From assembly GCF_034387475.1 (NCBI RefSeq), contig NZ_JAXCIL010000002.1:1550001-1614000 (forward strand): a stretch of 64,000 nucleotides of DNA, in the 5' to 3' direction. Below the pieces are notes generated by a model that ran no database searches, had not been told where the DNA came from, and was given only the letters and a program-made list of their open reading frames with translations. Shown in pieces: positions 1-64,000 of this stretch. This stretch comes from Pseudomonas sp. Teo4. GTDB lineage: Bacteria > Pseudomonadota > Gammaproteobacteria > Pseudomonadales > Pseudomonadaceae. Position 1 is the stretch's first letter. Each line of letters opens with the position of its first letter. The position numbers and the translations under genes are program-made.

Positions 1-1200
1 GGCACCAAGATCTTCATCACTGGCGGCGAGCACGACCTGACGGAAAACATCATCCACCTGGTACTGGCCAAGTTGCCGGATGCCCCGGCCGGGCCCAAGG
101 GCATCTCGCTGTTCCTGGTGCCCAAGTTCCTGGTCAATGACGACGGCAGCCTGGGGGCGCGCAACCCGGCGACCTGTGGCTCGATCGAGCACAAGATGGG
201 GATCCAGGCCTCGGCCACGTGCGTGATGAACTTCGACGAAGCGGTCGGCTATATCGTGGGCGAGCCGAACAAGGGCCTGGCGGCCATGTTCACCATGATG
301 AACTACGAGCGTCTTGGCGTGGGTATCCAAGGCCTGGCTTCGGCCGAGCGCTCTTATCAGAACGCCGTCGAATACGCCCGTGACCGCTTGCAAAGCCGCG
401 CTCCGACCGGCCCGCAGGCCAAGGAAAAAGCCGCGGACCCGATCATCGTGCACCCCGACGTGCGCCGCATGCTGCTGACCATGAAGGCGTTGATCGAAGG
501 TGGCCGTGCCTTTTCCACCTACGTGGCCATGCAACTGGACAGTGCCAAGTACAGCGAGGACGCCATCACCCGCAAGCGCAGCGAAGAGCTGGTGGCGCTG
601 CTGACGCCGGTCGCCAAGGCCTTCCTGACCGACCTGGGTCTGGAGTGCACAGTGCACGGCCAGCAAGTGTTCGGCGGCCACGGCTATATCCGTGAGTGGG
701 GCCAGGAGCAACTGGTGCGCGACGTGCGTATCACCCAGATCTACGAAGGCACCAACGGCATCCAGGCGCTGGACCTGATGGGACGCAAGGTCGTCGCCAG
801 CGGTGGCGCCTATTACCGGCTATTCTCCGACGAGATCCGCCAGTTCATCGCCAGTGCTGGCAGGGAACTGGCTGAGTTCAGCAAACCGCTCGGTGCCAGT
901 CTCGATCAGCTCGACGGGCTGACGGAGTGGGTGCTGGAGCAGGCCAAAGGCAACCCGAACGAAATTGGTGCGGCCTCGGTTGAATACCTGCATGCCTTCG
1001 GCTATGTGGCCTACGCCTATATGTGGGCGTTGATGGCCCGGGCGGCCAAGGCGGGTGAAGGGGATGAGGCGTTCTATTCAGCCAAGTTGGGGACTGCGCG
1101 GTTCTACTTCGCACGGCTGTTGCCGCGGGTGAATTCGCTGGTGGCTTCGGTGAAGGCGGGGAGTGAGTCGCTCTACCTGCTGGATGCCGAGCAGTTCTGA
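1..1200 (+). CDS. Acyl-CoA dehydrogenase, C-terminal part (5' end outside window)
   Basis: Frame 1 is open from the first base, so the gene begins upstream; 399 codons are visible. FAD-dependent acyl-CoA dehydrogenases introduce the alpha-beta double bond in acyl-CoA during fatty or branched acid breakdown in the cytoplasm. Visible support is the middle-domain stretch GTKIFITGGEHDLTEN and the C-terminal motif YEGTNGIQALDL, whose Glu (codon 745-747) is the usual catalytic base. The long tail after this motif fits the roughly 600-residue DmdC/FadE-like subgroup rather than the 380-residue short form. It is followed by a REP palindrome and the rsmY gene. Substrate cannot be told from sequence. 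Confidence 0.9.
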   Translation, partial: GTKIFITGGEHDLTENIIHLVLAKLPDAPAGPKGISLFLVPKFLVNDDGSLGARNPATCGSIEHKMGIQASATCVMNFDEAVGYIVGEPNKGLAAMFTMMNYERLGVGIQGLASAERSYQNAVEYARDRLQSRAPTGPQAKEKAADPIIVHPDVRRMLLTMKALIEGGRAFSTYVAMQLDSAKYSEDAITRKRSEELVALLTPVAKAFLTDLGLECTVHGQQVFGGHGYIREWGQEQLVRDVRITQIYEGTNGIQALDLMGRKVVASGGAYYRLFSDEIRQFIASAGRELAEFSKPLGASLDQLDGLTEWVLEQAKGNPNEIGAASVEYLHAFGYVAYAYMWALMARAAKAGEGDEAFYSAKLGTARFYFARLLPRVNSLVASVKAGSESLYLLDAEQF

Positions 1201-1222
1201 CGCTCTGCGGTTTACACAAATC

Positions 1223-1251
1223 CCTGTAGGAGCCGGCTTGCCGGCGATTGG
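1223..1251. repeat. REP palindrome, single copy
   Basis: A lone REP unit (core GGAGCCGGCTTGCCGGCGAT) lies 23 bp after the acyl-CoA dehydrogenase stop codon. It matches the short palindromic elements scattered in P. putida genomes and probably caps the upstream mRNA. Confidence 0.8.
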
Positions 1252-1282
1252 AGCAAAGCCAATGCCTGACAATGCCTCCGCT

Positions 1283-1300
1283 TGTAAGCTTTCTCCTACA
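1283..1300 (+). promoter_or_regulatory. GacA-type upstream activating sequence of rsmY
   Basis: The 18-bp element TGTAAG-N6-CCTACA matches the known GacA-linked palindrome TGTAAG-N6-CTTACA found upstream of rsmX, rsmY and rsmZ genes in pseudomonads. Its centre is about 65 bp before the inferred RNA start near 1357, the spacing expected for these genes. A -10-like stretch (TAGCTAATAT, 1342-1351) lies between. Phosphorylated GacA of the GacS/GacA system would be the activator. Confidence 0.8.
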
Positions 1301-1356
1301 CGACGTGGTGACTTTTCGCCACTGGCCTAAGATTGGATCCATAGCTAATATTTCCC

Positions 1357-1485
1357 ACATGGACGTTGCGCAGGAAGCGCAAAGGACAGAACAGGGACAA
1401 CGATGGAATTCCTGCCAGGATGGCGGGGCGATAGGGATGTCACAGGGAAACAGTCTGGAAAACCCCGCTTCGGCGGGGTTTTCTT
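1357..1485 (+). ncRNA. rsmY: RsmY small regulatory RNA
   Basis: This is a non-coding RNA that sequesters RsmA/RsmE (CsrA family) translational repressors. Nine GGA motifs lie at 1361, 1373, 1384, 1395, 1405, 1418, 1435, 1446 and 1457, mostly 10-13 nt apart. One is displayed in the loop of a perfect hairpin TTGCGC-AGGAA-GCGCAA (1366-1382), the preferred RsmA binding form. The RNA ends in a strong intrinsic terminator (1461-1484). A GacA-type activating sequence lies upstream, and a LysR gene follows as at the rsmY locus of other pseudomonads. The exact 5' end is inferred from the spacing; start and end could each move a few bases. Confidence 0.9.
1461..1484 (+). terminator. Rho-independent terminator of rsmY
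   Basis: Stem AACCCCGC, loop TTCG, stem GCGGGGTT (1461-1480), followed by TTCTTT. The stem is near-symmetric and could also serve the convergent LysR gene, which stops at 1499. Confidence 0.9.
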
Positions 1486-1498
1486 TGTGCGCGTGTTT

Positions 1499-2422
1499 TT
1501 ACCCGAGCACATCCAGGGGCGAAGTCCCCAGCTGGCGCGCATCGGTCTCTTCTTCCAGCAGCGTGCGCAGCAACTCCACTGACGCCTGCTGACGCTGTGC
1601 GTCGCGAAAGACCAGGCCAACCTTCAGCGGCACGCGGGGCTCACTGAGGGGTTTCCACAGCAGGCCTTGGTCGTCCTCGGCGGCCTCCTTGGCTCGCCCC
1701 GGCAATATGGTCGCCAATGCGGTGTGCGCCAGGCTGTCGAGAATCCCGGCCATGTTGTTCATTTCGGCCTGAACCTGCGGTCGGCGGCCCTGGCTCGCCA
1801 GTTGTTCCTTCCAGATCTGGCGGATCTGGAACTCTTCCCCAAGCATCAGCATCGGCAACTCAGCAGCCTGTCGGATGGACACCTTCTTGAAGTCCTTCAA
1901 GGGGTGGGTGTCCGGGATGACCAGTTGCAGTTCATCTTCGTACAGCAGCAAACCATGCAGCCCAGGCTGGCGGGGTGGCAGGTAACTGATGCCGATATCC
2001 AGGCTGCCGTTGAGCAGGCGCCGTTCAATCTCCAGCCCCGACAGCTCGTAGATCTGCACCACCAGGTGGGGTTGTGCCTTGCGCACCCGTTCCAGCAGAC
2101 GCGGCACCATGCTTGGCCGCACGGTCTGCAGCACGCCGATGGCCAGCGTACGCAGGGACTGCCCTTTGAAGTTGCGCATGGCCTCATGGGCCCGCTGCAG
2201 GCCGTCGAGCAAGGGCAGGGCATGGTTGTACAGGGTATGGGCGGCCAGGGTCGGCAGCAGCCGCTTGTTGCTGCGCTCGAACAGGCTCAGGTCGAGGCTG
2301 TGTTCCAGTTGCCTGATCTGCTGTGACAGCGCGGGTTGTGACAACGACAGGCGTTCGGCGGCACGGCCCACATGGCCTTCTTCATACACCGCGACGAAAT
2401 AACGCAGTTGGCGAAAATCCAT
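1499..2422 (-). CDS. LysR-family transcriptional regulator
   Basis: A 307-residue protein of standard LysR length. The N-terminal winged helix-turn-helix (about residues 1-60, MDFRQLRYFVAVYEEGHVGRAAERL then SQPALSQQIRQLE) binds DNA. The rest is the periplasmic-binding-like effector domain (about 90-295). It is transcribed away from the class III aminotransferase, the usual arrangement for a LysR protein and its target, so control of that gene is a reasonable inference. A palindrome overlaps its own start codon and no clear ribosome-binding site is visible. The effector is unknown. Confidence 0.9.
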   Translation of the reverse strand: MDFRQLRYFVAVYEEGHVGRAAERLSLSQPALSQQIRQLEHSLDLSLFERSNKRLLPTLAAHTLYNHALPLLDGLQRAHEAMRNFKGQSLRTLAIGVLQTVRPSMVPRLLERVRKAQPHLVVQIYELSGLEIERRLLNGSLDIGISYLPPRQPGLHGLLLYEDELQLVIPDTHPLKDFKKVSIRQAAELPMLMLGEEFQIRQIWKEQLASQGRRPQVQAEMNNMAGILDSLAHTALATILPGRAKEAAEDDQGLLWKPLSEPRVPLKVGLVFRDAQRQQASVELLRTLLEEETDARQLGTSPLDVLG

Positions 2423-2435
2423 AAGTGATACTTAT
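2421..2435. promoter_or_regulatory. Candidate LysR autoregulatory operator
   Basis: A perfect inverted repeat ATAAGT-GAT-ACTTAT contains the LysR-type T-N11-A pattern. It overlaps the first two bases of the LysR start codon, in the space between the divergent LysR and aminotransferase genes. LysR proteins commonly repress their own genes from such sites; binding here is inferred. Confidence 0.45.
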
Positions 2436-2632
2436 CGAAAAAGCTGGAAAAACGGAATGGCTTCAGCAGCCTGCGAAGCCTAGTCTATCGCCGTATTCCA
2501 GCAGGTTACAGCGCTGATTAAGGCGATTGTTACCTCGGATGAAAAACACTTTTGATAGGCAAGGCAAAATATCAAGCGCCGGCGTTTCGACCGGACCCTG
2601 CCCGCCCTTTACCGTGATTGGTTGGAGCCCCG

Positions 2633-3913
2633 ATGAACCTGTTCAACCTGCGCCGTTCGGCCCCTGCCGCGGTCGCCGAGCCCAAGCGTGCGCCGGTGAT
2701 CGTGCCGGATGCGCCGCAGTTGTCCCGTGAGCGTCTGATGCCGACTAGCGAGCGTGCCCCGCAGGTGTTCGTCAGGGGCCAAGGCTCCTGGTTGTGGGAC
2801 AACGAAGGCCATGCCTATCTGGACTTCACCCAAGGTTGTGCGGTCAATAGCCTCGGTCATAGCCCCAGCGTGCTGGTCAAAGCCTTGGGCAACCAGGCCC
2901 AGGCGCTGATCAACCCAGGTTCGGGGTTCCATAGCCGTGGTTTGCTGGCGTTGGTCAACCGACTGTGCCAGAGCACCGGCAGCGACCAGGCTTACCTGCT
3001 CAACAGCGGTGCCGAAGCGTGTGAAGGGGCAATCAAGCTGGCGCGTAAATGGGGCCAGATGCATCGCAACGGTGCCTATCACATCATCACAGCCACGCAA
3101 GGGTGCCACGGCCGTAGCCTGGGCGCGCTGTCAGCCTCCGACCCGCTGCCGTGCAACCGCTGCGAGCCGGGCCTGCCAGGCTTCAGCAAAGTGCCATTCA
3201 ATGACCTGGCGGCGCTGCATGCCGAGGTGGATTCGCGCACCGTGGCGATCATGCTCGAGCCCATTCAGGGCGAGGCAGGCGTGATTCCAGCAACGCGGGA
3301 GTATCTGCAGGGTGTCGAAAAACTCTGCCGCGAGCTGGGCATCCTGCTGATCCTCGATGAGGTGCAGACGGGCATCGGTCGCTGTGGCGCGCTGCTGGCC
3401 GAGCAAACCTATGGTGTGCGTGCCGACATCGTCACCTTGGGCAAAGGCCTGGGCGGGGGCGTGCCCCTGGCGGCATTGCTGGCACGCGGTACAGCCTGCT
3501 GCGCCGAACCAGGCGAGCTGGAAGGCAGCCACCACGGCAATGCACTGATGAGTGCCGCAGGCCTTGCCGTACTGGATACCGTGCTGGAGCCGGGCTTCTT
3601 CGAACAGGTCCAGGACAGTGGCCGTCATCTGCGCGATGGGTTGAGCCGCCTGGCCGGCCGCTATGGTCAGGGCGAAGTGCGTGGCCAGGGCCTGTTGTGG
3701 GCGTTGCAGTTGCAGGAGGACTTGGCTCAAGACCTGGTCCAGGCCGCCTTGCACGAGGGCTTGCTGCTCAATGCGCCCCAGGCTGATGTGGTGCGCTTTT
3801 CGCCAGCGCTGACCGTGAGCAAGGGCAACATCGACGAGATGCTTCTACGTCTTGCCCGCGCCTTCGCCAGGCTCCATGCGCAACAGCAAAACCGCCGCGA
3901 GGTGCCGGCCTGA
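2633..3913 (+). CDS. Class III pyridoxal-phosphate aminotransferase (acetylornithine aminotransferase-like)
   Basis: A 426-residue fold-type I aminotransferase of the ornithine/acetylornithine/4-aminobutyrate family. The ATG at 2633 is chosen because GGAG (2623-2626) sits at proper spacing; an upstream TTG in frame at 2618 lacks a site. Visible motifs are the cofactor phosphate region LLNSGAEACEGAIKLAR, the Asp that contacts the pyridine nitrogen in LILDEVQTGIGR, and the Schiff-base Lys in TLGKGLGGGVPLAALLA. The enzyme transfers an amino group from an omega-amine or amino acid to a 2-oxo acid; the exact substrate is not settled by sequence. It is divergent from the LysR gene and followed by a terminator. 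Confidence 0.88.
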   Translation: MNLFNLRRSAPAAVAEPKRAPVIVPDAPQLSRERLMPTSERAPQVFVRGQGSWLWDNEGHAYLDFTQGCAVNSLGHSPSVLVKALGNQAQALINPGSGFHSRGLLALVNRLCQSTGSDQAYLLNSGAEACEGAIKLARKWGQMHRNGAYHIITATQGCHGRSLGALSASDPLPCNRCEPGLPGFSKVPFNDLAALHAEVDSRTVAIMLEPIQGEAGVIPATREYLQGVEKLCRELGILLILDEVQTGIGRCGALLAEQTYGVRADIVTLGKGLGGGVPLAALLARGTACCAEPGELEGSHHGNALMSAAGLAVLDTVLEPGFFEQVQDSGRHLRDGLSRLAGRYGQGEVRGQGLLWALQLQEDLAQDLVQAALHEGLLLNAPQADVVRFSPALTVSKGNIDEMLLRLARAFARLHAQQQNRREVPA

Positions 3914-3967
3914 CCGGTAGTCGCGACTCACCCGATTTTCAACGAACCGTCTCGCGTTTCTGCGCAT

Positions 3968-4008
3968 CGCCCTTGGCCAGCTTCATTTGGCTCGGGGCGT
4001 TTTTTTTT
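3968..4008 (+). terminator. Intrinsic terminator after the aminotransferase gene
   Basis: Outer stem CGCCC (3968-3972) with GGGCG (3995-3999), inner stem GCCA (3976-3979) with TGGC (3988-3991), then a run of nine T. The 55 bp gap after the aminotransferase stop is typical. Confidence 0.7.
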
Positions 4009-4080
4009 GCCTGGCGTTTGCTGTGGAACCTCTGGCTGGCGCGGCTAGTCTCTGTTGAAACCCCTTCAGGAGAGATTCAC

Positions 4081-4239
4081 ATGGACTTCATCCGCATCAT
4101 CATCGCGATCATTCTGCCGCCCTTGGGCGTGTTCCTGCAGGTGGGGTTTGGCGGAGCGTTCTGGCTAAATATCCTGCTGACCTTGCTGGGGTACATTCCG
4201 GGAATCGTGCATGCGGTGTACATCATCGCCAAGCGCTAG
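4081..4239 (+). CDS. Pmp3/YqaE-family small membrane protein
   Basis: A 52-residue protein, nearly all hydrophobic, with two transmembrane helices (about 4-22 and 28-48) joined by a short glycine-rich turn. The sequence IIIAIILPPLGVFLQVG and the end GYIPGIVHAVYII fit the Pmp3/YqaE (UPF0057) signature. Family members sit in the plasma membrane and are linked to salt, cold or membrane-potential stress; the bacterial role is not defined. A good ribosome-binding site (AGGAGAG) precedes the ATG. An open frame continues upstream to 3973, but it runs through the terminator and has no site, so the short form is preferred. Confidence 0.85.
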   Translation: MDFIRIIIAIILPPLGVFLQVGFGGAFWLNILLTLLGYIPGIVHAVYIIAKR

Positions 4240-4246
4240 CCTGTCA

Positions 4247-4359
4247 GGGCCTCATCGTCGCGGTTCGTCGCCACGACAAGCCGGCTCCCACAGAACCGCG
4301 TTGATCTTCAGATCACTGTAGGAGCCGGATTGCCGGCGATTGGGCTGCAAAGCAGCCCA
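4247..4359. repeat. REP pair with terminal hairpin cap
   Basis: Two opposed REP units (a degenerate one about 4247-4292 and one at 4317-4340) fill the gap between convergent genes. The second is extended by a 19-bp hairpin TGGGCTGC-AAA-GCAGCCCA (4341-4359), 4 bp beyond the S9 peptidase stop codon. No T-rich terminator is seen, so this element is the likely 3' end of the pqq transcript. Confidence 0.75.
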
Positions 4360-4363
4360 GGTC

Positions 4364-6166
4364 TCACAACCCCAGCACCCGGCAATAGAACTTCCACTCT
4401 TCCTCCAGCGCATGCGCCAGGTTCTGCGCATTGCGAAACCCATGGCGCTCGCCTGCGTAGAAATGCCCCTCGGCCTCGACGCCATTGGCCTTCAAGGCCG
4501 CCAACATCGATCGAGTCTGCTCTGGCACCACCACCGCATCCAGTTCACCCTGGAAGAAAATCACCGGTGCCTTGATACCTGCTGCATGCAGCAGCGGCGT
4601 GCGCTGGCGGTAGCGCTCGGCATCCCGTTGCGGGTCGCCGATCAACCAGTCCAGGTAGTCGCCTTCGAACTTGTGCGTGGCGCGGCCCAGCGCAACGGGG
4701 TCACTGACGCCATACAGGCTGGCCCCGGCGCGGAAGACATCATGGAAGGCGAGGGCGCACAACGTGGTATACCCACCTGCGCTGCCTCCTCGAATGAACG
4801 CCTTGCGCGCATCGATCAGCCCCTGCCCAGCCAGATGCTCTACGGCTGCGCAGGCATCTTGCACATCGCATTCGCCCCAGCGCAGGTGCAGGGCCTGGCG
4901 GTAAGCCCGGCCATAGCCGCTGCTGCCCCGATAGTTGAGGTCGGCAACCGCAAAGCCACGCTGGGTCCAGTACTGGATGCGCGGGTCGAGCACCGGGTAG
5001 CAGGCTGAAGTCGGGCCGCCATGTATGAACACCACCAGTGGCGTCGGGCCTTGCACATCAGAAGCCGGGTAGAAGAAGCCATGGGCGATTTCGCCAGCGC
5101 TGTCGTAGTGGATCGGCTGAGGCAGGCTGACACGTTGGGGCGGCAGTACTTCGGCGCCACCTGCCAGTACGTGCACCTGGTGGGTATGGCGGTCGATGGC
5201 GACCACCGCTGGTGGGCTGACCGGGGACGCAGCGATGGCATAGAGTTGATCGGCATCCATGGCCAGGCTGCGAAAGCGCGTATAGGCGCTGGCGAAACGT
5301 TCGACCTGGTTACCCGGCGTACGTAGCCCCAGCTGCCCGAAACCATCTTCAAACCAACTGGCCAAGTAGCTTTGCGGCCCCATTGCCAACCAGCTGCTGG
5401 CGCCGAGTTGCCAAGGCGCGGCAGCGTGGTCGGCCGGTTCAGCGGGCAGGGCCTGCCAGCGGTCATTGACCTCGCCCCAGGGCTGCCAGAAGCCGTTACG
5501 GTCGGACAGGCAGTACAAGCGGCCTTGTGTGTCGAAGCGTGGTTGCTGCAGGGACTCGTCGCCTGCCACCACACACCGTGTCGGCCCCCAGACGCCGTCG
5601 GCATCCTGTTGGCGCTGCATCAGGCGGGTACGGGTCCAGGGCTGGGCAGGGCGGTCCCACTCGACCCAAGCCAGGCGCGTGCCATCGTCACTCAGGGTGG
5701 GGGATGCGTAGAAGTCAGCGCCTTCGGCGAGGACTTCACGGGTTCCCTCGCCGAGCGCAACCAGGCAGTGCTCGACACTCGTACCACGGCGCTCTTCGAC
5801 GGCCAGCACCTGGCCGGCATGCCATAGCAGATCACCGTAGCGGCATTCCGGGTTCTGGGTAATCGGGCGAGGTGTAGCGCCCTCCAAGGCCTGGGTATAG
5901 ATCTGTTGATCCTGCTCGTTGACGAACAACAGCCCGTCGCCCCCCAGGCAGAAACTGCCGCCGCCATACTCATAGACCCGGCTGCGCACACTGAAACCAT
6001 CGGGTGTGAGGCAGTGCGCCTGCTGGTCGCGCCAGTGCCAGATACGGCAGGCGCCATCGGCCGGGCGGAATTCGTTCCAGAACAGCCCCGCCTCACCGAC
6101 CTTGAGTTCGGCAAAGTCGGTGCTGGCAGCCACCGCCTGGGCGGCACTGAACTCAGCCACGGGCAA
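4364..6166 (-). CDS. S9 family prolyl-oligopeptidase-like serine peptidase of the pqq cluster
   Basis: A 600-residue protein with an N-terminal beta-propeller (about 1-340) and a C-terminal alpha/beta hydrolase domain. The catalytic triad is readable: Ser462 in RGGSAGGY, Asp543 in GELDAVV and His575 in GERHGF. S9 peptidases cleave oligopeptides that can enter the propeller pore; no signal peptide is seen, so it is cytoplasmic. Its start overlaps the pqqE stop region by 14 bp, showing translational coupling to PQQ synthesis. A prolyl oligopeptidase gene also ends pqq clusters in other fluorescent pseudomonads. A role in trimming PqqA-derived peptide is possible but unproven. Confidence 0.88.
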
Positions 6167-7313
6167 TCACACGGGAGTTGCGCGCATTGCGGAAAGTCAT
6201 CTGCTCGATTTCCAGTTGGGCTGTTTCAGCCTCTTCACGGGCCTTCAGAATGATGCCGTGGTCGGCCGACTTGGCGCACACGGGGTCGGCATTACTGGCA
6301 TCGCCGGTAAGCATGAATGCCTGGCAGCGGCAGCCTCCGAAGTCTTTTTCCTTCTCGTCGCAGGAGCGGCAGGGTTCTGCCATCCACTCGTAGCCGCGGA
6401 AGCGGTTGAAGCCGAACGAGTCGTACCAGATGTGGTGCAGGTCATGGTCACGTACATTGGGGAACTGCACCGGCAACTGTCGGGCGCCGTGGCACGGCAG
6501 GGCGGTGCCGTCCGGGGTGATGGTGAGAAACAGGCTGCCCCAGCCGTTCATGCAGGCCTTGGGGCGCTCTTCGTAGTAGTCGGGGGTGACGAAGATCAGC
6601 TTGCACGGGTTGCCCTGGGCCTTGAGCTTGTCCCGGTACTCGTTGGTGATGCGTTCGGCGCGTTCGAGCTGGTCGCGAGTCGGCAGCAGGCCCAGGCGGT
6701 TGAGGTGCGCCCAGCCATAGAACTGGCAGGTGGCAAGCTCCACAAAGTCGGCTTCCAGCGCGATGCACAGTTCGATGATGCGGTCGATCTTGTCGATATT
6801 ATGCCGGTGCGTGACGAAATTGAGCACCATCGGGTAGCCGTGGGCTTTCACCGCGCGGGCCATTTCCAGCTTCTGCGCGAAGGCTTTCTCAGAACCGGCT
6901 AACAGGTTGTTCACCTGCTCGTCACTGGCCTGGAAGCTGATCTGGATGTGGTCCAGGCCAGCTTTCTTGAAGTCGGCGATGCGTGCTTCGGTCAGGCCGA
7001 TGCCCGAGGTGATCAGGTTGGTGTAGTAACCGAGCCGGCGAGCCTCACCGATCAGCTCGGCAAGGTCCTGGCGCACCAGCGGTTCACCGCCGGAAAAACC
7101 GATCTGTGCGGCTCCCATTTCGCGGGCTTCGGCCATCACCTTGAACCACTGCGCGGTAGTCAGCTCCTGGCCCTGGGCGGCGAAGTCCAGCGGGTTGGAG
7201 CAGTACGGGCATTGCAGCGGGCAGCGGTAGGTCAGTTCGGCCAACAGCCACAACGGCAGGCCGACCTCGGGTGTGGGCGGCAACTCAGGCGAAGACGATC
7301 CAGTGTTCGGCAC
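6153..7313 (-). CDS. pqqE: PqqE, radical SAM enzyme of PQQ biosynthesis
   Basis: A 386-residue radical S-adenosylmethionine enzyme that makes the carbon-carbon bond between the conserved Glu and Tyr of PqqA, held by PqqD. The iron-sulfur motif is CPLQCPYC, with Cys31, Cys35 and Cys38. SAM-binding GFSGGEPLV follows. The C-terminal SPASM domain carries further cysteines ([29 protein letters not shown]) for auxiliary clusters. The start overlaps the end of pqqD by 29 bp; a shorter form starting further in cannot be excluded. Acts in the cytoplasm. Confidence 0.95.
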
Positions 7314-7560
7314 GGGCCACCTCCATGAACTGCTCGATGTCGTCGGCTACTTCCGGGACACCGGGGAACTGCTGCTCGAGTTCGGCAATGATTGCCGCCA
7401 CGTCGCGCTGACCATCGATCAGGCCACCGATAAGCCCAGCACTTTCGTTGAGTTTGATCATGCCTTCGGGGTACAGCAATACGTGCCCCTTCTGTGCTGG
7501 CTCGTACTGGAAACGGTAGCCGGGGCGCCAGTTCGGCACCAGCTTGCGATCGAAACTCAT
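7285..7560 (-). CDS. pqqD: PqqD, peptide chaperone of PQQ biosynthesis
   Basis: A 91-residue protein that binds the PqqA precursor peptide and presents it to PqqE. The characteristic core [18 protein letters not shown] and the helical C-terminal half ([15 protein letters not shown]) are present. The ATG at 7560 shares ATGA with the pqqC stop, so the two are translationally coupled. The frame is open further upstream, but that extension lies inside pqqC and was rejected. Confidence 0.95.
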
Positions 7561-8312
7561 AGGGCGATTCCCTTGTGCCAGACCCGCTCGCGGGTGACGG
7601 AATGGTAGGGCGGGCGGTTCAGCTCGTAGGCCATGCTCATGGCGTCGAGCATGCTCCAGAGGATATCCAGCTTGAACTGCAGGATCTCCAGCATACGCTC
7701 CTGGCCCGCGCGGGTGGTGTAGTGCTGCAAGGTGATCGCCAGGCCGTGCTCGACATCGCGTCGGGCCTGGCCAAGGCGCGTACGGAAGTACTCGTAGCCG
7801 GCCGGGTCGATCCACGGGTAGTGCTGTGGCCAGCTGTCCAGGCGCGACTGGTGGATCTGCGGGGCGAACAGTTCGGTCAGCGAGCTGCTGGCCGCTTCCT
7901 GCCAGCTGGCGCGGCGGGCGAAGTTGACGTAGGCGTCCACGGCAAAGCGCACGCCGGGCAATACCAGTTCCTGGGAGCGCAGCTGGTCCGGGTCCAGGCC
8001 CACGGCCTGCCCCAGACGCAGCCAGGCCTCGATGCCACCGTCCTCGCCGGGCGCACCATCGTGGTCGAGCAAGCGCTGGATCCATTCACGGCGTACTTCG
8101 CGGTCAGGGCAGTTGGCCAGGATCGCAGCATCCTTCATCGGGATGTTGATCTGGTAGTAGAAGCGGTTGGCCACCCAGCCCTGGATCTGCTCGCGGGTGG
8201 CGCGGCCTTCGTACATCGCCACGTGGTAGGGGTGGTGGATGTGGTAATAGGCGCCCTTGGCGCGCAGGGCCTGCTCGAACTCGGCAGGGGACATCGGGGT
8301 TGTATCGCTCAT
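7557..8312 (-). CDS. pqqC: PqqC, pyrroloquinoline-quinone synthase
   Basis: A 251-residue cofactor-less oxidase that closes the ring and carries out the last eight-electron oxidation giving PQQ. The sequence is collinear with the all-helical PqqC family, including the N-terminal [20 protein letters not shown] and [18 protein letters not shown] stretches that line the active site. It is downstream of pqqB and overlaps pqqD by 4 bp. The 127-bp gap from pqqB is unusual for this operon and holds a REP pair. Confidence 0.95.
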
Positions 8313-8340
8313 TCAGCGTACTCCAGAAACAGCAGGGCCT

Positions 8341-8427
8341 CTGTGGGAGCTGGCTTGCCAGCGATCACCGGCGAAGCCGGTGCCATGTAGCGCGGTACCT
8401 GCATCGCCGGCGAGCCGGCTCCCACAG
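8341..8427. repeat. REP pair inside the pqq operon (pqqB-pqqC gap)
   Basis: Two inverted REP units (8341-8365 and 8402-8427) flank a smaller hairpin, CACCGGCGAAGCCGGTG. They lie between pqqB (stop 8440) and the pqqC start (8312), all in one transcription direction. In mRNA this would fold into a long GC-rich structure that could stabilise the pqqAB message or reduce read-through to pqqCDE. Confidence 0.85.
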
Positions 8428-8439
8428 AAAGCGCGTGCC

Positions 8440-9351
8440 TCACAGTTCGATGCTCATGCCGTCGTAGGCGACTTCCACACCACGGCGCTCCACCTCGGCC
8501 CGTTCCGCTGAGTCTTCGTCCAGGATCGGGTTGGTGTTGTTGATGTGGATAAGCACCTTGCGCTGACGCGGGAAGCCATCCAGCACCTCGAGCATGCCGC
8601 CTGGGCCATTCTGTGCCAGGTGGCCCATCTCGCGGCCGGTACGGGTACCGACGCCGCGCCGTTGCATTTCATCATCCTCCCACAGCGTGCCATCGACCAG
8701 CAGGCAATCGGCGCCGTGCATCATCGCCAGCAGCTTGTCGTCCACCTGACCAAGCCCAGGGGCGTAGAACAGCTTGCCGCCGGTGCGGGTGTCTTCGACC
8801 AGCAGACCCAGGTTGTCGCCCGGGTGCGGGTCGAAGCGGTGCGGGGAGTAGGGCGGCGCAGCGCTGCGCAGAGGGAAGGGGGTGAACTTAAGGTTCGGGC
8901 AGGCTTCGATCACGAAACTGCCTTCAAGCTCGATGCGGTTCCACACCAGGCCACCGTTCCAGTGGCTGAGCATGTTGAACAGCGGGAAGCCGGTGGTGAG
9001 GTCCTGGTGGACCATGTCGGTACACCAGACCTGGTGCGGGCAACCTTCGCGCAGGCTGAGCAGGCCGGTGGTGTGGTCGATCTGGCTGTCGAGCAGGACG
9101 ATTGCATTGATGCCGGTGTCGCGCAGGGCACGGGCCGGCTGCATGGGCGCAAAGGCCTGGAGCTGGGCACGGATGTCTGGTGAGGCGTTGCACAGGATCC
9201 AGTGCTCGCCGTCGTCGGACAGGGCGATGGATGACTGGGTGCGTGCTGTGGCGCGCAGGCTGCCATCGCGGTAGCCCTTGCAGTTGGCGCAGTTGCAGTT
9301 CCACTGCGGGAACCCGCCACCGGCGGCTGAGCCGAGAATCTGGATGTACAT
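8440..9351 (-). CDS. pqqB: PqqB, metallo-beta-lactamase-fold PQQ biosynthesis protein
   Basis: A 303-residue protein of the metallo-beta-lactamase superfamily. Work on the family assigns it hydroxylation of the Glu-Tyr intermediate before PqqC. A cysteine-rich zinc site lies near the N terminus (Cys19, Cys21, Cys24 in [10 protein letters not shown]), following [17 protein letters not shown]. The protein has the full family length. It is separated from pqqA by an attenuator-like hairpin, so it is probably made at a lower level than the precursor peptide. Confidence 0.95.
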
Positions 9352-9384
9352 GGTTACTCTCTACCCGAAAAAGCGTATCCGAAA

Positions 9385-9413
9385 AACGAAAACGCCCCGG
9401 CGGGCCGAGGCGT
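9385..9413 (-). terminator. Attenuator hairpin between pqqA and pqqB
   Basis: Read on the minus strand, ACGCCTCGG pairs with CCGGGGCGT (9 bp with one G-U) around loop CCCG, then TTTTCGTTTTT follows. It is a good intrinsic terminator placed 16 bp after the pqqA stop. Partial termination here would make much pqqA mRNA and less pqqBCDE mRNA, which is sensible because PqqA is consumed as substrate. Confidence 0.8.
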
Positions 9414-9429
9414 CGAACCGCGACTGGGC

Positions 9430-9501
9430 TTAGCGGCTGGCGAAGTACATGGTCACTTCGAAGCCGATACGCAGGTCAGTGTAAGCAGGCTTGGTCCACA
9501 T
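9430..9501 (-). CDS. pqqA: PqqA, 23-residue precursor peptide of PQQ
   Basis: A 23-residue peptide whose Glu15 and Tyr19 (FEVTMYF) become the PQQ skeleton. The sequence [13 protein letters not shown] then [10 protein letters not shown] matches the family over its whole length. The ATG at 9501 is preceded by AAGGAG at proper spacing. A 163-bp gap separates it from pqqF and may hold its own promoter; a weak -10 (TAAGAT, complement of 9591-9596) is visible without a clear -35. Confidence 0.97.
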
Positions 9502-9664
9502 GGGTTTGCTCCTTCCGGGTGGGTTGAGGTTGTCAGTTGGCAGGTAGGTTGCCGCCCTGCTTGGACGGCGCCATAAACTGAGATTGCGCTATCTTACAAG
9601 AAAAATTTGTACCGAAAGGTTAATTCTTCGAAAAGCGCCGTTGCAGTCTGCGTAACAATCCACC

Positions 9665-11950
9665 TCAGGCTTGCTGCCAGGTTTCATCCGGTGGCGCTGC
9701 ATTGGCCAGGCAAAGCCAAGCAGCATCAGGGTTTGAGCAAGCATGCAGCAGATCGTCCAGGTCGCTTTGCTGTGTCTGCAGGATAGACCACCGTAGGTCG
9801 GACAGTTCTCTCGAATGTGTAGCCAGATGTGCCTGCCAGGCCCACTCGACCACCTCGGCGTTCACCATGTTGGGTTCGCAGAACTGCGCCGCCAGGGCTT
9901 GGCGAGCGTTGGGGTCAAGCTGCACGCCTTCAAGCAGGAGGTGCTTGAGGTGGTCAAGAATTTCGTCATGGGAGGCATGCGGCGATTGCACGCCAAACAG
10001 CAGCCCGTTGATGCCTTCGATCTGACGGAAGGCGCTGAACACTGCGTAGCCCAGTTGCAACTCTACGCGCAGGCGCTGGTACACCGGCCCTTGCAGCAAT
10101 TGGGCGAGCAATCGACCGGTGGCTTCATCTGCGGTTTGAAGAGGGCAGAACAGCAGCAGGGCATTTTCACTGCCCGCTATTTCAGCGTGATGCCAGCGGC
10201 GACGGGCCCACAGTCTTGGCTGTTCGGGTACCGAGCCGTTGCCTGGACATGCTTGCAGAGCGGCACCCAACCCCTGCAGCCCGTCATCATCGAGACCCAC
10301 CGCCAGGCCATGCCACGGTGCGTGCTGCCATACGCCATCAAGTTGCAGTTGGTCGAGTACGCAAGAAGGCAGAGGCTCTGGTTTCGCTGGCTGCAGGACG
10401 TCCGGCAGTTGCTTGAGCAATGCCCGGATTGGGATCAAAGCAGGCTCTGGTTGCGGCCTGACTTGCCAGCTGTCGGGGTTGCGCAGCTGTGCCAGTGCTT
10501 GCTCGACGGTGCGGATCACTGCCGCAGGCAGCCCACTGGCACGTAATTGCCAGCATTCGCCTGATGCATCGAGGTGCAGCTGTACGCCGGCTCGCTCGGC
10601 ACGTTCTTGCAAGGGTTTCAGCGCCTGTACAAGCAGGCCATGCAGACGCTCGCGCAGTGGCGATTTAATGCACCAACGCAGGTAGACGGCGGCGAACTGG
10701 CGTGTGGCAGGGAGTTCGTTGCTGACGGCCAAGGCCGCTGGCAGTGATCCGCGGCCAGCGGGCAGCTCGGTAATCGACAGCACGTCGGTCTCTGGCAGAT
10801 GCCATTGGCCTTGGTTGCGCCATGGAAGGTTGTCGAGCAGTGCACGAAGCGCAAGCAGCCCGTTGTCGTCCAAGGCTGAAAAGGGTTTACCGGCACTGTC
10901 CCGGCGCGCCAGTTCAAGGGCGCTGGCAAGCTGTTCGCGGCTCTGCTGCAGGAGGGCAAACTCGGCGTTGAGTTGTCCGCTATCGGCTTGGCGAATGAAG
11001 CCGAACCAACCTTGCAACATGGCATTGGCCTCATCGGCGCTGGCAGATGCGCTGAGCTGCAACTCGATATGCCAAAGCAATTGTCCCGCGTAGGCGTACA
11101 GCGTCTCTGCCTTGAACCCTTGCAGCCAGCTGCGCTGGCGCAACGTTGCAAGCCAGCCACCGGGACGGGTGTCGCTTAGCAAGGTAACCAGCAGGTCGAG
11201 CGCCTGTTCAGCACCATCGCCCAAAGCTTCATGGGCGAATGTCATGGACCTAGCGGTGGCCGATAAGGCTGGAGGCGGACTCTGCCGTACCTTTTCTCCA
11301 GAAGCGAACTGGCTGCCGTATAGCTTGCCTAGCTGCTCCAACTCATCCAGCGTCTGTGGGCCAGTCAGGCTCAGGACCATTTGACCGCCCTGGTAGAAGC
11401 GCTGGTGGAAGCCTCTCAGTGCCTGCTGAAAGTCAGGGCTTTGCAGGGCGAGGGTATGCCGGTTACCGGCATGAAAGCCGCTTAGCGGGTGGTACGGCGA
11501 CACCTCTTGCAGCAGGCTGAACTGGCGCTGGGCCTCAGGGTTGCGCGACCAGGCGATGAATTCAGCGTGGATGACTTCACGTTCGCGGCGCTGGCGCTCG
11601 ATGCCCAGGTCAGGTTCGGCGAGCATCTGGCACAAGCGCTCCAGCCCACCGGCCAGAGCAGTGGTCGGCACCTCTAAGAAAAAGTCCGTGGTGCGTTCCC
11701 GTGTGCTGGCGTTGACCTGTCCGCCAAGCGTCTGGACATAGCGCATCAGGCCGTCGTTCAGCGGGAAGAGGGTGGTGCCCAGGAAGAACAGGTGTTCCAG
11801 AAAGTGGGCAAGGCCCGGCCAGCGAGGTGGTGCGTCGTGGCTGCCAGCGTGAACCCGCACGGCGGCTGCCGAACGCTTCAGGCGCGGGGCGTGGCGCAGA
11901 GTGAGCTGCAAGCCGTTGGTGAGGGTGAGGTGGCGGATGGCGTCAGGCAT
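9665..11950 (-). CDS. pqqF: PqqF, M16-family zinc protease
   Basis: A 761-residue protease of the pitrilysin (M16) family, predicted to excise the cross-linked Glu-Tyr from PqqA. The inverted zinc motif HFLEH (His49, Glu52, His53) lies near the N terminus with a downstream Glu in the usual EREVIHAEFIAW stretch. The C-terminal half is the inactive second M16 half, as in PqqF of other pseudomonads. The ATG at 11950 is chosen because CGGAG sits just upstream; an in-frame ATG at 11974 lacks a site. It is first in the pqq cluster. Confidence 0.92.
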   Translation of the reverse strand: MPDAIRHLTLTNGLQLTLRHAPRLKRSAAAVRVHAGSHDAPPRWPGLAHFLEHLFFLGTTLFPLNDGLMRYVQTLGGQVNASTRERTTDFFLEVPTTALAGGLERLCQMLAEPDLGIERQRREREVIHAEFIAWSRNPEAQRQFSLLQEVSPYHPLSGFHAGNRHTLALQSPDFQQALRGFHQRFYQGGQMVLSLTGPQTLDELEQLGKLYGSQFASGEKVRQSPPPALSATARSMTFAHEALGDGAEQALDLLVTLLSDTRPGGWLATLRQRSWLQGFKAETLYAYAGQLLWHIELQLSASASADEANAMLQGWFGFIRQADSGQLNAEFALLQQSREQLASALELARRDSAGKPFSALDDNGLLALRALLDNLPWRNQGQWHLPETDVLSITELPAGRGSLPAALAVSNELPATRQFAAVYLRWCIKSPLRERLHGLLVQALKPLQERAERAGVQLHLDASGECWQLRASGLPAAVIRTVEQALAQLRNPDSWQVRPQPEPALIPIRALLKQLPDVLQPAKPEPLPSCVLDQLQLDGVWQHAPWHGLAVGLDDDGLQGLGAALQACPGNGSVPEQPRLWARRRWHHAEIAGSENALLLFCPLQTADEATGRLLAQLLQGPVYQRLRVELQLGYAVFSAFRQIEGINGLLFGVQSPHASHDEILDHLKHLLLEGVQLDPNARQALAAQFCEPNMVNAEVVEWAWQAHLATHSRELSDLRWSILQTQQSDLDDLLHACSNPDAAWLCLANAAPPDETWQQA

Positions 11951-12000
11951 GGGAACTCCGGGGCAGGTGTTCATGCTAACCCATTTGTATTGCCTGGCCG

Positions 12001-12217
12001 GGCCTCATCGCCGGCAAGCCGGCTCCCACAAGGACCGCGCAGATCTTGAGATCACTGCAGTACCTGTGGGAGCTGGCTTGCCGGCGATGAGGCCGGTACA
12101 GGCAGCGCAAGACAGTTGCTCCCACAGGTACTGCAGTGGTTTTGAAGACGGTGCGGTCCATGCGGGAGCCTGCTTGCCGTAGCGACGAACCGCGGCGATT
12201 GGGCCGCATGGCGGCCC
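12001..12217. repeat. REP cluster between davA and pqqF
   Basis: Three to four REP units in alternating orientation (12001-12031, 12064-12092, a partial at 12118-12127, and a degenerate one at 12160-12200) end in the hairpin GGGCCGC-ATG-GCGGCCC (12201-12217), 4 bp after the davA stop codon. The cluster fills the whole gap and probably forms the 3' end of the davBA message. Confidence 0.8.
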
Positions 12218-12221
12218 CTCG

Positions 12222-13016
12222 TCAGCTGCTGCGCGAATGCAGGTCCTGGCGCAGATCTGCCAGATACGGAAACGCCTCCCGTCCCAGTGTCACCCGCTCA
12301 TGCGCAAGCTCAGCCAGCAACAGGCATTCATCATGCCCAGCCACGGCCAACTGGCTGCCATCCGGCCCAACGATGCTGCTTTGCCCGCAATACTTGATCT
12401 CGCCTTCGGCACCGCAATAGTTGGCATACACCAGATAGCACTGGTTCTCTTGTGCCCGAGCCCGCACGGTCACTTGGCAAACGAAGTCGTAGGGTTCCAT
12501 GTTCGCCGTAGGCACCAGAATCAGATCGGCACCCGCCAGCGCCAGGCGCCGCGCATTTTCCGGAAACTCGATGTCGTAGCAGATCAGCATGCCGACCTTC
12601 CAGCCCTCCAGTTCGACCACCGGAAAGTGGTCGGGGCCGGCGCTGAACATGGAGCGGTCCAGCTCGCCGAACAAGTGTGTCTTGCGGTAGTTGCTCAGGC
12701 TGCTGCCGTGGGCATTGATCAACTGCACGCTGTTGTAGATGGACCCGTCATCGGCACGCTCCGGGTAGCCGTACACGATGGCGATGCGGTGGGCCTGGGC
12801 AATCTCTACCACGCTCATGGCCGACGGCCCATCAGCGGCTTCGGCGAGGTGTTCCACCTGTGCCAGTCCGATGTTGTAGCCGGTCAGAAACATCTCCGGG
12901 CACACCAGCAGTTGCGCCCCTCGCTCGGCCGCCAGCTGCGCCTGGTGCTGCAGCCGTTCAAGGTTGCCGGGCACGTCCAGTGGCTTGGGCGTGCCCTGGA
13001 ACAGAGCAATGCGCAT
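12222..13016 (-). CDS. davA: 5-aminovaleramide amidase (DavA), nitrilase superfamily
   Basis: A 264-residue carbon-nitrogen hydrolase that turns 5-aminovaleramide into 5-aminovalerate and ammonia, the second step of the aminovalerate route of L-lysine breakdown. The nitrilase triad is readable: Glu41 in CPEMFLTG, Lys112 in YRKTHLFGELD and Cys146 in ICYDIEFPE. The ATG at 13016 has a strong site (GGAGGCGCC). It lies 14 bp after davB, the known davBA order, and shares its transcript. The davB partner is what separates this call from a generic nitrilase. Confidence 0.93.
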   Translation of the reverse strand: MRIALFQGTPKPLDVPGNLERLQHQAQLAAERGAQLLVCPEMFLTGYNIGLAQVEHLAEAADGPSAMSVVEIAQAHRIAIVYGYPERADDGSIYNSVQLINAHGSSLSNYRKTHLFGELDRSMFSAGPDHFPVVELEGWKVGMLICYDIEFPENARRLALAGADLILVPTANMEPYDFVCQVTVRARAQENQCYLVYANYCGAEGEIKYCGQSSIVGPDGSQLAVAGHDECLLLAELAHERVTLGREAFPYLADLRQDLHSRSS

Positions 13017-13030
13017 GGCGCCTCCTTGTC

Positions 13031-14713
13031 TCAGTCGGCCAGGGCGATGGGACCGATTTCATCGAATACATCGCCAGGGCCTGGGTTGTCCGGGTGGGTG
13101 CTGCCACCGAAGTGGCTCATGATACCCCACACCGCATTCAGCGAGGTCTGTACCGCGCCCTCGACCCAAGCGGGGGTCCATGAAACGTCGTCGCCGGCGA
13201 TGAACATGCCACGTTGCTCGGCAGGCATGTCCTGTTGCATGAAGTGCGCGTACATGCGCTGGTTGTAGCGGTAGTGCCCCGGCAGTGCCCCTTTGAACGC
13301 CCCCAGGAAGTGCGGGTCGGCCTCCCAGGAAATGGTGATCGGGTCGCCGATGATATGCCCGGCGATGTCGGTCTTGGGGTAGATCTTCTTCAGCGCATCG
13401 AGGGCCAGCTGTACGCGCTTTTCCACCGGGTGTGGAAGCATTTTCAGGGCGTCGCTCATCCAGGCGTAGGACAGGCAAATCACCCCAGGCTTGTCGTCTC
13501 CGTTGTCGAACAGATACGTGCCCCGGGTCAGGCGGTCGGTGAGGGTCATGCTCATCAGGTCGCGGCCGGTTTCCGGGTCTTTGTCCTTCCAGAACGGGCG
13601 ATCGACCATGACGAAGGTTTTTGACGACTGCATGTAGCGTGTGCGGTCCAGTGCCATCCACATCTTCTGCGAGAACAGCGACTCTTCGCAGTCGATCTGG
13701 GTGGTCAGCAGCCAGCTCTGGCAAGTGGCGAGCACAGCGCCGTAGTGGCGGGTATCGCCCCAGTTGTCGGTGACGGCCAGGCGGCCATCGGCGGCGCGGG
13801 CAATGCGTTTGACCCCAGTGCGCGGCGCGCCACCGTGCAGCGCGCTCAGGCTGGTGCCCTCTGGCCAATGGGCACAATGCTCCGGAACATGACGCCAGAT
13901 GCCCTGAGGCACTTGTTCTACACCGCCGACAATCAGGTGCTGGTGGTCGTCGCAGTTGGTCATCACCACCCGGAAGATTTCCAGCATCGAGTTGGGGAAG
14001 TCCGAGTCCCAGCCGCCGGTGCCAAAACCGACTTGGCCGAACACTTCGCGGTGCTGGAAGCTCAGCTTGGCGAACGAGCGCGAGGTGGCGACGAAGTCGT
14101 AGAAGGTGCGGTCGTCCCACAGCGGCACCAGTTTGTTCCACAGTTCTTTGAGGCGTGGTACGTCGCGGTCGCGGATGGCTTGCTGGATATCGGCGAATTG
14201 GGCGCCGCTTTCCAGTGCGTCGGCCCAGGCGTCAGCTACCTCGTGGAACAGCGCAGGAAGGTCGGTTGCCTTCTCGGCGTAGTAGGTCTGGCCTTCCAGG
14301 TCGATCACCGTGCTACCCGAGGCAGAGGTCAACGGGTTAGGGAAGGGTTTGGTTTCTAGGCCCAGCTTGTCCACGTAGTGATAGAAGGCTGTGGACGACA
14401 CTGGAAAACGCATGCCTCCCAGCTCGGCGATGATCCCGTCGGTACCGTTGAACGGCTGCGAGCGCAGCCGGCCACCCAGCTTGGAGGCTTCGTACACCAC
14501 CGGCTTGAGGCCAAGTTTCATCAGCTCGTACGCCGCCACCAGGCCAGCGATGCCGGCACCGACGATAGCGACTTCCTCGCCATGGCGCTCAGCCGGAATG
14601 CTGCCCAGGCCAGCGGGGTGTTCCAGCCAGTTGTCGAAGGCAAAAGGGAAGTCTGGGCCGAAGATGGTGATGGGTTGCTTGCCGTCGGCGGGGTGGCGGT
14701 TTTTCTTGTTCAT
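13031..14713 (-). CDS. davB: L-lysine 2-monooxygenase (DavB)
   Basis: A 560-residue flavoprotein that oxidatively decarboxylates L-lysine to 5-aminovaleramide. It belongs to the flavin amine oxidase family shared with tryptophan 2-monooxygenase. The dinucleotide-binding motif VAIVGAGIAGLVAAYE covers residues 48-63, followed by the GG motif KLGGRLRSQ. The C-terminal FAD contact is AGDDVSWTPAWVEGAVQTS. The full protein reads like P. putida DavB, and the adjacent davA supports lysine rather than tryptophan as substrate. Two half-sites AAATGACC and GGTCATTT lie upstream (about 14714-14780). Confidence 0.93.
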   Translation of the reverse strand: MNKKNRHPADGKQPITIFGPDFPFAFDNWLEHPAGLGSIPAERHGEEVAIVGAGIAGLVAAYELMKLGLKPVVYEASKLGGRLRSQPFNGTDGIIAELGGMRFPVSSTAFYHYVDKLGLETKPFPNPLTSASGSTVIDLEGQTYYAEKATDLPALFHEVADAWADALESGAQFADIQQAIRDRDVPRLKELWNKLVPLWDDRTFYDFVATSRSFAKLSFQHREVFGQVGFGTGGWDSDFPNSMLEIFRVVMTNCDDHQHLIVGGVEQVPQGIWRHVPEHCAHWPEGTSLSALHGGAPRTGVKRIARAADGRLAVTDNWGDTRHYGAVLATCQSWLLTTQIDCEESLFSQKMWMALDRTRYMQSSKTFVMVDRPFWKDKDPETGRDLMSMTLTDRLTRGTYLFDNGDDKPGVICLSYAWMSDALKMLPHPVEKRVQLALDALKKIYPKTDIAGHIIGDPITISWEADPHFLGAFKGALPGHYRYNQRMYAHFMQQDMPAEQRGMFIAGDDVSWTPAWVEGAVQTSLNAVWGIMSHFGGSTHPDNPGPGDVFDEIGPIALAD

Positions 14714-14873
14714 AAATGACCTTGCCAGAGGGCTGCGCAGGGGGCGGAGCCTGAGTATAGGAGATGGCTGGTGGTCATTTTATGAAGCGGGGTGTTCGTA
14801 ATTAAGATGCAGAGTAGTGGCGAAATGTGTTTTTTATCGTCGTAATGTCGTCATGATGGATGCTTATGACGAA

Positions 14874-15188
14874 TCAGTTCAGGGCTGCCAAGTGCTCCAC
14901 TGTCTCTGGAAATTTTTGCACCAGTCGAATCAGCGCAACCGCCTGGGCGTTGGGTCTGGAGCGGCCCTGTTCCCAGTTTTCCAATGTGCGGGCGTTAGTA
15001 CGCAGGTAGTTCGCAAACAGCGCTCTAGACATGTTGAGGCGATGGCGAAGCTCTACCAGCTCGCTAGGTTCCAGTGGAGTGAGTGACTGGAAAGCCACCT
15101 TGTGTGAGCGCAGCGTCATCTTGTCTGTGCGCTCATCAGCCAGGGCGTCGAAGCCTTCAGTGAGTTCAGTGAAGAGGTTGCGGGGCAT
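14874..15188 (-). CDS. HigA-type helix-turn-helix antitoxin
   Basis: A 104-residue DNA-binding protein of the XRE/HigA-like antitoxins that pair with RelE/HigB-type toxins. The C-terminal half holds the helix-turn-helix (about 45-85): LRHRLNMSRALFANYLRTNARTLENWEQGRSRPN. The N-terminal half (FTELTEGFDALADERTDKMTLRSH) is the usual toxin-binding extension. It looks intact and full length. The start overlaps the toxin remnant by 23 bp, the toxin-first order of higBA loci. It may now act only as an autorepressor, since the toxin appears broken. Confidence 0.85.
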   Translation of the reverse strand: MPRNLFTELTEGFDALADERTDKMTLRSHKVAFQSLTPLEPSELVELRHRLNMSRALFANYLRTNARTLENWEQGRSRPNAQAVALIRLVQKFPETVEHLAALN

Positions 15189-15438
15189 GGGGAGTCCTCA
15201 TGAGTTGTTCGCGTTCGAGCAAGTTCTTCAGCGCTTGCCGCTGCAGATCGGTCAATTCGTCCTGCATGTCCTTTCCGTACAAGGTGAATAACCAGAACTG
15301 CGCGCCGGTCAGCCAGTAGTAGATGACACGGATGCCGCCGCGCTTGCCCTTGTGCCGCAGAACGTCAGAGAAACGAAGCTTTCTGAGGCCTGGTTCCTTT
15401 GATGACGTCGCCTGCATGTGTGTACGGGTCACCCACAT
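15166..15438 (-). pseudogene. Truncated and frame-shifted HigB/RelE-like toxin
   Basis: The open frame encodes only the C-terminal half of a HigB-like mRNA endonuclease: GLRKLRFSDVLRHKGKRGGI then RVIYYWLTGAQFWLFTLYGKDM. Related toxins are about 105-110 residues with a motif GDVIxGTGGLRK. Here GDVIKGT is encoded at about 15393-15412 in another frame, and the frame changes just before GLRKLRF, consistent with loss of two bases (GGA-GGC to A-GGC). Further upstream there is no toxin N terminus, only two palindromes. In the current frame the protein starts at ATG 15438 or 15417 and lacks the N-terminal half. Likely inactive; a short functional variant is possible but improbable. Confidence 0.7.
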
Positions 15439-15470
15439 GGGTTACACAAAAGTTCACTCACATAGGTGAC
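15428..15470. promoter_or_regulatory. Paired palindromes, likely operator of the toxin-antitoxin locus
   Basis: Two related imperfect palindromes, at 15428-15445 and 15452-15470, share the pattern TCAC-Y-CACAT-R-GGT-K-AC with their CACAT cores 25 bp apart. They sit just upstream of the toxin reading frame, where HigA-type antitoxins bind to repress their own operon. The first covers the ATG at 15438, so the real transcript and start may lie inside the operator. Confidence 0.5.
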
Positions 15471-15511
15471 AACACCTCGCCGCTCTGCGCTAGCGTGAGT
15501 GATTTGCAGGG

Positions 15512-15577
15512 TGTAACGCTTGTAGGAAGCTTCCGAAAAGTTGCGAAGGCTGATGTACCGCTTGCAGGAAGCCTTCC
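15512..15577. repeat. Imperfect direct repeat, 23-24 bp, 42 bp apart
   Basis: Copies at 15512-15534 (TGTAACGCTTG then TAGGAAGCTTCC) and 15554-15577 (TGTACCGCTTG then CAGGAAGCCTTCC) agree at about 20 positions. Each ends in a near-palindrome GGAAGC(C)TTCC. The second copy runs into the stop codon of the Lrp-type gene. Function unknown; it marks the outer edge of the insert between davB and the Lrp gene. Confidence 0.5.
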
Positions 15578-16038
15578 TAGATCGGCTGTCCGCGATCGAC
15601 CTTGCTGCTGAGGATGATCGACGTGGTGGTTTTCTCCACCCCATCGACGCTGCCAATCTGGTCGAGCAACTGGTCTAGCTGTTCTGGCGAATCGCTGCGC
15701 AGCCAGGCCACATAGTCGAACTCGCCGCTCACCGCACACAGCTGCTGCACTTGGCCCATCGCACTCAAGCGCCGCACCACTTCCTTGCCGGAACGTGGCT
15801 GCACCTTGATGCCCACATAGGCCTGCAGGCCACCGCCGACCAAGCGCTGGCCAAGACGCACGCCGTAGCCGGTGATGACCTTGTTCTTCTCCAGACGCTC
15901 CAGCCGCGAATTGACCGTGGTGCGGGCGATGCCAAGCTGGCGGGCGAGGGTGGCGACGCTTTCGCGGGCGTTGATCTGGAGGAGGGCGATCAGCTGGCGG
16001 TCGATTTCGTCCAGGGCGATGGCGCGGGAGTCCGGCAT
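15577..16038 (-). CDS. Lrp/AsnC-family transcriptional regulator
   Basis: A 153-residue protein of standard Lrp length. The N-terminal helix-turn-helix (about 10-60: LDEIDRQLIALLQINARESV then ATLARQLGIARTTVNSRLERLEK) is followed by the RAM ligand-binding and oligomerisation domain (about 70-145). Lrp proteins sense amino acids. Its position next to davBA suggests a role in lysine or related amino-acid catabolism, but the decayed toxin-antitoxin locus now lies between them and no binding site was recognised with confidence. Confidence 0.9.
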   Translation of the reverse strand: MPDSRAIALDEIDRQLIALLQINARESVATLARQLGIARTTVNSRLERLEKNKVITGYGVRLGQRLVGGGLQAYVGIKVQPRSGKEVVRRLSAMGQVQQLCAVSGEFDYVAWLRSDSPEQLDQLLDQIGSVDGVEKTTTSIILSSKVDRGQPI

Positions 16039-16110
16039 GGTGGATCTCTACGATGGGTGCGTTAGCCTAGCCACCCTGAGGCAGAAAGAGCAAGGCTGCA
16101 CAGTAGGCAC

Positions 16111-16138
16111 AAAAAAGCCGCGGCTGATGCGCGGCTTT
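16111..16138 (-). terminator. Intrinsic terminator of the tRNA gene
   Basis: On the minus strand AAAGCCGCG and CGCGGCTTT form a 9-bp stem around a short loop, ending in a T run (complement of 16111-16116). It lies 8 bp beyond the tRNA 3' end. Confidence 0.8.
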
Positions 16139-16146
16139 ATCGTATT

Positions 16147-16223
16147 TGGTGGGCCCACACGGACTCGAACCGTGGACCAAAGGATTATGAGTCCTCTGCT
16201 CTAACCGACTGAGCTATAGGCCC
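16147..16223 (-). tRNA. tRNA-Ile2 (anticodon CAU, lysidine-modified), possible tRNA-Met by anticodon alone
   Basis: A 77-nt cloverleaf with encoded CCA: acceptor GGGCCTA pairs with TGGGCCC, the anticodon loop is CTCATAA, and the T-loop is TTCGAGT. The CAU anticodon could mean elongator Met. However, acceptor pairs C4-G69 and C5-G68 are the positive determinants for TilS, which converts the anticodon to read AUA as Ile; E. coli elongator Met has U4-A69 and A5-U68 instead. The anticodon stem (GAGGA with TCCTT) and the TTGGTC variable region also resemble Ile2. It has its own terminator and is not associated with an integrase. Confidence 0.85.
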
Positions 16224-16239
16224 TCAGAAGGTGGGCGGA

Positions 16240-19200
16240 TTATAACGAGGGTTTTGAAAGCGTGCCATCCGAAAGATCGGACAGTGCTATGCGAAGAAAC
16301 GTAGCAGCGAACTCTTCCGGAGAAAGGGGCAGGCTTACGATGTAGCCCTGAATCTGTTCACAGCCTTCATTGGCCAGGAAACGTTGCTGGGCCTGGCTCT
16401 CCACGCCTTCGGCAATGATGGTCAGCTGCATGCTGCGGCCGAGGGCAATGATGGCGCGGGCGATGGCGGCGTCGTGGGGGTCGTCGGGCAGGCCGCGGAT
16501 GAACGACTTGTCGATCTTCAGGATGTCCAGAGGCAGGCGCTTGAGGTAGCTCAGCGAGGAGTAGCCAGTACCGAAATCATCGATGGCCAACTGAACGCCC
16601 AGTTGCTTGAGCTGGTGTAGCACGGCCAGGGCTTCCTCGGCCTGGCTCATGATGAAGTTCTCGGTGATCTCCAGTTGCAGGTCGCCGGCTTTGAGTTGGT
16701 AGGTCTTGAGCAGGCTTTCTATGCGTTTGGCCAAACCAGGGTGGCGTAGCTGGGCGCCAGCCAGGTTGATCGACAGTGGACCGAAGGCGCTGTAGCGCTT
16801 CTTCCAGGCGTGCATCTGCCGGCAGGCCTGTTCCAGCACCCAGTCACCCAGTTGCAGGATGGTGCCGTTTTCCTCGGCCAGATGAATGAAGTGCTCTGGC
16901 GGGACTTCACCGAAAGTGGGGTGGCTCCAGCGAAGCAGGGCTTCGGCGCCGACCAGGCTTTGGGTCTTGAGGCTGAACTTGGGTTGGTAGCTAAGGCTCA
17001 TCTCGTTGCGTTCGATGGCGCGCCGCAGTTCGTGCTCCAGGGCAATACGCTCGCTGGCCTGGACCGTGAGGTCGCGGGTGTAGGCCTCGACACGGTTGCG
17101 GCCCTTGGCCTTGGAGCGGTACATGGCTGCGTCGGCGTTTCGAATCAGTGTGGCGACGTCGGTGCCGTCCTGTGGATAAAGGCTGATGCCAATGCTGGCG
17201 CTGGTGAAGAATTCATGTTCTCCCGCTTGGAACGGCGCGTTGAAGCAGGCCAGCAACTTGTTGGCGATGGCGCTGGCGTCGCTGGGCTTGTGCAGGCCTG
17301 GAAGGAGGATGATGAACTCGTCGCCACCCAGGCGCGCCACGGTGTCGACGTCCCGTACCTGTTCCTTGAGGCGCTGTGCGATACCTTTGAGCAGCAAGTC
17401 GCCGACTGGGTGGCCGAGGCTGTCGTTGATGTGCTTGAAGCGGTCCAGGTCAAGGAACAGCACCGCACCCTGGCGGTTGGAGATTTGCGCGCAGGTCAGC
17501 ACAGCTTGCAGGCGGTTCTCGAACAGGGCGCGGTTTGGCAGGCCAGTCAGCGGGTCGTGGTGGGCCTGGTAGTCGAGCTTGGCCTGGGCGTGCTTGAGGC
17601 TGGAGATGTCAGCAAATACTGCGACGAAGTGGGTAATTTCGTTGTCGCTGTTACGCACGCCGCTGATGGTCAGCCAGCCCGGGTACAACTCGCCGTTCTT
17701 GCGCTTGTTGTAGATTTCGCCTTGCCAATGGCCCTCGGCGGTAAGCTGGTGCCACATGGCGGCGTAGAAGGCGCTGTCATGCTGGCCGGAAGCGAGCAGG
17801 CGCGGAGTCTGGCCTAGGGCCTCAACCTCGCTGTAGCCGGTGATCTCGCTGAAGGCGCGGTTAACCGCACTGATGCGCTGGTCGATGTCGGTGATCAGCA
17901 CGCCTTCGGCGGTGTTTTCGAACACGGTGGCAGCCAGTTGCAGCTTTTCCTGCATCAGGTGGCGTTCGGTGATGTCGCGGGCGATGGTCAGCATGCAATC
18001 GACGCCGGCAATCGGCAGCGGCCGCGCAGAGAGCTCGCAAAGGCGTATCTGCCCATCGCTTCGACGAATCAGGCAGCTGAAATCACGAACGAAGCCATCA
18101 CGGTTGAGTAGCTCGATCAGGCGCTTGCGTTCGTTCAGGTCCACCCAGATACCAAGGTCCAGGGATGTCTGGTCGATGGAGGGGGTGAAGTCGTAGCCGG
18201 TGAGACGACAGAAACCCTCGTTGACCTCGATCAGCAGGCCATCGCTCTGGCGCGACAGCAGCAAGCCGTCAGGAGAGGCGTGGAAGGCTTTGGCGAACTT
18301 CTCTTCCGAGGTTTGCAGCTGTTGTTGTGTTTCCTTGAGTTGGCTGATGTCGCGCACCGCCACTACCAATGCCTGGGTGCCGTCGAGTTCGAAGGTTTCG
18401 GCCGATGTCAGGCCGGTGAACAGCTGGCCGTTGCTGCGTCTGAAGCTCATTTCCAGGTTGCGGATTCCGCCTTGGTGCAGGCGCTCGAGCAGCAGTGGTC
18501 CGGTACCGTCGACGCCCCACAGGTTCAATTCGGTGGCGGTGCGGCCGATCACCTGGCCCGGCGGAAGGCCAATCTGTTCCTCGAAGGCTTCGTTGACCTC
18601 CAGCAGGCAGCCGTCGCTGTGGCGGGCGATGAGCAGGATGTCGGGGCACTGTTGGAAGACCGAAGCGAATTTTTGCTCGGACAGGCGCAGGGCGTCTTCG
18701 GTCCGTTTGGTTTCGCTGATATCGATCATCAGCCCGCGCATCAATGGTCGATGGCCGTGTTCGATCATGCTGACGATATTGCGGATCCACACTGGCTGCC
18801 CGTCGGCCCGCATCACCCTGTAATCCAAGCTGTGGTCACGGCCTGCAGCGGTTTCGCTTTCGCTGAACGCCTGGGCCCACAGGGCGTCCTCGGGGTGAAG
18901 GATGCTGCGCCAGAAGCCGGGCTTGAGCCAGTCGTGCAGCGGGTAGCCGAGCAGGTCTTCGGCATGGGGCGAAACGTAGCTGTAGGTGAAGTCGTTGGCG
19001 TCGGCTTCCCAGGCAATCGCCGACAGGCTCTCGACCAGACCACGATAGTGGTATTCGCTGCTGCGCAGTTCCTGTTCCAGGGCAATGCGCCTAGAAATTT
19101 CAGAACTCAGCCGGCGATTGATGCGGATCACTGCGGCAAGTATGGCCACCAGCACCATAACGCCCGGCAGGCCGTAAAGCAGCATGTCGTGCCAGAAGGT

Positions 19201-19983
19201 GCGCTGGTCGACCACATTGCCAACCCAGCGTTGCTGAATCTGATTGATCTCGCTGCTGGACATGTCGGCCATGACTTTGTCGAGGATGCCAACCAGGATT
19301 TTTTTATCCCTGGGGGCGGCCATTGCCAGCTGGTAGCGATAAGGCGTTTCGCCGCTGACGTACAGGCCGTCGAGCTTCAGCTGGCGCAAGCTCCAGATGC
19401 TTGAGGCCAGGTCGCCGACGACTGCATCCACTTCGTCGGTGGCCAAGGCCTGTAATGTCGAGCTGACGTTGGGCATGGCCACCAGGTTGAGGTCCGGGTG
19501 GTGCGTGCGCAGCAGTTCGTGGGGTGCGTAGTTTTCCACCACGGCGATCTTCAGGCCGTACAGGTCCTTAAGCGTGCGGGGCTGGGGGCCGCCTTCGTGG
19601 GCAAGGATGACAATGGGGAAATCCAGGTACGGGCGGGTGAAGGCCAGGTAGGTCTGGCGTTCTGGCGTGGACATGATGCCAGGTAGCAGGTCTATGCGAC
19701 TGGTTCGCGCCTGCTCCAGCACTTCGGTCCAACTGCTGGGCTCGACTGGTTTGAGCGCTACCCCAAGGCGCTCCTGAATCAAGGCGATGTAATCGGCGGC
19801 CAATCCCTGGTATCTGCCCTCCTGGTCGCGGAACTCGAAAGGTGGCCAGGAAGCATCGACACCCAGCCTCAGCTGCGGGTGGGCAGCTAGCCAGGTCTTT
19901 TCCTCGTCAGTCAGGGTCAGGGCGCCGGCCGTTGTGTTCCAAAGGATAAGGAGCAGCAACAGAATGGCCGGCATCAAGGGCAT
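16240..19983 (-). CDS. Membrane sensor with SBP_bac_3, PAS, GGDEF and EAL domains
   Basis: A 1247-residue protein that can in principle make and break cyclic-di-GMP. Order: signal peptide (1-21), periplasmic solute-binding domain like amino-acid binding proteins (about 25-260), transmembrane helix (about 268-288), four PAS-type domains (about 305-800), GGDEF (886-890) and EAL (1014-1016). The cyclase signature GGDEF is intact, with an inhibitory RxxD (RDVD, 877-880) five residues before it. The EAL half keeps DDFGTGYSSL and IIAEGVES, so both activities look possible. The binding domain suggests direct sensing of a small amino compound. Monocistronic, between the tRNA and the rpoD terminator. 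Confidence 0.9.
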   Translation of the reverse strand: MPLMPAILLLLLILWNTTAGALTLTDEEKTWLAAHPQLRLGVDASWPPFEFRDQEGRYQGLAADYIALIQERLGVALKPVEPSSWTEVLEQARTSRIDLLPGIMSTPERQTYLAFTRPYLDFPIVILAHEGGPQPRTLKDLYGLKIAVVENYAPHELLRTHHPDLNLVAMPNVSSTLQALATDEVDAVVGDLASSIWSLRQLKLDGLYVSGETPYRYQLAMAAPRDKKILVGILDKVMADMSSSEINQIQQRWVGNVVDQRTFWHDMLLYGLPGVMVLVAILAAVIRINRRLSSEISRRIALEQELRSSEYHYRGLVESLSAIAWEADANDFTYSYVSPHAEDLLGYPLHDWLKPGFWRSILHPEDALWAQAFSESETAAGRDHSLDYRVMRADGQPVWIRNIVSMIEHGHRPLMRGLMIDISETKRTEDALRLSEQKFASVFQQCPDILLIARHSDGCLLEVNEAFEEQIGLPPGQVIGRTATELNLWGVDGTGPLLLERLHQGGIRNLEMSFRRSNGQLFTGLTSAETFELDGTQALVVAVRDISQLKETQQQLQTSEEKFAKAFHASPDGLLLSRQSDGLLIEVNEGFCRLTGYDFTPSIDQTSLDLGIWVDLNERKRLIELLNRDGFVRDFSCLIRRSDGQIRLCELSARPLPIAGVDCMLTIARDITERHLMQEKLQLAATVFENTAEGVLITDIDQRISAVNRAFSEITGYSEVEALGQTPRLLASGQHDSAFYAAMWHQLTAEGHWQGEIYNKRKNGELYPGWLTISGVRNSDNEITHFVAVFADISSLKHAQAKLDYQAHHDPLTGLPNRALFENRLQAVLTCAQISNRQGAVLFLDLDRFKHINDSLGHPVGDLLLKGIAQRLKEQVRDVDTVARLGGDEFIILLPGLHKPSDASAIANKLLACFNAPFQAGEHEFFTSASIGISLYPQDGTDVATLIRNADAAMYRSKAKGRNRVEAYTRDLTVQASERIALEHELRRAIERNEMSLSYQPKFSLKTQSLVGAEALLRWSHPTFGEVPPEHFIHLAEENGTILQLGDWVLEQACRQMHAWKKRYSAFGPLSINLAGAQLRHPGLAKRIESLLKTYQLKAGDLQLEITENFIMSQAEEALAVLHQLKQLGVQLAIDDFGTGYSSLSYLKRLPLDILKIDKSFIRGLPDDPHDAAIARAIIALGRSMQLTIIAEGVESQAQQRFLANEGCEQIQGYIVSLPLSPEEFAATFLRIALSDLSDGTLSKPSL

Positions 19984-20072
19984 AGCGGCCTCGCATTCAG
20001 GTGGTCTGAAGTCGAGTGTAGACGGGCATTTCGCCTATGGGGTAGCCGTGTACCACAACCTTTTTTTGCATA

Positions 20073-20099
20073 AGAAAAACCCCGGCCTGGGCCGGGGTT
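20073..20099 (-). terminator. Intrinsic terminator of rpoD
   Basis: Minus-strand stem AACCCCGGCC with GGCCGGGGTT, followed by TTTCTTATGC, 5 bp after the rpoD stop codon. Confidence 0.85.
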
Positions 20100-20104
20100 C
20101 GTCA

Positions 20105-21958
<1,854 letters not shown>

Positions 21959-22025
21959 AACACCCTATCCACTGAAGGTCTTGGCGGGCAAAAAACAAGC
22001 CGAGGATTATACCCGAGCATGGGCC

Positions 22026-24008
22026 TCACGCGCCAGATGAGGTCGGCGTTTGTGCGGGAACATTCCGGCTCAGCAGGGCGAGGAGCTGAGATTTTTCCTC
22101 GCTGGTCAATTCGCTTTGACGTGATTTCCTGAGCAGTTGTTCCAGGCTGCGCTCGCGTTGGCGGGCGGACAAGCTAGTTATAGTGTCGAAAAACTGTTGT
22201 TCAAGGTTGTCGGCCACGATCAGCCATTCCTTTTCCGCCAGAGCCCGCAACAGGCGACCTTGTTCGGTGCCGTGCCAGCGTGCGATCAGCTGCATTGAGC
22301 TTAGCCCAGGATTTTTCTGCGCGGCTTCGATCAGCGCAACCAGTAGCTGGCTGTACAGGTGTTCTTCGTCGGCGAAATGGCTGGCGTCCTCCACTTTCCC
22401 CGCCAGAAGCGGGTGATGCAGCAGGGTTCGCAGGGCGGCCAGGGTGGGCGGTTCCACCGGCGCGGGCACTCGCGGCGGGGCTTCGTCACGTTGCTGCCAA
22501 GGCTTGCCGCCCTTGCGGTTCTTGTCCCAGGGCTTGTCGCTCCACTGCTTCTTGCCGCCCCCCTTGTTGGGCTTCCACTCCTGCTCCTGGTGGGCGGGGG
22601 CGTAGTCGTGCTGCGGCATGTCGCCGTAGTCGGGGGTGTAACTGGCCATGGCGTCGTAGTCGTAGCCAGGGTCGTAGTCCGGCACGCTGCTCGGGGCTGG
22701 AGCGTGTTGGGCCAGCTGTTCTACCTGCTGTGGATCGAGGCCGGTGATTTCCTTCAGGCGATTGCGCATCAGCTGACGCAGGTTGGCGCCTGGAATCTTT
22801 TCGATCAACGGTGCGGCCAAGGTCGCCATATGGGCCTTGCCTTCCAGTGAGCGAGGGTCGGCCTCGTTGCTCAGTTGCTCGAAGAAGTAGTCTGCCAGCG
22901 GTTGGGCGTGCTGGTTGATGCGGGCCATGAAGGCATCGGTGCCTTCGGCGCGTACCAGGCTGTCCGGGTCTTCACCTTCGGGCAGGAACAGGAAACGCGC
23001 GCGCCGGCCATCCTGCAGGGTCGACAGGGTCGACTCCAGGGCGCGCCAGGCAGCCTTGCGCCCGGCCTGGTCGCCGTCGAAGCAGAAAAGCACGCTGGGT
23101 ACCACGCGGAACAGGCGCTTGAGGTGTTCTTCGCTGGTGGCGGTGCCAAGGGTTGCCACGGCATTGCGCAGACCCTGCTGGGCCAGTGCGATGACGTCCA
23201 TGTAGCCTTCGACGACGATGATTTCATCGAGGTTGCGATTGTTCTTGCGTGCCTCGTACAGCCCGTAAAGCTCCTGGCCCTTGCGGAACACAGGGGTTTC
23301 CGGGGAGTTGAGGTACTTGGGTTTGTCGTCGCCCAGCACGCGGCCGCCGAAGGCGATGATGCGGCCGCGGCTGTCGCGAATCGGGAACATCACGCGGTCG
23401 CGGAAGCGGTCATAGCGCTTGCCGCTTTCGGCGTTCTCGATCAGCAGGCCGGCATCGATCATCACCTTTTGCTGCAGGCTGTCGGCGCCAAGGTGCTTGA
23501 GCAGGTTGTCCCAGCCAGGTGGTGCGAAGCCCAGGCCAAAGTCGCGGGCGATTTCGCCGGACAGGCCGCGGCCTTTGAGGTAGCCCACCGCCGCCTTGCG
23601 GGTTGGGTGGCTGCGCAGGGCCTGGCGATAGAAGCCAGCGGCGGCATCCAGCAAGGGATACAGCGGTGAGTCGGTCGGCTGACGGGGCTTCTGCGCGCGC
23701 CGGCCTTCCTCGCGAGGTACTTCCATGCCCGCTGCGCGGGCCAGTTCTTCCACGGCCTGGGGGAAGTCCAGGTTGTCGTGGTCCATGACGAAGCCCAAGG
23801 CATTGCCACCGGCCCCGCAACCGAAGCAGTAGTAGAACTGCTTGTCAGGGCTGACCGTGAAGGAAGGTGTCTTTTCCTTGTGGAACGGGCAGCAGGCGGA
23901 GTAGTTCTTGCCGGTTTTTTTCAGCTGGACGCGCGAACTCACCACGTCGACGATGTCGAGGCGGTTGATAAGGTCGTCAATGAAACTCTGGGGAATCAGC
24001 CCGGCCAT
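22026..24008 (-). CDS. dnaG: DnaG primase
   Basis: A 660-residue primase that makes RNA primers for DNA replication and works with DnaB helicase. The N-terminal zinc finger uses Cys40, His43, Cys61 and Cys64. The TOPRIM core is recognisable (VVEGYMDVIALAQQG, FCFDGDQAGRKAAWRAL). A proline-, glycine- and lysine-rich linker of about 80 residues (roughly 440-515, DYDPGYDYDAMASYTPDYGD onward) precedes the C-terminal DnaB-binding domain. The start MAGLIPQSFIDD at 24008 matches the family; an in-frame ATG seven codons earlier is possible. Middle gene of rpsU-dnaG-rpoD. Confidence 0.96.
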   Translation of the reverse strand: MAGLIPQSFIDDLINRLDIVDVVSSRVQLKKTGKNYSACCPFHKEKTPSFTVSPDKQFYYCFGCGAGGNALGFVMDHDNLDFPQAVEELARAAGMEVPREEGRRAQKPRQPTDSPLYPLLDAAAGFYRQALRSHPTRKAAVGYLKGRGLSGEIARDFGLGFAPPGWDNLLKHLGADSLQQKVMIDAGLLIENAESGKRYDRFRDRVMFPIRDSRGRIIAFGGRVLGDDKPKYLNSPETPVFRKGQELYGLYEARKNNRNLDEIIVVEGYMDVIALAQQGLRNAVATLGTATSEEHLKRLFRVVPSVLFCFDGDQAGRKAAWRALESTLSTLQDGRRARFLFLPEGEDPDSLVRAEGTDAFMARINQHAQPLADYFFEQLSNEADPRSLEGKAHMATLAAPLIEKIPGANLRQLMRNRLKEITGLDPQQVEQLAQHAPAPSSVPDYDPGYDYDAMASYTPDYGDMPQHDYAPAHQEQEWKPNKGGGKKQWSDKPWDKNRKGGKPWQQRDEAPPRVPAPVEPPTLAALRTLLHHPLLAGKVEDASHFADEEHLYSQLLVALIEAAQKNPGLSSMQLIARWHGTEQGRLLRALAEKEWLIVADNLEQQFFDTITSLSARQRERSLEQLLRKSRQSELTSEEKSQLLALLSRNVPAQTPTSSGA

Positions 24009-24252
24009 GGCAGTCTCGTCATCTGGCAACTGGCAAGTCTAATCGCTAACGCGCCACATCGGAGTGGGTGCTGCTTTGGGGAAGTGCGAGGGAATGTGTG
24101 CTCGTCGCCAGCCGGTAAGGGCTCGTCAGTCAGGACGTGCACGACTGGTCGTAGACCAGCTCTGACGTGTTCAGGCAGGTTGCCGCTGTGCAAAGGAACT
24201 GCACTGGGCGCCTCAAGCGAGAAGCTCAAGGATTGAAACAACTGCTGCCATT

Positions 24253-24273
24253 AGCCCGGCATGGTGCCGGGCT
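24253..24273 (-). promoter_or_regulatory. Hairpin between rpsU and dnaG, possible attenuator
   Basis: Perfect 8-bp stem AGCCCGGC with GCCGGGCT and a 5-nt loop, 29 bp after the rpsU stop. The minus-strand downstream sequence AATGGCAGCAG has no T run, so it is not a strong terminator. In E. coli a terminator at this position lowers dnaG relative to rpsU; a similar role is inferred. The rest of the 294-bp gap to dnaG shows nothing I can name. Confidence 0.45.
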
Positions 24274-24302
24274 GGGCAGAAGCTCTGCGTAGAACGTCTG
24301 TA

Positions 24303-24518
24303 TTAGTACAGACGAACGGCGCGGCGCTGTTCGCGCTGAACTTTCTTGGCGTGACGCTTAACAGCAGCAGCTGCTTTGCGCTTACGCTCGGCGGTCGGCT
24401 TCTCGTAAAACTCGCGGCTACGAACTTCAGCCAGTACACCGGCTTTTTCGCAGGAGCGCTTGAAACGACGCAGAGCTACGTCGAAGGGTTCGTTCTCTTT
24501 AACTTTGACGGCTGGCAT
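24303..24518 (-). CDS. rpsU: 30S ribosomal protein S21
   Basis: A 71-residue basic protein of the small ribosomal subunit that helps base pairing at the Shine-Dalgarno region. The whole sequence matches the family: [20 protein letters not shown] at the start and the Lys/Arg-rich tail [20 protein letters not shown]. The ATG at 24518 is preceded by AAGGTAG. First gene of rpsU-dnaG-rpoD and divergent from tsaD, as in most gamma-proteobacteria. Confidence 0.98.
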
Positions 24519-24723
24519 CCAGGGCTACCTTAATTCATTACCGGGGTAGACGTGCTCCTGGCAAAACAAAAGGTGTGCTGGAGAACGTCGGTTTTCAAGG
24601 GTTGCGGATGTTAACCCTTAGCTGGCCGGAATGCAAAGCCTCTGATCGAAAACCGCTGGTCGGCACCCGGCACGGGGACTATCATGCGCGGCTTCGAATT
24701 CAGCCCCCACAAGGGACGAACCC

Positions 24724-25749
24724 ATGCTAGTACTGGGATTGGAAACATCCTGCGACGAAACCGGCGTCGCATTATACGACAGCGAGCGCGGTTTGTTGGC
24801 CGACGCGTTGTTCAGCCAGATCGACCTGCACCGCGTGTTTGGCGGAGTGGTGCCAGAGCTTGCGTCGCGTGACCACGTCAAGCGCATGCTGCCGCTCATC
24901 CGCCAGGTGCTGGATGAGGCCGGCTGCGTGGCCACCGAGATCGACGCCATCGCCTACACCGCGGGTCCTGGCCTGGTCGGTGCGCTGCTGGTGGGTGCCT
25001 CGTGCGCCCAGGCCCTGGCATTTGCCTGGGATATTCCGGCAATCGGCGTTCATCACATGGAAGGCCATTTGCTCGCACCCATGCTGGAGGAACAGCCTCC
25101 TGAGTTTCCGTTCGTCGCCTTGTTGGTGTCCGGCGGCCATACTCAGCTGGTGCGTGTCGATGGCATCGGCCGCTATGAACTGCTGGGCGAGAGCCTGGAC
25201 GATGCGGCCGGCGAGGCATTCGACAAGACCGCCAAGCTGATCGGCCTCAACTATCCGGGTGGCCCTGAGATTGCTCGTCTGGCCGAGCAGGGCGTCCCAG
25301 GGCGCTTCGTGTTCCCGCGTCCGATGACTGATCGTCCTGGCCTGCAGTTCAGCTTCAGTGGCCTCAAGACATTCGCGCTCAACACCTGGCAGCAATGCCG
25401 CGATGCCGGTGACGACAATGAGCAAACCCGTTGCGACGTGTCCCTGGCGTTCCAGCAGGCGGTGGTGGAGACTCTGACCATCAAGTGCAAGCGTGCTCTC
25501 AAGCAAACCGGCCTCAAGCGCCTGGTCATCGCCGGTGGCGTGAGCGCCAACAAGGCGCTGCGGGCATCGCTGGAAGAAATGCTGGCCGGCATCAAAGGCA
25601 ACGTGTACTACGCTCGCCCCAGGTTCTGCACTGACAACGGCGCGATGATCGCCTATGCCGGCTGCCAGCGCTTGCTGGCCGGGCAGCAGCAGGATCTGGC
25701 GATCAGCGTGCAGGCCCGCTGGCCTATGGAGCAGTTACCGCCGGTCTGA
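24724..25749 (+). CDS. tsaD: TsaD, tRNA N6-threonylcarbamoyladenosine transferase
   Basis: A 341-residue ASKHA-fold enzyme that transfers the threonylcarbamoyl group to A37 of tRNAs reading ANN codons, together with TsaB, TsaC and TsaE. The metal-binding HHMEGH (His111, His115) and nucleotide-binding LVSGGHTQL and SFSGLKTF stretches are present. N terminus [19 protein letters not shown] is diagnostic. Divergent from rpsU, the common gamma-proteobacterial arrangement. Its stop lies 17 bp from the convergent plsY stop with no terminator visible. Confidence 0.97.
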
Positions 25750-25766
25750 AAAAGACCGCAGGTTTG

Positions 25767-26336
25767 TCAGAAGTGGCGTTCGCGTCCGGCAAAAAGGTCC
25801 CGCAGATTGTTGCGGTGCCGCCAGACGATCATGACGGTCAGCACGCTGATTGGCAGCAGCGCTTCTGGCTCGCGCCATGCCAGTAATGGCAGGGTCAATG
25901 GCGTGGCGATCAATGCGGCCAGCGAGCTGGTGCGGGTGAGGTAGAACGTAAGCATCCAGGCGCCGATGGCCAGCAGTGCGGCGGGGAAGTACAGGCCCAT
26001 GAGCATGCCGGCTGCTGTGGCAACGCCTTTGCCACCCTGGAAGTGGAAGTACAGCGGGAACAGGTGCCCAAGCACTGCGCAGACGCCAACCCAGCCCTGT
26101 TCCTGAAGGTCCAGGCCAGCAAGGCGGGCCAGCAGGACGGGCAAAAGCCCCTTGCACAGGTCGCCAAGCAGGGTCAGGATCGCGAGTTTACGGCCCGCCA
26201 GGCGTAGCATGTTGGTGGCGCCAGCATTGCCCGAGCCGCTGGAACGCGGGTCCGGGCTGCCTGTAAGGCGGCTTAGGACAATGGCGAAGGACAGCGAGCC
26301 GAGCAGGTAGGCGAGCAGCGCCAATAACCAAAACAT
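25767..26336 (-). CDS. plsY: PlsY, acyl-phosphate glycerol-3-phosphate acyltransferase
   Basis: A 189-residue inner-membrane enzyme that acylates glycerol-3-phosphate from acyl-phosphate, the first step of phospholipid synthesis. It has about five transmembrane helices. The three conserved cytoplasmic motifs are visible: [11 protein letters not shown] (about 36-46), [20 protein letters not shown] (about 91-110) and [13 protein letters not shown] near the C terminus. Divergent from folB, an order seen widely in gamma-proteobacteria. Confidence 0.96.
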
Positions 26337-26410
26337 GCTAACTATTCCGGGCGAGGACGCCCTGATTCTAACGGCGCCAGTCGCCCTTGTCGTGCTGTGG
26401 AGAGAAGTGC

Positions 26411-26767
26411 TTGGACAGAGTGTTCATCGAAGGCCTGGAAGTCGATACCGTCATCGGTGCCTATGACTGGGAGCGGGATATTCGCCAGTGCCTGCGCCTG
26501 GACCTGAGTTTCGCCTGGGACAACCGCCCCGCAGCGGCCGGTGACGATCTCAGCCTGGCGCTGGACTATGCCAGCGTTTCGGCGCGTATCCAGGCATTCG
26601 CCGAGCAGGCACGCTTCGAACTGGTGGAAACGTTCGCCGAGCGTTTGGTCGCCACGCTGATGGAAGAGTTCCATATCCCTTGGGTGCGGCTGAAACTGAC
26701 CAAACCAGGTGCGGTCCCGGCAGCCCGTGGCGGTGTTGGCGTGGAGATCGAGCGCGGATGTCTCTGA
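26411..26767 (+). CDS. folB: FolB, dihydroneopterin aldolase
   Basis: A 118-residue enzyme that cleaves 7,8-dihydroneopterin to 6-hydroxymethyl-dihydropterin in folate synthesis. The family start [20 protein letters not shown] is present, as are Lys in [11 protein letters not shown] and Glu in [13 protein letters not shown] sequence. A TTG start at 26411 is chosen: GGAGAG lies at 26399-26404 and the reading begins exactly at the conserved N terminus. The in-frame ATG at 26387 would add eight non-conserved residues without a site. Overlaps folK by 10 bp. Confidence 0.92.
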
Positions 26768-27267
26768 GCACGGTATACCTGGGCCTGGGTAGCAACATAA
26801 ACCGCCAGGCACACCTGTGTGCCGGGCTGGACGCGCTGGCGGGCATTCTCACGGACATGCGCTGCTCTCCGGCATTCGAGAGCCAGGCGGTAGGGATCAA
26901 GAGTGGCCCGTTCATCAACTTCGTGGTCACCGGCAAGACAGACCTTCCACTGATGGAGTTGGACCGCCGGCTCAAGTTCATCGAGGCGGATAACGGCCGC
27001 TACGCACCTGACCGCAAGGGCTTGCCACTGGATATCGACGTGCTGATGTATGACGATCTGCACGGCACCTTCGATGGGCTGGTGTTGCCCAGGGCAGAGA
27101 TTTTGAAGAACGCTTTCGTGCTGTGGCCGTTGTCGCTGCTGGCGCCTGAGTTGGTGCATCCGGGGGCCGGGAAGAGCATGGCGCAGTTGTGGCAAGAGGC
27201 GAGCATCGATCAGGTGCTGGCGCCCGTGGCGTTCGAGTGGCGGGGGTTGCAGCTGACCCTGGTTTGA
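26758..27267 (+). CDS. folK: FolK, hydroxymethyldihydropterin pyrophosphokinase
   Basis: A 169-residue enzyme that transfers pyrophosphate from ATP to 6-hydroxymethyl-dihydropterin, the step after FolB. The N terminus [17 protein letters not shown] and the metal and ATP site RYAPDRKGLPLDIDVLMYDD match the family. The ATG at 26758 lies inside the end of folB, giving translational coupling; an in-frame extension to 26680 within folB was rejected. Followed by a REP cluster. Confidence 0.95.
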   Translation: MSLSTVYLGLGSNINRQAHLCAGLDALAGILTDMRCSPAFESQAVGIKSGPFINFVVTGKTDLPLMELDRRLKFIEADNGRYAPDRKGLPLDIDVLMYDDLHGTFDGLVLPRAEILKNAFVLWPLSLLAPELVHPGAGKSMAQLWQEASIDQVLAPVAFEWRGLQLTLV

Positions 27268-27291
27268 CCCGGAGCTTGGGTCGAATCTGCT

Positions 27292-27445
27292 GGCCCTATC
27301 GCCGGAAAGCAGCTCCCACTTGGACCAGGCTGATCTTGGGATCACTGCAATACCTGTAGGAGCCGGCTTGCCGGCGATGAGGCCGGTACACTCACCGCAA
27401 GACAATTGCTCCCACAGGTGCTTCGCCACCCCTGTGGAAGTGGGT
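27292..27445. repeat. REP cluster between folK and cca
   Basis: One degenerate unit (27292-27320), one good unit (27354-27390) and a partial unit rich in TGCTCCCACAGG (27407-27445) fill the gap between the convergent folK and cca genes. No other terminator is visible for either gene. Confidence 0.75.
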
Positions 27446-27452
27446 GTAAAGC

Positions 27453-28556
27453 TCAGTGTTTGTAGGCCTGCAGCGCCTCTAGCCGCTTGTTCTTCAATGC
27501 CTCTCCCAAGGCCTGCCCAGTCAGTCCTGCCTCCACCAACGGCTTCACGTCCACCTCTCTGGCCGCCGCTGCCGCTCCACGCAAATACCCAGCCTGTGGA
27601 TAAGTTTGTTCGCCGCGCCCAAGCGCCGCCATCTCGCACGCGGTAATGAAATCCTCGAAGCGCTGCGGCCGCCGATACACGTCGAATTTCTGCAGCATCT
27701 CCAGCAAGGCTGCAGGCTCAAGGTCCAGAGCCCCATCGGCACGTGCGGAAAACTCTCCCATCAACACAGCCAGTTCCTGGCATTCACGCGGTGCCTTGAA
27801 GCGCTGGTTGACGGCCTTGATGGCTGTCGGCTCCACGGTGTGCAACAAGCAAGCCCAGCGCACGTGCAGCGGTTGGTGATGCTCGGCTGCCTGTACCAGC
27901 GCTGCCAGTGAAGCCTCTTCATTGGGGAGCTCGGGCATCATCTCCTGAAGTGCATCGCAGTCGCGCATCACCTGGAAGAACACTTGTGGCCGGTCCTCCA
28001 TCAGTGCTCTTTCGATCTCTTTCCAGCTGCGCTCTGCGGTCAGTGCCTGCAGTTCGCCTGATGCAGCGATCTGCCGCATCAGCGCCAGAGTCTCGTCAGC
28101 GACCCGGAAACCGAGTGGTGCATAACGTGCGGCAAAGCGGGCAACTCGCAGCACACGAAGGGGATCTTCGGCAAACGCCGGGGAAACATGGCGCAGGATT
28201 CGATGTTCAAGGTCGGCTTGGCCGTGGTAAGGATCGAACACAGTTCCTTGGTCATTCTCGGCCATCGCATTGATGGTCAGGTCGCGGCGAATGAGGTCCT
28301 CTTCGAGCGTCACGTCCGGGCTGGCATGGAAGGTAAACCCGCCATAGCCGCGTCCGCTCTTGCGCTCGGTGCGCGCCAGCGCGTATTCCTCTCCCGTCTT
28401 GGGGTGCAGGAAAACCGGAAAATCAGCGCCGACCGGGCGAAAGCCCTTGGCGTGCATTTCTTCGACCGTAGCACCCACCACCAGCCAGTCGATGTCGCTG
28501 ACCGGGCGCCCGAGCAGACGATCACGCACCGCGCCGCCGACTTTGTAAATTTGCAT
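27453..28556 (-). CDS. cca: Cca, CCA-adding tRNA nucleotidyltransferase
   Basis: A 367-residue class II nucleotidyltransferase that adds or repairs the 3' CCA of tRNAs without a template. The catalytic head carries [20 protein letters not shown] (residues about 7-26) with the DxD metal site, then [10 protein letters not shown] and [14 protein letters not shown]. It is shorter than the E. coli enzyme (about 412). The region corresponding to its HD phosphohydrolase reads WACLLHTV, so the phosphatase activity is probably lost. A long inverted repeat lies just before its ribosome-binding site GGAGG. Confidence 0.94.
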
Positions 28557-28565
28557 GTGCAGCCT

Positions 28566-28603
28566 CCATAACTGCCCACAGGATACCCTGTTGGCAGTTA
28601 TGG
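28566..28603. promoter_or_regulatory. 38-bp inverted repeat abutting the cca ribosome-binding site
   Basis: CCATAACTGCC (28566-28576) pairs perfectly with GGCAGTTATGG (28593-28603). Inside, ACAGG (28578-28582) pairs with CCTGT (28587-28591) around a 4-nt loop, with one internal mismatch. Read on the minus strand it ends in the first bases of the GGAGG site of cca and has no T run. It could end the SpoVR operon message or fold over the cca start. Either role is inference. Confidence 0.6.
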
Positions 28604-28615
28604 CGGTGCGTCGAG

Positions 28616-30184
28616 CTAGAGGTGGTGAATGACAGCCAGGTCCATGCGGCCATAGTCGCCGCTATCGCTGTGCTCGCCGCGGGGCGGCATGTGGTGGGTT
28701 TTCATGATCTGGTCGCCTTGTACGGTTTCCAGGTGGATATCGAAGCCCCATAGCCGGTGCAGGTGCTTGAGCACTTCATCGGTGGAGTCGCCAAGCGGCT
28801 TGCGGTTGTGTTGCTGGTGACGCAGGGTCAGTGAGCGGTCGCCGCGGCGATCGATACTCCAGATCTGCACGTTGGGCTCGCGGTTGCCAAGGTTGTACTG
28901 GGCAGCCAGCTGTTCACGGATGATCCGGTAGCCGGCTTCATCATGGATGGCAGGCACCAGCAAGTCGTCGCGCTGGTCGTCATCGAGGATGCTGAACAGC
29001 TTGAGGTCGCGTATCACCTTGGGTGACAGGTACTGCAGGATAAAGCTCTCGTCCTTGAAGCTGCTCATGGCGAACTTGATGGTCGACAGCCAGTCGCTGC
29101 CAGCGATGTCCGGGAACCAGCGGCGATCTTCCTCGGTCGGGTTCTCACACATGCGGCGGATGTCGGTATACATCGCAAAGCCCAGCGCATAGGGGTTGAT
29201 GCCGCTGTAGTACGGGCTGTCGAAACCAGGCTGGAACACCACGCTGGTATGCGACTGCAGGAACTCCATCATGAAGCCTTCGGTGATCAGGCCCTCGTCG
29301 TACAGGTCGTTCATCAAGGTGTAGTGCCAGAAGGTCGCCCAACCTTCGTTCATCACCTGGGTCTGGCGTTGCGGATAGAAATACTGGGCAATCTTGCGCA
29401 CGATGCGCACCACTTCACGCTGCCAGGGCTCGAGCAGTGGCGCGTTTTTCTCGATGAAGTAGAGGATGTTCTCCTGTGGCTCGGCGGGGAAGCGCGCATC
29501 ATCACGCTCACCGCCTTTTTCGGCTCCCTTGGGAATGGTGCGCCAAAGGTCATTGATCTGCCGTTGCAGGTGTTCCTCACGCTCGTTCTGGCGGCGCCGT
29601 TCTTCTTCGGCGGAAATGGGGTAGGGGCGTTTGTAGCGGTCCACGCCATAGTTCATCAAGGCGTGGCACGAGTCGATGAGGTCTTCGACGGCATCAATAC
29701 CGTGGCGCTCCTCGCACTGGGCAATGTACTGCTTGGCGAACACCAGGTAATCGATGATTGAGGTGGCATCGGTCCAAGTGCGGAACAGGTAGTTGCCTTT
29801 GAAGAAGCTGTTGTGGCCATAGCAGGCATGGGCGATCACCAGTGCCTGCATGCACATGGTGTTTTCTTCCATGAGGTAGGCGATGCACGGATCTGAGTTG
29901 ATCACGATTTCGTAGGCCAGGCCCATCTGGCCGCGGCTGTAGGATTTCTCGGTACTGAGGAACTGCTTTCCGTAGGACCAGTGGTGGTAACCCAAGGGCA
30001 TGCCGACGGAGGCATAGGCGTCCATCATCTGCTCGGCAGTGATCACCTCGATCTGATTGGGGTAGGTGTCCAGGGCGTAACGCTCGGCCAGCCGGCTGAT
30101 TTCCCGATCGTAGGTCTGGATCAGCTCGAACGTCCACTCGGACCCCGTGGAGATGGGTTGGCGTCTCTGTGCTCTGGCGGTCAT
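28616..30184 (-). CDS. SpoVR-family protein (YcgB-like)
   Basis: A 522-residue cytoplasmic protein of the SpoVR family, widespread in proteobacteria and named after a Bacillus sporulation gene though non-sporeformers carry it. Typical stretches are [34 protein letters not shown] and the acidic and histidine-rich [16 protein letters not shown]. Its biochemical activity is unknown. It overlaps the DUF444 gene by 4 bp (ATGA) and is third in the PrkA operon, the standard order. Expression is usually linked to stationary phase and stress. Confidence 0.93.
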
Positions 30185-31452
30185 GTGGCTAACCTGCGCT
30201 GGAAGAGTTCACGGAAGACCGGGTAAATATCGCCGGCCGATACCAACTGCTGCTGGGCGAATGTGTCGGGGAAGCCCTCGCCGATTCGCTCGTACTCGTA
30301 CCACAACGCCTGATGTTCTCGCGGGGTGATCTCGACGTAAGTGTAGTACTGCACGTGCGGCATGATCTGCTTGGAGAGGATCTCGCGGCAGATCGGTGAG
30401 TCGTCGTTCCAGTTGTCGCCATCGGAGGCTTGCGCGGCGTAAATGTTCCAGTCGCTGGCCGGGTAGCGCTCGGCCATGATTTCCTGCATCAGCTTGAGCG
30501 CACTGGAAACGATGGTGCCGCCGGTCTCCCGGGAGTAGAAGAACTCTTCCTCGTCGACTTCGCGGGCGCTGGTGTGGTGGCGAATGAATACCACCTCGAT
30601 GCGGTCGTAATTGCGCTTCAGGAACAGGTACAGCAGGATGAAAAAGCGCTTGGCGATGTCTTTGGTCGCCTGGGTCATGGAGCCCGATACGTCCATCAGG
30701 CAGAACATCACCGCCTTCGAACTGGGGTTGGGCTGTTTCACCAGCAGGTTGTACTTGAGGTCGAAGGTGTCGAGGAAGGGCAGGCGGTTGATGCGCGCCT
30801 TGAGGCGCTCGATCTCCGCTTCGGTGTCCTGAATGTCGGTGAAATTGTCGGGTTCTTCGACTTTAAGGCGATCCAGCTCCTTCTGAGCTTCGCGCAACAA
30901 CGCACGGCTGCTGCCGGTCAGGGCAATACGCCGGGCATGGGCTGAGCGCAGGGTGCGTACGATATTGATCCGGGACGGGTTGCCTTCGTTGGCGATGCCC
31001 GCGCGGACCGTCTTGAACGTGTCGGCACCAGTCAGGTGGCGTTTGACCAGATTGGGCAGCTCCAGGTCCTCGAACATGAACTCGAGAAATTCCTCCTGAG
31101 TGATCTGGAAGACGAATTCATCCATGCCCTCGCCGGAATTGCCTGCCTTGCCGCGACCCCCACCGCCGCCGCCACCTTGGGGCCTGGGGATGTGCTCACC
31201 AGCGGTGAACTCCTTGTTGCCAGGGTGCACGATGGTCTGCTTGCCACCTCGACCGTGGTGCAGCACCGGTTCATCGATGTCCCGTCCCGGAATGCTGATC
31301 TGCTCGCCATGCTCCATGTCCATGATGGAGCGGCGGCTCACCGCTTCTTCGACGGCTTTCTTGATGTGTTCACGGTAACGCCGCAAGAAACGCTGGCGAT
31401 TGACCGTGCTCTTGTTCTTGCCGTTCAGGCGTCGGTCGATAACGTAGCTCAT
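30181..31452 (-). CDS. YeaH/DUF444 family protein
   Basis: A 423-residue protein of the DUF444 (YeaH/YhbH) family. It contains a von Willebrand factor A-like domain whose metal-site motif reads [17 protein letters not shown] (about residue 250), followed by the hydrophobic [21 protein letters not shown] glycine-rich linker ([14 protein letters not shown], about 90-103) separates a basic N-terminal region. It sits between prkA and the SpoVR gene, as in E. coli yeaG-yeaH, and is thought to act with the kinase in nutrient-stress adaptation. ATG at 31452 follows GGGAGGG. Confidence 0.93.
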
Positions 31453-31572
31453 GGTCCCTCCCGGTAGCTGGGAACAGCTGCACGCTTCAAGCTACGAGCT
31501 GCATACAAAAGCAGCCGCCGCCGCCCGCGGCTGACAGGGCAGCCTTGGGCGCGCGGCGTGTAGCTTGCCGCT

Positions 31573-33495
31573 TTATTGCGATTTCCTGACCCGCAGGTAC
31601 CATTCCGACAGCAAGCGCACCTGCTTGTCGGTGTAGCCACGTTCCACCATCCGGGTGACGAAGTCGTTGTGTTTCTTCTGGTCCTCTTTGCTGGCCTTGG
31701 CGTTGAAGCTGATGACCGGCAGCAGGTCTTCGGTGTTGGAGAACATTTTCTTCTCGATCACCACCCGCAGCTTTTCATAGCTCAGCCAGCTTGGGTTCTT
31801 GCCGTTGTTATTGGCGCGAGCACGCAACACGAAGTTGACGATTTCGTTGCGGAAGTCTTTCGGGTTGCTGATGCCAGCTGGCTTCTCGATCTTCTCCAGT
31901 TCCTCGTTGAGTGCGATGCGGTTGAGGATCTCGCCGGTTTCCGGGTCGCGGTACTCCTGATCCTGAATCCAGAAATCGGCGTACAGCACGTAGCGGTCGA
32001 ATATGTTCTGCCCGTATTCGCTGTAGGACTCCAGGTAAGCGGTCTGGATTTCCTTGCCGATGAATTCGATGTAGCGCGGCGCCAGGTATTCCTTCAGGTA
32101 GCGCAGGTAGCGTTCGCGCACTTCGGCCGGGAATTGCTCCTGTTCGATCTGCTGTTCAAGCACATACAGCAGGTGGACCGGGTTGGCCGCGATCTCGTGT
32201 GGGTCGAAGTTGAAGACCTTGGATAGAATCTTGAAGGCGAAGCGGGTCGACAGGCCGTTCATGCCTTCGTCCACGCCCGCCGCATCGCGGTACTCCTGGA
32301 TCGACTTGGCTTTCGGGTCGGTGTCCTTGAGATTTTCGCCGTCGTAGACCCGCATCTTGGAGTAGATGTTGGAGTTTTCCGGCTCTTTAAGGCGCGAGAG
32401 CACGGTGAACTGGGCAAGCATCTTGAGTGTATCCGGTGCGCAGTGGGCCCTGGCCAGCGAACTGTTGATCAGCAGTTTGTCGTAGATCTTGATCTCATCG
32501 CTGACGCGCAGGCAGTACGGCACCTTGACGATGTAGATACGGTCGATGAACGCTTCGTTGTTCTTGTTGTTGCGGAAGGTGTGCCATTCCGATTCGTTGG
32601 AGTGGGCCAGCAGAATCCCGGAATACGGGATCGCGCCCAGGCCTTCGGTGCTGTTGTAGTTACCTTCCTGGGTGGCGGTAAGCAGCGGGTGCAGGACCTT
32701 GATTGGCGCCTTGAACATCTCGACGAATTCCATCAGGCCCTGGTTGGCCCGGCACAGCGCGCCCGAGTAGCTGTAGGCATCGGCGTCGTTCTGTGGGAAT
32801 TCTTCGAGTTTGCGGATATCCACCTTACCGACCAGTGCGGAGATATCCTGGTTGTTTTCGTCCCCAGGTTCGGTCTTGGCAATGGCCACCTGATTGAGGA
32901 TCGACGGATACAGCTTGACCACCTTGAACTTGCTGATGTCGCCGCCGAACTCCTGCAGGCGCTTGGTGGCCCAGGGTGACATGATGGTGTTCAGGTAGCG
33001 GCGGGGGATGCCGTATTCCTCTTCGAGAATGGAACCGTCTTCGGCGGCATTGAACAGCCCCAGGGGCGATTCGAATACCGGCGAGCCCTTGATGGCATAG
33101 AACGGCACTTTCTCCATCAACTGCTTCAGTTTCTCTGCCAGGGACGACTTGCCGCCGCCCACCGGGCCCAGCAGGTAAAGGATCTGTTTCTTCTCTTCCA
33201 GGCCTTGGGCCGCATGGCGGAAGTACGACACGATCTGGTCGATGCACTCTTCCATGCCATGGAAGTCGGCAAAGGCCGGGTAGCGGCGTATGACCTTGTT
33301 GGAGAATATTCGCGACAGTCTGGAGTTGGTTGAGGTGTCGATCAGCTCGGGCTCACCAATGGCCAGCAACAGCCGTTCGGCCGCCGAAGCGTAGGCGCTA
33401 CGATCCTCTTTGCACAGCTCGAGGTACTCCTGTAGCGAGAGTTCTTCCTGGCGTGTTGACTCGAAACGTTGTTGGAAGTGGCTAAAAATGCTCAT
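31573..33495 (-). CDS. PrkA-type serine protein kinase (YeaG-like)
   Basis: A 640-residue protein with an AAA+-like N-terminal domain (Walker A LGPVGGGKSSLAEKLK, about 108-123) and a C-terminal PrkA domain. Family members are called serine kinases, although ATP-dependent protease activity has also been claimed. The start MSIFSHFQQRFESTRQEELS at 33495 has a GAGGTG site; the open frame upstream of it is not conserved. First gene of the PrkA-DUF444-SpoVR operon, which in enteric bacteria is under stress sigma and nitrogen control. The 120-bp gap to DUF444 holds short AGCTTGAAGC-type repeats. Confidence 0.94.
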   Translation of the reverse strand: MSIFSHFQQRFESTRQEELSLQEYLELCKEDRSAYASAAERLLLAIGEPELIDTSTNSRLSRIFSNKVIRRYPAFADFHGMEECIDQIVSYFRHAAQGLEEKKQILYLLGPVGGGKSSLAEKLKQLMEKVPFYAIKGSPVFESPLGLFNAAEDGSILEEEYGIPRRYLNTIMSPWATKRLQEFGGDISKFKVVKLYPSILNQVAIAKTEPGDENNQDISALVGKVDIRKLEEFPQNDADAYSYSGALCRANQGLMEFVEMFKAPIKVLHPLLTATQEGNYNSTEGLGAIPYSGILLAHSNESEWHTFRNNKNNEAFIDRIYIVKVPYCLRVSDEIKIYDKLLINSSLARAHCAPDTLKMLAQFTVLSRLKEPENSNIYSKMRVYDGENLKDTDPKAKSIQEYRDAAGVDEGMNGLSTRFAFKILSKVFNFDPHEIAANPVHLLYVLEQQIEQEQFPAEVRERYLRYLKEYLAPRYIEFIGKEIQTAYLESYSEYGQNIFDRYVLYADFWIQDQEYRDPETGEILNRIALNEELEKIEKPAGISNPKDFRNEIVNFVLRARANNNGKNPSWLSYEKLRVVIEKKMFSNTEDLLPVISFNAKASKEDQKKHNDFVTRMVERGYTDKQVRLLSEWYLRVRKSQ

Positions 33496-33731
33496 GACGT
33501 CACCTCGCTCGATACGTGGAGACGACGCCGGATCAGTCAGCTGATGCTGGCATGCAAGCGGCTCTGCCGATTGCTGTATACCCCCCAGAACACCCTGTAA
33601 CGCTACCGATGACCCGCACGCCGGTGTACCGGCTCTCCCCTTTTTTGGATGGCCTGGGCTTAAGGATAGTTGGTAATACGCAAGGTCAAGGGCGTGAGGC
33701 CGAGAAGTTGCTCTCGACCGTTCGTCAGAAA

Positions 33732-33759
33732 AGGCGCGAGCCCGCACGGGGCGCGGGCT
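33732..33759 (-). terminator. Probable terminator after glpE
   Basis: Minus-strand stem AGCCCGC with GCGGGCT, then CGCGCCTTTTCTG. The T run begins a few bases after the stem, so efficiency is uncertain. It lies 18 bp past the glpE stop codon, at the end of the lptD operon. The remaining gap up to prkA (33496-33731) should hold the prkA promoter; I see no clear match. Confidence 0.5.
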
Positions 33760-33777
33760 GCAGCAATAATGAAAAAA

Positions 33778-34110
33778 TTATTCGGCGCTACCTTGGGCGG
33801 TCTCGGCCGGGTAGGTGGTGCGCCACAGCTCGAAGCCGCCATCGACGCTGTAAACGTCCGAGAAGCCTTGGCCAACCAGGTAGGCGGCTGCGCTCTGGCT
33901 GGAGTTGCCGTGGTAGCAGACCACCAGGGTCGGGGCATCCAGATCGGCGTTGCGGATGAAGTCGGCGACCGAGTGGTTGTCCAGATGCTTGGCGCCGGTG
34001 ATGTGGCCGGCGGCAAAGGCTTGCGGGTCGCGAATGTCGACGACGACCGCACCTTCCTTCTTGCGAAGCTCCAAGGCCTGCTCAGGGGGGATGCGCTTGA
34101 ATTCGCTCAT
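33778..34110 (-). CDS. glpE: GlpE-like thiosulfate sulfurtransferase (single-domain rhodanese)
   Basis: A 110-residue rhodanese that moves a sulfane sulfur from thiosulfate to cyanide or a thiol acceptor. The active-site Cys is in [13 protein letters not shown] (about residue 65), and [19 protein letters not shown] is the N-terminal rhodanese signature. The length and loop CYHGNSS match E. coli GlpE. It follows apaH by 14 bp and ends the lptD-surA-pdxA-rsmA-apaG-apaH row, an order common in pseudomonads. The physiological sulfur acceptor is unknown. Confidence 0.9.
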
Positions 34111-34124
34111 GGGTACGGTTTCCT

Positions 34125-34991
34125 TCAGGGTTGGTCGTTCATTCTAGTGGGTTGTGCCGGTTGGCGTAGGGTGCCGTCGTCGGCGCAGTCGCAGCGGTGG
34201 TATTCGCCACTGTCGACGTTGTACAAGGTCATGGCGCCGCCCCACACGCAGCCGGTGTCCAGGGCGATCACGCCGGGTTCGTCGACACGGCCTTCCAGGG
34301 CTGCCCAGTGACCGAAGATGATCTTCACATGGCGTGAGCGGCGGTCCTTGTGCGCATACCAGGGCTTGTAGCCCCTAGGGGCTGTGCCCAGGCCTTCCTT
34401 GCTCTTGAGGTCGAGCTTGCCTTCGGCGGTGCAGAAGCGCATGCGGGTCAGGTAGTTGGTGATGACCCGCAGGCGCTCGACGCCCGCCAGGCTCTTGCTC
34501 CACTTGTTCGGCTCGTTGCCGTACATGCCATCCAGGTAAAGCTTCAGGCGCCCGTCGTCACGCAGTACCTCCTCGACTTCGCCAGCTAGCTCAAGGGCTC
34601 TGCCGAGGGTCCATTGGGGTGGAATGCCAGCATGAACCAGGGCAATGCCGCGCGGCTCGTCGTAATGCAGCAGCTTTTGCTGGCGCAGCCAGTCGAACAG
34701 CTGGTCGGCGTCAGGCGCTTCGATGATTTCACGCAGGGTGTCGCTTTTCTTCAAGCGCTCGACGTTGTGCCAGGCAGCGAGCAGGTGCAGGTCATGATTG
34801 CCCAGCACGCAGACCAGCGATTGGCGGATCGAGTAGAGAAAGCGCAGCGTCTCGAGCGACTCTGGGCCACGGTTGACCAGGTCGCCGACCAGCCACAGAC
34901 GATCAACGGCCGGGTTGAACTTGACGCGTTCAAGCAGGCACTTGAGCGGTTGCAGGCAGCCTTGCAGGTCACCGACGGCGTAGGTGGCCAT
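34125..34991 (-). CDS. apaH: ApaH, symmetrical bis(5'-nucleosyl)-tetraphosphatase
   Basis: A 288-residue metallophosphatase that splits Ap4A into two ADP and removes Np4 caps from RNA. The signature metal motifs are in order: GDLQG (7-11), [10 protein letters not shown] (about 36-45) and GNHDLHL (about 62-68). The start shares ATGA with the apaG stop, so translation is coupled. Ap4A levels rise under oxidative and heat stress, which this enzyme counters in the cytoplasm. Confidence 0.96.
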
Positions 34992-35371
34992 CAGTGCAGG
35001 GCTCCGGGTACCGCCAGGCGGAAGGGGGCGATCTCGGCGTCGAAGCGCTTACCGTCTTCGGCGAACATCTGGTAGCTGCCCTGCATGGTGCCCACGCGGG
35101 TGCTGATGACCGCGCCGCTGCTGTAGGTGTGGCTTTGGCCCGGGTCGATGGTCGGTTGTTGACCAACCACGCCTGCGCCGCGCACTTCCTCGACTTCGCC
35201 GTCACCGTTAGTGATCAGCCAGTGGCGGGACATCAGCTTGGCTTTGACCGAACCGTTGTTTTGAACGGTGATGGTATAGGCGAAGGCAAAGCGACTGTTT
35301 TCGGGGTCGGATTGGTCTTTGAGGTAACGGGTCACGACGCTGACGTCGATCTTGTAGCGGGGATCGGACAT
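34991..35371 (-). CDS. apaG: ApaG protein
   Basis: A 126-residue protein with a fibronectin type III-like beta fold (DUF525). ApaG-domain proteins occur beside apaH and rsmA; the molecular role is uncertain, with effects on Co2+ resistance reported in Salmonella. The conserved core is [20 protein letters not shown] and the tail [20 protein letters not shown]. The start [10 protein letters not shown] at 35371 is chosen over an ATG nine codons upstream because it matches the family length. A REP pair separates it from rsmA. Confidence 0.94.
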
Positions 35372-35470
35372 GCAAAGGCCTTGGGCGAACTGACGCAATA
35401 ATGCAGTCTAGGCCATTGAGAGGGGGGAGGGCCAGCGGTGTGGGCCAGTAGAAACCGGTTAATCAGTTCT

Positions 35471-35563
35471 GGCCTCTTCGCGGGTAAACCCGCTCCCACA
35501 GAGGCTGCACAGATTTCCGGGACTGTGCGATTCCTGTGGGAGCGGGTTTACCCGCGAAGGGTC
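35471..35563. repeat. REP pair between rsmA and apaG
   Basis: Two inverted REP units of the second sequence type (CGCGGGTAAACCCGCTCCCACA), at 35471-35502 and 35533-35563. They lie between two genes transcribed in the same direction, so they interrupt an otherwise overlapping operon and may set an mRNA end or protect rsmA mRNA. Confidence 0.85.
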
Positions 35564-35566
35564 GGA

Positions 35567-36367
35567 TCAGGCTTGCTGAATGGCCAGCTGGTCAGCCAGG
35601 CGCACGAACGCTGCCAGGTCCAACTGCTCAGGCCGCAGGCTGCCGTCGACGCCAGCCGCCTCGATGGCCTGGCTGTCGAGCAGGCCTTTCATGGTGTTAC
35701 GCAGGGTCTTACGGCGCTGGTTGAAGGCCTCGCGCACCACGTGCTCCAACAGCCGAGCATCCTTGGCCGGGTGCGGCAGCACTTCATGGGGTACCAGGCG
35801 CACGATGGCCGAATCCACTTTCGGTGGCGGGTTGAATGCGCCGGGGCCGACGTTGAACAGGTGTTCCACGCGGCAGTGGTACTGCACCATGATCGACAGG
35901 CGGCCCCAGTCGCCACCGCCAGGGCCGGCGGCCATGCGCTCGACCACTTCCTTCTGCAGCATGAAGTGCATGTCGCGGATCAGCCCGGCATGGCTGAGCA
36001 GGTGGAAGATCAGCGGGGTGGAAATGTTGTAGGGCAGGTTGCCGACCACTTTCAGGCTGCGCGGCGGTACGCCCAGCTGATTGAAGTCGAACTTCAGGGC
36101 ATCGCCCTGGTGCAGGCGGAAATTGTCGCGGCCGGCGAACTTGTGCTGCAGGATCGGCACAAGGTCCTTGTCCAGCTCGACGACGTCCAGCTGTGCACCG
36201 CTGCCAAGCAGGCCTTCGGTCAATGCGCCCTGGCCCGGGCCAATCTCCAGCAGGTGCTCACCCGCCTTGGCGTTGATGGCACGCAGGATGCGGTCGATGA
36301 TGCCGGCGTCGTGCAGGAAGTTCTGGCCGAAGCGCTTGCGCGCGCGGTGTTGGTATTGCTCGTTCAT
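35567..36367 (-). CDS. rsmA: RsmA/KsgA, 16S rRNA adenine dimethyltransferase
   Basis: A 266-residue SAM-dependent enzyme that dimethylates the two adjacent adenines A1518 and A1519 in 16S rRNA, a late check of 30S assembly. SAM-binding [14 protein letters not shown] (about 40-53) and catalytic [12 protein letters not shown] (about 108-119) are intact, as is the N-terminal [10 protein letters not shown]. Overlaps pdxA by 4 bp. Despite the shared symbol it is unrelated to the RNA-binding RsmA titrated by RsmY. Confidence 0.97.
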
Positions 36368-37353
36368 GGTCGGTTCTCGGCCATCTGGTAGGCGGTTTCC
36401 AGCGCGACCCGCAGGCTGCCGGTGTCGACCTTGCCGGTGCCGGCCAGGTCCAGGGCGGTGCCGTGATCGACCGACGTGCGGATGATCGGCAGGCCCAGCG
36501 TCACGTTGACCGCAGCGCCGAAGCCTTTGTACTTGAGTACGGGCAAGCCTTGGTCGTGGTACATCGCCAGCACCGCGTCGCAGTGCTCCAGATATTTGGG
36601 GGTAAACAGGGTATCGGCCGGCAGCGGGCCGCGCAGGTCCATGCCTTCGTTGCGCAGGCGGGCCAGTGTCGGCTCGATGATGTCGATTTCTTCGCAGCCC
36701 AGATGGCCGCCTTCACCCGCATGGGGGTTGAGCCCGCACACCAGGATGCGCGGGTTGGCGATGCCGAACTTGTCGCGCATGTCGGCGTGCAGGATGCGGG
36801 TGACCCGCTCCACGCGCTCGACGGTGATAGCGTCGGCGATGTCACGCAATGGCAGGTGCGTGGTCACCAGGGCCACACGCAAGCCATGTGTGGCCAGCAT
36901 CATCACCACTTGAGCGGTGTGCGTCAGTTCGGCGAGGAATTCGGTATGGCCCGAGAAGGCGATACCGCTTTCGTTGATCACGCCCTTGTGCACAGGGGCG
37001 GTGATCATCCCGGCGAAATGCCCGTCGAGACAGCCTTGGCCGGCCCGGGTCAGGGTTTGCAGAACGAAGGCGGCGTTGGCCTTGTCGAGCTTGCCTGGCA
37101 CTACCGGCGCGGACAGGGGCGTATCCCACACGTACAGGCTGCCGGCAGGCGCGGGCTGGTCGGGCCATTGGCCCGGCGAAACCGGCAGCAGATTGACGGC
37201 CAGCCCCAGCTGCGCGGCCCGCTCGGCGAGCAGGTCACGGCTGGTGATGGCGATCAGGGGATGGGGCTGGGCGTCGGCGGCGAGCAGCAGGCACAGGTCG
37301 GGACCTATGCCAGCTGGTTCGCCGGGGGTGACGGCGAAGCGCAGGGGCTTCAC
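36364..37353 (-). CDS. pdxA: PdxA, 4-hydroxythreonine-4-phosphate dehydrogenase
   Basis: A 329-residue NAD-dependent enzyme of vitamin B6 synthesis that oxidises and decarboxylates 4-phosphohydroxy-threonine to feed PdxJ. The three metal-binding histidines lie in [11 protein letters not shown] (about 137), [12 protein letters not shown] (about 210) and [12 protein letters not shown] (about 265). The N-terminal [13 protein letters not shown] is diagnostic. Overlaps surA and rsmA by 4 bp each, so the whole block is translationally coupled. Confidence 0.97.
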
Positions 37354-38669
37354 TGTGCGACCTGGTCAGCGCCAGGCAGTTTGATTTCAACGTAGGCTTC
37401 GTCGCGGATCTGGCGCAGCCAGGTCTGCAGCTCTTCGTCGTACTTGCGGTTACGCAGAACGGTCAGGGCTTGCTGTTCGCGCGCCTGTTCAGTGCTGTCG
37501 GTGGCGCGGCGGCCCAGCACTTCCAGAACATGCCAGCCGTACTGAGTCTTGAACGGACGGGTCACGACGCCTTGCTGGGCGTTGGCCATCTGCTCGCGGA
37601 ACTCAGGCACCAGGCTGTTCGGGTCGACCCAGTTGAGGTCACCGCCGTTGAGCGCCGAACCCGGGTCTTCCGAGAAGCTCTTGGCCAGGGTGGCAAAGTC
37701 TTCGCCGTTGTTGATTCGCTCGTAGAGTTTCTCGGCCAGTTGCTCGGTGGCCGCCTCGCTGCGAACTTCGCTTGGCTTGATCAGGATGTGGCGCACATGC
37801 ACTTCGTCACGCAGCACGTTCTCGCTGCCGCCGCGCTTCTCTTCCAGCTTGATGATGATGAAGCCGCTGGGAATGCGCAGTGGTTGGGTGATGTCGCCAG
37901 TGGTCATGCTGCTGAGCAGCTTGGCAAACTCAGGTGGCAGCTGGCCAGCTTTACGCCAGCCCATCTCGCCGCCTTCCAGGGCGTTTTCGCTGGCCGAGTT
38001 GGCAATTGCCATCTGGCCGAAGTCGGCACCCTGGCGCAGTTGCTGGTAAACGTCACCTACCTTGCGCGCAGCTTTCTGGATGTCGTCCGAGTTGGCGCCT
38101 TCCGGGGTTGGGATCAGGATGTTGGCCAGACGGTACTCTTCCGACATCTGCATCTTGCCCAGGTCCGAGGCGAGGAAGTTCTTCACTTCCTGTTCGGACA
38201 CCTGAATGCGCTCGGCCACACGGCGCTGGCGCACGCGGCTGATGATCATCTCGCGCTTGACCTGCTCACGGGCGTCGTCGAACGACAGACCGTCGTGGGC
38301 CAGGGCAGCGCGGAACTGGTCCAGGGACATGCCATTGCGCTGGGCAATGGTGCCGATGGCCTGGTTCAGTTCTTCATCGGTGATGCGGATGCCGGAGCGC
38401 TCGCCGATCTGCAGTTGCAGGTTCTCGACGATCAGGCGTTCCAGCACCTGCTGTTCCAGGGCGCCGGTCGGCGGCACGCCGCCGCCGCGCTTGGCGATGG
38501 TTTGCTGGACTTCGTGGACGCGTTGGTCCAGTTGGCTTTGCATGACCACGTCGTTGTCGACGATGGCCACCACACGGTCCAGAGGTTGCACCGCGGCGTG
38601 AACCGCGCTGCTCAGCAGTGCAGCGCCCACCAGCAGCGGGCGCAGACGATCAATAAGCTTGGTCTTCAC
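37350..38669 (-). CDS. surA: SurA, periplasmic chaperone and peptidyl-prolyl isomerase
   Basis: A 439-residue periplasmic chaperone for outer-membrane proteins, including the neighbouring LptD. A signal peptide (about 1-26, [15 protein letters not shown]) leads into the N-terminal chaperone domain ([20 protein letters not shown]). Two parvulin domains follow (about 175-275 and 285-385; [20 protein letters not shown] in the second). The start overlaps the end of lptD by 20 bp. Confidence 0.97.
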
Positions 38670-41454
38670 GTGTACGGTAACCTTGAATGCCTTCGTCGAG
38701 GAAAGACTCGACCTTGTTGCCTACCACGCCACCGAGGCCTTTCAGCACGATTTGCAGGAAGATGCCATGGTCGCCTTTTTCGTTTTCTGGAACGGCTTGG
38801 CTGAAGTCGTCGTAGTCGATCCAGTAACGGTTGATCAGACGCAGCTTCCAGCAGCAGTTGTCATACTCGAAACCGCCCATGGCTTCCAGGGTGCGGTTGC
38901 GGTTGTAGTCGTGCTGCCAGCGAGCGATGACGCTCCACTGCGGGACGATCGGCCACATGACCGAGAAGTCATGTTGCTCGATCTTGTAGTAGTCCTTGAC
39001 GTAGTTCGGGCTGCCTGGGGTGCCGTAGTCGCCACCACCTACCTGCCAGGTACCGGTCAGCGAGTCGTAACGAACCAGGTCGTTGCGGTAGCGGTAGCCC
39101 AGGTTGACGATCTTGTTCGGGTTGTCTTCCGGCTGGTAGTGGAACATTGCGCTACCCGAGCGCGGGCTGCGGCTGTCCGGGTCCCAGTTGTAGTCGGCAT
39201 CCATGCGCCAGTCGCGGTTGAAGGCGAACATGTACTGCAAGGCGTATGGCGAAACATCCGACTGCGAGTCTGCGCGGGTGCGCCAGTCGATGCCTGGCAT
39301 CTGGACCTTGCGGTCTTGGAAATACAGGGCCTGGCCGACGCTGACGCGTTGACGTTCGAAGCCGTTTTCTTCAATCCAGCGAGAGGTCACGCCCAACGAC
39401 AGTTTGTTCTCGTCACCGATGCGGTCGCTGCCGCTGAAGCGGTTGTCACGGAACAGCGAGCTGTAGTTGAAGTAAGTTTCGCCGGTGTCGAAGACTGGAA
39501 TGTCCTTCTGGTCCTCATACGGTACGTAGAGGTAGAACAGACGCGGTTCGAGAGTCTGGCGGTAGTTCTTGCTGAAGTACTGGGTGTCGCGGTCGAAGTA
39601 CAGGCCGCTGTCGACACTGAATACAGGAACGCTGCGCTCCTGAGTGCTGGAGAAGTCGCCACGCAGGTCGCGAGTGGCAGCGCTGGCGCTGGCCAGGTCT
39701 GCCTTGCCCTCGCTGTCCAGGTCCAGATCATAGTGGGTATAGACATACTTCAGCTTCGGCTTGACGAAGCCATAACTGGCTTCCATCGGCAGGCTGATGG
39801 CCGGAGCGAGGTTCAGACGGGTACCGTTGGCGCGAGCCAAACCGAAGATGTTTTCGTCAAGTCGACGGCCATCGGCACCGGCGGTGGTATCAAGTACGCC
39901 ATCTTCGTTGAACACTGGGCCGGTTTTCAGATCACGATCGAAGCGAACCGCTTCGGTCTGGTAGCTGAAATCGAAGCCGCCAGGGTGATACGGCAGCATA
40001 CCGTTGAGGGTGAGCTGCGGCAGCTTGTCATACGGCGTGATTTTCGAGATGGTCGCCATCTCATAGGCATGCACGTTAAGGCGCGCCTGGTAGCCGTCGC
40101 CACGATAGGTCAATGCACCTTGCTGGTTCAGCGCATCACGGCTTTCAACACCAATCTGATCAGTTTCCAGATCCTGGAAGTAGAACGGATCGCTGATATC
40201 GGTGTAGTCAACTTCAGCCATCAGGCGCTCATCCAAGCCACCTTTGTGCTGCCAGTTGATCATCCAGCGCTGATCCTTGTAATCAGTCTGGTCCTTGCGA
40301 TCGTCGTTCTTGTCGTTCAGGTAAGCGCCACCGAACTGGCCTTCGCTGGATTTGGTCAGGTAACGGAACTCACCTTCCATCAGCAGGCCACGCTTGGTCA
40401 TGTAGCGCGGGTACAACGTGGCGTCATAGTTCGGCGCCAGGTTGAAGTAGTACGGGGTGACCAGCGTGAAGCCGCTGTCACTGGTCGAGCTGAACGACGG
40501 CGGCAGGAAGCCGGACTGGCGACGGTCGTCGATCGGGAAGTAGATGTACGGTGTGTAGAACACCGGAATATCCTTGACCCGCAGGGTGACGTTGGTCGCG
40601 GTACCGAAGCCGGTGGCCGGGTTCAGGGTGATGTTGTTGCCCTTCAGCTGCCAGGCGTTGCTGCCTGGTTCGCAGGTGGTGTACGTACCGTCCTTGAGGC
40701 GGATGATGGCGTTTTCGCCACGCTTGGCGTACAGGGCGTTGCCGCGGATATGCGACTTGTGCATCACGTATTCGGCGTTGTCGACCTGCGCTTCGCCGGT
40801 GTCGAGCTGAATCTGCGCTTCGTCGCCGACGACCAGCGAGCCATTATCGCGAATCTTGACGTTGCCCTTGAGCTCGCCACGGTTCTCGGCCTGGTACAGG
40901 TTGGCTTCATCGGCTTCGACCTGCATGCTGCCCTGGCGCATGACCACGTCACCGGCAAGTGTCGCGATCTGCTGCTCTTGCTGGTACTTGGAAACCTTGG
41001 CATTGATGTAGGTCGGCGACTCGTCCTTGGGCGTGGTGTCGGCCATGCCAGGGCGGGTCGGTTCGATATAGGCGCCACCGCAATACGGGCCGGTTTCGGC
41101 CAGCTGGGCTGCGGTGAGCTTATCGCGCGGAACCCAGTCCAGGTGACTGTAGTCTTCGCTACGCGACTTCAGGCCACGGCCCTTGCTCTCGGTGACCAGC
41201 ATCGGCTTGTCGCCGGACTCGGTCGCTTCGGCCTCGGTACCGGTGCTGACGGCAGCACCCTCGTGCACCGGGCGCGGTGGCAAGTTGCTGACAGAGGTTT
41301 TGGGCTTGCAGTCCCAACCACCGGAGGCGGACACTTGGCAGTCAAACTGCTCGGCTGCCACCACGTACGACGTGGCCAGAGGTTGCAGGGCCAGCAGACC
41401 GCCGGTCACCAGCAACGGAAACTTTCTACGAAACGCGGGGGATTTCAATGCCAT
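38650..41454 (-). CDS. lptD: LptD, LPS-assembly outer-membrane protein
   Basis: A 934-residue outer-membrane barrel that, with LptE, inserts lipopolysaccharide into the outer leaflet. A signal peptide ends at about residue 33 (VVAAEQFDC). The N-terminal beta-jellyroll OstA domain covers about 130-300 ([19 protein letters not shown]), and the barrel fills the rest. Cysteines at both ends (two near the N terminus and the CC pair in [10 protein letters not shown]) can form the two disulfides needed for function. The start [11 protein letters not shown] at 41454 is preferred over the ATG 17 codons upstream. First gene of the lptD operon, divergent from amgK. Confidence 0.96.
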
Positions 41455-41584
41455 CTTATTAGTCCGGGCTTCCTGCGTGCCATCTGCCCGCGTGTGGGGC
41501 CGCACGCCTCTCGATGGTCTGAAAAAGATGCTGGATAATAAAGCATGACCCGCTTGACGGCTAGGGCCGTCGGAGACCCTTGTA

Positions 41585-43260
<1,676 letters not shown>

Positions 43261-43261
43261 A

Positions 43262-44026
43262 ATGTGGTGGCCGAGCACAGTGATAGGTGCTGGAGCCGGT
43301 TTCGCGGTGGCCAGCATACCCGGTGCCTTGCTGGGCGCTTTGCTGGGCCAGGCCATGGACCGGCGCCTGCGACTGCAGGGTTGGGAGGACATGCGCGAGC
43401 GTCTGGGTGGCCGCCCGGCATTGCAAGATGAGGAGTTACTGTTTGTTCTGCTCGGGCGTCTGGCCAAAAGTGATGGCCGGGTAGCGGAGCAGCACATTCA
43501 GCAGGCACGACAAGAAATGGTGCGCCTGGACTTGGCCGAGTCCGCCAGATTGCGTGCCATTGCTGCGTTCAACCGGGGCAAGGCGGGCAAAGATCGCCTG
43601 GCTGGCCACCTGCGTCGTATTCGCGAGCAGCCGCATGCAGCGGAGGGCACCTTGCGTGCCTGCTGGCGGATGGTCTGGGCCGATGGCAAGGCGGGGCGGC
43701 GCGAGCGTGAGTTACTGCTGGACTGGGGGCAGAAGCTGGGCTTGAGCCGGCGCCAGGTACAGGCGATGTCGCTGGAGTACGAGCCGCGCAAGCCCAATGT
43801 TCAGGGCGGCGCCATGACTTACGCGGCCGCTCTGCGTCTATTGGGCGTAGAGGCTGACACCGAGGGCGGTCAGGTCAAGCAGGCTTACCGCCGGCTGGTG
43901 AGTCGGCACCACCCGGACAAGTTGGCGGGCAGCCATGCCAGCGAGGCCCAGGTGCGTGAAGCGACCGAACGGACTCGCGAGCTGCACCAGGCCTATGCGC
44001 TGATCCGCAAGCGGCGGGGGCTTTGA
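43262..44026 (+). CDS. DjlA-like co-chaperone with TerB and J domains
   Basis: A 254-residue protein with a short N-terminal membrane segment (about 5-28, glycine-rich VIGAGAGFAVASIPGALLGA). A TerB-like helical domain follows (about 55-165), then a C-terminal J domain (about 190-254). The HPD motif that stimulates DnaK ATPase is intact in RLVSRHHPDKL. This is the DjlA layout. The ATG at 43262 follows murU by 1 bp and gives the membrane segment; the in-frame upstream start lies inside murU. Probably co-expressed with amgK-murU. Confidence 0.88.
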   Translation: MWWPSTVIGAGAGFAVASIPGALLGALLGQAMDRRLRLQGWEDMRERLGGRPALQDEELLFVLLGRLAKSDGRVAEQHIQQARQEMVRLDLAESARLRAIAAFNRGKAGKDRLAGHLRRIREQPHAAEGTLRACWRMVWADGKAGRRERELLLDWGQKLGLSRRQVQAMSLEYEPRKPNVQGGAMTYAAALRLLGVEADTEGGQVKQAYRRLVSRHHPDKLAGSHASEAQVREATERTRELHQAYALIRKRRGL

Positions 44027-44059
44027 CGGCTCGCCTGCTCCTACAAGGGCGATGAAAAC

Positions 44060-44093
44060 CCTGTAGGAGCCGGCTTGCCGGCGATTAGGCCGG
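44060..44093. repeat. REP palindrome, single copy
   Basis: One REP unit (CTGTAGGAGCCGGCTTGCCGGCGAT) between the convergent DjlA-like and DUF3530 genes. No T-rich terminator is visible. Confidence 0.8.
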
Positions 44094-44108
44094 AACAGCC
44101 CCAGCCAT

Positions 44109-45107
44109 TCACTCCTGCGGACTCATCCACCCTCGCACCCGACGGAACAATTGCTCTTGCTCGGCAGCTTGATTGCCAGGAATCGCCGTGAGCGCCACCT
44201 GCCTATACTGGCTGTCCTTCTGCCGCTTGCTCGCCTGCAGGCGTTGCTGAGCTGCGCGACTGTCGCCAGTGCGGGTGGCGTAGTAAAGGTCGGCGGTCGG
44301 AACCTTCAAGCTCGGTGCCAAGGTTTGCAGGTCCTGCTCGACCCGCGCAGGTGTCTGTGGCGCAACCATCACCAACTTCTGTACCTGAGGTGGTTGTTTT
44401 TCACTCAGGTAACGTGCCGCCCAGTAAGCGCCACTGCCATGGCCGATAATGACGATGCTGCGGGCATTTTGCTGCTGTGCGTAGGCCACTGCTGCGTCAA
44501 GGCGGGCGAAGATGCGCTCGGCGTCGGCCTGGTCGGCCTGCTGGCCGGCCTCTTGTGCATCGGTACTTTCGGCGGTGTCGGCGTCGGCTGCGGTCGCTTG
44601 GGCGACGTTGGCATTGGCATCGTCCGGGGTGTCCTTGGCTGGTGCGCTTTCGCCCTTGGCGGGTTCGGGTGCAACTGCCGGCTTGTCCTCGACCCGTGCC
44701 AGCGGGCTGTCGGCGAGCAAGTCGGGGAGGGTGATGCTCAGGCTGTGCCAGCCAACATCAGGGAACTTGCGACGCAGCGGCCCGACCGCATTGGGCCAGT
44801 CGGCTGTTTCGCCAGCGCCTGGCACGATGATCACCGCACCTTGGGGGTCGCCATCATTGGCCGGTTTCCACAGGGCCAGAAAACTGTCCGCACCCGCTTG
44901 CAAGGTGTGTTGTTCAGCTTTGGGGGCCAGGCGCTCCAGGGCTTGGGCATCCTCCTGGCTACGCTCCAGCAAGGGCGCGCGAGTGGCGGCGGGCGCTGGC
45001 GTTTCGGCAGCGGCCTGTGGTTTTTCGGCATCGGCAGCCATGGCGCCGAGCGGTAGAAGCGAGGCCAGGCAGCACATTGCCAGCGTCGTGCGATAAAGTG
45101 TGGACAT
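44109..45107 (-). CDS. DUF3530 family protein, predicted exported alpha/beta hydrolase
   Basis: A 332-residue protein with a signal peptide (about 1-24, ending GAMAADA) and an alpha/beta hydrolase-like fold. VIIVPGAGETADWP is the first strand region, and the nucleophile elbow reads IIGHGSGAYWAARYL, so the candidate Ser is in GHGSG. A low-complexity Ala/Asp/Pro/Glu stretch of about 60 residues (about 140-200) is inserted between the two halves. The family has no known substrate. It lies alone, divergent from the agtS-like kinase. Confidence 0.8.
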   Translation of the reverse strand: MSTLYRTTLAMCCLASLLPLGAMAADAEKPQAAAETPAPAATRAPLLERSQEDAQALERLAPKAEQHTLQAGADSFLALWKPANDGDPQGAVIIVPGAGETADWPNAVGPLRRKFPDVGWHSLSITLPDLLADSPLARVEDKPAVAPEPAKGESAPAKDTPDDANANVAQATAADADTAESTDAQEAGQQADQADAERIFARLDAAVAYAQQQNARSIVIIGHGSGAYWAARYLSEKQPPQVQKLVMVAPQTPARVEQDLQTLAPSLKVPTADLYYATRTGDSRAAQQRLQASKRQKDSQYRQVALTAIPGNQAAEQEQLFRRVRGWMSPQE

Positions 45108-45202
45108 GAATCAACCCAAGGCCAGAATGATACCGGCAGCCTAATAGTATTTGCCCGCGACGGCCATGCTGCATGGCCGCCCTTGCCAAGACGAGCGTGT
45201 AG

Positions 45203-47590
45203 ATGAAGCGAGTGCGTCGCCTGTTGGTTATCGGCTGCTTATGGCTGCCCTTGATTGCCTTGGCCAGGCCGGAAACACCCGCGCTGGTGGCGCTGGAGCC
45301 TGTGCAGCAACAGTGGCTCGAGGCCCATCGCAGCCTGCGGGTCGGCATTGTGCTGCAGGCGCCCTACGCCCAGTTCGACCGGCGCTTGCAGCAACTGTAT
45401 GGGGCCAATGTCGAACTGGTGAACTGGCTGGCGCAAGCGCTGCACCTGGACCTTACCTGGCGCAATTTCCCCGACCAGGCCAGCCTTGAGCATGCCCTGC
45501 AGGCCGGTGAGGTTGACTTCGCTCCGGGCCTGACCCAGACGCCCGCCAGCCTGCGCCTGTGGTTGTTCAGCGACCCCTACATGCGCGTGCCGCAACTGGT
45601 GGTGGGGCCACGCACCGGTGCGGTGGCCGTGGAGCTGGAAAAACTCGGGGTCGAAGAGCGCATGGCGGTGCGCATGCCAAGCACCCTGGCTGACTACCTG
45701 CGGAGCAACTACGCCAACCTCAACCTGCAAGGTGTGCCGAACGAACGCCAGGCACTGCAATTGGTTGTCGGTGGCCAGGCCAGCTATGCGGTGCTGGATG
45801 AAGCCCAGCTCAGTCGACTGTCCCGCGAAAGTGAGTTCGGTGAGCTGGCGGTGGTCGGTGATATCGGCCTGCCACAGTTGTTGCGGGTTGGTTCGCGCCG
45901 TGACTGGCCGCTGCTGGCTGATGTGCTCGAGCGCGGCCTGCAGGCCATGCCGGCCAAGGAGCTGGAGCAACTGCACCAACGCTGGCTACAACCGAAATAC
46001 CCCCGCTTCAGTGAGTCGGCCGGCTTCTGGCAAAACCTGGCATTGCTGCTGGGCTTGCTGCTGTTGTGTGCCCTGGCCACCTTGGCCTGGCAGCGCCGGC
46101 AGCAACGCCAGGTCGAACGCAGCCTGCTGGCGACCCGTGAAACCCTGGCGCAGCGCCAGACCCGCGAAGAAGCCCTGCGCCTGAGCCAGTTCGCCATCGA
46201 CCAGAGCACGGTCGGCATTCTCTGGGTCAATTGGGACAGCCACATCCGCTACGCCAACCATGCTGCCGAACGCATGCTTGGTTACGGCGAAGCCCAGTTG
46301 CTGGAGCGCCCGCTGATCGATTTCGAACCGAGCCTGAATATGGACCGCTGGCTGGAACTGTGGAAGGCGGCGCGAGCCGGAGACGGTGGCGCCCGGCAGT
46401 TCGAAACACAGTGCCAGCGCGCCGACGGCAGCCGTTTGCCGGTGGAGTTGTCGCTGAGCTTCCTGCGCTTTCGCGATGCCGAGTACCTGGTGGTGTACAT
46501 TGCCGACGTCACCGAGCGCCACCGCGCCCTCGCCGCATTGCGCGAGAGCGATGCGCGGCTCAAAGGGATCGCTGGCAACGTGCCTGGGTTGGTGTTCCGC
46601 CTGGAACCAGACCCCGCCGAAGGGGATCTGGAGTTTCCCTACATCAGCGAAGGCAGCGAGGCGCTGGTCGGCTACACGCCAGTACAAATCCAGCACCCAG
46701 ACATGGGCCTGCGCAACCTGGTCCATCCGCAGGACCGAGCGGATTATCACCAGGTCCAGGACCTGGCCATCGCTACTGGCCAGGACTGGTCCTGGCAAGG
46801 GCGCATCCTGACCCGGGAAGGGGAGCAACGCTGGGCCGACATCAAAGCCAGTGCTCGGCGCCTTGCCAGTGGGCGGGTGGTTTGGGATGGCATCGTCTGG
46901 GACATTTCCCAGAGTAAACAGGCGCAGCTGGCGCTGGCCCGGTCTCAGGAGCAGCTACGTGAGCTGTCAGCGCACCTCGAGAGCGTGCGCGAGGAAGAAA
47001 AGGCGCGCATCGCCCGAGAAGTGCACGACGAACTGGGGCAGATGCTCACCGTGCTCAAGCTGGAGCTGTCGATGTGCGAACTGGCCTACGCCGAGCTCGA
47101 CCCCGGCTTGAACGAGCGCCTTGCCAGCATGAAGCGCCTGATTGCCCAACTGTTCCAATTGGTGCGCGATGTCGCCACCGCCTTGCGGCCGCCCATTCTC
47201 GATGCGGGTATCGCCTCGGCCATCGAGTGGCAAGCCCGTCGCTTCGAAGCGCGCACGCAGATACCTTGCCTGGTGCAAGTGCCGGATAATCTGCCAGCAT
47301 TGAGTGATGCCAAGGCCACCGGGCTGTTCCGCATCCTGCAGGAGGCCCTGACCAACGTCATGCGCCATGCCCAGGCCCACAGCGTGGAGATCGAACTGGT
47401 GCGCGAGGCAGAACAGTTGCGCATGACGGTCAGCGACGATGGCGTGGGCTTTTGCCGCGACCAGGCCCGGCCGACCTCGTTCGGCTTGGTTGGGGTGCGT
47501 GAGCGGGTGCTGATGCTCGGTGGCAGCATGGCGCTGGACAGTGAGCCGGGCGAGGGCACCAGCCTGAGCGTGGCTATTCCGTTGGAGTAG
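45203..47590 (+). CDS. agtS: Sensor histidine kinase with solute-binding sensor domain (AgtS-like)
   Basis: A 795-residue kinase of the two-component pair that in P. aeruginosa controls 4-aminobutyrate and 5-aminovalerate uptake. Layout: signal segment (1-21), periplasmic SBP_bac_3 domain (about 40-265), transmembrane helix (about 278-298), two PAS domains (about 320-570), then HisKA_3 with phospho-acceptor His608 in REVHDELGQML and an HATPase domain (DDGVGF). The fused binding domain implies direct ligand sensing. It lies directly before a LuxR-type regulator and an ABC transporter in the same order as PA0600-PA0606, which is the basis for the symbol. Confidence 0.82.
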   Translation: MKRVRRLLVIGCLWLPLIALARPETPALVALEPVQQQWLEAHRSLRVGIVLQAPYAQFDRRLQQLYGANVELVNWLAQALHLDLTWRNFPDQASLEHALQAGEVDFAPGLTQTPASLRLWLFSDPYMRVPQLVVGPRTGAVAVELEKLGVEERMAVRMPSTLADYLRSNYANLNLQGVPNERQALQLVVGGQASYAVLDEAQLSRLSRESEFGELAVVGDIGLPQLLRVGSRRDWPLLADVLERGLQAMPAKELEQLHQRWLQPKYPRFSESAGFWQNLALLLGLLLLCALATLAWQRRQQRQVERSLLATRETLAQRQTREEALRLSQFAIDQSTVGILWVNWDSHIRYANHAAERMLGYGEAQLLERPLIDFEPSLNMDRWLELWKAARAGDGGARQFETQCQRADGSRLPVELSLSFLRFRDAEYLVVYIADVTERHRALAALRESDARLKGIAGNVPGLVFRLEPDPAEGDLEFPYISEGSEALVGYTPVQIQHPDMGLRNLVHPQDRADYHQVQDLAIATGQDWSWQGRILTREGEQRWADIKASARRLASGRVVWDGIVWDISQSKQAQLALARSQEQLRELSAHLESVREEEKARIAREVHDELGQMLTVLKLELSMCELAYAELDPGLNERLASMKRLIAQLFQLVRDVATALRPPILDAGIASAIEWQARRFEARTQIPCLVQVPDNLPALSDAKATGLFRILQEALTNVMRHAQAHSVEIELVREAEQLRMTVSDDGVGFCRDQARPTSFGLVGVRERVLMLGGSMALDSEPGEGTSLSVAIPLE

Positions 47591-47600
47591 GAGAACGATC

Positions 47601-48230
47601 GTGATTCGAGTGCTGGTGGCCGAAGACCACACCATTGTCCGCGAAGGCATCAAGCAACTGATTGGCCTGGCCAAGGACATGCAAGTGGCGGGTGAAGCCT
47701 GCAACGGCGAGCAACTGTTGGAAACCTTGCGCCATACCCCGTGCGAGGTGGTTTTGCTGGATATTTCCATGCCCGGTGTGAACGGCCTCGAAGCCATTCC
47801 GCGAATTCGCGCACTCAGCGACGCCCCGGCGATTCTGATGCTGTCGATGCACGACGAAGCCCAGATGGCGGCGCGTGCGCTCAAGGCCGGTGCGGCTGGC
47901 TATGCCACCAAGGACAGTGACCCGGCCTTGCTGCTCACCGCCATTCGCCGGGTGGCCGGGGGCGGTCGCTACATCGACCCGGCCCTGGCCGACCGTATGG
48001 TGTTCGAGGTCGGCCTGACCGAGACGCGGCCGCTGCACACGTTGCTTTCCGAGCGGGAGTTTTCAGTGTTCGAGCGCCTGGCTCAGGGCGCCAACGTCAA
48101 TGACATCGCCCAGCAGTTGGCGCTCTCCAGCAAGACCATCAGCACCCATAAAGCGCGACTGATGCAGAAGCTGAAGGTCAACTCGTTGGCGGAGCTGGTG
48201 AAGTACGCCATGGAGCACAAGCTGGTGTGA
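47601..48230 (+). CDS. agtR: LuxR/NarL-type response regulator (AgtR-like)
   Basis: A 209-residue response regulator with a receiver domain (1-120; phospho-acceptor Asp54 in VVLLDISMPG, Lys in YATKDSDP) and a C-terminal LuxR helix-turn-helix (about 145-205: LSEREFSVFERLAQGANVND). It starts with GTG at 47601 behind GGAG, 10 bp after the kinase gene. Predicted partner of the kinase and activator of the downstream transporter. A perfect palindrome at 48393-48414 in front of that transporter is the best candidate binding site. Confidence 0.85.
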   Translation: MIRVLVAEDHTIVREGIKQLIGLAKDMQVAGEACNGEQLLETLRHTPCEVVLLDISMPGVNGLEAIPRIRALSDAPAILMLSMHDEAQMAARALKAGAAGYATKDSDPALLLTAIRRVAGGGRYIDPALADRMVFEVGLTETRPLHTLLSEREFSVFERLAQGANVNDIAQQLALSSKTISTHKARLMQKLKVNSLAELVKYAMEHKLV

Positions 48231-48260
48231 CTGTTCTGGTTGCGACAACAACCCTCTGAG

Positions 48261-48352
48261 CCCTGTGGGAGCGGGTTTACCCGCGAAAGGGCCTGGCCTG
48301 CCATTTGCGGCGCCTGTGCTGGCCTATTCGCGGGTAAACCCGCTCCCACAGA
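48261..48352. repeat. REP pair between agtR and the transporter operon
   Basis: Two inverted REP units of the second type (GGGAGCGGGTTTACCCGCGAA), at 48261-48295 and 48320-48352, shortly after the response-regulator stop. They probably end the agtSR transcript, as no other terminator is present there. Confidence 0.85.
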
Positions 48353-48392
48353 GTATGGCGCAAGGCCTGTGGTCTATTCCAATTCCGCCATC

Positions 48393-48414
48393 CTTGTAGG
48401 GCAATCCCTACAAG
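48393..48414. promoter_or_regulatory. Perfect 9-bp palindrome, candidate AgtR operator
   Basis: CTTGTAGGG-CAAT-CCCTACAAG is a perfect inverted repeat, 107 bp upstream of the ATPase start codon. NarL/LuxR-type regulators bind dyads of this size. A second hairpin (CCCCCG-ATTTC-CGGGGG, 48450-48466) lies between it and the gene without a T run. Assignment to the neighbouring response regulator is inference. Confidence 0.6.
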
Positions 48415-48520
48415 AAGTCTTCCATCCGGATGATGGCATTCTCTCAGAACCCCCGATTTCCGGGGGCTTGCACCTTGTCTAGTCTGTGTCTACGCAGTCA
48501 TCCAACAAGAAGGTGCAGGC

Positions 48521-49645
48521 ATGAGCGAGGCGAATTCAAAAGCGGCCACCAGCGAGACGCTGGTCAGCTTCCGTGGTGTGCAAAAGAGCTACGACGGCGA
48601 GTCGCTGATCGTCAAAGACCTCAACCTGGACATTCGCAAGGGTGAGTTCCTGACCCTGCTGGGCCCCTCCGGCTCGGGCAAGACCACCAGCCTGATGATG
48701 CTGGCTGGTTTTGAAACCCCCACCGCCGGTGAAATCCAGCTGGCCGGGCGCTCGATCAACAACGTGCCGCCGCACAAGCGTGATATCGGCATGGTGTTCC
48801 AGAACTACGCACTGTTCCCGCACATGACCGTGGCCGAGAACCTGGCCTTCCCGCTGAGCGTGCGCAACCTGAGCAAGACCGACATCAGCGAGCGGGTAAA
48901 GCGCGTGCTGAACATGGTCCAGCTGGACGCCTTCGCCAAGCGCTACCCGGGGCAGCTGTCCGGTGGCCAGCAACAGCGTGTGGCGCTGGCGCGGGCGCTG
49001 GTGTTCGAACCGCAACTGGTGCTGATGGACGAACCGCTCGGTGCGCTGGACAAACAGCTGCGCGAACACATGCAGATGGAGATCAAGCATATCCACCAGC
49101 GCCTGGGCGTAACCGTGGTCTACGTGACCCACGACCAGGGTGAAGCGCTGACCATGTCCGACCGGGTAGCCGTGTTCCATCAGGGTGAGATCCAGCAGAT
49201 CGCCGACCCGCGCACCTTGTATGAAGAACCCTGCAATACCTTCGTCGCCAACTTCATCGGTGAAAACAACCGCATCAACGGCACCCTGCTGGCCAGTGAT
49301 GGCAAGCGTTGCCAGGTGCAATTGGGGCGTGGCGAGCGGGTCGAGGCACTGGCGGTTAACGTCGGTCAGGCTGGCGAGCCCGTCACCCTGTCGATCCGTC
49401 CCGAGCGCGTGCGCCTCAACGGCCACAGCGAAAGCTGCGTCAACCGCTTCTCCGGCCGGGTGGCCGAATTCATCTATCTGGGCGACCACGTGCGGGTGCG
49501 CCTGGAGGTTTGCGGCAAGGCTGACTTCTTTGTCAAACAGCCGATTGCCGAGCTCGACCCGGCGCTGGCCGTGGGCGATGTGGTACCGCTGGGCTGGGAG
49601 GTGGAGCACGCGCGCGCGCTCGATCCGATTGCCGAAGCCCATTGA
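48521..49645 (+). CDS. agtA: ABC transporter ATP-binding protein (AgtA-like, PotA family)
   Basis: A 374-residue ATPase of the spermidine/putrescine importer type. Walker A GPSGSGKTT (about 47-55), signature LSGGQQQRVALARAL (about 147), Walker B LVLMDEPLGALD and switch His in VTHDQ are all intact. The C-terminal TOBE domain (about 290-365) is present. First gene of a four-gene importer; energises uptake at the inner membrane. Substrate is predicted as 5-aminovalerate or 4-aminobutyrate from synteny with agtABCD, not from the ATPase itself. Confidence 0.88.
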   Translation: MSEANSKAATSETLVSFRGVQKSYDGESLIVKDLNLDIRKGEFLTLLGPSGSGKTTSLMMLAGFETPTAGEIQLAGRSINNVPPHKRDIGMVFQNYALFPHMTVAENLAFPLSVRNLSKTDISERVKRVLNMVQLDAFAKRYPGQLSGGQQQRVALARALVFEPQLVLMDEPLGALDKQLREHMQMEIKHIHQRLGVTVVYVTHDQGEALTMSDRVAVFHQGEIQQIADPRTLYEEPCNTFVANFIGENNRINGTLLASDGKRCQVQLGRGERVEALAVNVGQAGEPVTLSIRPERVRLNGHSESCVNRFSGRVAEFIYLGDHVRVRLEVCGKADFFVKQPIAELDPALAVGDVVPLGWEVEHARALDPIAEAH

Positions 49646-49685
49646 TGGATTGTTTCACCAACCCTGTACTGTGGAGAGAATAAGA

Positions 49686-50720
49686 ATGCGCAAGCAGTTG
49701 AAACTGACCGCCCTGGCCCTGGGCCTGTTCGCCGCCGGCCAGGCCATGGCGGCGGACCTGACCGTGGTGTCCTTCGGCGGTGCCAACAAGGCGGCCCAGG
49801 TCAAAGCGTTCTACGAGCCGTGGGAAAAGGCTGGCAACGGCAAGATCGTTGCGGGTGAGTACAACGGTGAAATGGCCAAGGTCAAAGCCATGGTCGACAC
49901 CAACAGCGTGTCCTGGAACCTGGTGGAGGTGGAGTCGCCAGAGCTGGCCCGTGGTTGTGACGAGGGCATGTTCGAGGAACTCGACCCAGCCCTGTTCGGC
50001 AACGAAAGCGACTATGTCAAAGGCGCTATCCAGCCTTGCGGCGTAGGCTTCTTCGTGTGGTCCACGGTACTGGCCTACAACGCCGACAAACTCAAAAGCG
50101 CGCCTACCAGCTGGGCCGATTTCTGGGACACCAAGAAATTCCCGGGCAAGCGCGGCCTGCGCAAGGGCGCCAAGTACACCCTGGAATTCGCGCTGATGGC
50201 CGACGGTGTGGCGCCCAAGGACGTCTACCAGGTGCTGGGCACCAAGGAAGGCGTGGACCGCGCCTTCAAGAAACTCGACGAGCTCAAGCCCAGCATCCAG
50301 TGGTGGGAAGCTGGCGCCCAGCCGCCGCAGTACCTGGCCTCGGGTGACGTGGTCATGAGTTCGGCCTACAACGGCCGTATCGCTGCGGTGCAGAAAGAAA
50401 GCAACCTGAAGGTGGTGTGGAACGGCGGTATCTACGACTTCGACGCCTGGGCCATTCCGAAGGGTGCCAAGAACGCCGACGAGGCGAAGAAGTTCATCGC
50501 CTACTCCGTGCAGCCTGAGCAGCAGAAGACTTACTCCGAGAACATCGCCTACGGCCCGGCCAACTCCAAGGCTGTGCCACTGCTGGCCGATGCGGTGAAG
50601 AAAGACATGCCGACCACGCCTGAAAACATCGCCAACCAGGTGCAGATCGACGTGGCCTTCTGGGCCGACAACAGCGAGCAGCTGGAGCAACGCTTCAACG
50701 CCTGGGCGGCGAAGAAGTAA
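49686..50720 (+). CDS. agtB: Periplasmic substrate-binding protein of the AgtABCD-like importer
   Basis: A 344-residue protein of the PotD/SBP_bac_8 type. A clear signal peptide (1-23: KLTALALGLFAAGQAMAADL) directs it to the periplasm. The mature domain contains VVSFGGANKAAQVKAFYEPW and TSWADFWDTKKFPGKRGLRK, typical of polyamine-type binders. The ATG at 49686 is fixed by the signal peptide and a GGAGAG site; the frame is open far upstream inside the ATPase gene and that extension is rejected. Followed by hairpins and a REP pair before the permeases, so it may be made in excess. Confidence 0.88.
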   Translation: MRKQLKLTALALGLFAAGQAMAADLTVVSFGGANKAAQVKAFYEPWEKAGNGKIVAGEYNGEMAKVKAMVDTNSVSWNLVEVESPELARGCDEGMFEELDPALFGNESDYVKGAIQPCGVGFFVWSTVLAYNADKLKSAPTSWADFWDTKKFPGKRGLRKGAKYTLEFALMADGVAPKDVYQVLGTKEGVDRAFKKLDELKPSIQWWEAGAQPPQYLASGDVVMSSAYNGRIAAVQKESNLKVVWNGGIYDFDAWAIPKGAKNADEAKKFIAYSVQPEQQKTYSENIAYGPANSKAVPLLADAVKKDMPTTPENIANQVQIDVAFWADNSEQLEQRFNAWAAKK

Positions 50721-50734
50721 CAACCCGGGAAGCG

Positions 50735-50852
50735 GGGCCGCTGTGCGGCCCTATCGCTGGCAAGCCAGCTCCCACAGGGATCGCACATTCCCTGAAATCA
50801 GTGCAGCACCTGTGGGAGCCGGCTTGCCGGCGATAGGGCTGCGCAGCAGCCC
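50735..50852. repeat. REP pair with hairpin caps on both sides, within the transporter operon
   Basis: Two inverted REP units (about 50752-50777 and 50808-50835), each extended outward by a 17-bp hairpin: GGGCCGC-TGT-GCGGCCC (50735-50751) and GGGCTGC-GCA-GCAGCCC (50836-50852). The element lies 14 bp after the binding-protein stop and 29 bp before the first permease. REP structures after binding-protein genes of importers are known to stabilise the upstream message. Confidence 0.85.
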
Positions 50853-50881
50853 CAATTTCAGCCTGTTTCACGGAGTTCGCC

Positions 50882-52129
50882 ATGGCCATTGCAGTGCCCC
50901 TAAACGAAGGCGCAGGTCCAAGTCTCAAACAGCGCCTCAAGCACGCCGAGCGGGTCAACCGCTGGAAGGCGCAGGCATTGATCGCGCCGCTGGCGCTGTT
51001 TCTCCTGCTGGTGTTCCTGGTGCCGATCGCGGCGCTGCTGTACAAGAGCGTCGGTAACCCGGAAGTGGTTGGCGGCCTGCCGCGTACGGTCGAGGTGATC
51101 GGCCAGTGGGATGGCAAAAGCCTGCCCGGCGAAGATGTTTACAAGGCGCTGAGCCAGGACCTGGCCGAGTCGCGCAAGAACCAGACCTTGGGCGACCTCT
51201 CCAAGCGCCTGAACATGGAGCTGGCCGGCTACCGCAGCCTGCTGGCCAAGACTGCACGGGCGCTGCCGTTCAAGGCCGAGCCTGCTTCTTATAAGGATGC
51301 CTTGCAGGCGCTCGACGAGCGTTGGGGCGATCCTGCCTACTGGCAGGCGATCCGCCGCAACACCAGTTCGGTGACGTCGTTCTACCTGCTGGCTTCGCTC
51401 GATCACCGTATCGATGACCTCGGCGAGCTGGCCAAGGCCACCCCGGACCAGGCCATCTACCTGGATATCTTTGCCCGCACCCTGTGGATGGGTGTGGTGA
51501 TCACCGCCATCTGCCTGGTACTGGCCTACCCACTGGCCTACCTGCTGGCCAACCTGCCGACCCGGCAGAGCAACCTGCTGATGATTCTGGTACTGCTGCC
51601 GTTCTGGACCTCGATCCTGGTGCGGGTGGCGGCGTGGATCGTGCTGCTGCAGTCGGGTGGCCTGATCAACAGCGCGCTGATGGCAATGGGCATCATCGAC
51701 CAGCCGCTGGAGTTGGTGTTCAACCGCACTGGCGTGTACATCTCGATGGTCCACATCCTGCTGCCGTTCATGATTCTGCCGCTGTACAGCGTGATGAAGG
51801 GCATTTCGCCGAGCTACATGCGTGCGGCGATCTCGCTGGGCTGCCACCCGTTCGCCAGCTTCTGGCGGGTGTACTTCCCGCAGACCTACGCAGGTGTGGG
51901 TGCCGGCTGCCTGCTGGTGTTCATCCTGGCGATCGGCTACTACATCACCCCGGCGCTGCTGGGCAGCCCGAACGACCAGATGGTCAGCTACTTCGTGGCC
52001 TTCTACACCAACACCAGCATCAACTGGGGCATGGCCACCGCACTGGGCGGGCTGTTGCTGCTGGCAACCGTGCTGTTGTACCTGATCTATAGCTGGCTGG
52101 TCGGCGCCAGCCGTCTGCGCCTGAGCTGA
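50882..52129 (+). CDS. agtC: ABC transporter permease 1 (AgtC-like, PotB family)
   Basis: A 415-residue inner-membrane permease, longer than the usual 280-300 residue PotB proteins. The extra part is a periplasmic insert of about 140 residues (about 60-195) between the first helix (ALIAPLALFLLLVFLVPIAA) and the remaining helices. The EAA-type loop that contacts the ATPase reads RAAISLGCHPFASFWRVYFP. Its start follows a REP element and a CGGAG site. Works with the second permease 11 bp downstream. Confidence 0.87.
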   Translation: MAIAVPLNEGAGPSLKQRLKHAERVNRWKAQALIAPLALFLLLVFLVPIAALLYKSVGNPEVVGGLPRTVEVIGQWDGKSLPGEDVYKALSQDLAESRKNQTLGDLSKRLNMELAGYRSLLAKTARALPFKAEPASYKDALQALDERWGDPAYWQAIRRNTSSVTSFYLLASLDHRIDDLGELAKATPDQAIYLDIFARTLWMGVVITAICLVLAYPLAYLLANLPTRQSNLLMILVLLPFWTSILVRVAAWIVLLQSGGLINSALMAMGIIDQPLELVFNRTGVYISMVHILLPFMILPLYSVMKGISPSYMRAAISLGCHPFASFWRVYFPQTYAGVGAGCLLVFILAIGYYITPALLGSPNDQMVSYFVAFYTNTSINWGMATALGGLLLLATVLLYLIYSWLVGASRLRLS

Positions 52130-52140
52130 GGAGCCTTGTC

Positions 52141-52968
52141 ATGCTGAGCCCATACATGTCGCCCGTGGAGCGGGTCTGGTTCTACAGCCTGCGCATTCTT
52201 TGTGGCTTGATCCTGCTGTTCCTGGTCTTGCCGGTGCTGGTGATCGTACCGTTGTCGTTCAACAGCGGCAGTTTCCTGGTCTACCCACTGCAGGGCTTTT
52301 CGCTGCAGTGGTATCACGACTTCTTCGCCTCGGCCGAGTGGATGCGGGCGCTGAAGAACAGCATCATCGTCGCCCCCGCAGCCACCGTGCTGGCCATGGT
52401 GTTCGGCACCCTGGCATCTATTGGTCTGACCCGCGGCGACTTCCCAGGCAAGTCGCTGGTGATGGCGCTGGTGATTTCGCCGATGGTGGTGCCGGTGGTG
52501 ATCATCGGGGTGGCCAGTTACCTGTTCTTCGCGCCATTGGGGATGGGTAACAGCTTCGCTTCGTTGATCCTGGTGCATGCTGTGCTGGGTGTGCCGTTCG
52601 TCATCATCACGGTGTCGGCGACTTTGCAGGGCTTCAATTACAACCTGGTGCGGGCTGCAGCCAGCCTGGGCGCCTCGCCACTGCTGACCTTCCGTCGGGT
52701 GACCCTGCCGCTGATTGCGCCGGGTGTGATTTCCGGTGCGCTGTTCGCCTTTGCCACCTCGTTCGATGAAGTGGTGGTGACACTGTTCCTCGCCGGCCCC
52801 GAGCAGGCGACCCTGCCGCGGCAGATGTTCAGCGGGATTCGCGAGAACCTGAGCCCGACCATCGCGGCGGCGGCTACCCTGTTGATCGCGTTCTCGGTGA
52901 TCCTGCTGCTGACCCTGGAGTGGTTGCGTGGGCGCAGCGAGAAGTTGAGGACCCAGCAGCCGGGCTGA
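52141..52968 (+). CDS. agtD: ABC transporter permease 2 (AgtD-like, PotC family)
   Basis: A 275-residue inner-membrane permease with six predicted helices. The ATPase-contact loop reads RAAASLGASPLLTFRRVTLP (about 180-200), and the N-terminal helix is LCGLILLFLVLPVLVIVPLS. It forms the channel with the upstream permease and ends the importer operon. A mixed REP pair follows. Confidence 0.88.
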   Translation: MLSPYMSPVERVWFYSLRILCGLILLFLVLPVLVIVPLSFNSGSFLVYPLQGFSLQWYHDFFASAEWMRALKNSIIVAPAATVLAMVFGTLASIGLTRGDFPGKSLVMALVISPMVVPVVIIGVASYLFFAPLGMGNSFASLILVHAVLGVPFVIITVSATLQGFNYNLVRAAASLGASPLLTFRRVTLPLIAPGVISGALFAFATSFDEVVVTLFLAGPEQATLPRQMFSGIRENLSPTIAAAATLLIAFSVILLLTLEWLRGRSEKLRTQQPG

Positions 52969-52975
52969 TCAGTAC

Positions 52976-53074
52976 CGGCCTCATCGCCGGCAAGCCGGCT
53001 CCCACAGAGTCTGCGTAGTTCTTGAGAACTGTGCTCTACCTGTGGGAGCGGGTTTACCCGCGAAGGGGCCGGCA
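52976..53074. repeat. Mixed REP pair (one arm of each type)
   Basis: The left arm (52976-53007) is of the GCCGGCAAGCCGGC type and the right arm (53039-53074) of the GCGGGTTTACCCGC type. Every other clear pair in the window uses one type for both arms. The pair lies between the importer operon and rpe. Confidence 0.8.
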
Positions 53075-53178
53075 CAGGCAAAACCAAGCACCGGTCGTCA
53101 CCGCGTGATACCAATCAGCCCCTATCCGCTTCCCTGAGTTACAATGCGCGCCACCGTGATTCTGCCAACAGGTGCGCC

Positions 53179-53853
53179 ATGCAGCCCTACGCTATTGCCC
53201 CCTCCATTCTCTCCGCCGATTTCGCCCGTCTGGGCGAGGACGTCGACAAGGTGCTGGCCGCCGGGGCCGACATCGTTCACTTCGATGTCATGGACAACCA
53301 TTACGTCCCCAACCTGACCATCGGCCCGATGGTATGCACCGCCCTGCGCAAATACGGCGTGACCGCGCCAATCGACGTGCACCTGATGGTCAGCCCGGTC
53401 GACCGCATCATCGGCGACTTCATCGAAGCCGGCGCCACTTACATCACCTTCCACCCGGAAGCCAGCCAGCACATCGACCGTTCGCTGCAGCTGATCCGCG
53501 ACGGCGGTTGCAAAGCCGGCCTGGTGTTCAACCCGGCCACCAGCCTGGATGCGCTGAAGTATGTAATGGACAAAGTCGACATGGTCCTGCTGATGAGCGT
53601 GAACCCAGGTTTCGGCGGGCAGAAGTTCATCCCCGGCACCCTCGACAAGCTGCGCGAGGCCCGCGCCCTGATCGATGCCAGTGGTCGTGACATCCGCCTG
53701 GAAATCGACGGCGGCGTCAACGTCAACAACATCCGCGAGATCGCCGCCGCGGGTGCCGACACCTTCGTTGCCGGTTCGGCAATTTTCAACGCGCCGGACT
53801 ATCAGGAAGTCATCGCCAAAATGCGCGCCGAACTGGCCCTGGCCCGCCCATGA
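53179..53853 (+). CDS. rpe: Rpe, ribulose-phosphate 3-epimerase
   Basis: A 224-residue TIM-barrel enzyme that interconverts ribulose-5-phosphate and xylulose-5-phosphate in the pentose phosphate pathway. Metal ligands lie in [17 protein letters not shown] (about 34-50), and catalytic Asp residues there and in LEIDGGVN (about 175). The loop [15 protein letters not shown] is typical. Overlaps gph by 4 bp. Confidence 0.97.
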
Positions 53854-54668
53854 GTGGCTTCGAGCAGCTGTTCCCGGGGGCGCTACCCAGGCTGGTGATG
53901 TTCGATCTGGACGGTACCCTGATCGACTCCGTCCCCGACCTGGCCGCTGCTGTGGATCGCATGCTGCTCGAACTCGGGCGCCAGCCCGCTGGCCTCGACG
54001 CGGTGCGCCAGTGGGTGGGCAACGGCGCCCAGATACTGGTACGCCGTGCGCTGGCCGGCAGTATCGAGCATGAAGGTGTCGATGACGCACTGGCCGAGCA
54101 AGGGCTGGCGCTGTTCATGGAAGCCTATGCCGAAAGCCATGAGCTGACCGAGATCTACCCCGGTGTGAAGGACACCCTGCGCTGGCTGCGCAAGCAGGGC
54201 GTTGAGATGGCGTTGATCACCAACAAGCCCGAGCGTTTCGTCGGTCCGCTGCTGGACCAGATGAAGATTGGCCGATATTTCCGCTGGATCATCGGCGGCG
54301 ACACCTTGCCCCAGAAGAAGCCAGACCCGGCTGCACTGCTGTTCGTCATGAAGATGGCGGGCGTTACCCCTGAGCAGTCACTGTTCGTTGGCGACTCGCG
54401 CAGCGATGTGCTGGCGGCCAAGGCGGCAGGGGTGAAATGTGTCGGCCTGACCTATGGCTACAACCATGGCCGACCGATTCATGACGAATCACCCAATCTG
54501 GTGGTCGACGACCTGCGCGCCTTGCTGCCTGGTTGCGCAGACCCGGCCACTGGGATAACGTTGGCGGACCTTCAAGCCTCACAAGACAGAGAGTCCACCG
54601 TGGCGGTTACTGGCAAATTCTGGATGAAAGTCATCAAGGCCCTGGCCCGTTGGCGCTGGCGCGCCTGA
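53850..54668 (+). CDS. gph: Gph, phosphoglycolate phosphatase
   Basis: A 272-residue HAD-superfamily phosphatase that removes 2-phosphoglycolate, a DNA-repair and oxygenation by-product. HAD motifs are in order: [10 protein letters not shown] (about 19-28), ITNKPERF (about 124), KKPDP (about 156) and FVGDSRSDV (about 178). The protein is about 45 residues longer than the conserved domain. Its last 14 residues ([14 protein letters not shown]) are in frame with, and identical to, a tryptophan-rich leader peptide for trpE, so gph ribosomes also translate the leader. Confidence 0.93.
54600..54668 (+). promoter_or_regulatory. trpE leader peptide region, embedded in the 3' end of gph
   Basis: In the gph frame, a GTG (54600, behind GAGAG) or ATG (54624) could start a leader of 22 or 14 residues ending ALARWRWRA, with Trp codons at 54651 and 54657. 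Attenuation of trpE and trpGDC has been reported in P. putida. A near-identical peptide precedes trpG. Trp starvation would stall ribosomes at these codons whether they came from gph or from an internal start. Confidence 0.75.
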
Positions 54669-54677
54669 CTTCTGCCC

Positions 54678-54693
54678 GCCGGCGCCTGCCGGC
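54678..54693 (+). promoter_or_regulatory. Hairpin after the trpE leader
   Basis: GCCGGC-GCCT-GCCGGC, 9 nt after the leader stop and 45 nt before trpE. The matching position in front of trpG has GCCGG-CAAGT-CCGGC. There is no T run, so it is not a classic terminator; it may be part of an attenuation or translation switch. Confidence 0.45.
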
Positions 54694-54738
54694 CCGTCCG
54701 CTTGCCCGACCCTATTGCTGCTTGCCACGAGGCTACCC

Positions 54739-56217
54739 ATGACCCGCGAAGAATTCCTGCGCTTGGCCGCTGCCGGCTACAACCGCATTCCCTTGGCCTG
54801 TGAAACCCTGGCCGACTTCGACACGCCGCTGTCGATCTACCTGAAACTGGCCGACCAACCCAATTCCTACCTGCTCGAATCGGTGCAGGGCGGCGAAAAG
54901 TGGGGCCGTTACTCGATGATCGGCCTGCCATCGCGCACCGTCATGCGAGTGCACGGCTACCACGTCAGCATCCTGCAGGATGGCGTCGAGGTGGAAAGCC
55001 ACGATGTCGAAGACCCACTGGCGTTCGTCGAAACCTTCAAGGACCGCTACAAGGTTGCCGACATTCCTGGCCTGCCACGCTTCAACGGCGGCCTGGTCGG
55101 CTACTTCGGCTATGACTGTGTGCGCTATGTGGAGAAGCGTCTGGGCGCTTGCCCGAACCCGGACCCGCTGGGCGTACCGGACATTCTGCTGATGGTGTCC
55201 GACGCAGTGGTGGTGTTCGACAACCTGGCGGGCAAGATGCATGCGATCGTGCTGGTAGACCCGGCTGAAGAGCAAGCATTCGAGCAGGGCCAGGCGCGCC
55301 TGCAAGGCTTGCTGGAAACCCTGCGCCAGCCGATCACGCCACGGCGTGGCCTGGACTTGAGCGGCCCTATGGCTGCAGAGCCGGAGTTCCGCTCCAGCTA
55401 TACCCGTGACGACTATGAGAACGCGGTGGGGCGTATCAAGGAATACATCCTGGCGGGCGACTGCATGCAGGTGGTGCCGTCGCAGCGGATGTCCATCGAC
55501 TTCAAGGCCGCACCCATCGACCTGTATCGTGCGCTGCGTTGCTTCAACCCGACGCCGTACATGTACTTCTTCAACTTTGGCGACTTCCATGTGGTCGGCA
55601 GCTCGCCAGAAGTGCTGGTGCGAGTCGAAGACAACCTGGTCACCGTGCGCCCGATTGCCGGTACCCGCCCGCGTGGTGCCACAGAGGAAGCCGATCGTGC
55701 GCTGGAAGACGACCTGCTGTCGGATGAGAAAGAGATCGCCGAGCACCTGATGCTCATCGACCTGGGCCGCAACGATGTGGGCCGCGTGTCCTCGACCGGT
55801 AGCGTGCGCCTGACCGAGAAGATGGTGATCGAGCGTTATTCCAACGTCATGCACATCGTGTCCAACGTCACCGGCCAGTTGCGCCAGGGCCTGACCGCCA
55901 TGGATGCGTTGCGGGCGATCCTGCCGGCCGGCACCTTGTCTGGCGCGCCGAAAATTCGTGCGATGGAGATCATCGACGAACTGGAGCCGGTCAAGCGTGG
56001 CGTTTACGGTGGTGCGGTGGGTTACTTTGCCTGGAACGGCAACATGGACACCGCCATCGCCATTCGTACCGCGGTGATCAAGGACGGCGAACTGCATGTG
56101 CAGGCCGGTGGTGGCATTGTTGCCGACTCGGTGCCGGCGCTTGAGTGGGAAGAGACCATCAACAAGCGCCGGGCGATGTTCCGGGCTGTGGCGTTGGCTG
56201 AGCAAACGTCCAAATAA
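54739..56217 (+). CDS. trpE: TrpE, anthranilate synthase component I
   Basis: A 492-residue enzyme that converts chorismate and ammonia (from TrpG) to anthranilate, the first step of tryptophan synthesis. The Trp feedback-binding motif LLES is in [11 protein letters not shown] (about 43-53). The chorismate-binding domain contains [19 protein letters not shown] and the catalytic GGGIVADS stretch near the C terminus. The ATG at 54739 with CGAGG upstream gives the conserved N terminus; an ATG eight codons earlier lacks a site. It lies 4.4 kb from trpGDC, the split arrangement of pseudomonads. Confidence 0.97.
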
Positions 56218-56229
56218 ATTGTTGGGCGG

Positions 56230-56330
56230 GGGCTGCTTGGCAGCCCATCGCCGGCAAGCCGGCTCCCACAGGTAGCGCGATGCCCCCGAGGTACTAGTGG
56301 GAGCCGGCTTGCCGGCGATAGGGCCGGTGC
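56230..56330. repeat. REP pair with hairpin cap between trpE and estP
   Basis: The hairpin GGGCTGC-TTG-GCAGCCC (56230-56246), 12 bp after the trpE stop, runs directly into a REP unit (to 56272). An inverted second REP is at 56296-56330. It fills the gap between the convergent trpE and estP genes. Confidence 0.85.
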
Positions 56331-56338
56331 AGGTCAGC

Positions 56339-58228
56339 TCAAAAATCGACGCTCACCCCCACGCTCACCCCCTGCTGCGTCAACTCATCGCTCTTGCGCC
56401 AGTTGTAATTCCCTCGCAGGTGTACCCCCGCTACCAGCTCATGGCTCACTCCCAGGCTCGCCCGGGTCAGGTCACTGTTCGGCGTATACCCGGTCAGCGT
56501 GAAATCATTCGCCGACAAGCTGGTCAGGTGCATCGTCACATCCTGCTGGTCATCCTCGAACTCATGCTCTTGCGCCACCTCGGCGAACAGACGGGTGCTT
56601 GGCAAGACCTGCATACTGCCCTGCAATCCCACCCCCAAACGCCTTGATGTGCGCTCTTGGTCATCGAAGCCAAGCGCCGTCGAACGCCCGCTCTTCTCGT
56701 CATAGCCATCCACCTTCACCCTCGCATAATCGGCGCTGAGGAATGGCGACAGTTGCCAGTCACTGCTGTCTGCTGCCAGGTTGTAACCAAGCCGCGCGGT
56801 AACTGCCCAGGCCTCGCCATCGGTATCGCCTTTCTCGCTACGCTCGGTCACCCCCAGCGCAAAGGTGCGCTTGAGGTCGCGATAGTCCATGTGGCCCACG
56901 CTCAAGGCAGTGTCGGCCCACCAGCGCTCCTGCCGATACTGGGCAAAGGCAGTGGCCAGATAGCTATCGAGTTTGTAGTCCGAATTCTGTTCGCCGGCTT
57001 CAAGCTTCTGCTGATACACACCGCCAGCCAGCCCCAGGCGCCAGGCGTCGTTCAGCCTGTAGCTGCCGCCCAGTGTCAGGTTGTAGCCATGGCCGTTGCC
57101 GCTGGCTGCGCTGCCTTGCTCGTCGAAGTCCAGGTCCTGCGCACCGGTGGCGACAAACGGCTGCCATTGGCCAACCGCTTGCCAGGGCGTTTGCCACTGG
57201 TTGCGCAGTTCATCCTGGTGCGCGCGGATGCTGGAATGGGCCATTTCCGGCAGCAAGGTAATCTCCCAGGGGGCGGAGAGGATCGAATAGGCGTAGTCGG
57301 CAATCAGTAGTTGGCCAGCGATGGTTGGGTGAACCGAATCGTTGAACAGCAATTTGGTGGGGTCGGGCGATGTGCCGTTTTCACCGTAGATCGGGTTGGC
57401 CACACAATTGTTGCCGCTGTAGCAGGTGCTGATCAGGCTCTGCCCGTCAGCCAGGCCAAACGGGGTGGGGTCGGCGACCGCTTCTTGCAGCAGAGCGGGT
57501 ACGTTCAGCGGGATGATCTCGGCGTCGATCTGCCCAAGCTGGCTGACCAGCGACTGGTTGAACACACTCGACAGTTGCGACAGTGGGCCTTGCAATGGCG
57601 TGCCGCTGAAGCCCGGCGTCAGGCCAATGTCGGGCAGTAACCAGACCATGATGTAGCGTGCACCGCCTTGCTGCAGTGCTTTGGCGCTCGCCGCCAGTCG
57701 CCCTCCTGCCTCTGCGGCGTCTGCAGGGCTGTTCACCAGGCCTTGGAAGAAGTCGTTGCCGCCGCCGGTCAGGTAGTAGAGGGCGTTGGGGTCGGCGCGT
57801 AGGCCATTGGCCAGGTAGCCTGGGCGTTCACGATAAACCGTCCCTTCGTCCGGGTTGCCGGGAGGCACTATCAACTGGGATGTGCCGGTAATCGAGTCGA
57901 GGATTTGTTGGGTGGTGTAGCCACCCACTGCCCAGTTGTTGCCGTCCGGGCGGATACCCACCGATGTCGAGGGGTTGAGGTCGTCCGGCGCAATGCCCAG
58001 CCGCCCTCCGAGGATCATGGAGGACACCGGGGCGAATGTGCCGTCGGCCTCTCGGTTGGTGTAGCGCAGGCTGTCGGTGCCACCCTCCAGGTCCGGGAAC
58101 TGGCCCGCGTCGCCGAGGCTATCGCCGAATACGATCAGCGATGAGTAGGGCGAAGGTGCCGCCAAGGCCTGACTGCCGGCCAATGAGAGGGCGCAGAGTG
58201 TGAAACGCAGAAAATGCGAACGTTGCAT
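56339..58228 (-). CDS. estP: EstP/EstA-like GDSL esterase autotransporter
   Basis: A 629-residue outer-membrane esterase. A signal peptide (1-24) is followed by a GDSL passenger (about 28-345) with the nucleophile Ser37 in [10 protein letters not shown], an Asn in [10 protein letters not shown] and the catalytic Asp-His in [10 protein letters not shown]. The C-terminal autotransporter barrel (about 365-629) ends in Phe, as outer-membrane proteins do. Such enzymes hydrolyse short-chain esters at the cell surface, and in P. aeruginosa EstA affects rhamnolipid production and motility. It interrupts the trp genes. An inverted repeat AACAAAG-N7-CTTTGTT (58278-58298) lies upstream. Confidence 0.92.
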
Positions 58229-58373
58229 GGGTAGATATCCTTTTCATTGTTTTTATGGGAACAGCCCGATTGACCTTAACAAAGCAAAGGTCTTTGTTCA
58301 CAAGTCCATTCGTTACCCCGTGTTTACGGGCATATTGCGCCAGGCGCCCCGGTAAGCTACTGTGCCGGGACGT

Positions 58374-58460
58374 ATGAGCGAGACCTATCCTGTGTTGATC
58401 GTCAGCAAACTCTTGATGCGCGTAATCAAGGCCCACGCCCGTTGGCGTTGGCGCGCCTGA
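58374..58460 (+). promoter_or_regulatory. trpGDC leader peptide
   Basis: A 28-codon frame from ATG 58374 (GGGA just upstream) or a 14-codon frame from ATG 58416 encodes a peptide ending HARWRWRA. Its last 14 residues differ from the trpE leader at two positions only (MRVIKAHARWRWRA against [14 protein letters not shown]). After the stop there is a short T run (58462-58466) and the hairpin GCCGG-CAAGT-CCGGC (58472-58486). The layout fits tryptophan attenuation of trpGDC. The rest of the 58229-58610 gap holds the estP promoter region. Confidence 0.8.
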
Positions 58461-58610
58461 CTTTTTCTCCTGCCGGCAAGTCCGGCCCGCCCCTGTTTGC
58501 CTTCCTCTGTGTTTCACCCGCCACCGCACGATGCGGCTAGCATTTGCGTTCGTTTTGGCGTGTAGGAAGGTTCGAATTCAAAAGTCAGTAGATTCAAGAG
58601 GTTCATCCCG

Positions 58611-59204
58611 ATGTTACTGATGATCGACAATTACGACTCATTCACTTACAACGTTGTTCAGTACCTTGGCGAGCTGGGTGCCGAGGTCAAGGTCATTCGC
58701 AACGACGAATTGACCATCGCCGAGATCGAAGCCCTTAAACCAGAGCGCATCGTCGTGTCTCCCGGCCCATGCACGCCGAGTGAGGCGGGCGTGTCGATCG
58801 AGGCCATCCTGCATTTCGCTGGCAAGCTACCAATTCTGGGCGTCTGCCTGGGGCACCAGTCCATCGGCCAGGCATTCGGCGGTGATGTGGTGCGGGCGCG
58901 CCAAGTGATGCACGGCAAGACCAGCCCGGTGCGGCACCGCGACCTGGGCGTGTTCGCCGGTCTCAACAACCCGCTCACCGTGACCCGCTACCATTCCTTG
59001 GTGGTGATGCGCGAAACCTTGCCCGACTGCCTGGAAGTGACCGCTTGGACCGCCTTCGAGGACGGCTCGGTCGACGAGATCATGGGCGTGCGCCACAAGA
59101 CGCTTAACATCGAGGGTGTACAGTTCCACCCCGAGTCCATTCTCACCGAGCAGGGCCACGAGCTGTTCGCCAATTTCCTCAAGCAGACCGGCGGCCACCG
59201 CTAA
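58611..59204 (+). CDS. trpG: TrpG, anthranilate synthase component II (glutamine amidotransferase)
   Basis: A 197-residue class I amidotransferase that supplies ammonia from glutamine to TrpE and may also serve 4-amino-4-deoxychorismate synthesis. The catalytic Cys is in [15 protein letters not shown] (about 79), with His and Glu in [12 protein letters not shown] (about 169). N terminus [20 protein letters not shown] is typical. First gene of trpGDC, behind a Trp-rich leader. Confidence 0.97.
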
Positions 59205-59213
59205 GGACCGAAC

Positions 59214-60263
59214 ATGGATATCAAGAGCGCGTTGAGCCGTATCGTCGGCCACCTGGACCTCAGCACCGAGGAAATGCGTGATGTCATGCGCCAGATCATG
59301 ACCGGCCAGTGCAGCGAGGCGCAGATCGGCGCCTTCCTGATGGGCATGCGCATGAAGAGCGAGAGCATCGACGAGATCGTCGGTGCGGTTTCGGTGATGC
59401 GTGAACTGGCCGACAAGGTCGAACTGAAAAGCCTCGATGGCGTGGTCGATATCGTCGGTACCGGGGGCGATGGCGCCAACATTTTCAACGTTTCCACCGC
59501 ATCTTCCTTCGTCCTTGCGGCGGCGGGCTGCCCGGTGGCCAAGCATGGTAACCGGGCCGTCTCCGGCAAGAGCGGCAGCGCCGACCTGCTGGAAGCCGCT
59601 GGGGTTTATCTGGACCTGAACCCGACTCAGGTCGCTCGCTGCATCGACAGCCTCGGCATTGGCTTCATGTTCGCCCAAAGCCACCACAAGGCAATGAAAT
59701 ATGCCGCCGGCCCGCGCCGTGACCTGGGTCTGCGTACCCTGTTCAACATGCTCGGCCCGCTTACGAATCCGGCCGGTGTGAAGCACCAGGTGGTCGGCGT
59801 GTTCACCCAGGCCTTGTGCCGCCCACTGGCTGAAGTGTTGCAGCGTCTGGGCAGCAAGCATGTGCTGGTGGTGCACTCGAAGGACGGCCTGGACGAGTTC
59901 AGCCTGGCCGCGCCGACTTTCGTGGCCGAATTGAAGAATGACCAGATCACCGAGTACTGGATCGAGCCTGAAGACCTCGGCATCAAGAGCCAGAGCCTGC
60001 ATGGCCTGGCAGTCGAAGGGCCGGAAGCCTCGCTGGCGCTGATTCGCGATGCATTGGGCCGACGCAAGACTGAAAACGGGCAGAAAGCTGCCGAAATGAT
60101 CGTACTCAATGCGGGCGCGGCACTGTACGCCGCAGACCACGCAATGAGCCTGAAGGCGGGTGTGGAACTGGCCCACGACGTCCTGCACACCGGGCTGGCC
60201 TGGGAGAAGCTGCAGGAGCTAGGCGCCTTTACGGCGGTATTCAAGGTGGAGAACGAAGCATGA
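59214..60263 (+). CDS. trpD: TrpD, anthranilate phosphoribosyltransferase
   Basis: A 349-residue enzyme that joins anthranilate to PRPP. The phosphate-binding [17 protein letters not shown] (about 83-99) and [19 protein letters not shown] (about 110-128) motifs are intact. It starts 9 bp after trpG and overlaps trpC by 4 bp, so the three are co-translated. Confidence 0.97.
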
Positions 60264-61093
60264 GTGTGCCGACGGTGCTGGAAAGGATCATCGCCCGCAA
60301 ATTCCAGGAAGTGGCCGAGCGCAGCGCGCGCGTGAGCCTCGCCGAGCTGGAGCGCCTGGCCAAATCGGCTGATGCGCCGCGAGGCTTCGCCAACGCCCTG
60401 ATCGAACAGGCAAAGCGCAAACAGCCGGCGGTGATTGCCGAAATCAAGAAAGCTTCACCGAGCAAGGGTGTGATCCGCGAGAACTTCGTGCCGGCAGAGA
60501 TTGCCGTCAGCTACGAAAAAGGTGGCGCGACCTGCCTGTCGGTGTTGACCGATGTGGACTACTTCCAGGGTGCTGATGAGTATCTGCAGCAGGCGCGTGC
60601 CGCTGTTTCGCTGCCAGTGATCCGCAAGGACTTCATGGTCGATCCGTACCAGATCGTCGAGGCCCGTGCCCTGGGTGCCGATTGCGTGCTGCTGATCGTG
60701 TCGGCGCTGGATGACGTGAAAATGGCTGAATTGGCCGCCACGGCCAAGGATGTCGGCCTCGACGTCCTGGTCGAAGTGCACGACGGCGATGAGCTGGAAC
60801 GTGCCTTGAAGACGCTCGATACGCCGCTGGTGGGGGTCAACAATCGTAACCTGCACACCTTCGAGGTGAGCCTTGAGACCACGCTCGACCTGTTGCCGCG
60901 TATTCCGCGTGATCGCCTGGCCATTACTGAAAGCGGCATTCTCAACCGTGCCGACGTCGAGCTGATGGAAATCAACGAGGTCTACAGCTTCCTGGTAGGC
61001 GAGGCGTTCATGCGCGCCGAGCAGCCTGGGCTTGAACTGCAGCGGTTGTTCTTCCCGGATCAGATCAAGAAGACTGTTCAGCAACTGGACTGA
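60260..61093 (+). CDS. trpC: TrpC, indole-3-glycerol-phosphate synthase
   Basis: A 277-residue TIM-barrel enzyme that closes the indole ring. The catalytic Lys lies in [20 protein letters not shown] (about 55-74), a second in [11 protein letters not shown] to [12 protein letters not shown] (about 115-130), and [12 protein letters not shown] supplies the phosphate site. It is the single-function form, not fused to TrpF. Last gene of the operon, with a strong terminator 8 bp on. Confidence 0.97.
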
Positions 61094-61101
61094 TCAAAAC
61101 G

Positions 61102-61126
61102 AAGCCGGCCTATTGCCGGCTTTTTT
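61102..61126 (+). terminator. Intrinsic terminator of trpGDC
   Basis: Stem AAGCCGGC, loop CTATT, stem GCCGGCTT, then a run of T (61121-61126). Confidence 0.92.
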
Positions 61127-61137
61127 GTAGGCCTGTT

Positions 61138-61234
61138 CCGGCCCTTTCGCGGGTAAACCCGCTCCCACAGGATTTCTGTTGCTCTCAGGGGCCGTACAGT
61201 ACCTGTGGGAGCGGGTTTACCCGCGAAGAGGCCT
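61138..61234. repeat. REP pair between trpC and the lipoate-ligase-like gene
   Basis: Two inverted REP units of the second type (61138-61170 and 61203-61234), directly after the trpGDC terminator and 26 bp before the next start codon. Confidence 0.85.
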
Positions 61235-61260
61235 GTGAATCCAACATCATAGGTGGATCA

Positions 61261-61965
61261 ATGACCGATCAACCCCTGGCACTGACCGTCGAACAAGGCC
61301 TGCACGCCGAGCAAGAGCTGCTGGCGGCCGTCTGCCGCGGCGAGCGTGACGCCGGTGTGCTGTTCTGGCGCCCAACCGACCATGCCTTGGTCATGCCACG
61401 GCGCATGAGCCGGTTGGACAACTTCGAAGCGGCCTGTGCGGAGCTGGCGATTGCCGGTTGGCCGGTGCTGCTGCGTGAAACCGGCGGCGAGCCGGTGCCA
61501 CAGTCTCACTCGACGGTGAACGTCGCGCTGGTCTACGTCGCGCCGCGCAGCGAAGGCGACCACGGGCGAATCGAGCATGCCTACGAGCGGCTGTGCCTGC
61601 CTTTGTGCGATGTGTTGCGCGAGTGGGGGGGCGTGGCTTCGGTGGGCGAAATCGACGGTGCCTTCTGTGACGGCCGTTTCAACGTCAATTTGAACGGCCG
61701 AAAACTGGTGGGCACCGCGCAGCGCTGGCGCCAGGGCTTGGGCGGCAAGCGGGCAGTGGTGCTGGTCCATGGCGCCCTGCTGCTGGACAATGAGCGGGAG
61801 TCGATGGTGGCGGCCGTCAATCGCTTCAACGAATGCTGCGATCTGGAGCCGCGTTGCCGGGCCGACAGCCATATCGCCCTGCATGAGGTGGTGCCCCAAG
61901 CGCCCTGGTTCGAGCGTTTGTCCCAGGCCTATGCCGATGAATTGGCGAAGCTGCCCAAGGACTAA
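61261..61965 (+). CDS. Lipoate-protein ligase A family protein
   Basis: A 234-residue protein of the biotin/lipoate ligase fold. The LplA-type core is visible: [20 protein letters not shown] holds the ligand-binding glycine loop, and [20 protein letters not shown] holds the catalytic Lys. It is shorter than E. coli LplA (about 338) and lacks its C-terminal domain, so it may be a salvage ligase needing a partner, an octanoyl transferase or a paralogue of unknown acceptor. Its stop codon overlaps the convergent crp/vfr stop by two bases, with no terminator between. Confidence 0.8.
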
Positions 61966-62606
61966 CGGGTACCGTAGACCACCATGGTCTTGCCCTTGAC
62001 CTGTACCAGGCTGCGCTCCTCGAGGTCCTTGAGGACGCGGCCGACCATTTCCCGCGAACACCCGACGATGCGACCGATCTCCTGACGGGTGATCTTGATC
62101 TGCATGCCATCCGGGTGGGTCATGGCGTCCGGCTGCTTGCACAAGTCCAACAGGCAGCGGGCAACACGGCCGGTAACGTCGAAAAAGGCCAGATCACCGA
62201 CCTTGCGCGTGGTATTGCGCAGGCGCTGGGCCATCTGACTGCCCAGGGCGTAGAGGATGTCCGGGTCGTGGCGTGACAGTTCACGGAATTTGTCGTAGCT
62301 GATTTCCGCCACCTCGCATTCAGTCTTGGCGCGGACCCACGCGCTGCGCTGGTGATCGCCGCCCACCGGCTCGAACAGGCCCAGTTCGCCGAAGAAGTCG
62401 CCGCTGTTGAGGTAGGCGATGATCATCTCGTGACCTTCGTCGTCCTCGATCAGGATGGTGACCGACCCTTTGATGATGAACGAAAGCGTCTCGGCTCGGT
62501 CACCGGCGCAAATGATGTTGCTCTTGGCGACATATCGGCGGCGTTGGCAGTGAACCAGCAGTTTGTCGATGTTCTTGATCTTGGCGGGTAGGGCTGAGGC
62601 AACCAT
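61962..62606 (-). CDS. crp: Crp/Vfr-family cyclic-nucleotide-responsive global regulator
   Basis: A 214-residue regulator with an N-terminal cyclic-nucleotide-binding domain (about 10-120; [12 protein letters not shown] and the phosphate contact Arg-Ser in [17 protein letters not shown]) and a C-terminal helix-turn-helix ([20 protein letters not shown], about 173-192). It is collinear with E. coli CRP and P. aeruginosa Vfr. In P. putida Crp binds cAMP very tightly and affects amino-acid and other catabolism rather than sugar repression. ATG at 62606 follows AGGA; a GTG one codon earlier is possible. An imperfect dyad TGACGCCA-N6-TGGCGCCA (62661-62682) lies upstream. Confidence 0.94.
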
Positions 62607-62796
62607 CACGAAATCCTGTTCGATGTGAGGTGTGAGCTTTGTTCTAAGATGCCTGGCAGTTGACGCCAGTCATTTGGCGCCAGCTTATCAGACACTGTGG
62701 GATGTTTCGGCACAATTGCGACTCGTCTTGATCTTTTCCGACAGCCACACAAGGTCTAAGCTGACACCCTTTTCCGATATCTAGGAGTCCGGATAG

Positions 62797-63219
62797 ATGA
62801 AGGCACGCATCCAGTGGGCCGGTGAAGCGATGTTCCTCGGCGAGTCCGGGAGCGGCCACGTCGTGGTGATGGACGGCCCTCCCGAGGCGGGTGGGCGCAA
62901 CCTGGGCGTGCGCCCGATGGAAATGCTCCTGCTTGGCTTGGGTGGCTGCAGCAGCTTTGACGTCGTGAGTATCCTGAAGAAGTCGCGTCAGGCGGTGGAG
63001 AGCTGCGAGGCTTTCCTCGAGGCCGAGCGCGCTGGCGAGGATCCGAAAGTCTTCACCAAGATCCACATGAACTTCGTGGTGAAGGGGCGTGGGCTGAAGG
63101 AGGCTCAGGTCAAGCGGGCGGTTGAGTTGTCGGCGGAGAAGTACTGCTCGGCGTCGATCATGTTGGAGCGTGCAGGCGTTGAGATCACCCACGGCTACGA
63201 GATTGTAGAGCTGGGTTGA
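62797..63219 (+). CDS. OsmC/Ohr-family protein
   Basis: A 140-residue protein of the OsmC superfamily, whose characterised members reduce organic peroxides with two cysteines. Both are present: Cys in LGLGGCSSFDVVSILKK (about 51) and Cys in SAEKYCSASIMLERAG (about 114). It belongs to the YhfA-like branch often found divergent from crp, as here and in P. aeruginosa and E. coli, so its role may differ from peroxidase. Followed by the hairpin GGGCCGC-TTT-GCGGCCC (63233-63249), which serves as the 3' end. Confidence 0.88.
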   Translation: MKARIQWAGEAMFLGESGSGHVVVMDGPPEAGGRNLGVRPMEMLLLGLGGCSSFDVVSILKKSRQAVESCEAFLEAERAGEDPKVFTKIHMNFVVKGRGLKEAQVKRAVELSAEKYCSASIMLERAGVEITHGYEIVELG

Positions 63220-63232
63220 GTCTGAGTATTTG

Positions 63233-63249
63233 GGGCCGCTTTGCGGCCC
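63233..63249. repeat. Solitary hairpin cap between osmC-like gene and membrane-protein gene
   Basis: GGGCCGC-TTT-GCGGCCC followed by CATCGC, the same as the outer hairpin of several REP units, but here no REP palindrome follows. It sits 13 bp after one stop codon and 8 bp before the convergent one, and probably terminates both. Confidence 0.7.
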
Positions 63250-63257
63250 ATCGCTTA

Positions 63258-64000
63258 TCAGTTACGCAGCGCTGGCAGGGCCGCCAGCAACCACTGCGGC
63301 AAGCACCCTCTGACAGATTGGCTCAGCTGCTCCCGCCGCTTCTGATACACCAGCCCCAGCCCAATCACCCCCAACCCGATCAAGGTCAGTACCACCGGGA
63401 ACAACAGGGATTCGGCAAATACGTCGTATGACAGGTACCCCAGGTACGCCGCCACGCCCATTGCCCCGAACACCATGAACACTGGCCGGCGCAGCAACAC
63501 TGCCATGCCCATCAGTCCAAGGTTGATCAGGCAGTAAATCGCTTTGCCCAGTTCGCTGCCGCTGTCCAGCAGAGTCAGGCCGCCCCAGAACGCTGCCAAT
63601 CCAGCCAGATAGCCCCAATGGGCATAGTCCTGTCGGGTACGTCCATCCAGAACCAACACCACCAGCAACAGGCCAAGCCCGAACCACAGCGAAACCGTAC
63701 GGCGTTGCTCCCAACTGAAGGGTGAGCCATACACCCATTCGCTCAGGTCCATCGACATGAACCACAAGGCAACGGCGATCGGCATGACGATGAACGGGTA
63801 GGGAACCAGCCGCAGCATCAGCAGGCCGGCCAGCACCGTGGCCGCTTCCATCAGCAGCCAGCCGCCTTGCACGTAGGTGTAGTACTGGTGGTAGTCCGTT
63901 TGCGCGTCGTCCATGGGCCACCAGCCAGCCATGCGTTCGAGGGCGAATACGACCAGCGGCACGATGCTGACCGCGACTGCGGCGAGTACCCCGGCGGCGA
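63258..64000 (-). CDS. Predicted multi-spanning membrane protein, partial (N terminus outside window)
   Basis: The frame is open to the window edge, so the protein is cut at its N-terminal side; 247 codons are visible. It has about eight hydrophobic segments, for example GWLLMEAATVLAGLLMLRLV, FIVMPIAVALWFMSM, WFGLGLLLVVLVLDG and LFPVVLTLIGLGVIGLGLVY, then a basic C terminus (YQKRREQLSQS). A short aromatic stretch (TDYHQYYTYVQGG) lies in a loop. I do not recognise the family; no catalytic motif is visible. The GTG at 63962 is not taken as the start because hydrophobic sequence continues upstream. Confidence 0.75.
   Translation of the reverse strand, partial: AAGVLAAVAVSIVPLVVFALERMAGWWPMDDAQTDYHQYYTYVQGGWLLMEAATVLAGLLMLRLVPYPFIVMPIAVALWFMSMDLSEWVYGSPFSWEQRRTVSLWFGLGLLLVVLVLDGRTRQDYAHWGYLAGLAAFWGGLTLLDSGSELGKAIYCLINLGLMGMAVLLRRPVFMVFGAMGVAAYLGYLSYDVFAESLLFPVVLTLIGLGVIGLGLVYQKRREQLSQSVRGCLPQWLLAALPALRN

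Follow-up and report, generated by a model that had tools for sequence, protein, structure and literature searches.

In Escherichia coli, TrpL is encoded by a short open reading frame (ORF) before the trp gene, with two Trp codons a few codons ahead of its stop, and the ampC promoter is nested in the end of the preceding frdD gene. For Pseudomonas putida, Olekhnovich and Gussin reportedly described attenuation at both trpE and trpGDC in 2001. The locus analysed here lies in a 64,000-nt stretch of the genome of Pseudomonas sp. Teo4 (the window) and can be compared with each of these. Like E. coli TrpL, the leader ORF before trpE has two Trp codons just before its stop, and the RNA from that stop to trpE is folded. 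Unlike TrpL, it begins with GTG, encodes 22 residues with Arg between the Trp codons, and sits in frame within the end of another gene, gph; no strong U-run terminator was found, and an Rfam search of positions 53800–55000 gave no trp leader match up to an E-value of 5, three sub-threshold matches being to unrelated families. As in the ampC/frdD case, a downstream promoter (here putative) and regulatory RNA lie inside the preceding coding end, but in the present locus the upstream gene, in addition, reads the regulatory peptide in its own frame and so includes it in its protein. Both the genes and the organism group are those of the attenuation reported for P. putida, and the trpE attenuator of Olekhnovich and Gussin is very likely this very element.

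A further point of comparison comes from a figure legend in PMC8297930: in a Pseudomonas, RNA 3′ ends were seen to form prematurely ahead of trpGDC, beside a GTG leader, and the prediction held, by the same legend, only in azithromycin-treated biofilms. A GTG leader with adjacent 3′ ends matches the trpG leader of the window; the relevant passages of that paper mention neither the trpE leader nor gph. No description of a join between gph and the trpE leader was found in the literature searched, including passages of PMC8297930 and PMC2965389, an absence that is not itself proof of novelty.

Table 1. Features of the gph–trpE and trpG regions (positions in the window)
Feature	Position	Strand	Basis or remark
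rpe, ribulose-phosphate 3-epimerase	53179..53853	+	Pfam PF00834, 9.4e-88; 4-nt overlap with gph start
gph ORF, phosphoglycolate phosphatase, 272 aa	53850..54668	+	ORF list, PRK13223.1; 3′ end is the trpE leader
Gph body, residues 16–226	53895..54527	+	PF13419 16–199, TIGR01449 16–226
Linker, residues 227–250, read through by gph	54528..54599	+	Codon-position changes, pLDDT
Putative −35 of trpE promoter, TTGCGC, inside gph	54533..54538	+	TTGC in 125/125 fused unique loci
Putative −10 of trpE promoter, TAACGT, inside gph	54556..54561	+	TAACGT in 103/125, TAATGT in 16/125 fused loci
trpE leader ORF (TrpL), GTG start, 22 residues	54600..54668	+	GTG conserved in 189/189 unique loci
Long-range RNA helix, 5′ arm, GGCAA	54612..54616	+	Permutation test; present in MFE
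TGG CGC TGG, two Trp codons of RWRW	54651..54659	+	Unchanged in all 125 fused and all 53 never-fused loci, by construction (loci anchored on TGGCGNTGGCG, RWRW)
Hairpin P2, GCCGGC-GCCT-GCCGGC	54678..54693	+	9 nt past leader stop
Long-range RNA helix, 3′ arm, TTGCC	54702..54706	+	Pairs with 54612–54616; present in MFE
trpE, anthranilate synthase component I	54739..56217	+	TIGR00564, 575 bits
Promoter-like TTGCGC-N17-TACTGT before trpG leader	58335..58363	+	Sequence
Paralogous leader ORF before trpG, GTG start, VLIVSKLLMRVIKAHARWRWRA	58392..58460	+	52/69 nt identical to trpE leader; no adjoining gph
trpG	58611..59204	+	Followed by trpD 59214–60263 and trpC 60260–61093

The initial annotation had read gph and the Arg-Trp-Arg-Trp leader as one frame, and the ORF does run stop-free into RWRW, the trpE leader ORF forming the final 69 nt of gph with zero stops between the two. 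Since gph and the leader are one open frame, a ribosome that completes gph must, as had also been claimed, read the Trp codons. Because rpe overlaps the start of gph and trpE comes next, every transcript from upstream must traverse the leader. By its full-length score above a curated cut-off, the product is assigned to the Gph phosphoglycolate phosphatase family: the NCBIfam model PRK13223.1 (272 positions) matches residues 1–272 and scores 557 bits, the cut-off being 466. In other Gph models (PRK13222.1-2, -4, -1, TIGR01449) the match ends at residue 226–230, and Gph of non-fused genomes also stops near residue 226, at 225–239 aa in most free genomes. As PRK13223.1 spans the tail, the tail is a feature of the family and a sequencing slip is excluded; fusion to the leader accounts for the approximately 46 residues by which PRK13223 extends beyond the ends of generic bacterial Gph models.

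To compare leaders, loci were anchored on RWRW, and those without the anchor (L159, L171, L184, L191) were excluded from later counts. After removal of duplicates there were 189 loci, 125 of them fused (gph open into the leader) and 64 free. One of the excluded loci, L159 (group g3), has a gph of 261 aa that closes with a stop overlapping the start of trpE, so that no RWRW anchor separates the two. Within the leader of the window, the GTG occupies 54600–54602, an ATG 54624–54626 and the stop 54666–54668; Trp codons in the leader frame begin at 54621, 54651 and 54657, and the trpE ATG is 70 nt past the stop shared by gph and leader. An in-frame GTG lies 14–24 codons before RWRW in every one of the 189 unique loci (in L068 the homologous GTG sits further upstream). 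The ATG (position −9) first taken as the start gives a leader that is probably too short, and it is missing in 9 of the 189. Since the GTG is universal and the ATG is lost in nine loci, the leader most likely comprises 54600–54668 and is initiated at the GTG, whose use had previously been no more than a guess.

The joined state is widespread in the genus. Of 149 genomes searched, 148 had a Gph match, and in 125 of these the match aligns to residue 271 or 272 without an internal stop. In the other 23, gph ends early or out of frame, and all 23 retain the leader, in frame 0, 1 or 2 relative to gph in 5, 8 and 10 genomes, respectively. A frameshift in or before the linker separates gph from an intact leader in L037, L038, L039 and L047, as also in L210; in the remaining 19 of the 23, gph ends at 226–239 residues. 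The pattern for which the initial annotation had suggested looking across Pseudomonas, a leader always in frame, thus holds in 125 genomes and fails in 23, the leader being kept in all. Related species with a leader out of frame had been named there as part of what would refute the coupling, and on this sequence part the outcome goes against it. The 60 free unique loci with gph show leader frames 0, 1 and 2 in 13, 18 and 29 cases, and no gph was found in L201, L202, L206 and L207 within the approximately 1.25 kb retrieved ahead of trpE. Other genera, too, have the leader free-standing, in any frame. Among the named loci all 80 are of the fused type, but this set is the best 80 of 451 and is biased, one search pattern having been KFWMKVIK from the tail. 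Other phosphatase-like matches in the same genome as the window (L002–L007) were left out of the counts. In two loci there are peculiarities of record. L043 (G051:C1:1591760-1592572) has a second partial Gph match (query 60–272) at 1593239–1593874, approximately 0.7 kb behind, which may represent a tandem copy or an assembly error in a genome listed with 9% contamination; L108, titled Pantoea sp. Ap-967, carries a gph–leader locus with a Gph 90% identical to that of the window and seems misnamed.

The leader itself is distributed far more broadly. Among 60 family loci selected through their trpE, of which 15 are fused, 56 carry RWRW ahead of that gene and four lack the anchor; RWRW is present in 206 of 210 Pseudomonadaceae loci, a set biased towards fused ones. 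In other families of the order, an ORF with W-R/K-W no more than 10 residues from its stop and no more than 170 nt from trpE was found in 19 of 39 loci (40 were fetched, and L229, in which no trpE start was found, was dropped), whereas the controls gave 0 (reverse strand), 1 (a stretch further upstream) and a mean of 0.045 (shuffled sequence). By this wide spread, the leader appears to be older than its join with gph. In a gph tree of 183 sequences, rooted on an arbitrary free row (L209), a single clade of 130 takes in the fused and the broken rows, and the fused label needs five changes, four of them forced by strongly supported branches. In a smaller tree (119 of 184 rows, near-copies of fused loci dropped, L190 as outgroup), the group of fused and broken rows has an SH-aLRT of 88. 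These trees fit one gain of the join and three to four losses by frameshift, L047 and L210 perhaps representing one event.

The linker is the site of a promoter-like element and of the stretch preceding the leader start. In all 125 fused loci the two putative boxes are separated by 17 nt (TTGC-N17-TAAYGT-like), and a similar element (TTGN-N17/18-TANNNT) lies upstream of the leader in 57 of the 64 free loci; as each site is the best pattern fit for its locus, these counts show conserved position and spacing rather than activity. Assignment was weak or failed in 7 of the 189 loci, all free (L162–L166, L201, L202). A plain consensus promoter scan at the gph–trpE locus reported none, and the site emerged by comparison only. 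Comparison in this way backs the internal promoter that had been guessed from the window. With respect to this element, the gph stop of 55 free loci lies upstream in 31, in the −35 box in 9 (L053, L054, L062, L160, L161, L172, L183, L192, L209), in the −10 box in 12 and downstream in 3. The 12 comprise L193–L200, L203 and L204, together with L038 and L039, which are broken descendants of the fused clade. In several free loci gph ends at the TGA of GGTTGATT, where fused loci mostly have GGTTGC. A stop-to-Cys change in the −35 box, TGA to TGC in GGTTGATT, is thus the simplest reading of how the join may have arisen.

A second leader precedes trpG in the same window (Table 1). Its distance from GTG to RWRW, 17 codons, equals that of the trpE leader, and its region also has a hairpin and a GTTTGC element resembling those of the trpE leader. 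An EstP esterase gene (NCBIfam NF041609, 56339–58228) occupies the opposite strand between the two trp genes. A DNA pattern for RWRW followed by a stop has five matches in the same genome, compared with none for the reversed control pattern; two of the five are the trpE and trpG leaders, and the others (L257, L260, L261) fall outside the window. Such a leader is present before 13 of 30 trpG loci (the best 30 of 55 genomes with a match). In 14 of the other 17, trpG directly follows trpE. L272 has trpG apart from trpE and shows no leader over 450 nt, the contig of L273 ends within the locus, and for L284 no place of trpE is given.

Between the leader and trpE, a hairpin is a nearly constant element of the RNA. 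The strongest hairpin begins 7–12 nt beyond the stop codon of the leader in 179 of the 189 loci (a count without shuffled control), a hairpin is found in 187 of 189 when starts are restricted to 4–14 nt past the stop, and there are 38 different types of stem. In addition, the GCAAAC region of the leader can pair with GTTTGC directly 3′ of the hairpin. Because the 3′ arm of this helix shifts between groups, it was tested alignment-free: over 128 distinct pairs, arms gave 15.1 with their own partners and 13.7 with permuted ones, none of 2000 permutations reaching as high, although the permutations ignore relatedness and the weight rests on the separate compensatory types. The latter include GCAAAC/GTTTGC, GCACAG/CTGTGC, CACACAC/GTGTGTG and GCAAGC/GCTTGC; the GGCAA/TTGCC form of the window is found in 31 of 187 loci. 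In the window's minimum free energy (MFE) fold the Trp-codon region is paired in place of the hairpin, and when a wider stretch was offered, pairing of the same 5′ arm with the 3′ side of the hairpin scored best.

Global folding measures gave no such signal. Taken as a whole, the leader region is no more stably folded than its shuffles (z −1.25, 23 of 200 shuffles as good). RNAalifold, run on 128 leaders aligned with MAFFT, returned almost no consensus structure, because the positions of the loops and of the 3′ arm differ from group to group. An alignment of 48 leaders had the 3′ arm misaligned in the putida group and hence yields no pair counts. No intrinsic terminator (hairpin plus U-run) was found in 53800–54800, and a run of four or more T downstream of the leader occurs in only 18 of 122 fused loci; we therefore claim attenuator-like working without placing the element in the classical intrinsic-terminator type. 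Pairing of the leader start (CGTGG, approximately 54599–54603) with the trpE ribosome-binding region (CCACG, approximately 54726–54730) was seen in the MFE folds of several loci. It is not claimed here, because many loci disrupt it and L174/L175 alone show a clear matching change on both sides.

Comparison of sequences across loci thus establishes the anatomy of the leader, its conservation, selection on its peptide (below), the covariation of its helix and the existence of free-standing relatives. Together these features make it probable, in our judgement, that TrpL is a ribosome-sensed Trp attenuator with a nested promoter-like site and its own GTG, and that the union with gph is secondary. 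Control by stalling is suggested by the anatomy of the leader and by the attenuation reported for trpE and trpGDC in P. putida. When Trp is short, a ribosome would stall on TGG-CGN-TGG and trpE would be expressed; when Trp is plentiful, the ribosome would finish the leader, and premature 3′-end formation, probably by a route other than a strong intrinsic terminator, would lower trpE expression. The ancestral layout may have been of the type seen in relatives, with the gph stop before or inside the −35 or −10 box of the putative leader promoter. One clade would then have lost the gph stop, so that gph came to stay open across the leader and to share its stop codon; Gph would thereby have gained a disordered 46-residue tail, and ribosomes reading through gph would also read the Trp codons.

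The peptide may also act in itself, by nascent-chain arrest of the ribosome or as a peptide in trans, with its amino acids under selection. In 102 gapless fused loci, changes at first, second and third codon positions number 808, 492 and 3620 in the Gph body (third-position share 0.74) and 17, 17 and 73 in the leader (0.68). Over leader codons −9 to +4, the corresponding changes are 19, 5 and 64 in 125 fused loci and 13, 12 and 56 in 53 never-fused loci. The last 14 residues are nearly constant despite third-position changes, and K-A-L-A-R-W-R-W-R is nearly invariant in fused and never-fused leaders alike. The third-position excess in never-fused leaders points to selection on the peptide even outside Gph. 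A trp leader peptide acting in trans has been reported in Sinorhizobium meliloti (PMC7298713). At the same time, part of the leader doubles as an RNA pairing arm, and leaders of the wider order have only W-R/K-W in common, both of which weigh against a peptide that acts through its other residues. We regard an acting peptide as conceivable but doubtful; it would be compatible with the attenuator, which remains our main explanation.

A different question is whether the fusion with gph is itself a functional device, in which gph ribosomes sense Trp, Gph output is tied to Trp supply and the frame is selected. The join is in frame in 125 of 148 genus genomes, within one deep clade, and read-through of the one shared open frame must cross the leader. 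Length changes between the −10 box and the GTG bear most directly on the frame. The fused clade has 4 frame-changing events (tree length 14.6) and the free genomes have 16 (tree length 9.85; p = 0.0004), which makes them approximately six times rarer per tree length in the former, and frame-keeping events number 5 in each (p = 0.54); compared as proportions, frame-changing and frame-keeping events differ with p = 0.12. For this comparison 48 of the 53 free tree rows were entered, promoter assignment having failed or been weak in the rest. One of the four fused events falls between L038 and L039, after loss of the frame, leaving three without this pair; the break in L038/L039 itself lies upstream of the −35 box and hence outside the count. 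The rarity of frame-changing indels in the fused clade allows weak selection on the frame, and is the best evidence for coupling; it is suggestive that keeping the frame matters in this clade.

In its most novel form, such coupling would make the upstream enzyme the sensor in the fused clade: gph ribosomes would replace leader initiation on read-through transcripts, with the frame selected and KALARWRWR acting beyond its Trp codons as a nascent chain or free peptide. We think this unlikely; if true, a single C-terminus would be at once enzyme tail, regulator and sensor. A fusion that works as a sensing device is, in our estimate, also unlikely. The 23 genus genomes without the join all keep the leader, three to four lineages broke the frame, free leaders occupy all frames, and the trpG leader has the same layout without gph. 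Nor does the linker show a third-position excess: in the same 102 loci its residues 228–250 have 159, 96 and 145 changes at first, second and third positions (third-position share 0.36). Outside the promoter-like element (117, 61, 100) second positions change least, so that the linker is not plainly neutral. The coupling of Gph to Trp sensing, which the initial annotation had put forward as a function, is on this evidence a real reading event that is not required and is at most weakly selected.

The tail could instead serve the Gph protein, in binding, in location or as a C-terminal degradation signal. Its last 14 residues are highly conserved, and an AlphaFold model built on a 44-sequence alignment predicts a helix at residues 258–271, mostly with pLDDT below 50. 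The same residues, however, are conserved in free leaders outside Gph, and Gph ends at 225–239 aa in many other genera. The model places the Gph body mostly above a pLDDT of 85, and residues 231–259 and 265–272 fall below 50, so that the last 46 residues look like a loose, disordered appendage. With a linker that lacks third-position excess and a tail mostly at such low pLDDT, the tail looks incidental to Gph, and a role in the enzyme is very improbable. That the long frame is an annotation accident, with gph ribosomes rarely reaching its end and the RWRW likeness incidental, is hardly credible, given a frame without stops in 125 of 148 genomes, a deep open-frame clade and an incidence of W-R/K-W close to trpE that, across the order, greatly exceeds chance.

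Under the preferred reading of TrpL as an attenuator secondarily joined to gph, the locus shows how a preceding gene can engulf a regulatory leader and its putative promoter after loss of a stop codon that overlapped the promoter. A whole clade would have inherited an enzyme with a leader as its tail, and natural revertants allow comparison. The fused, broken and free states that occur in nature provide material for asking whether translation of the upstream gene drives attenuation. The interest of the locus lies in this evolutionary capture of a leader by the gene upstream of it, and in the hint that, once captured, its frame may have been kept.
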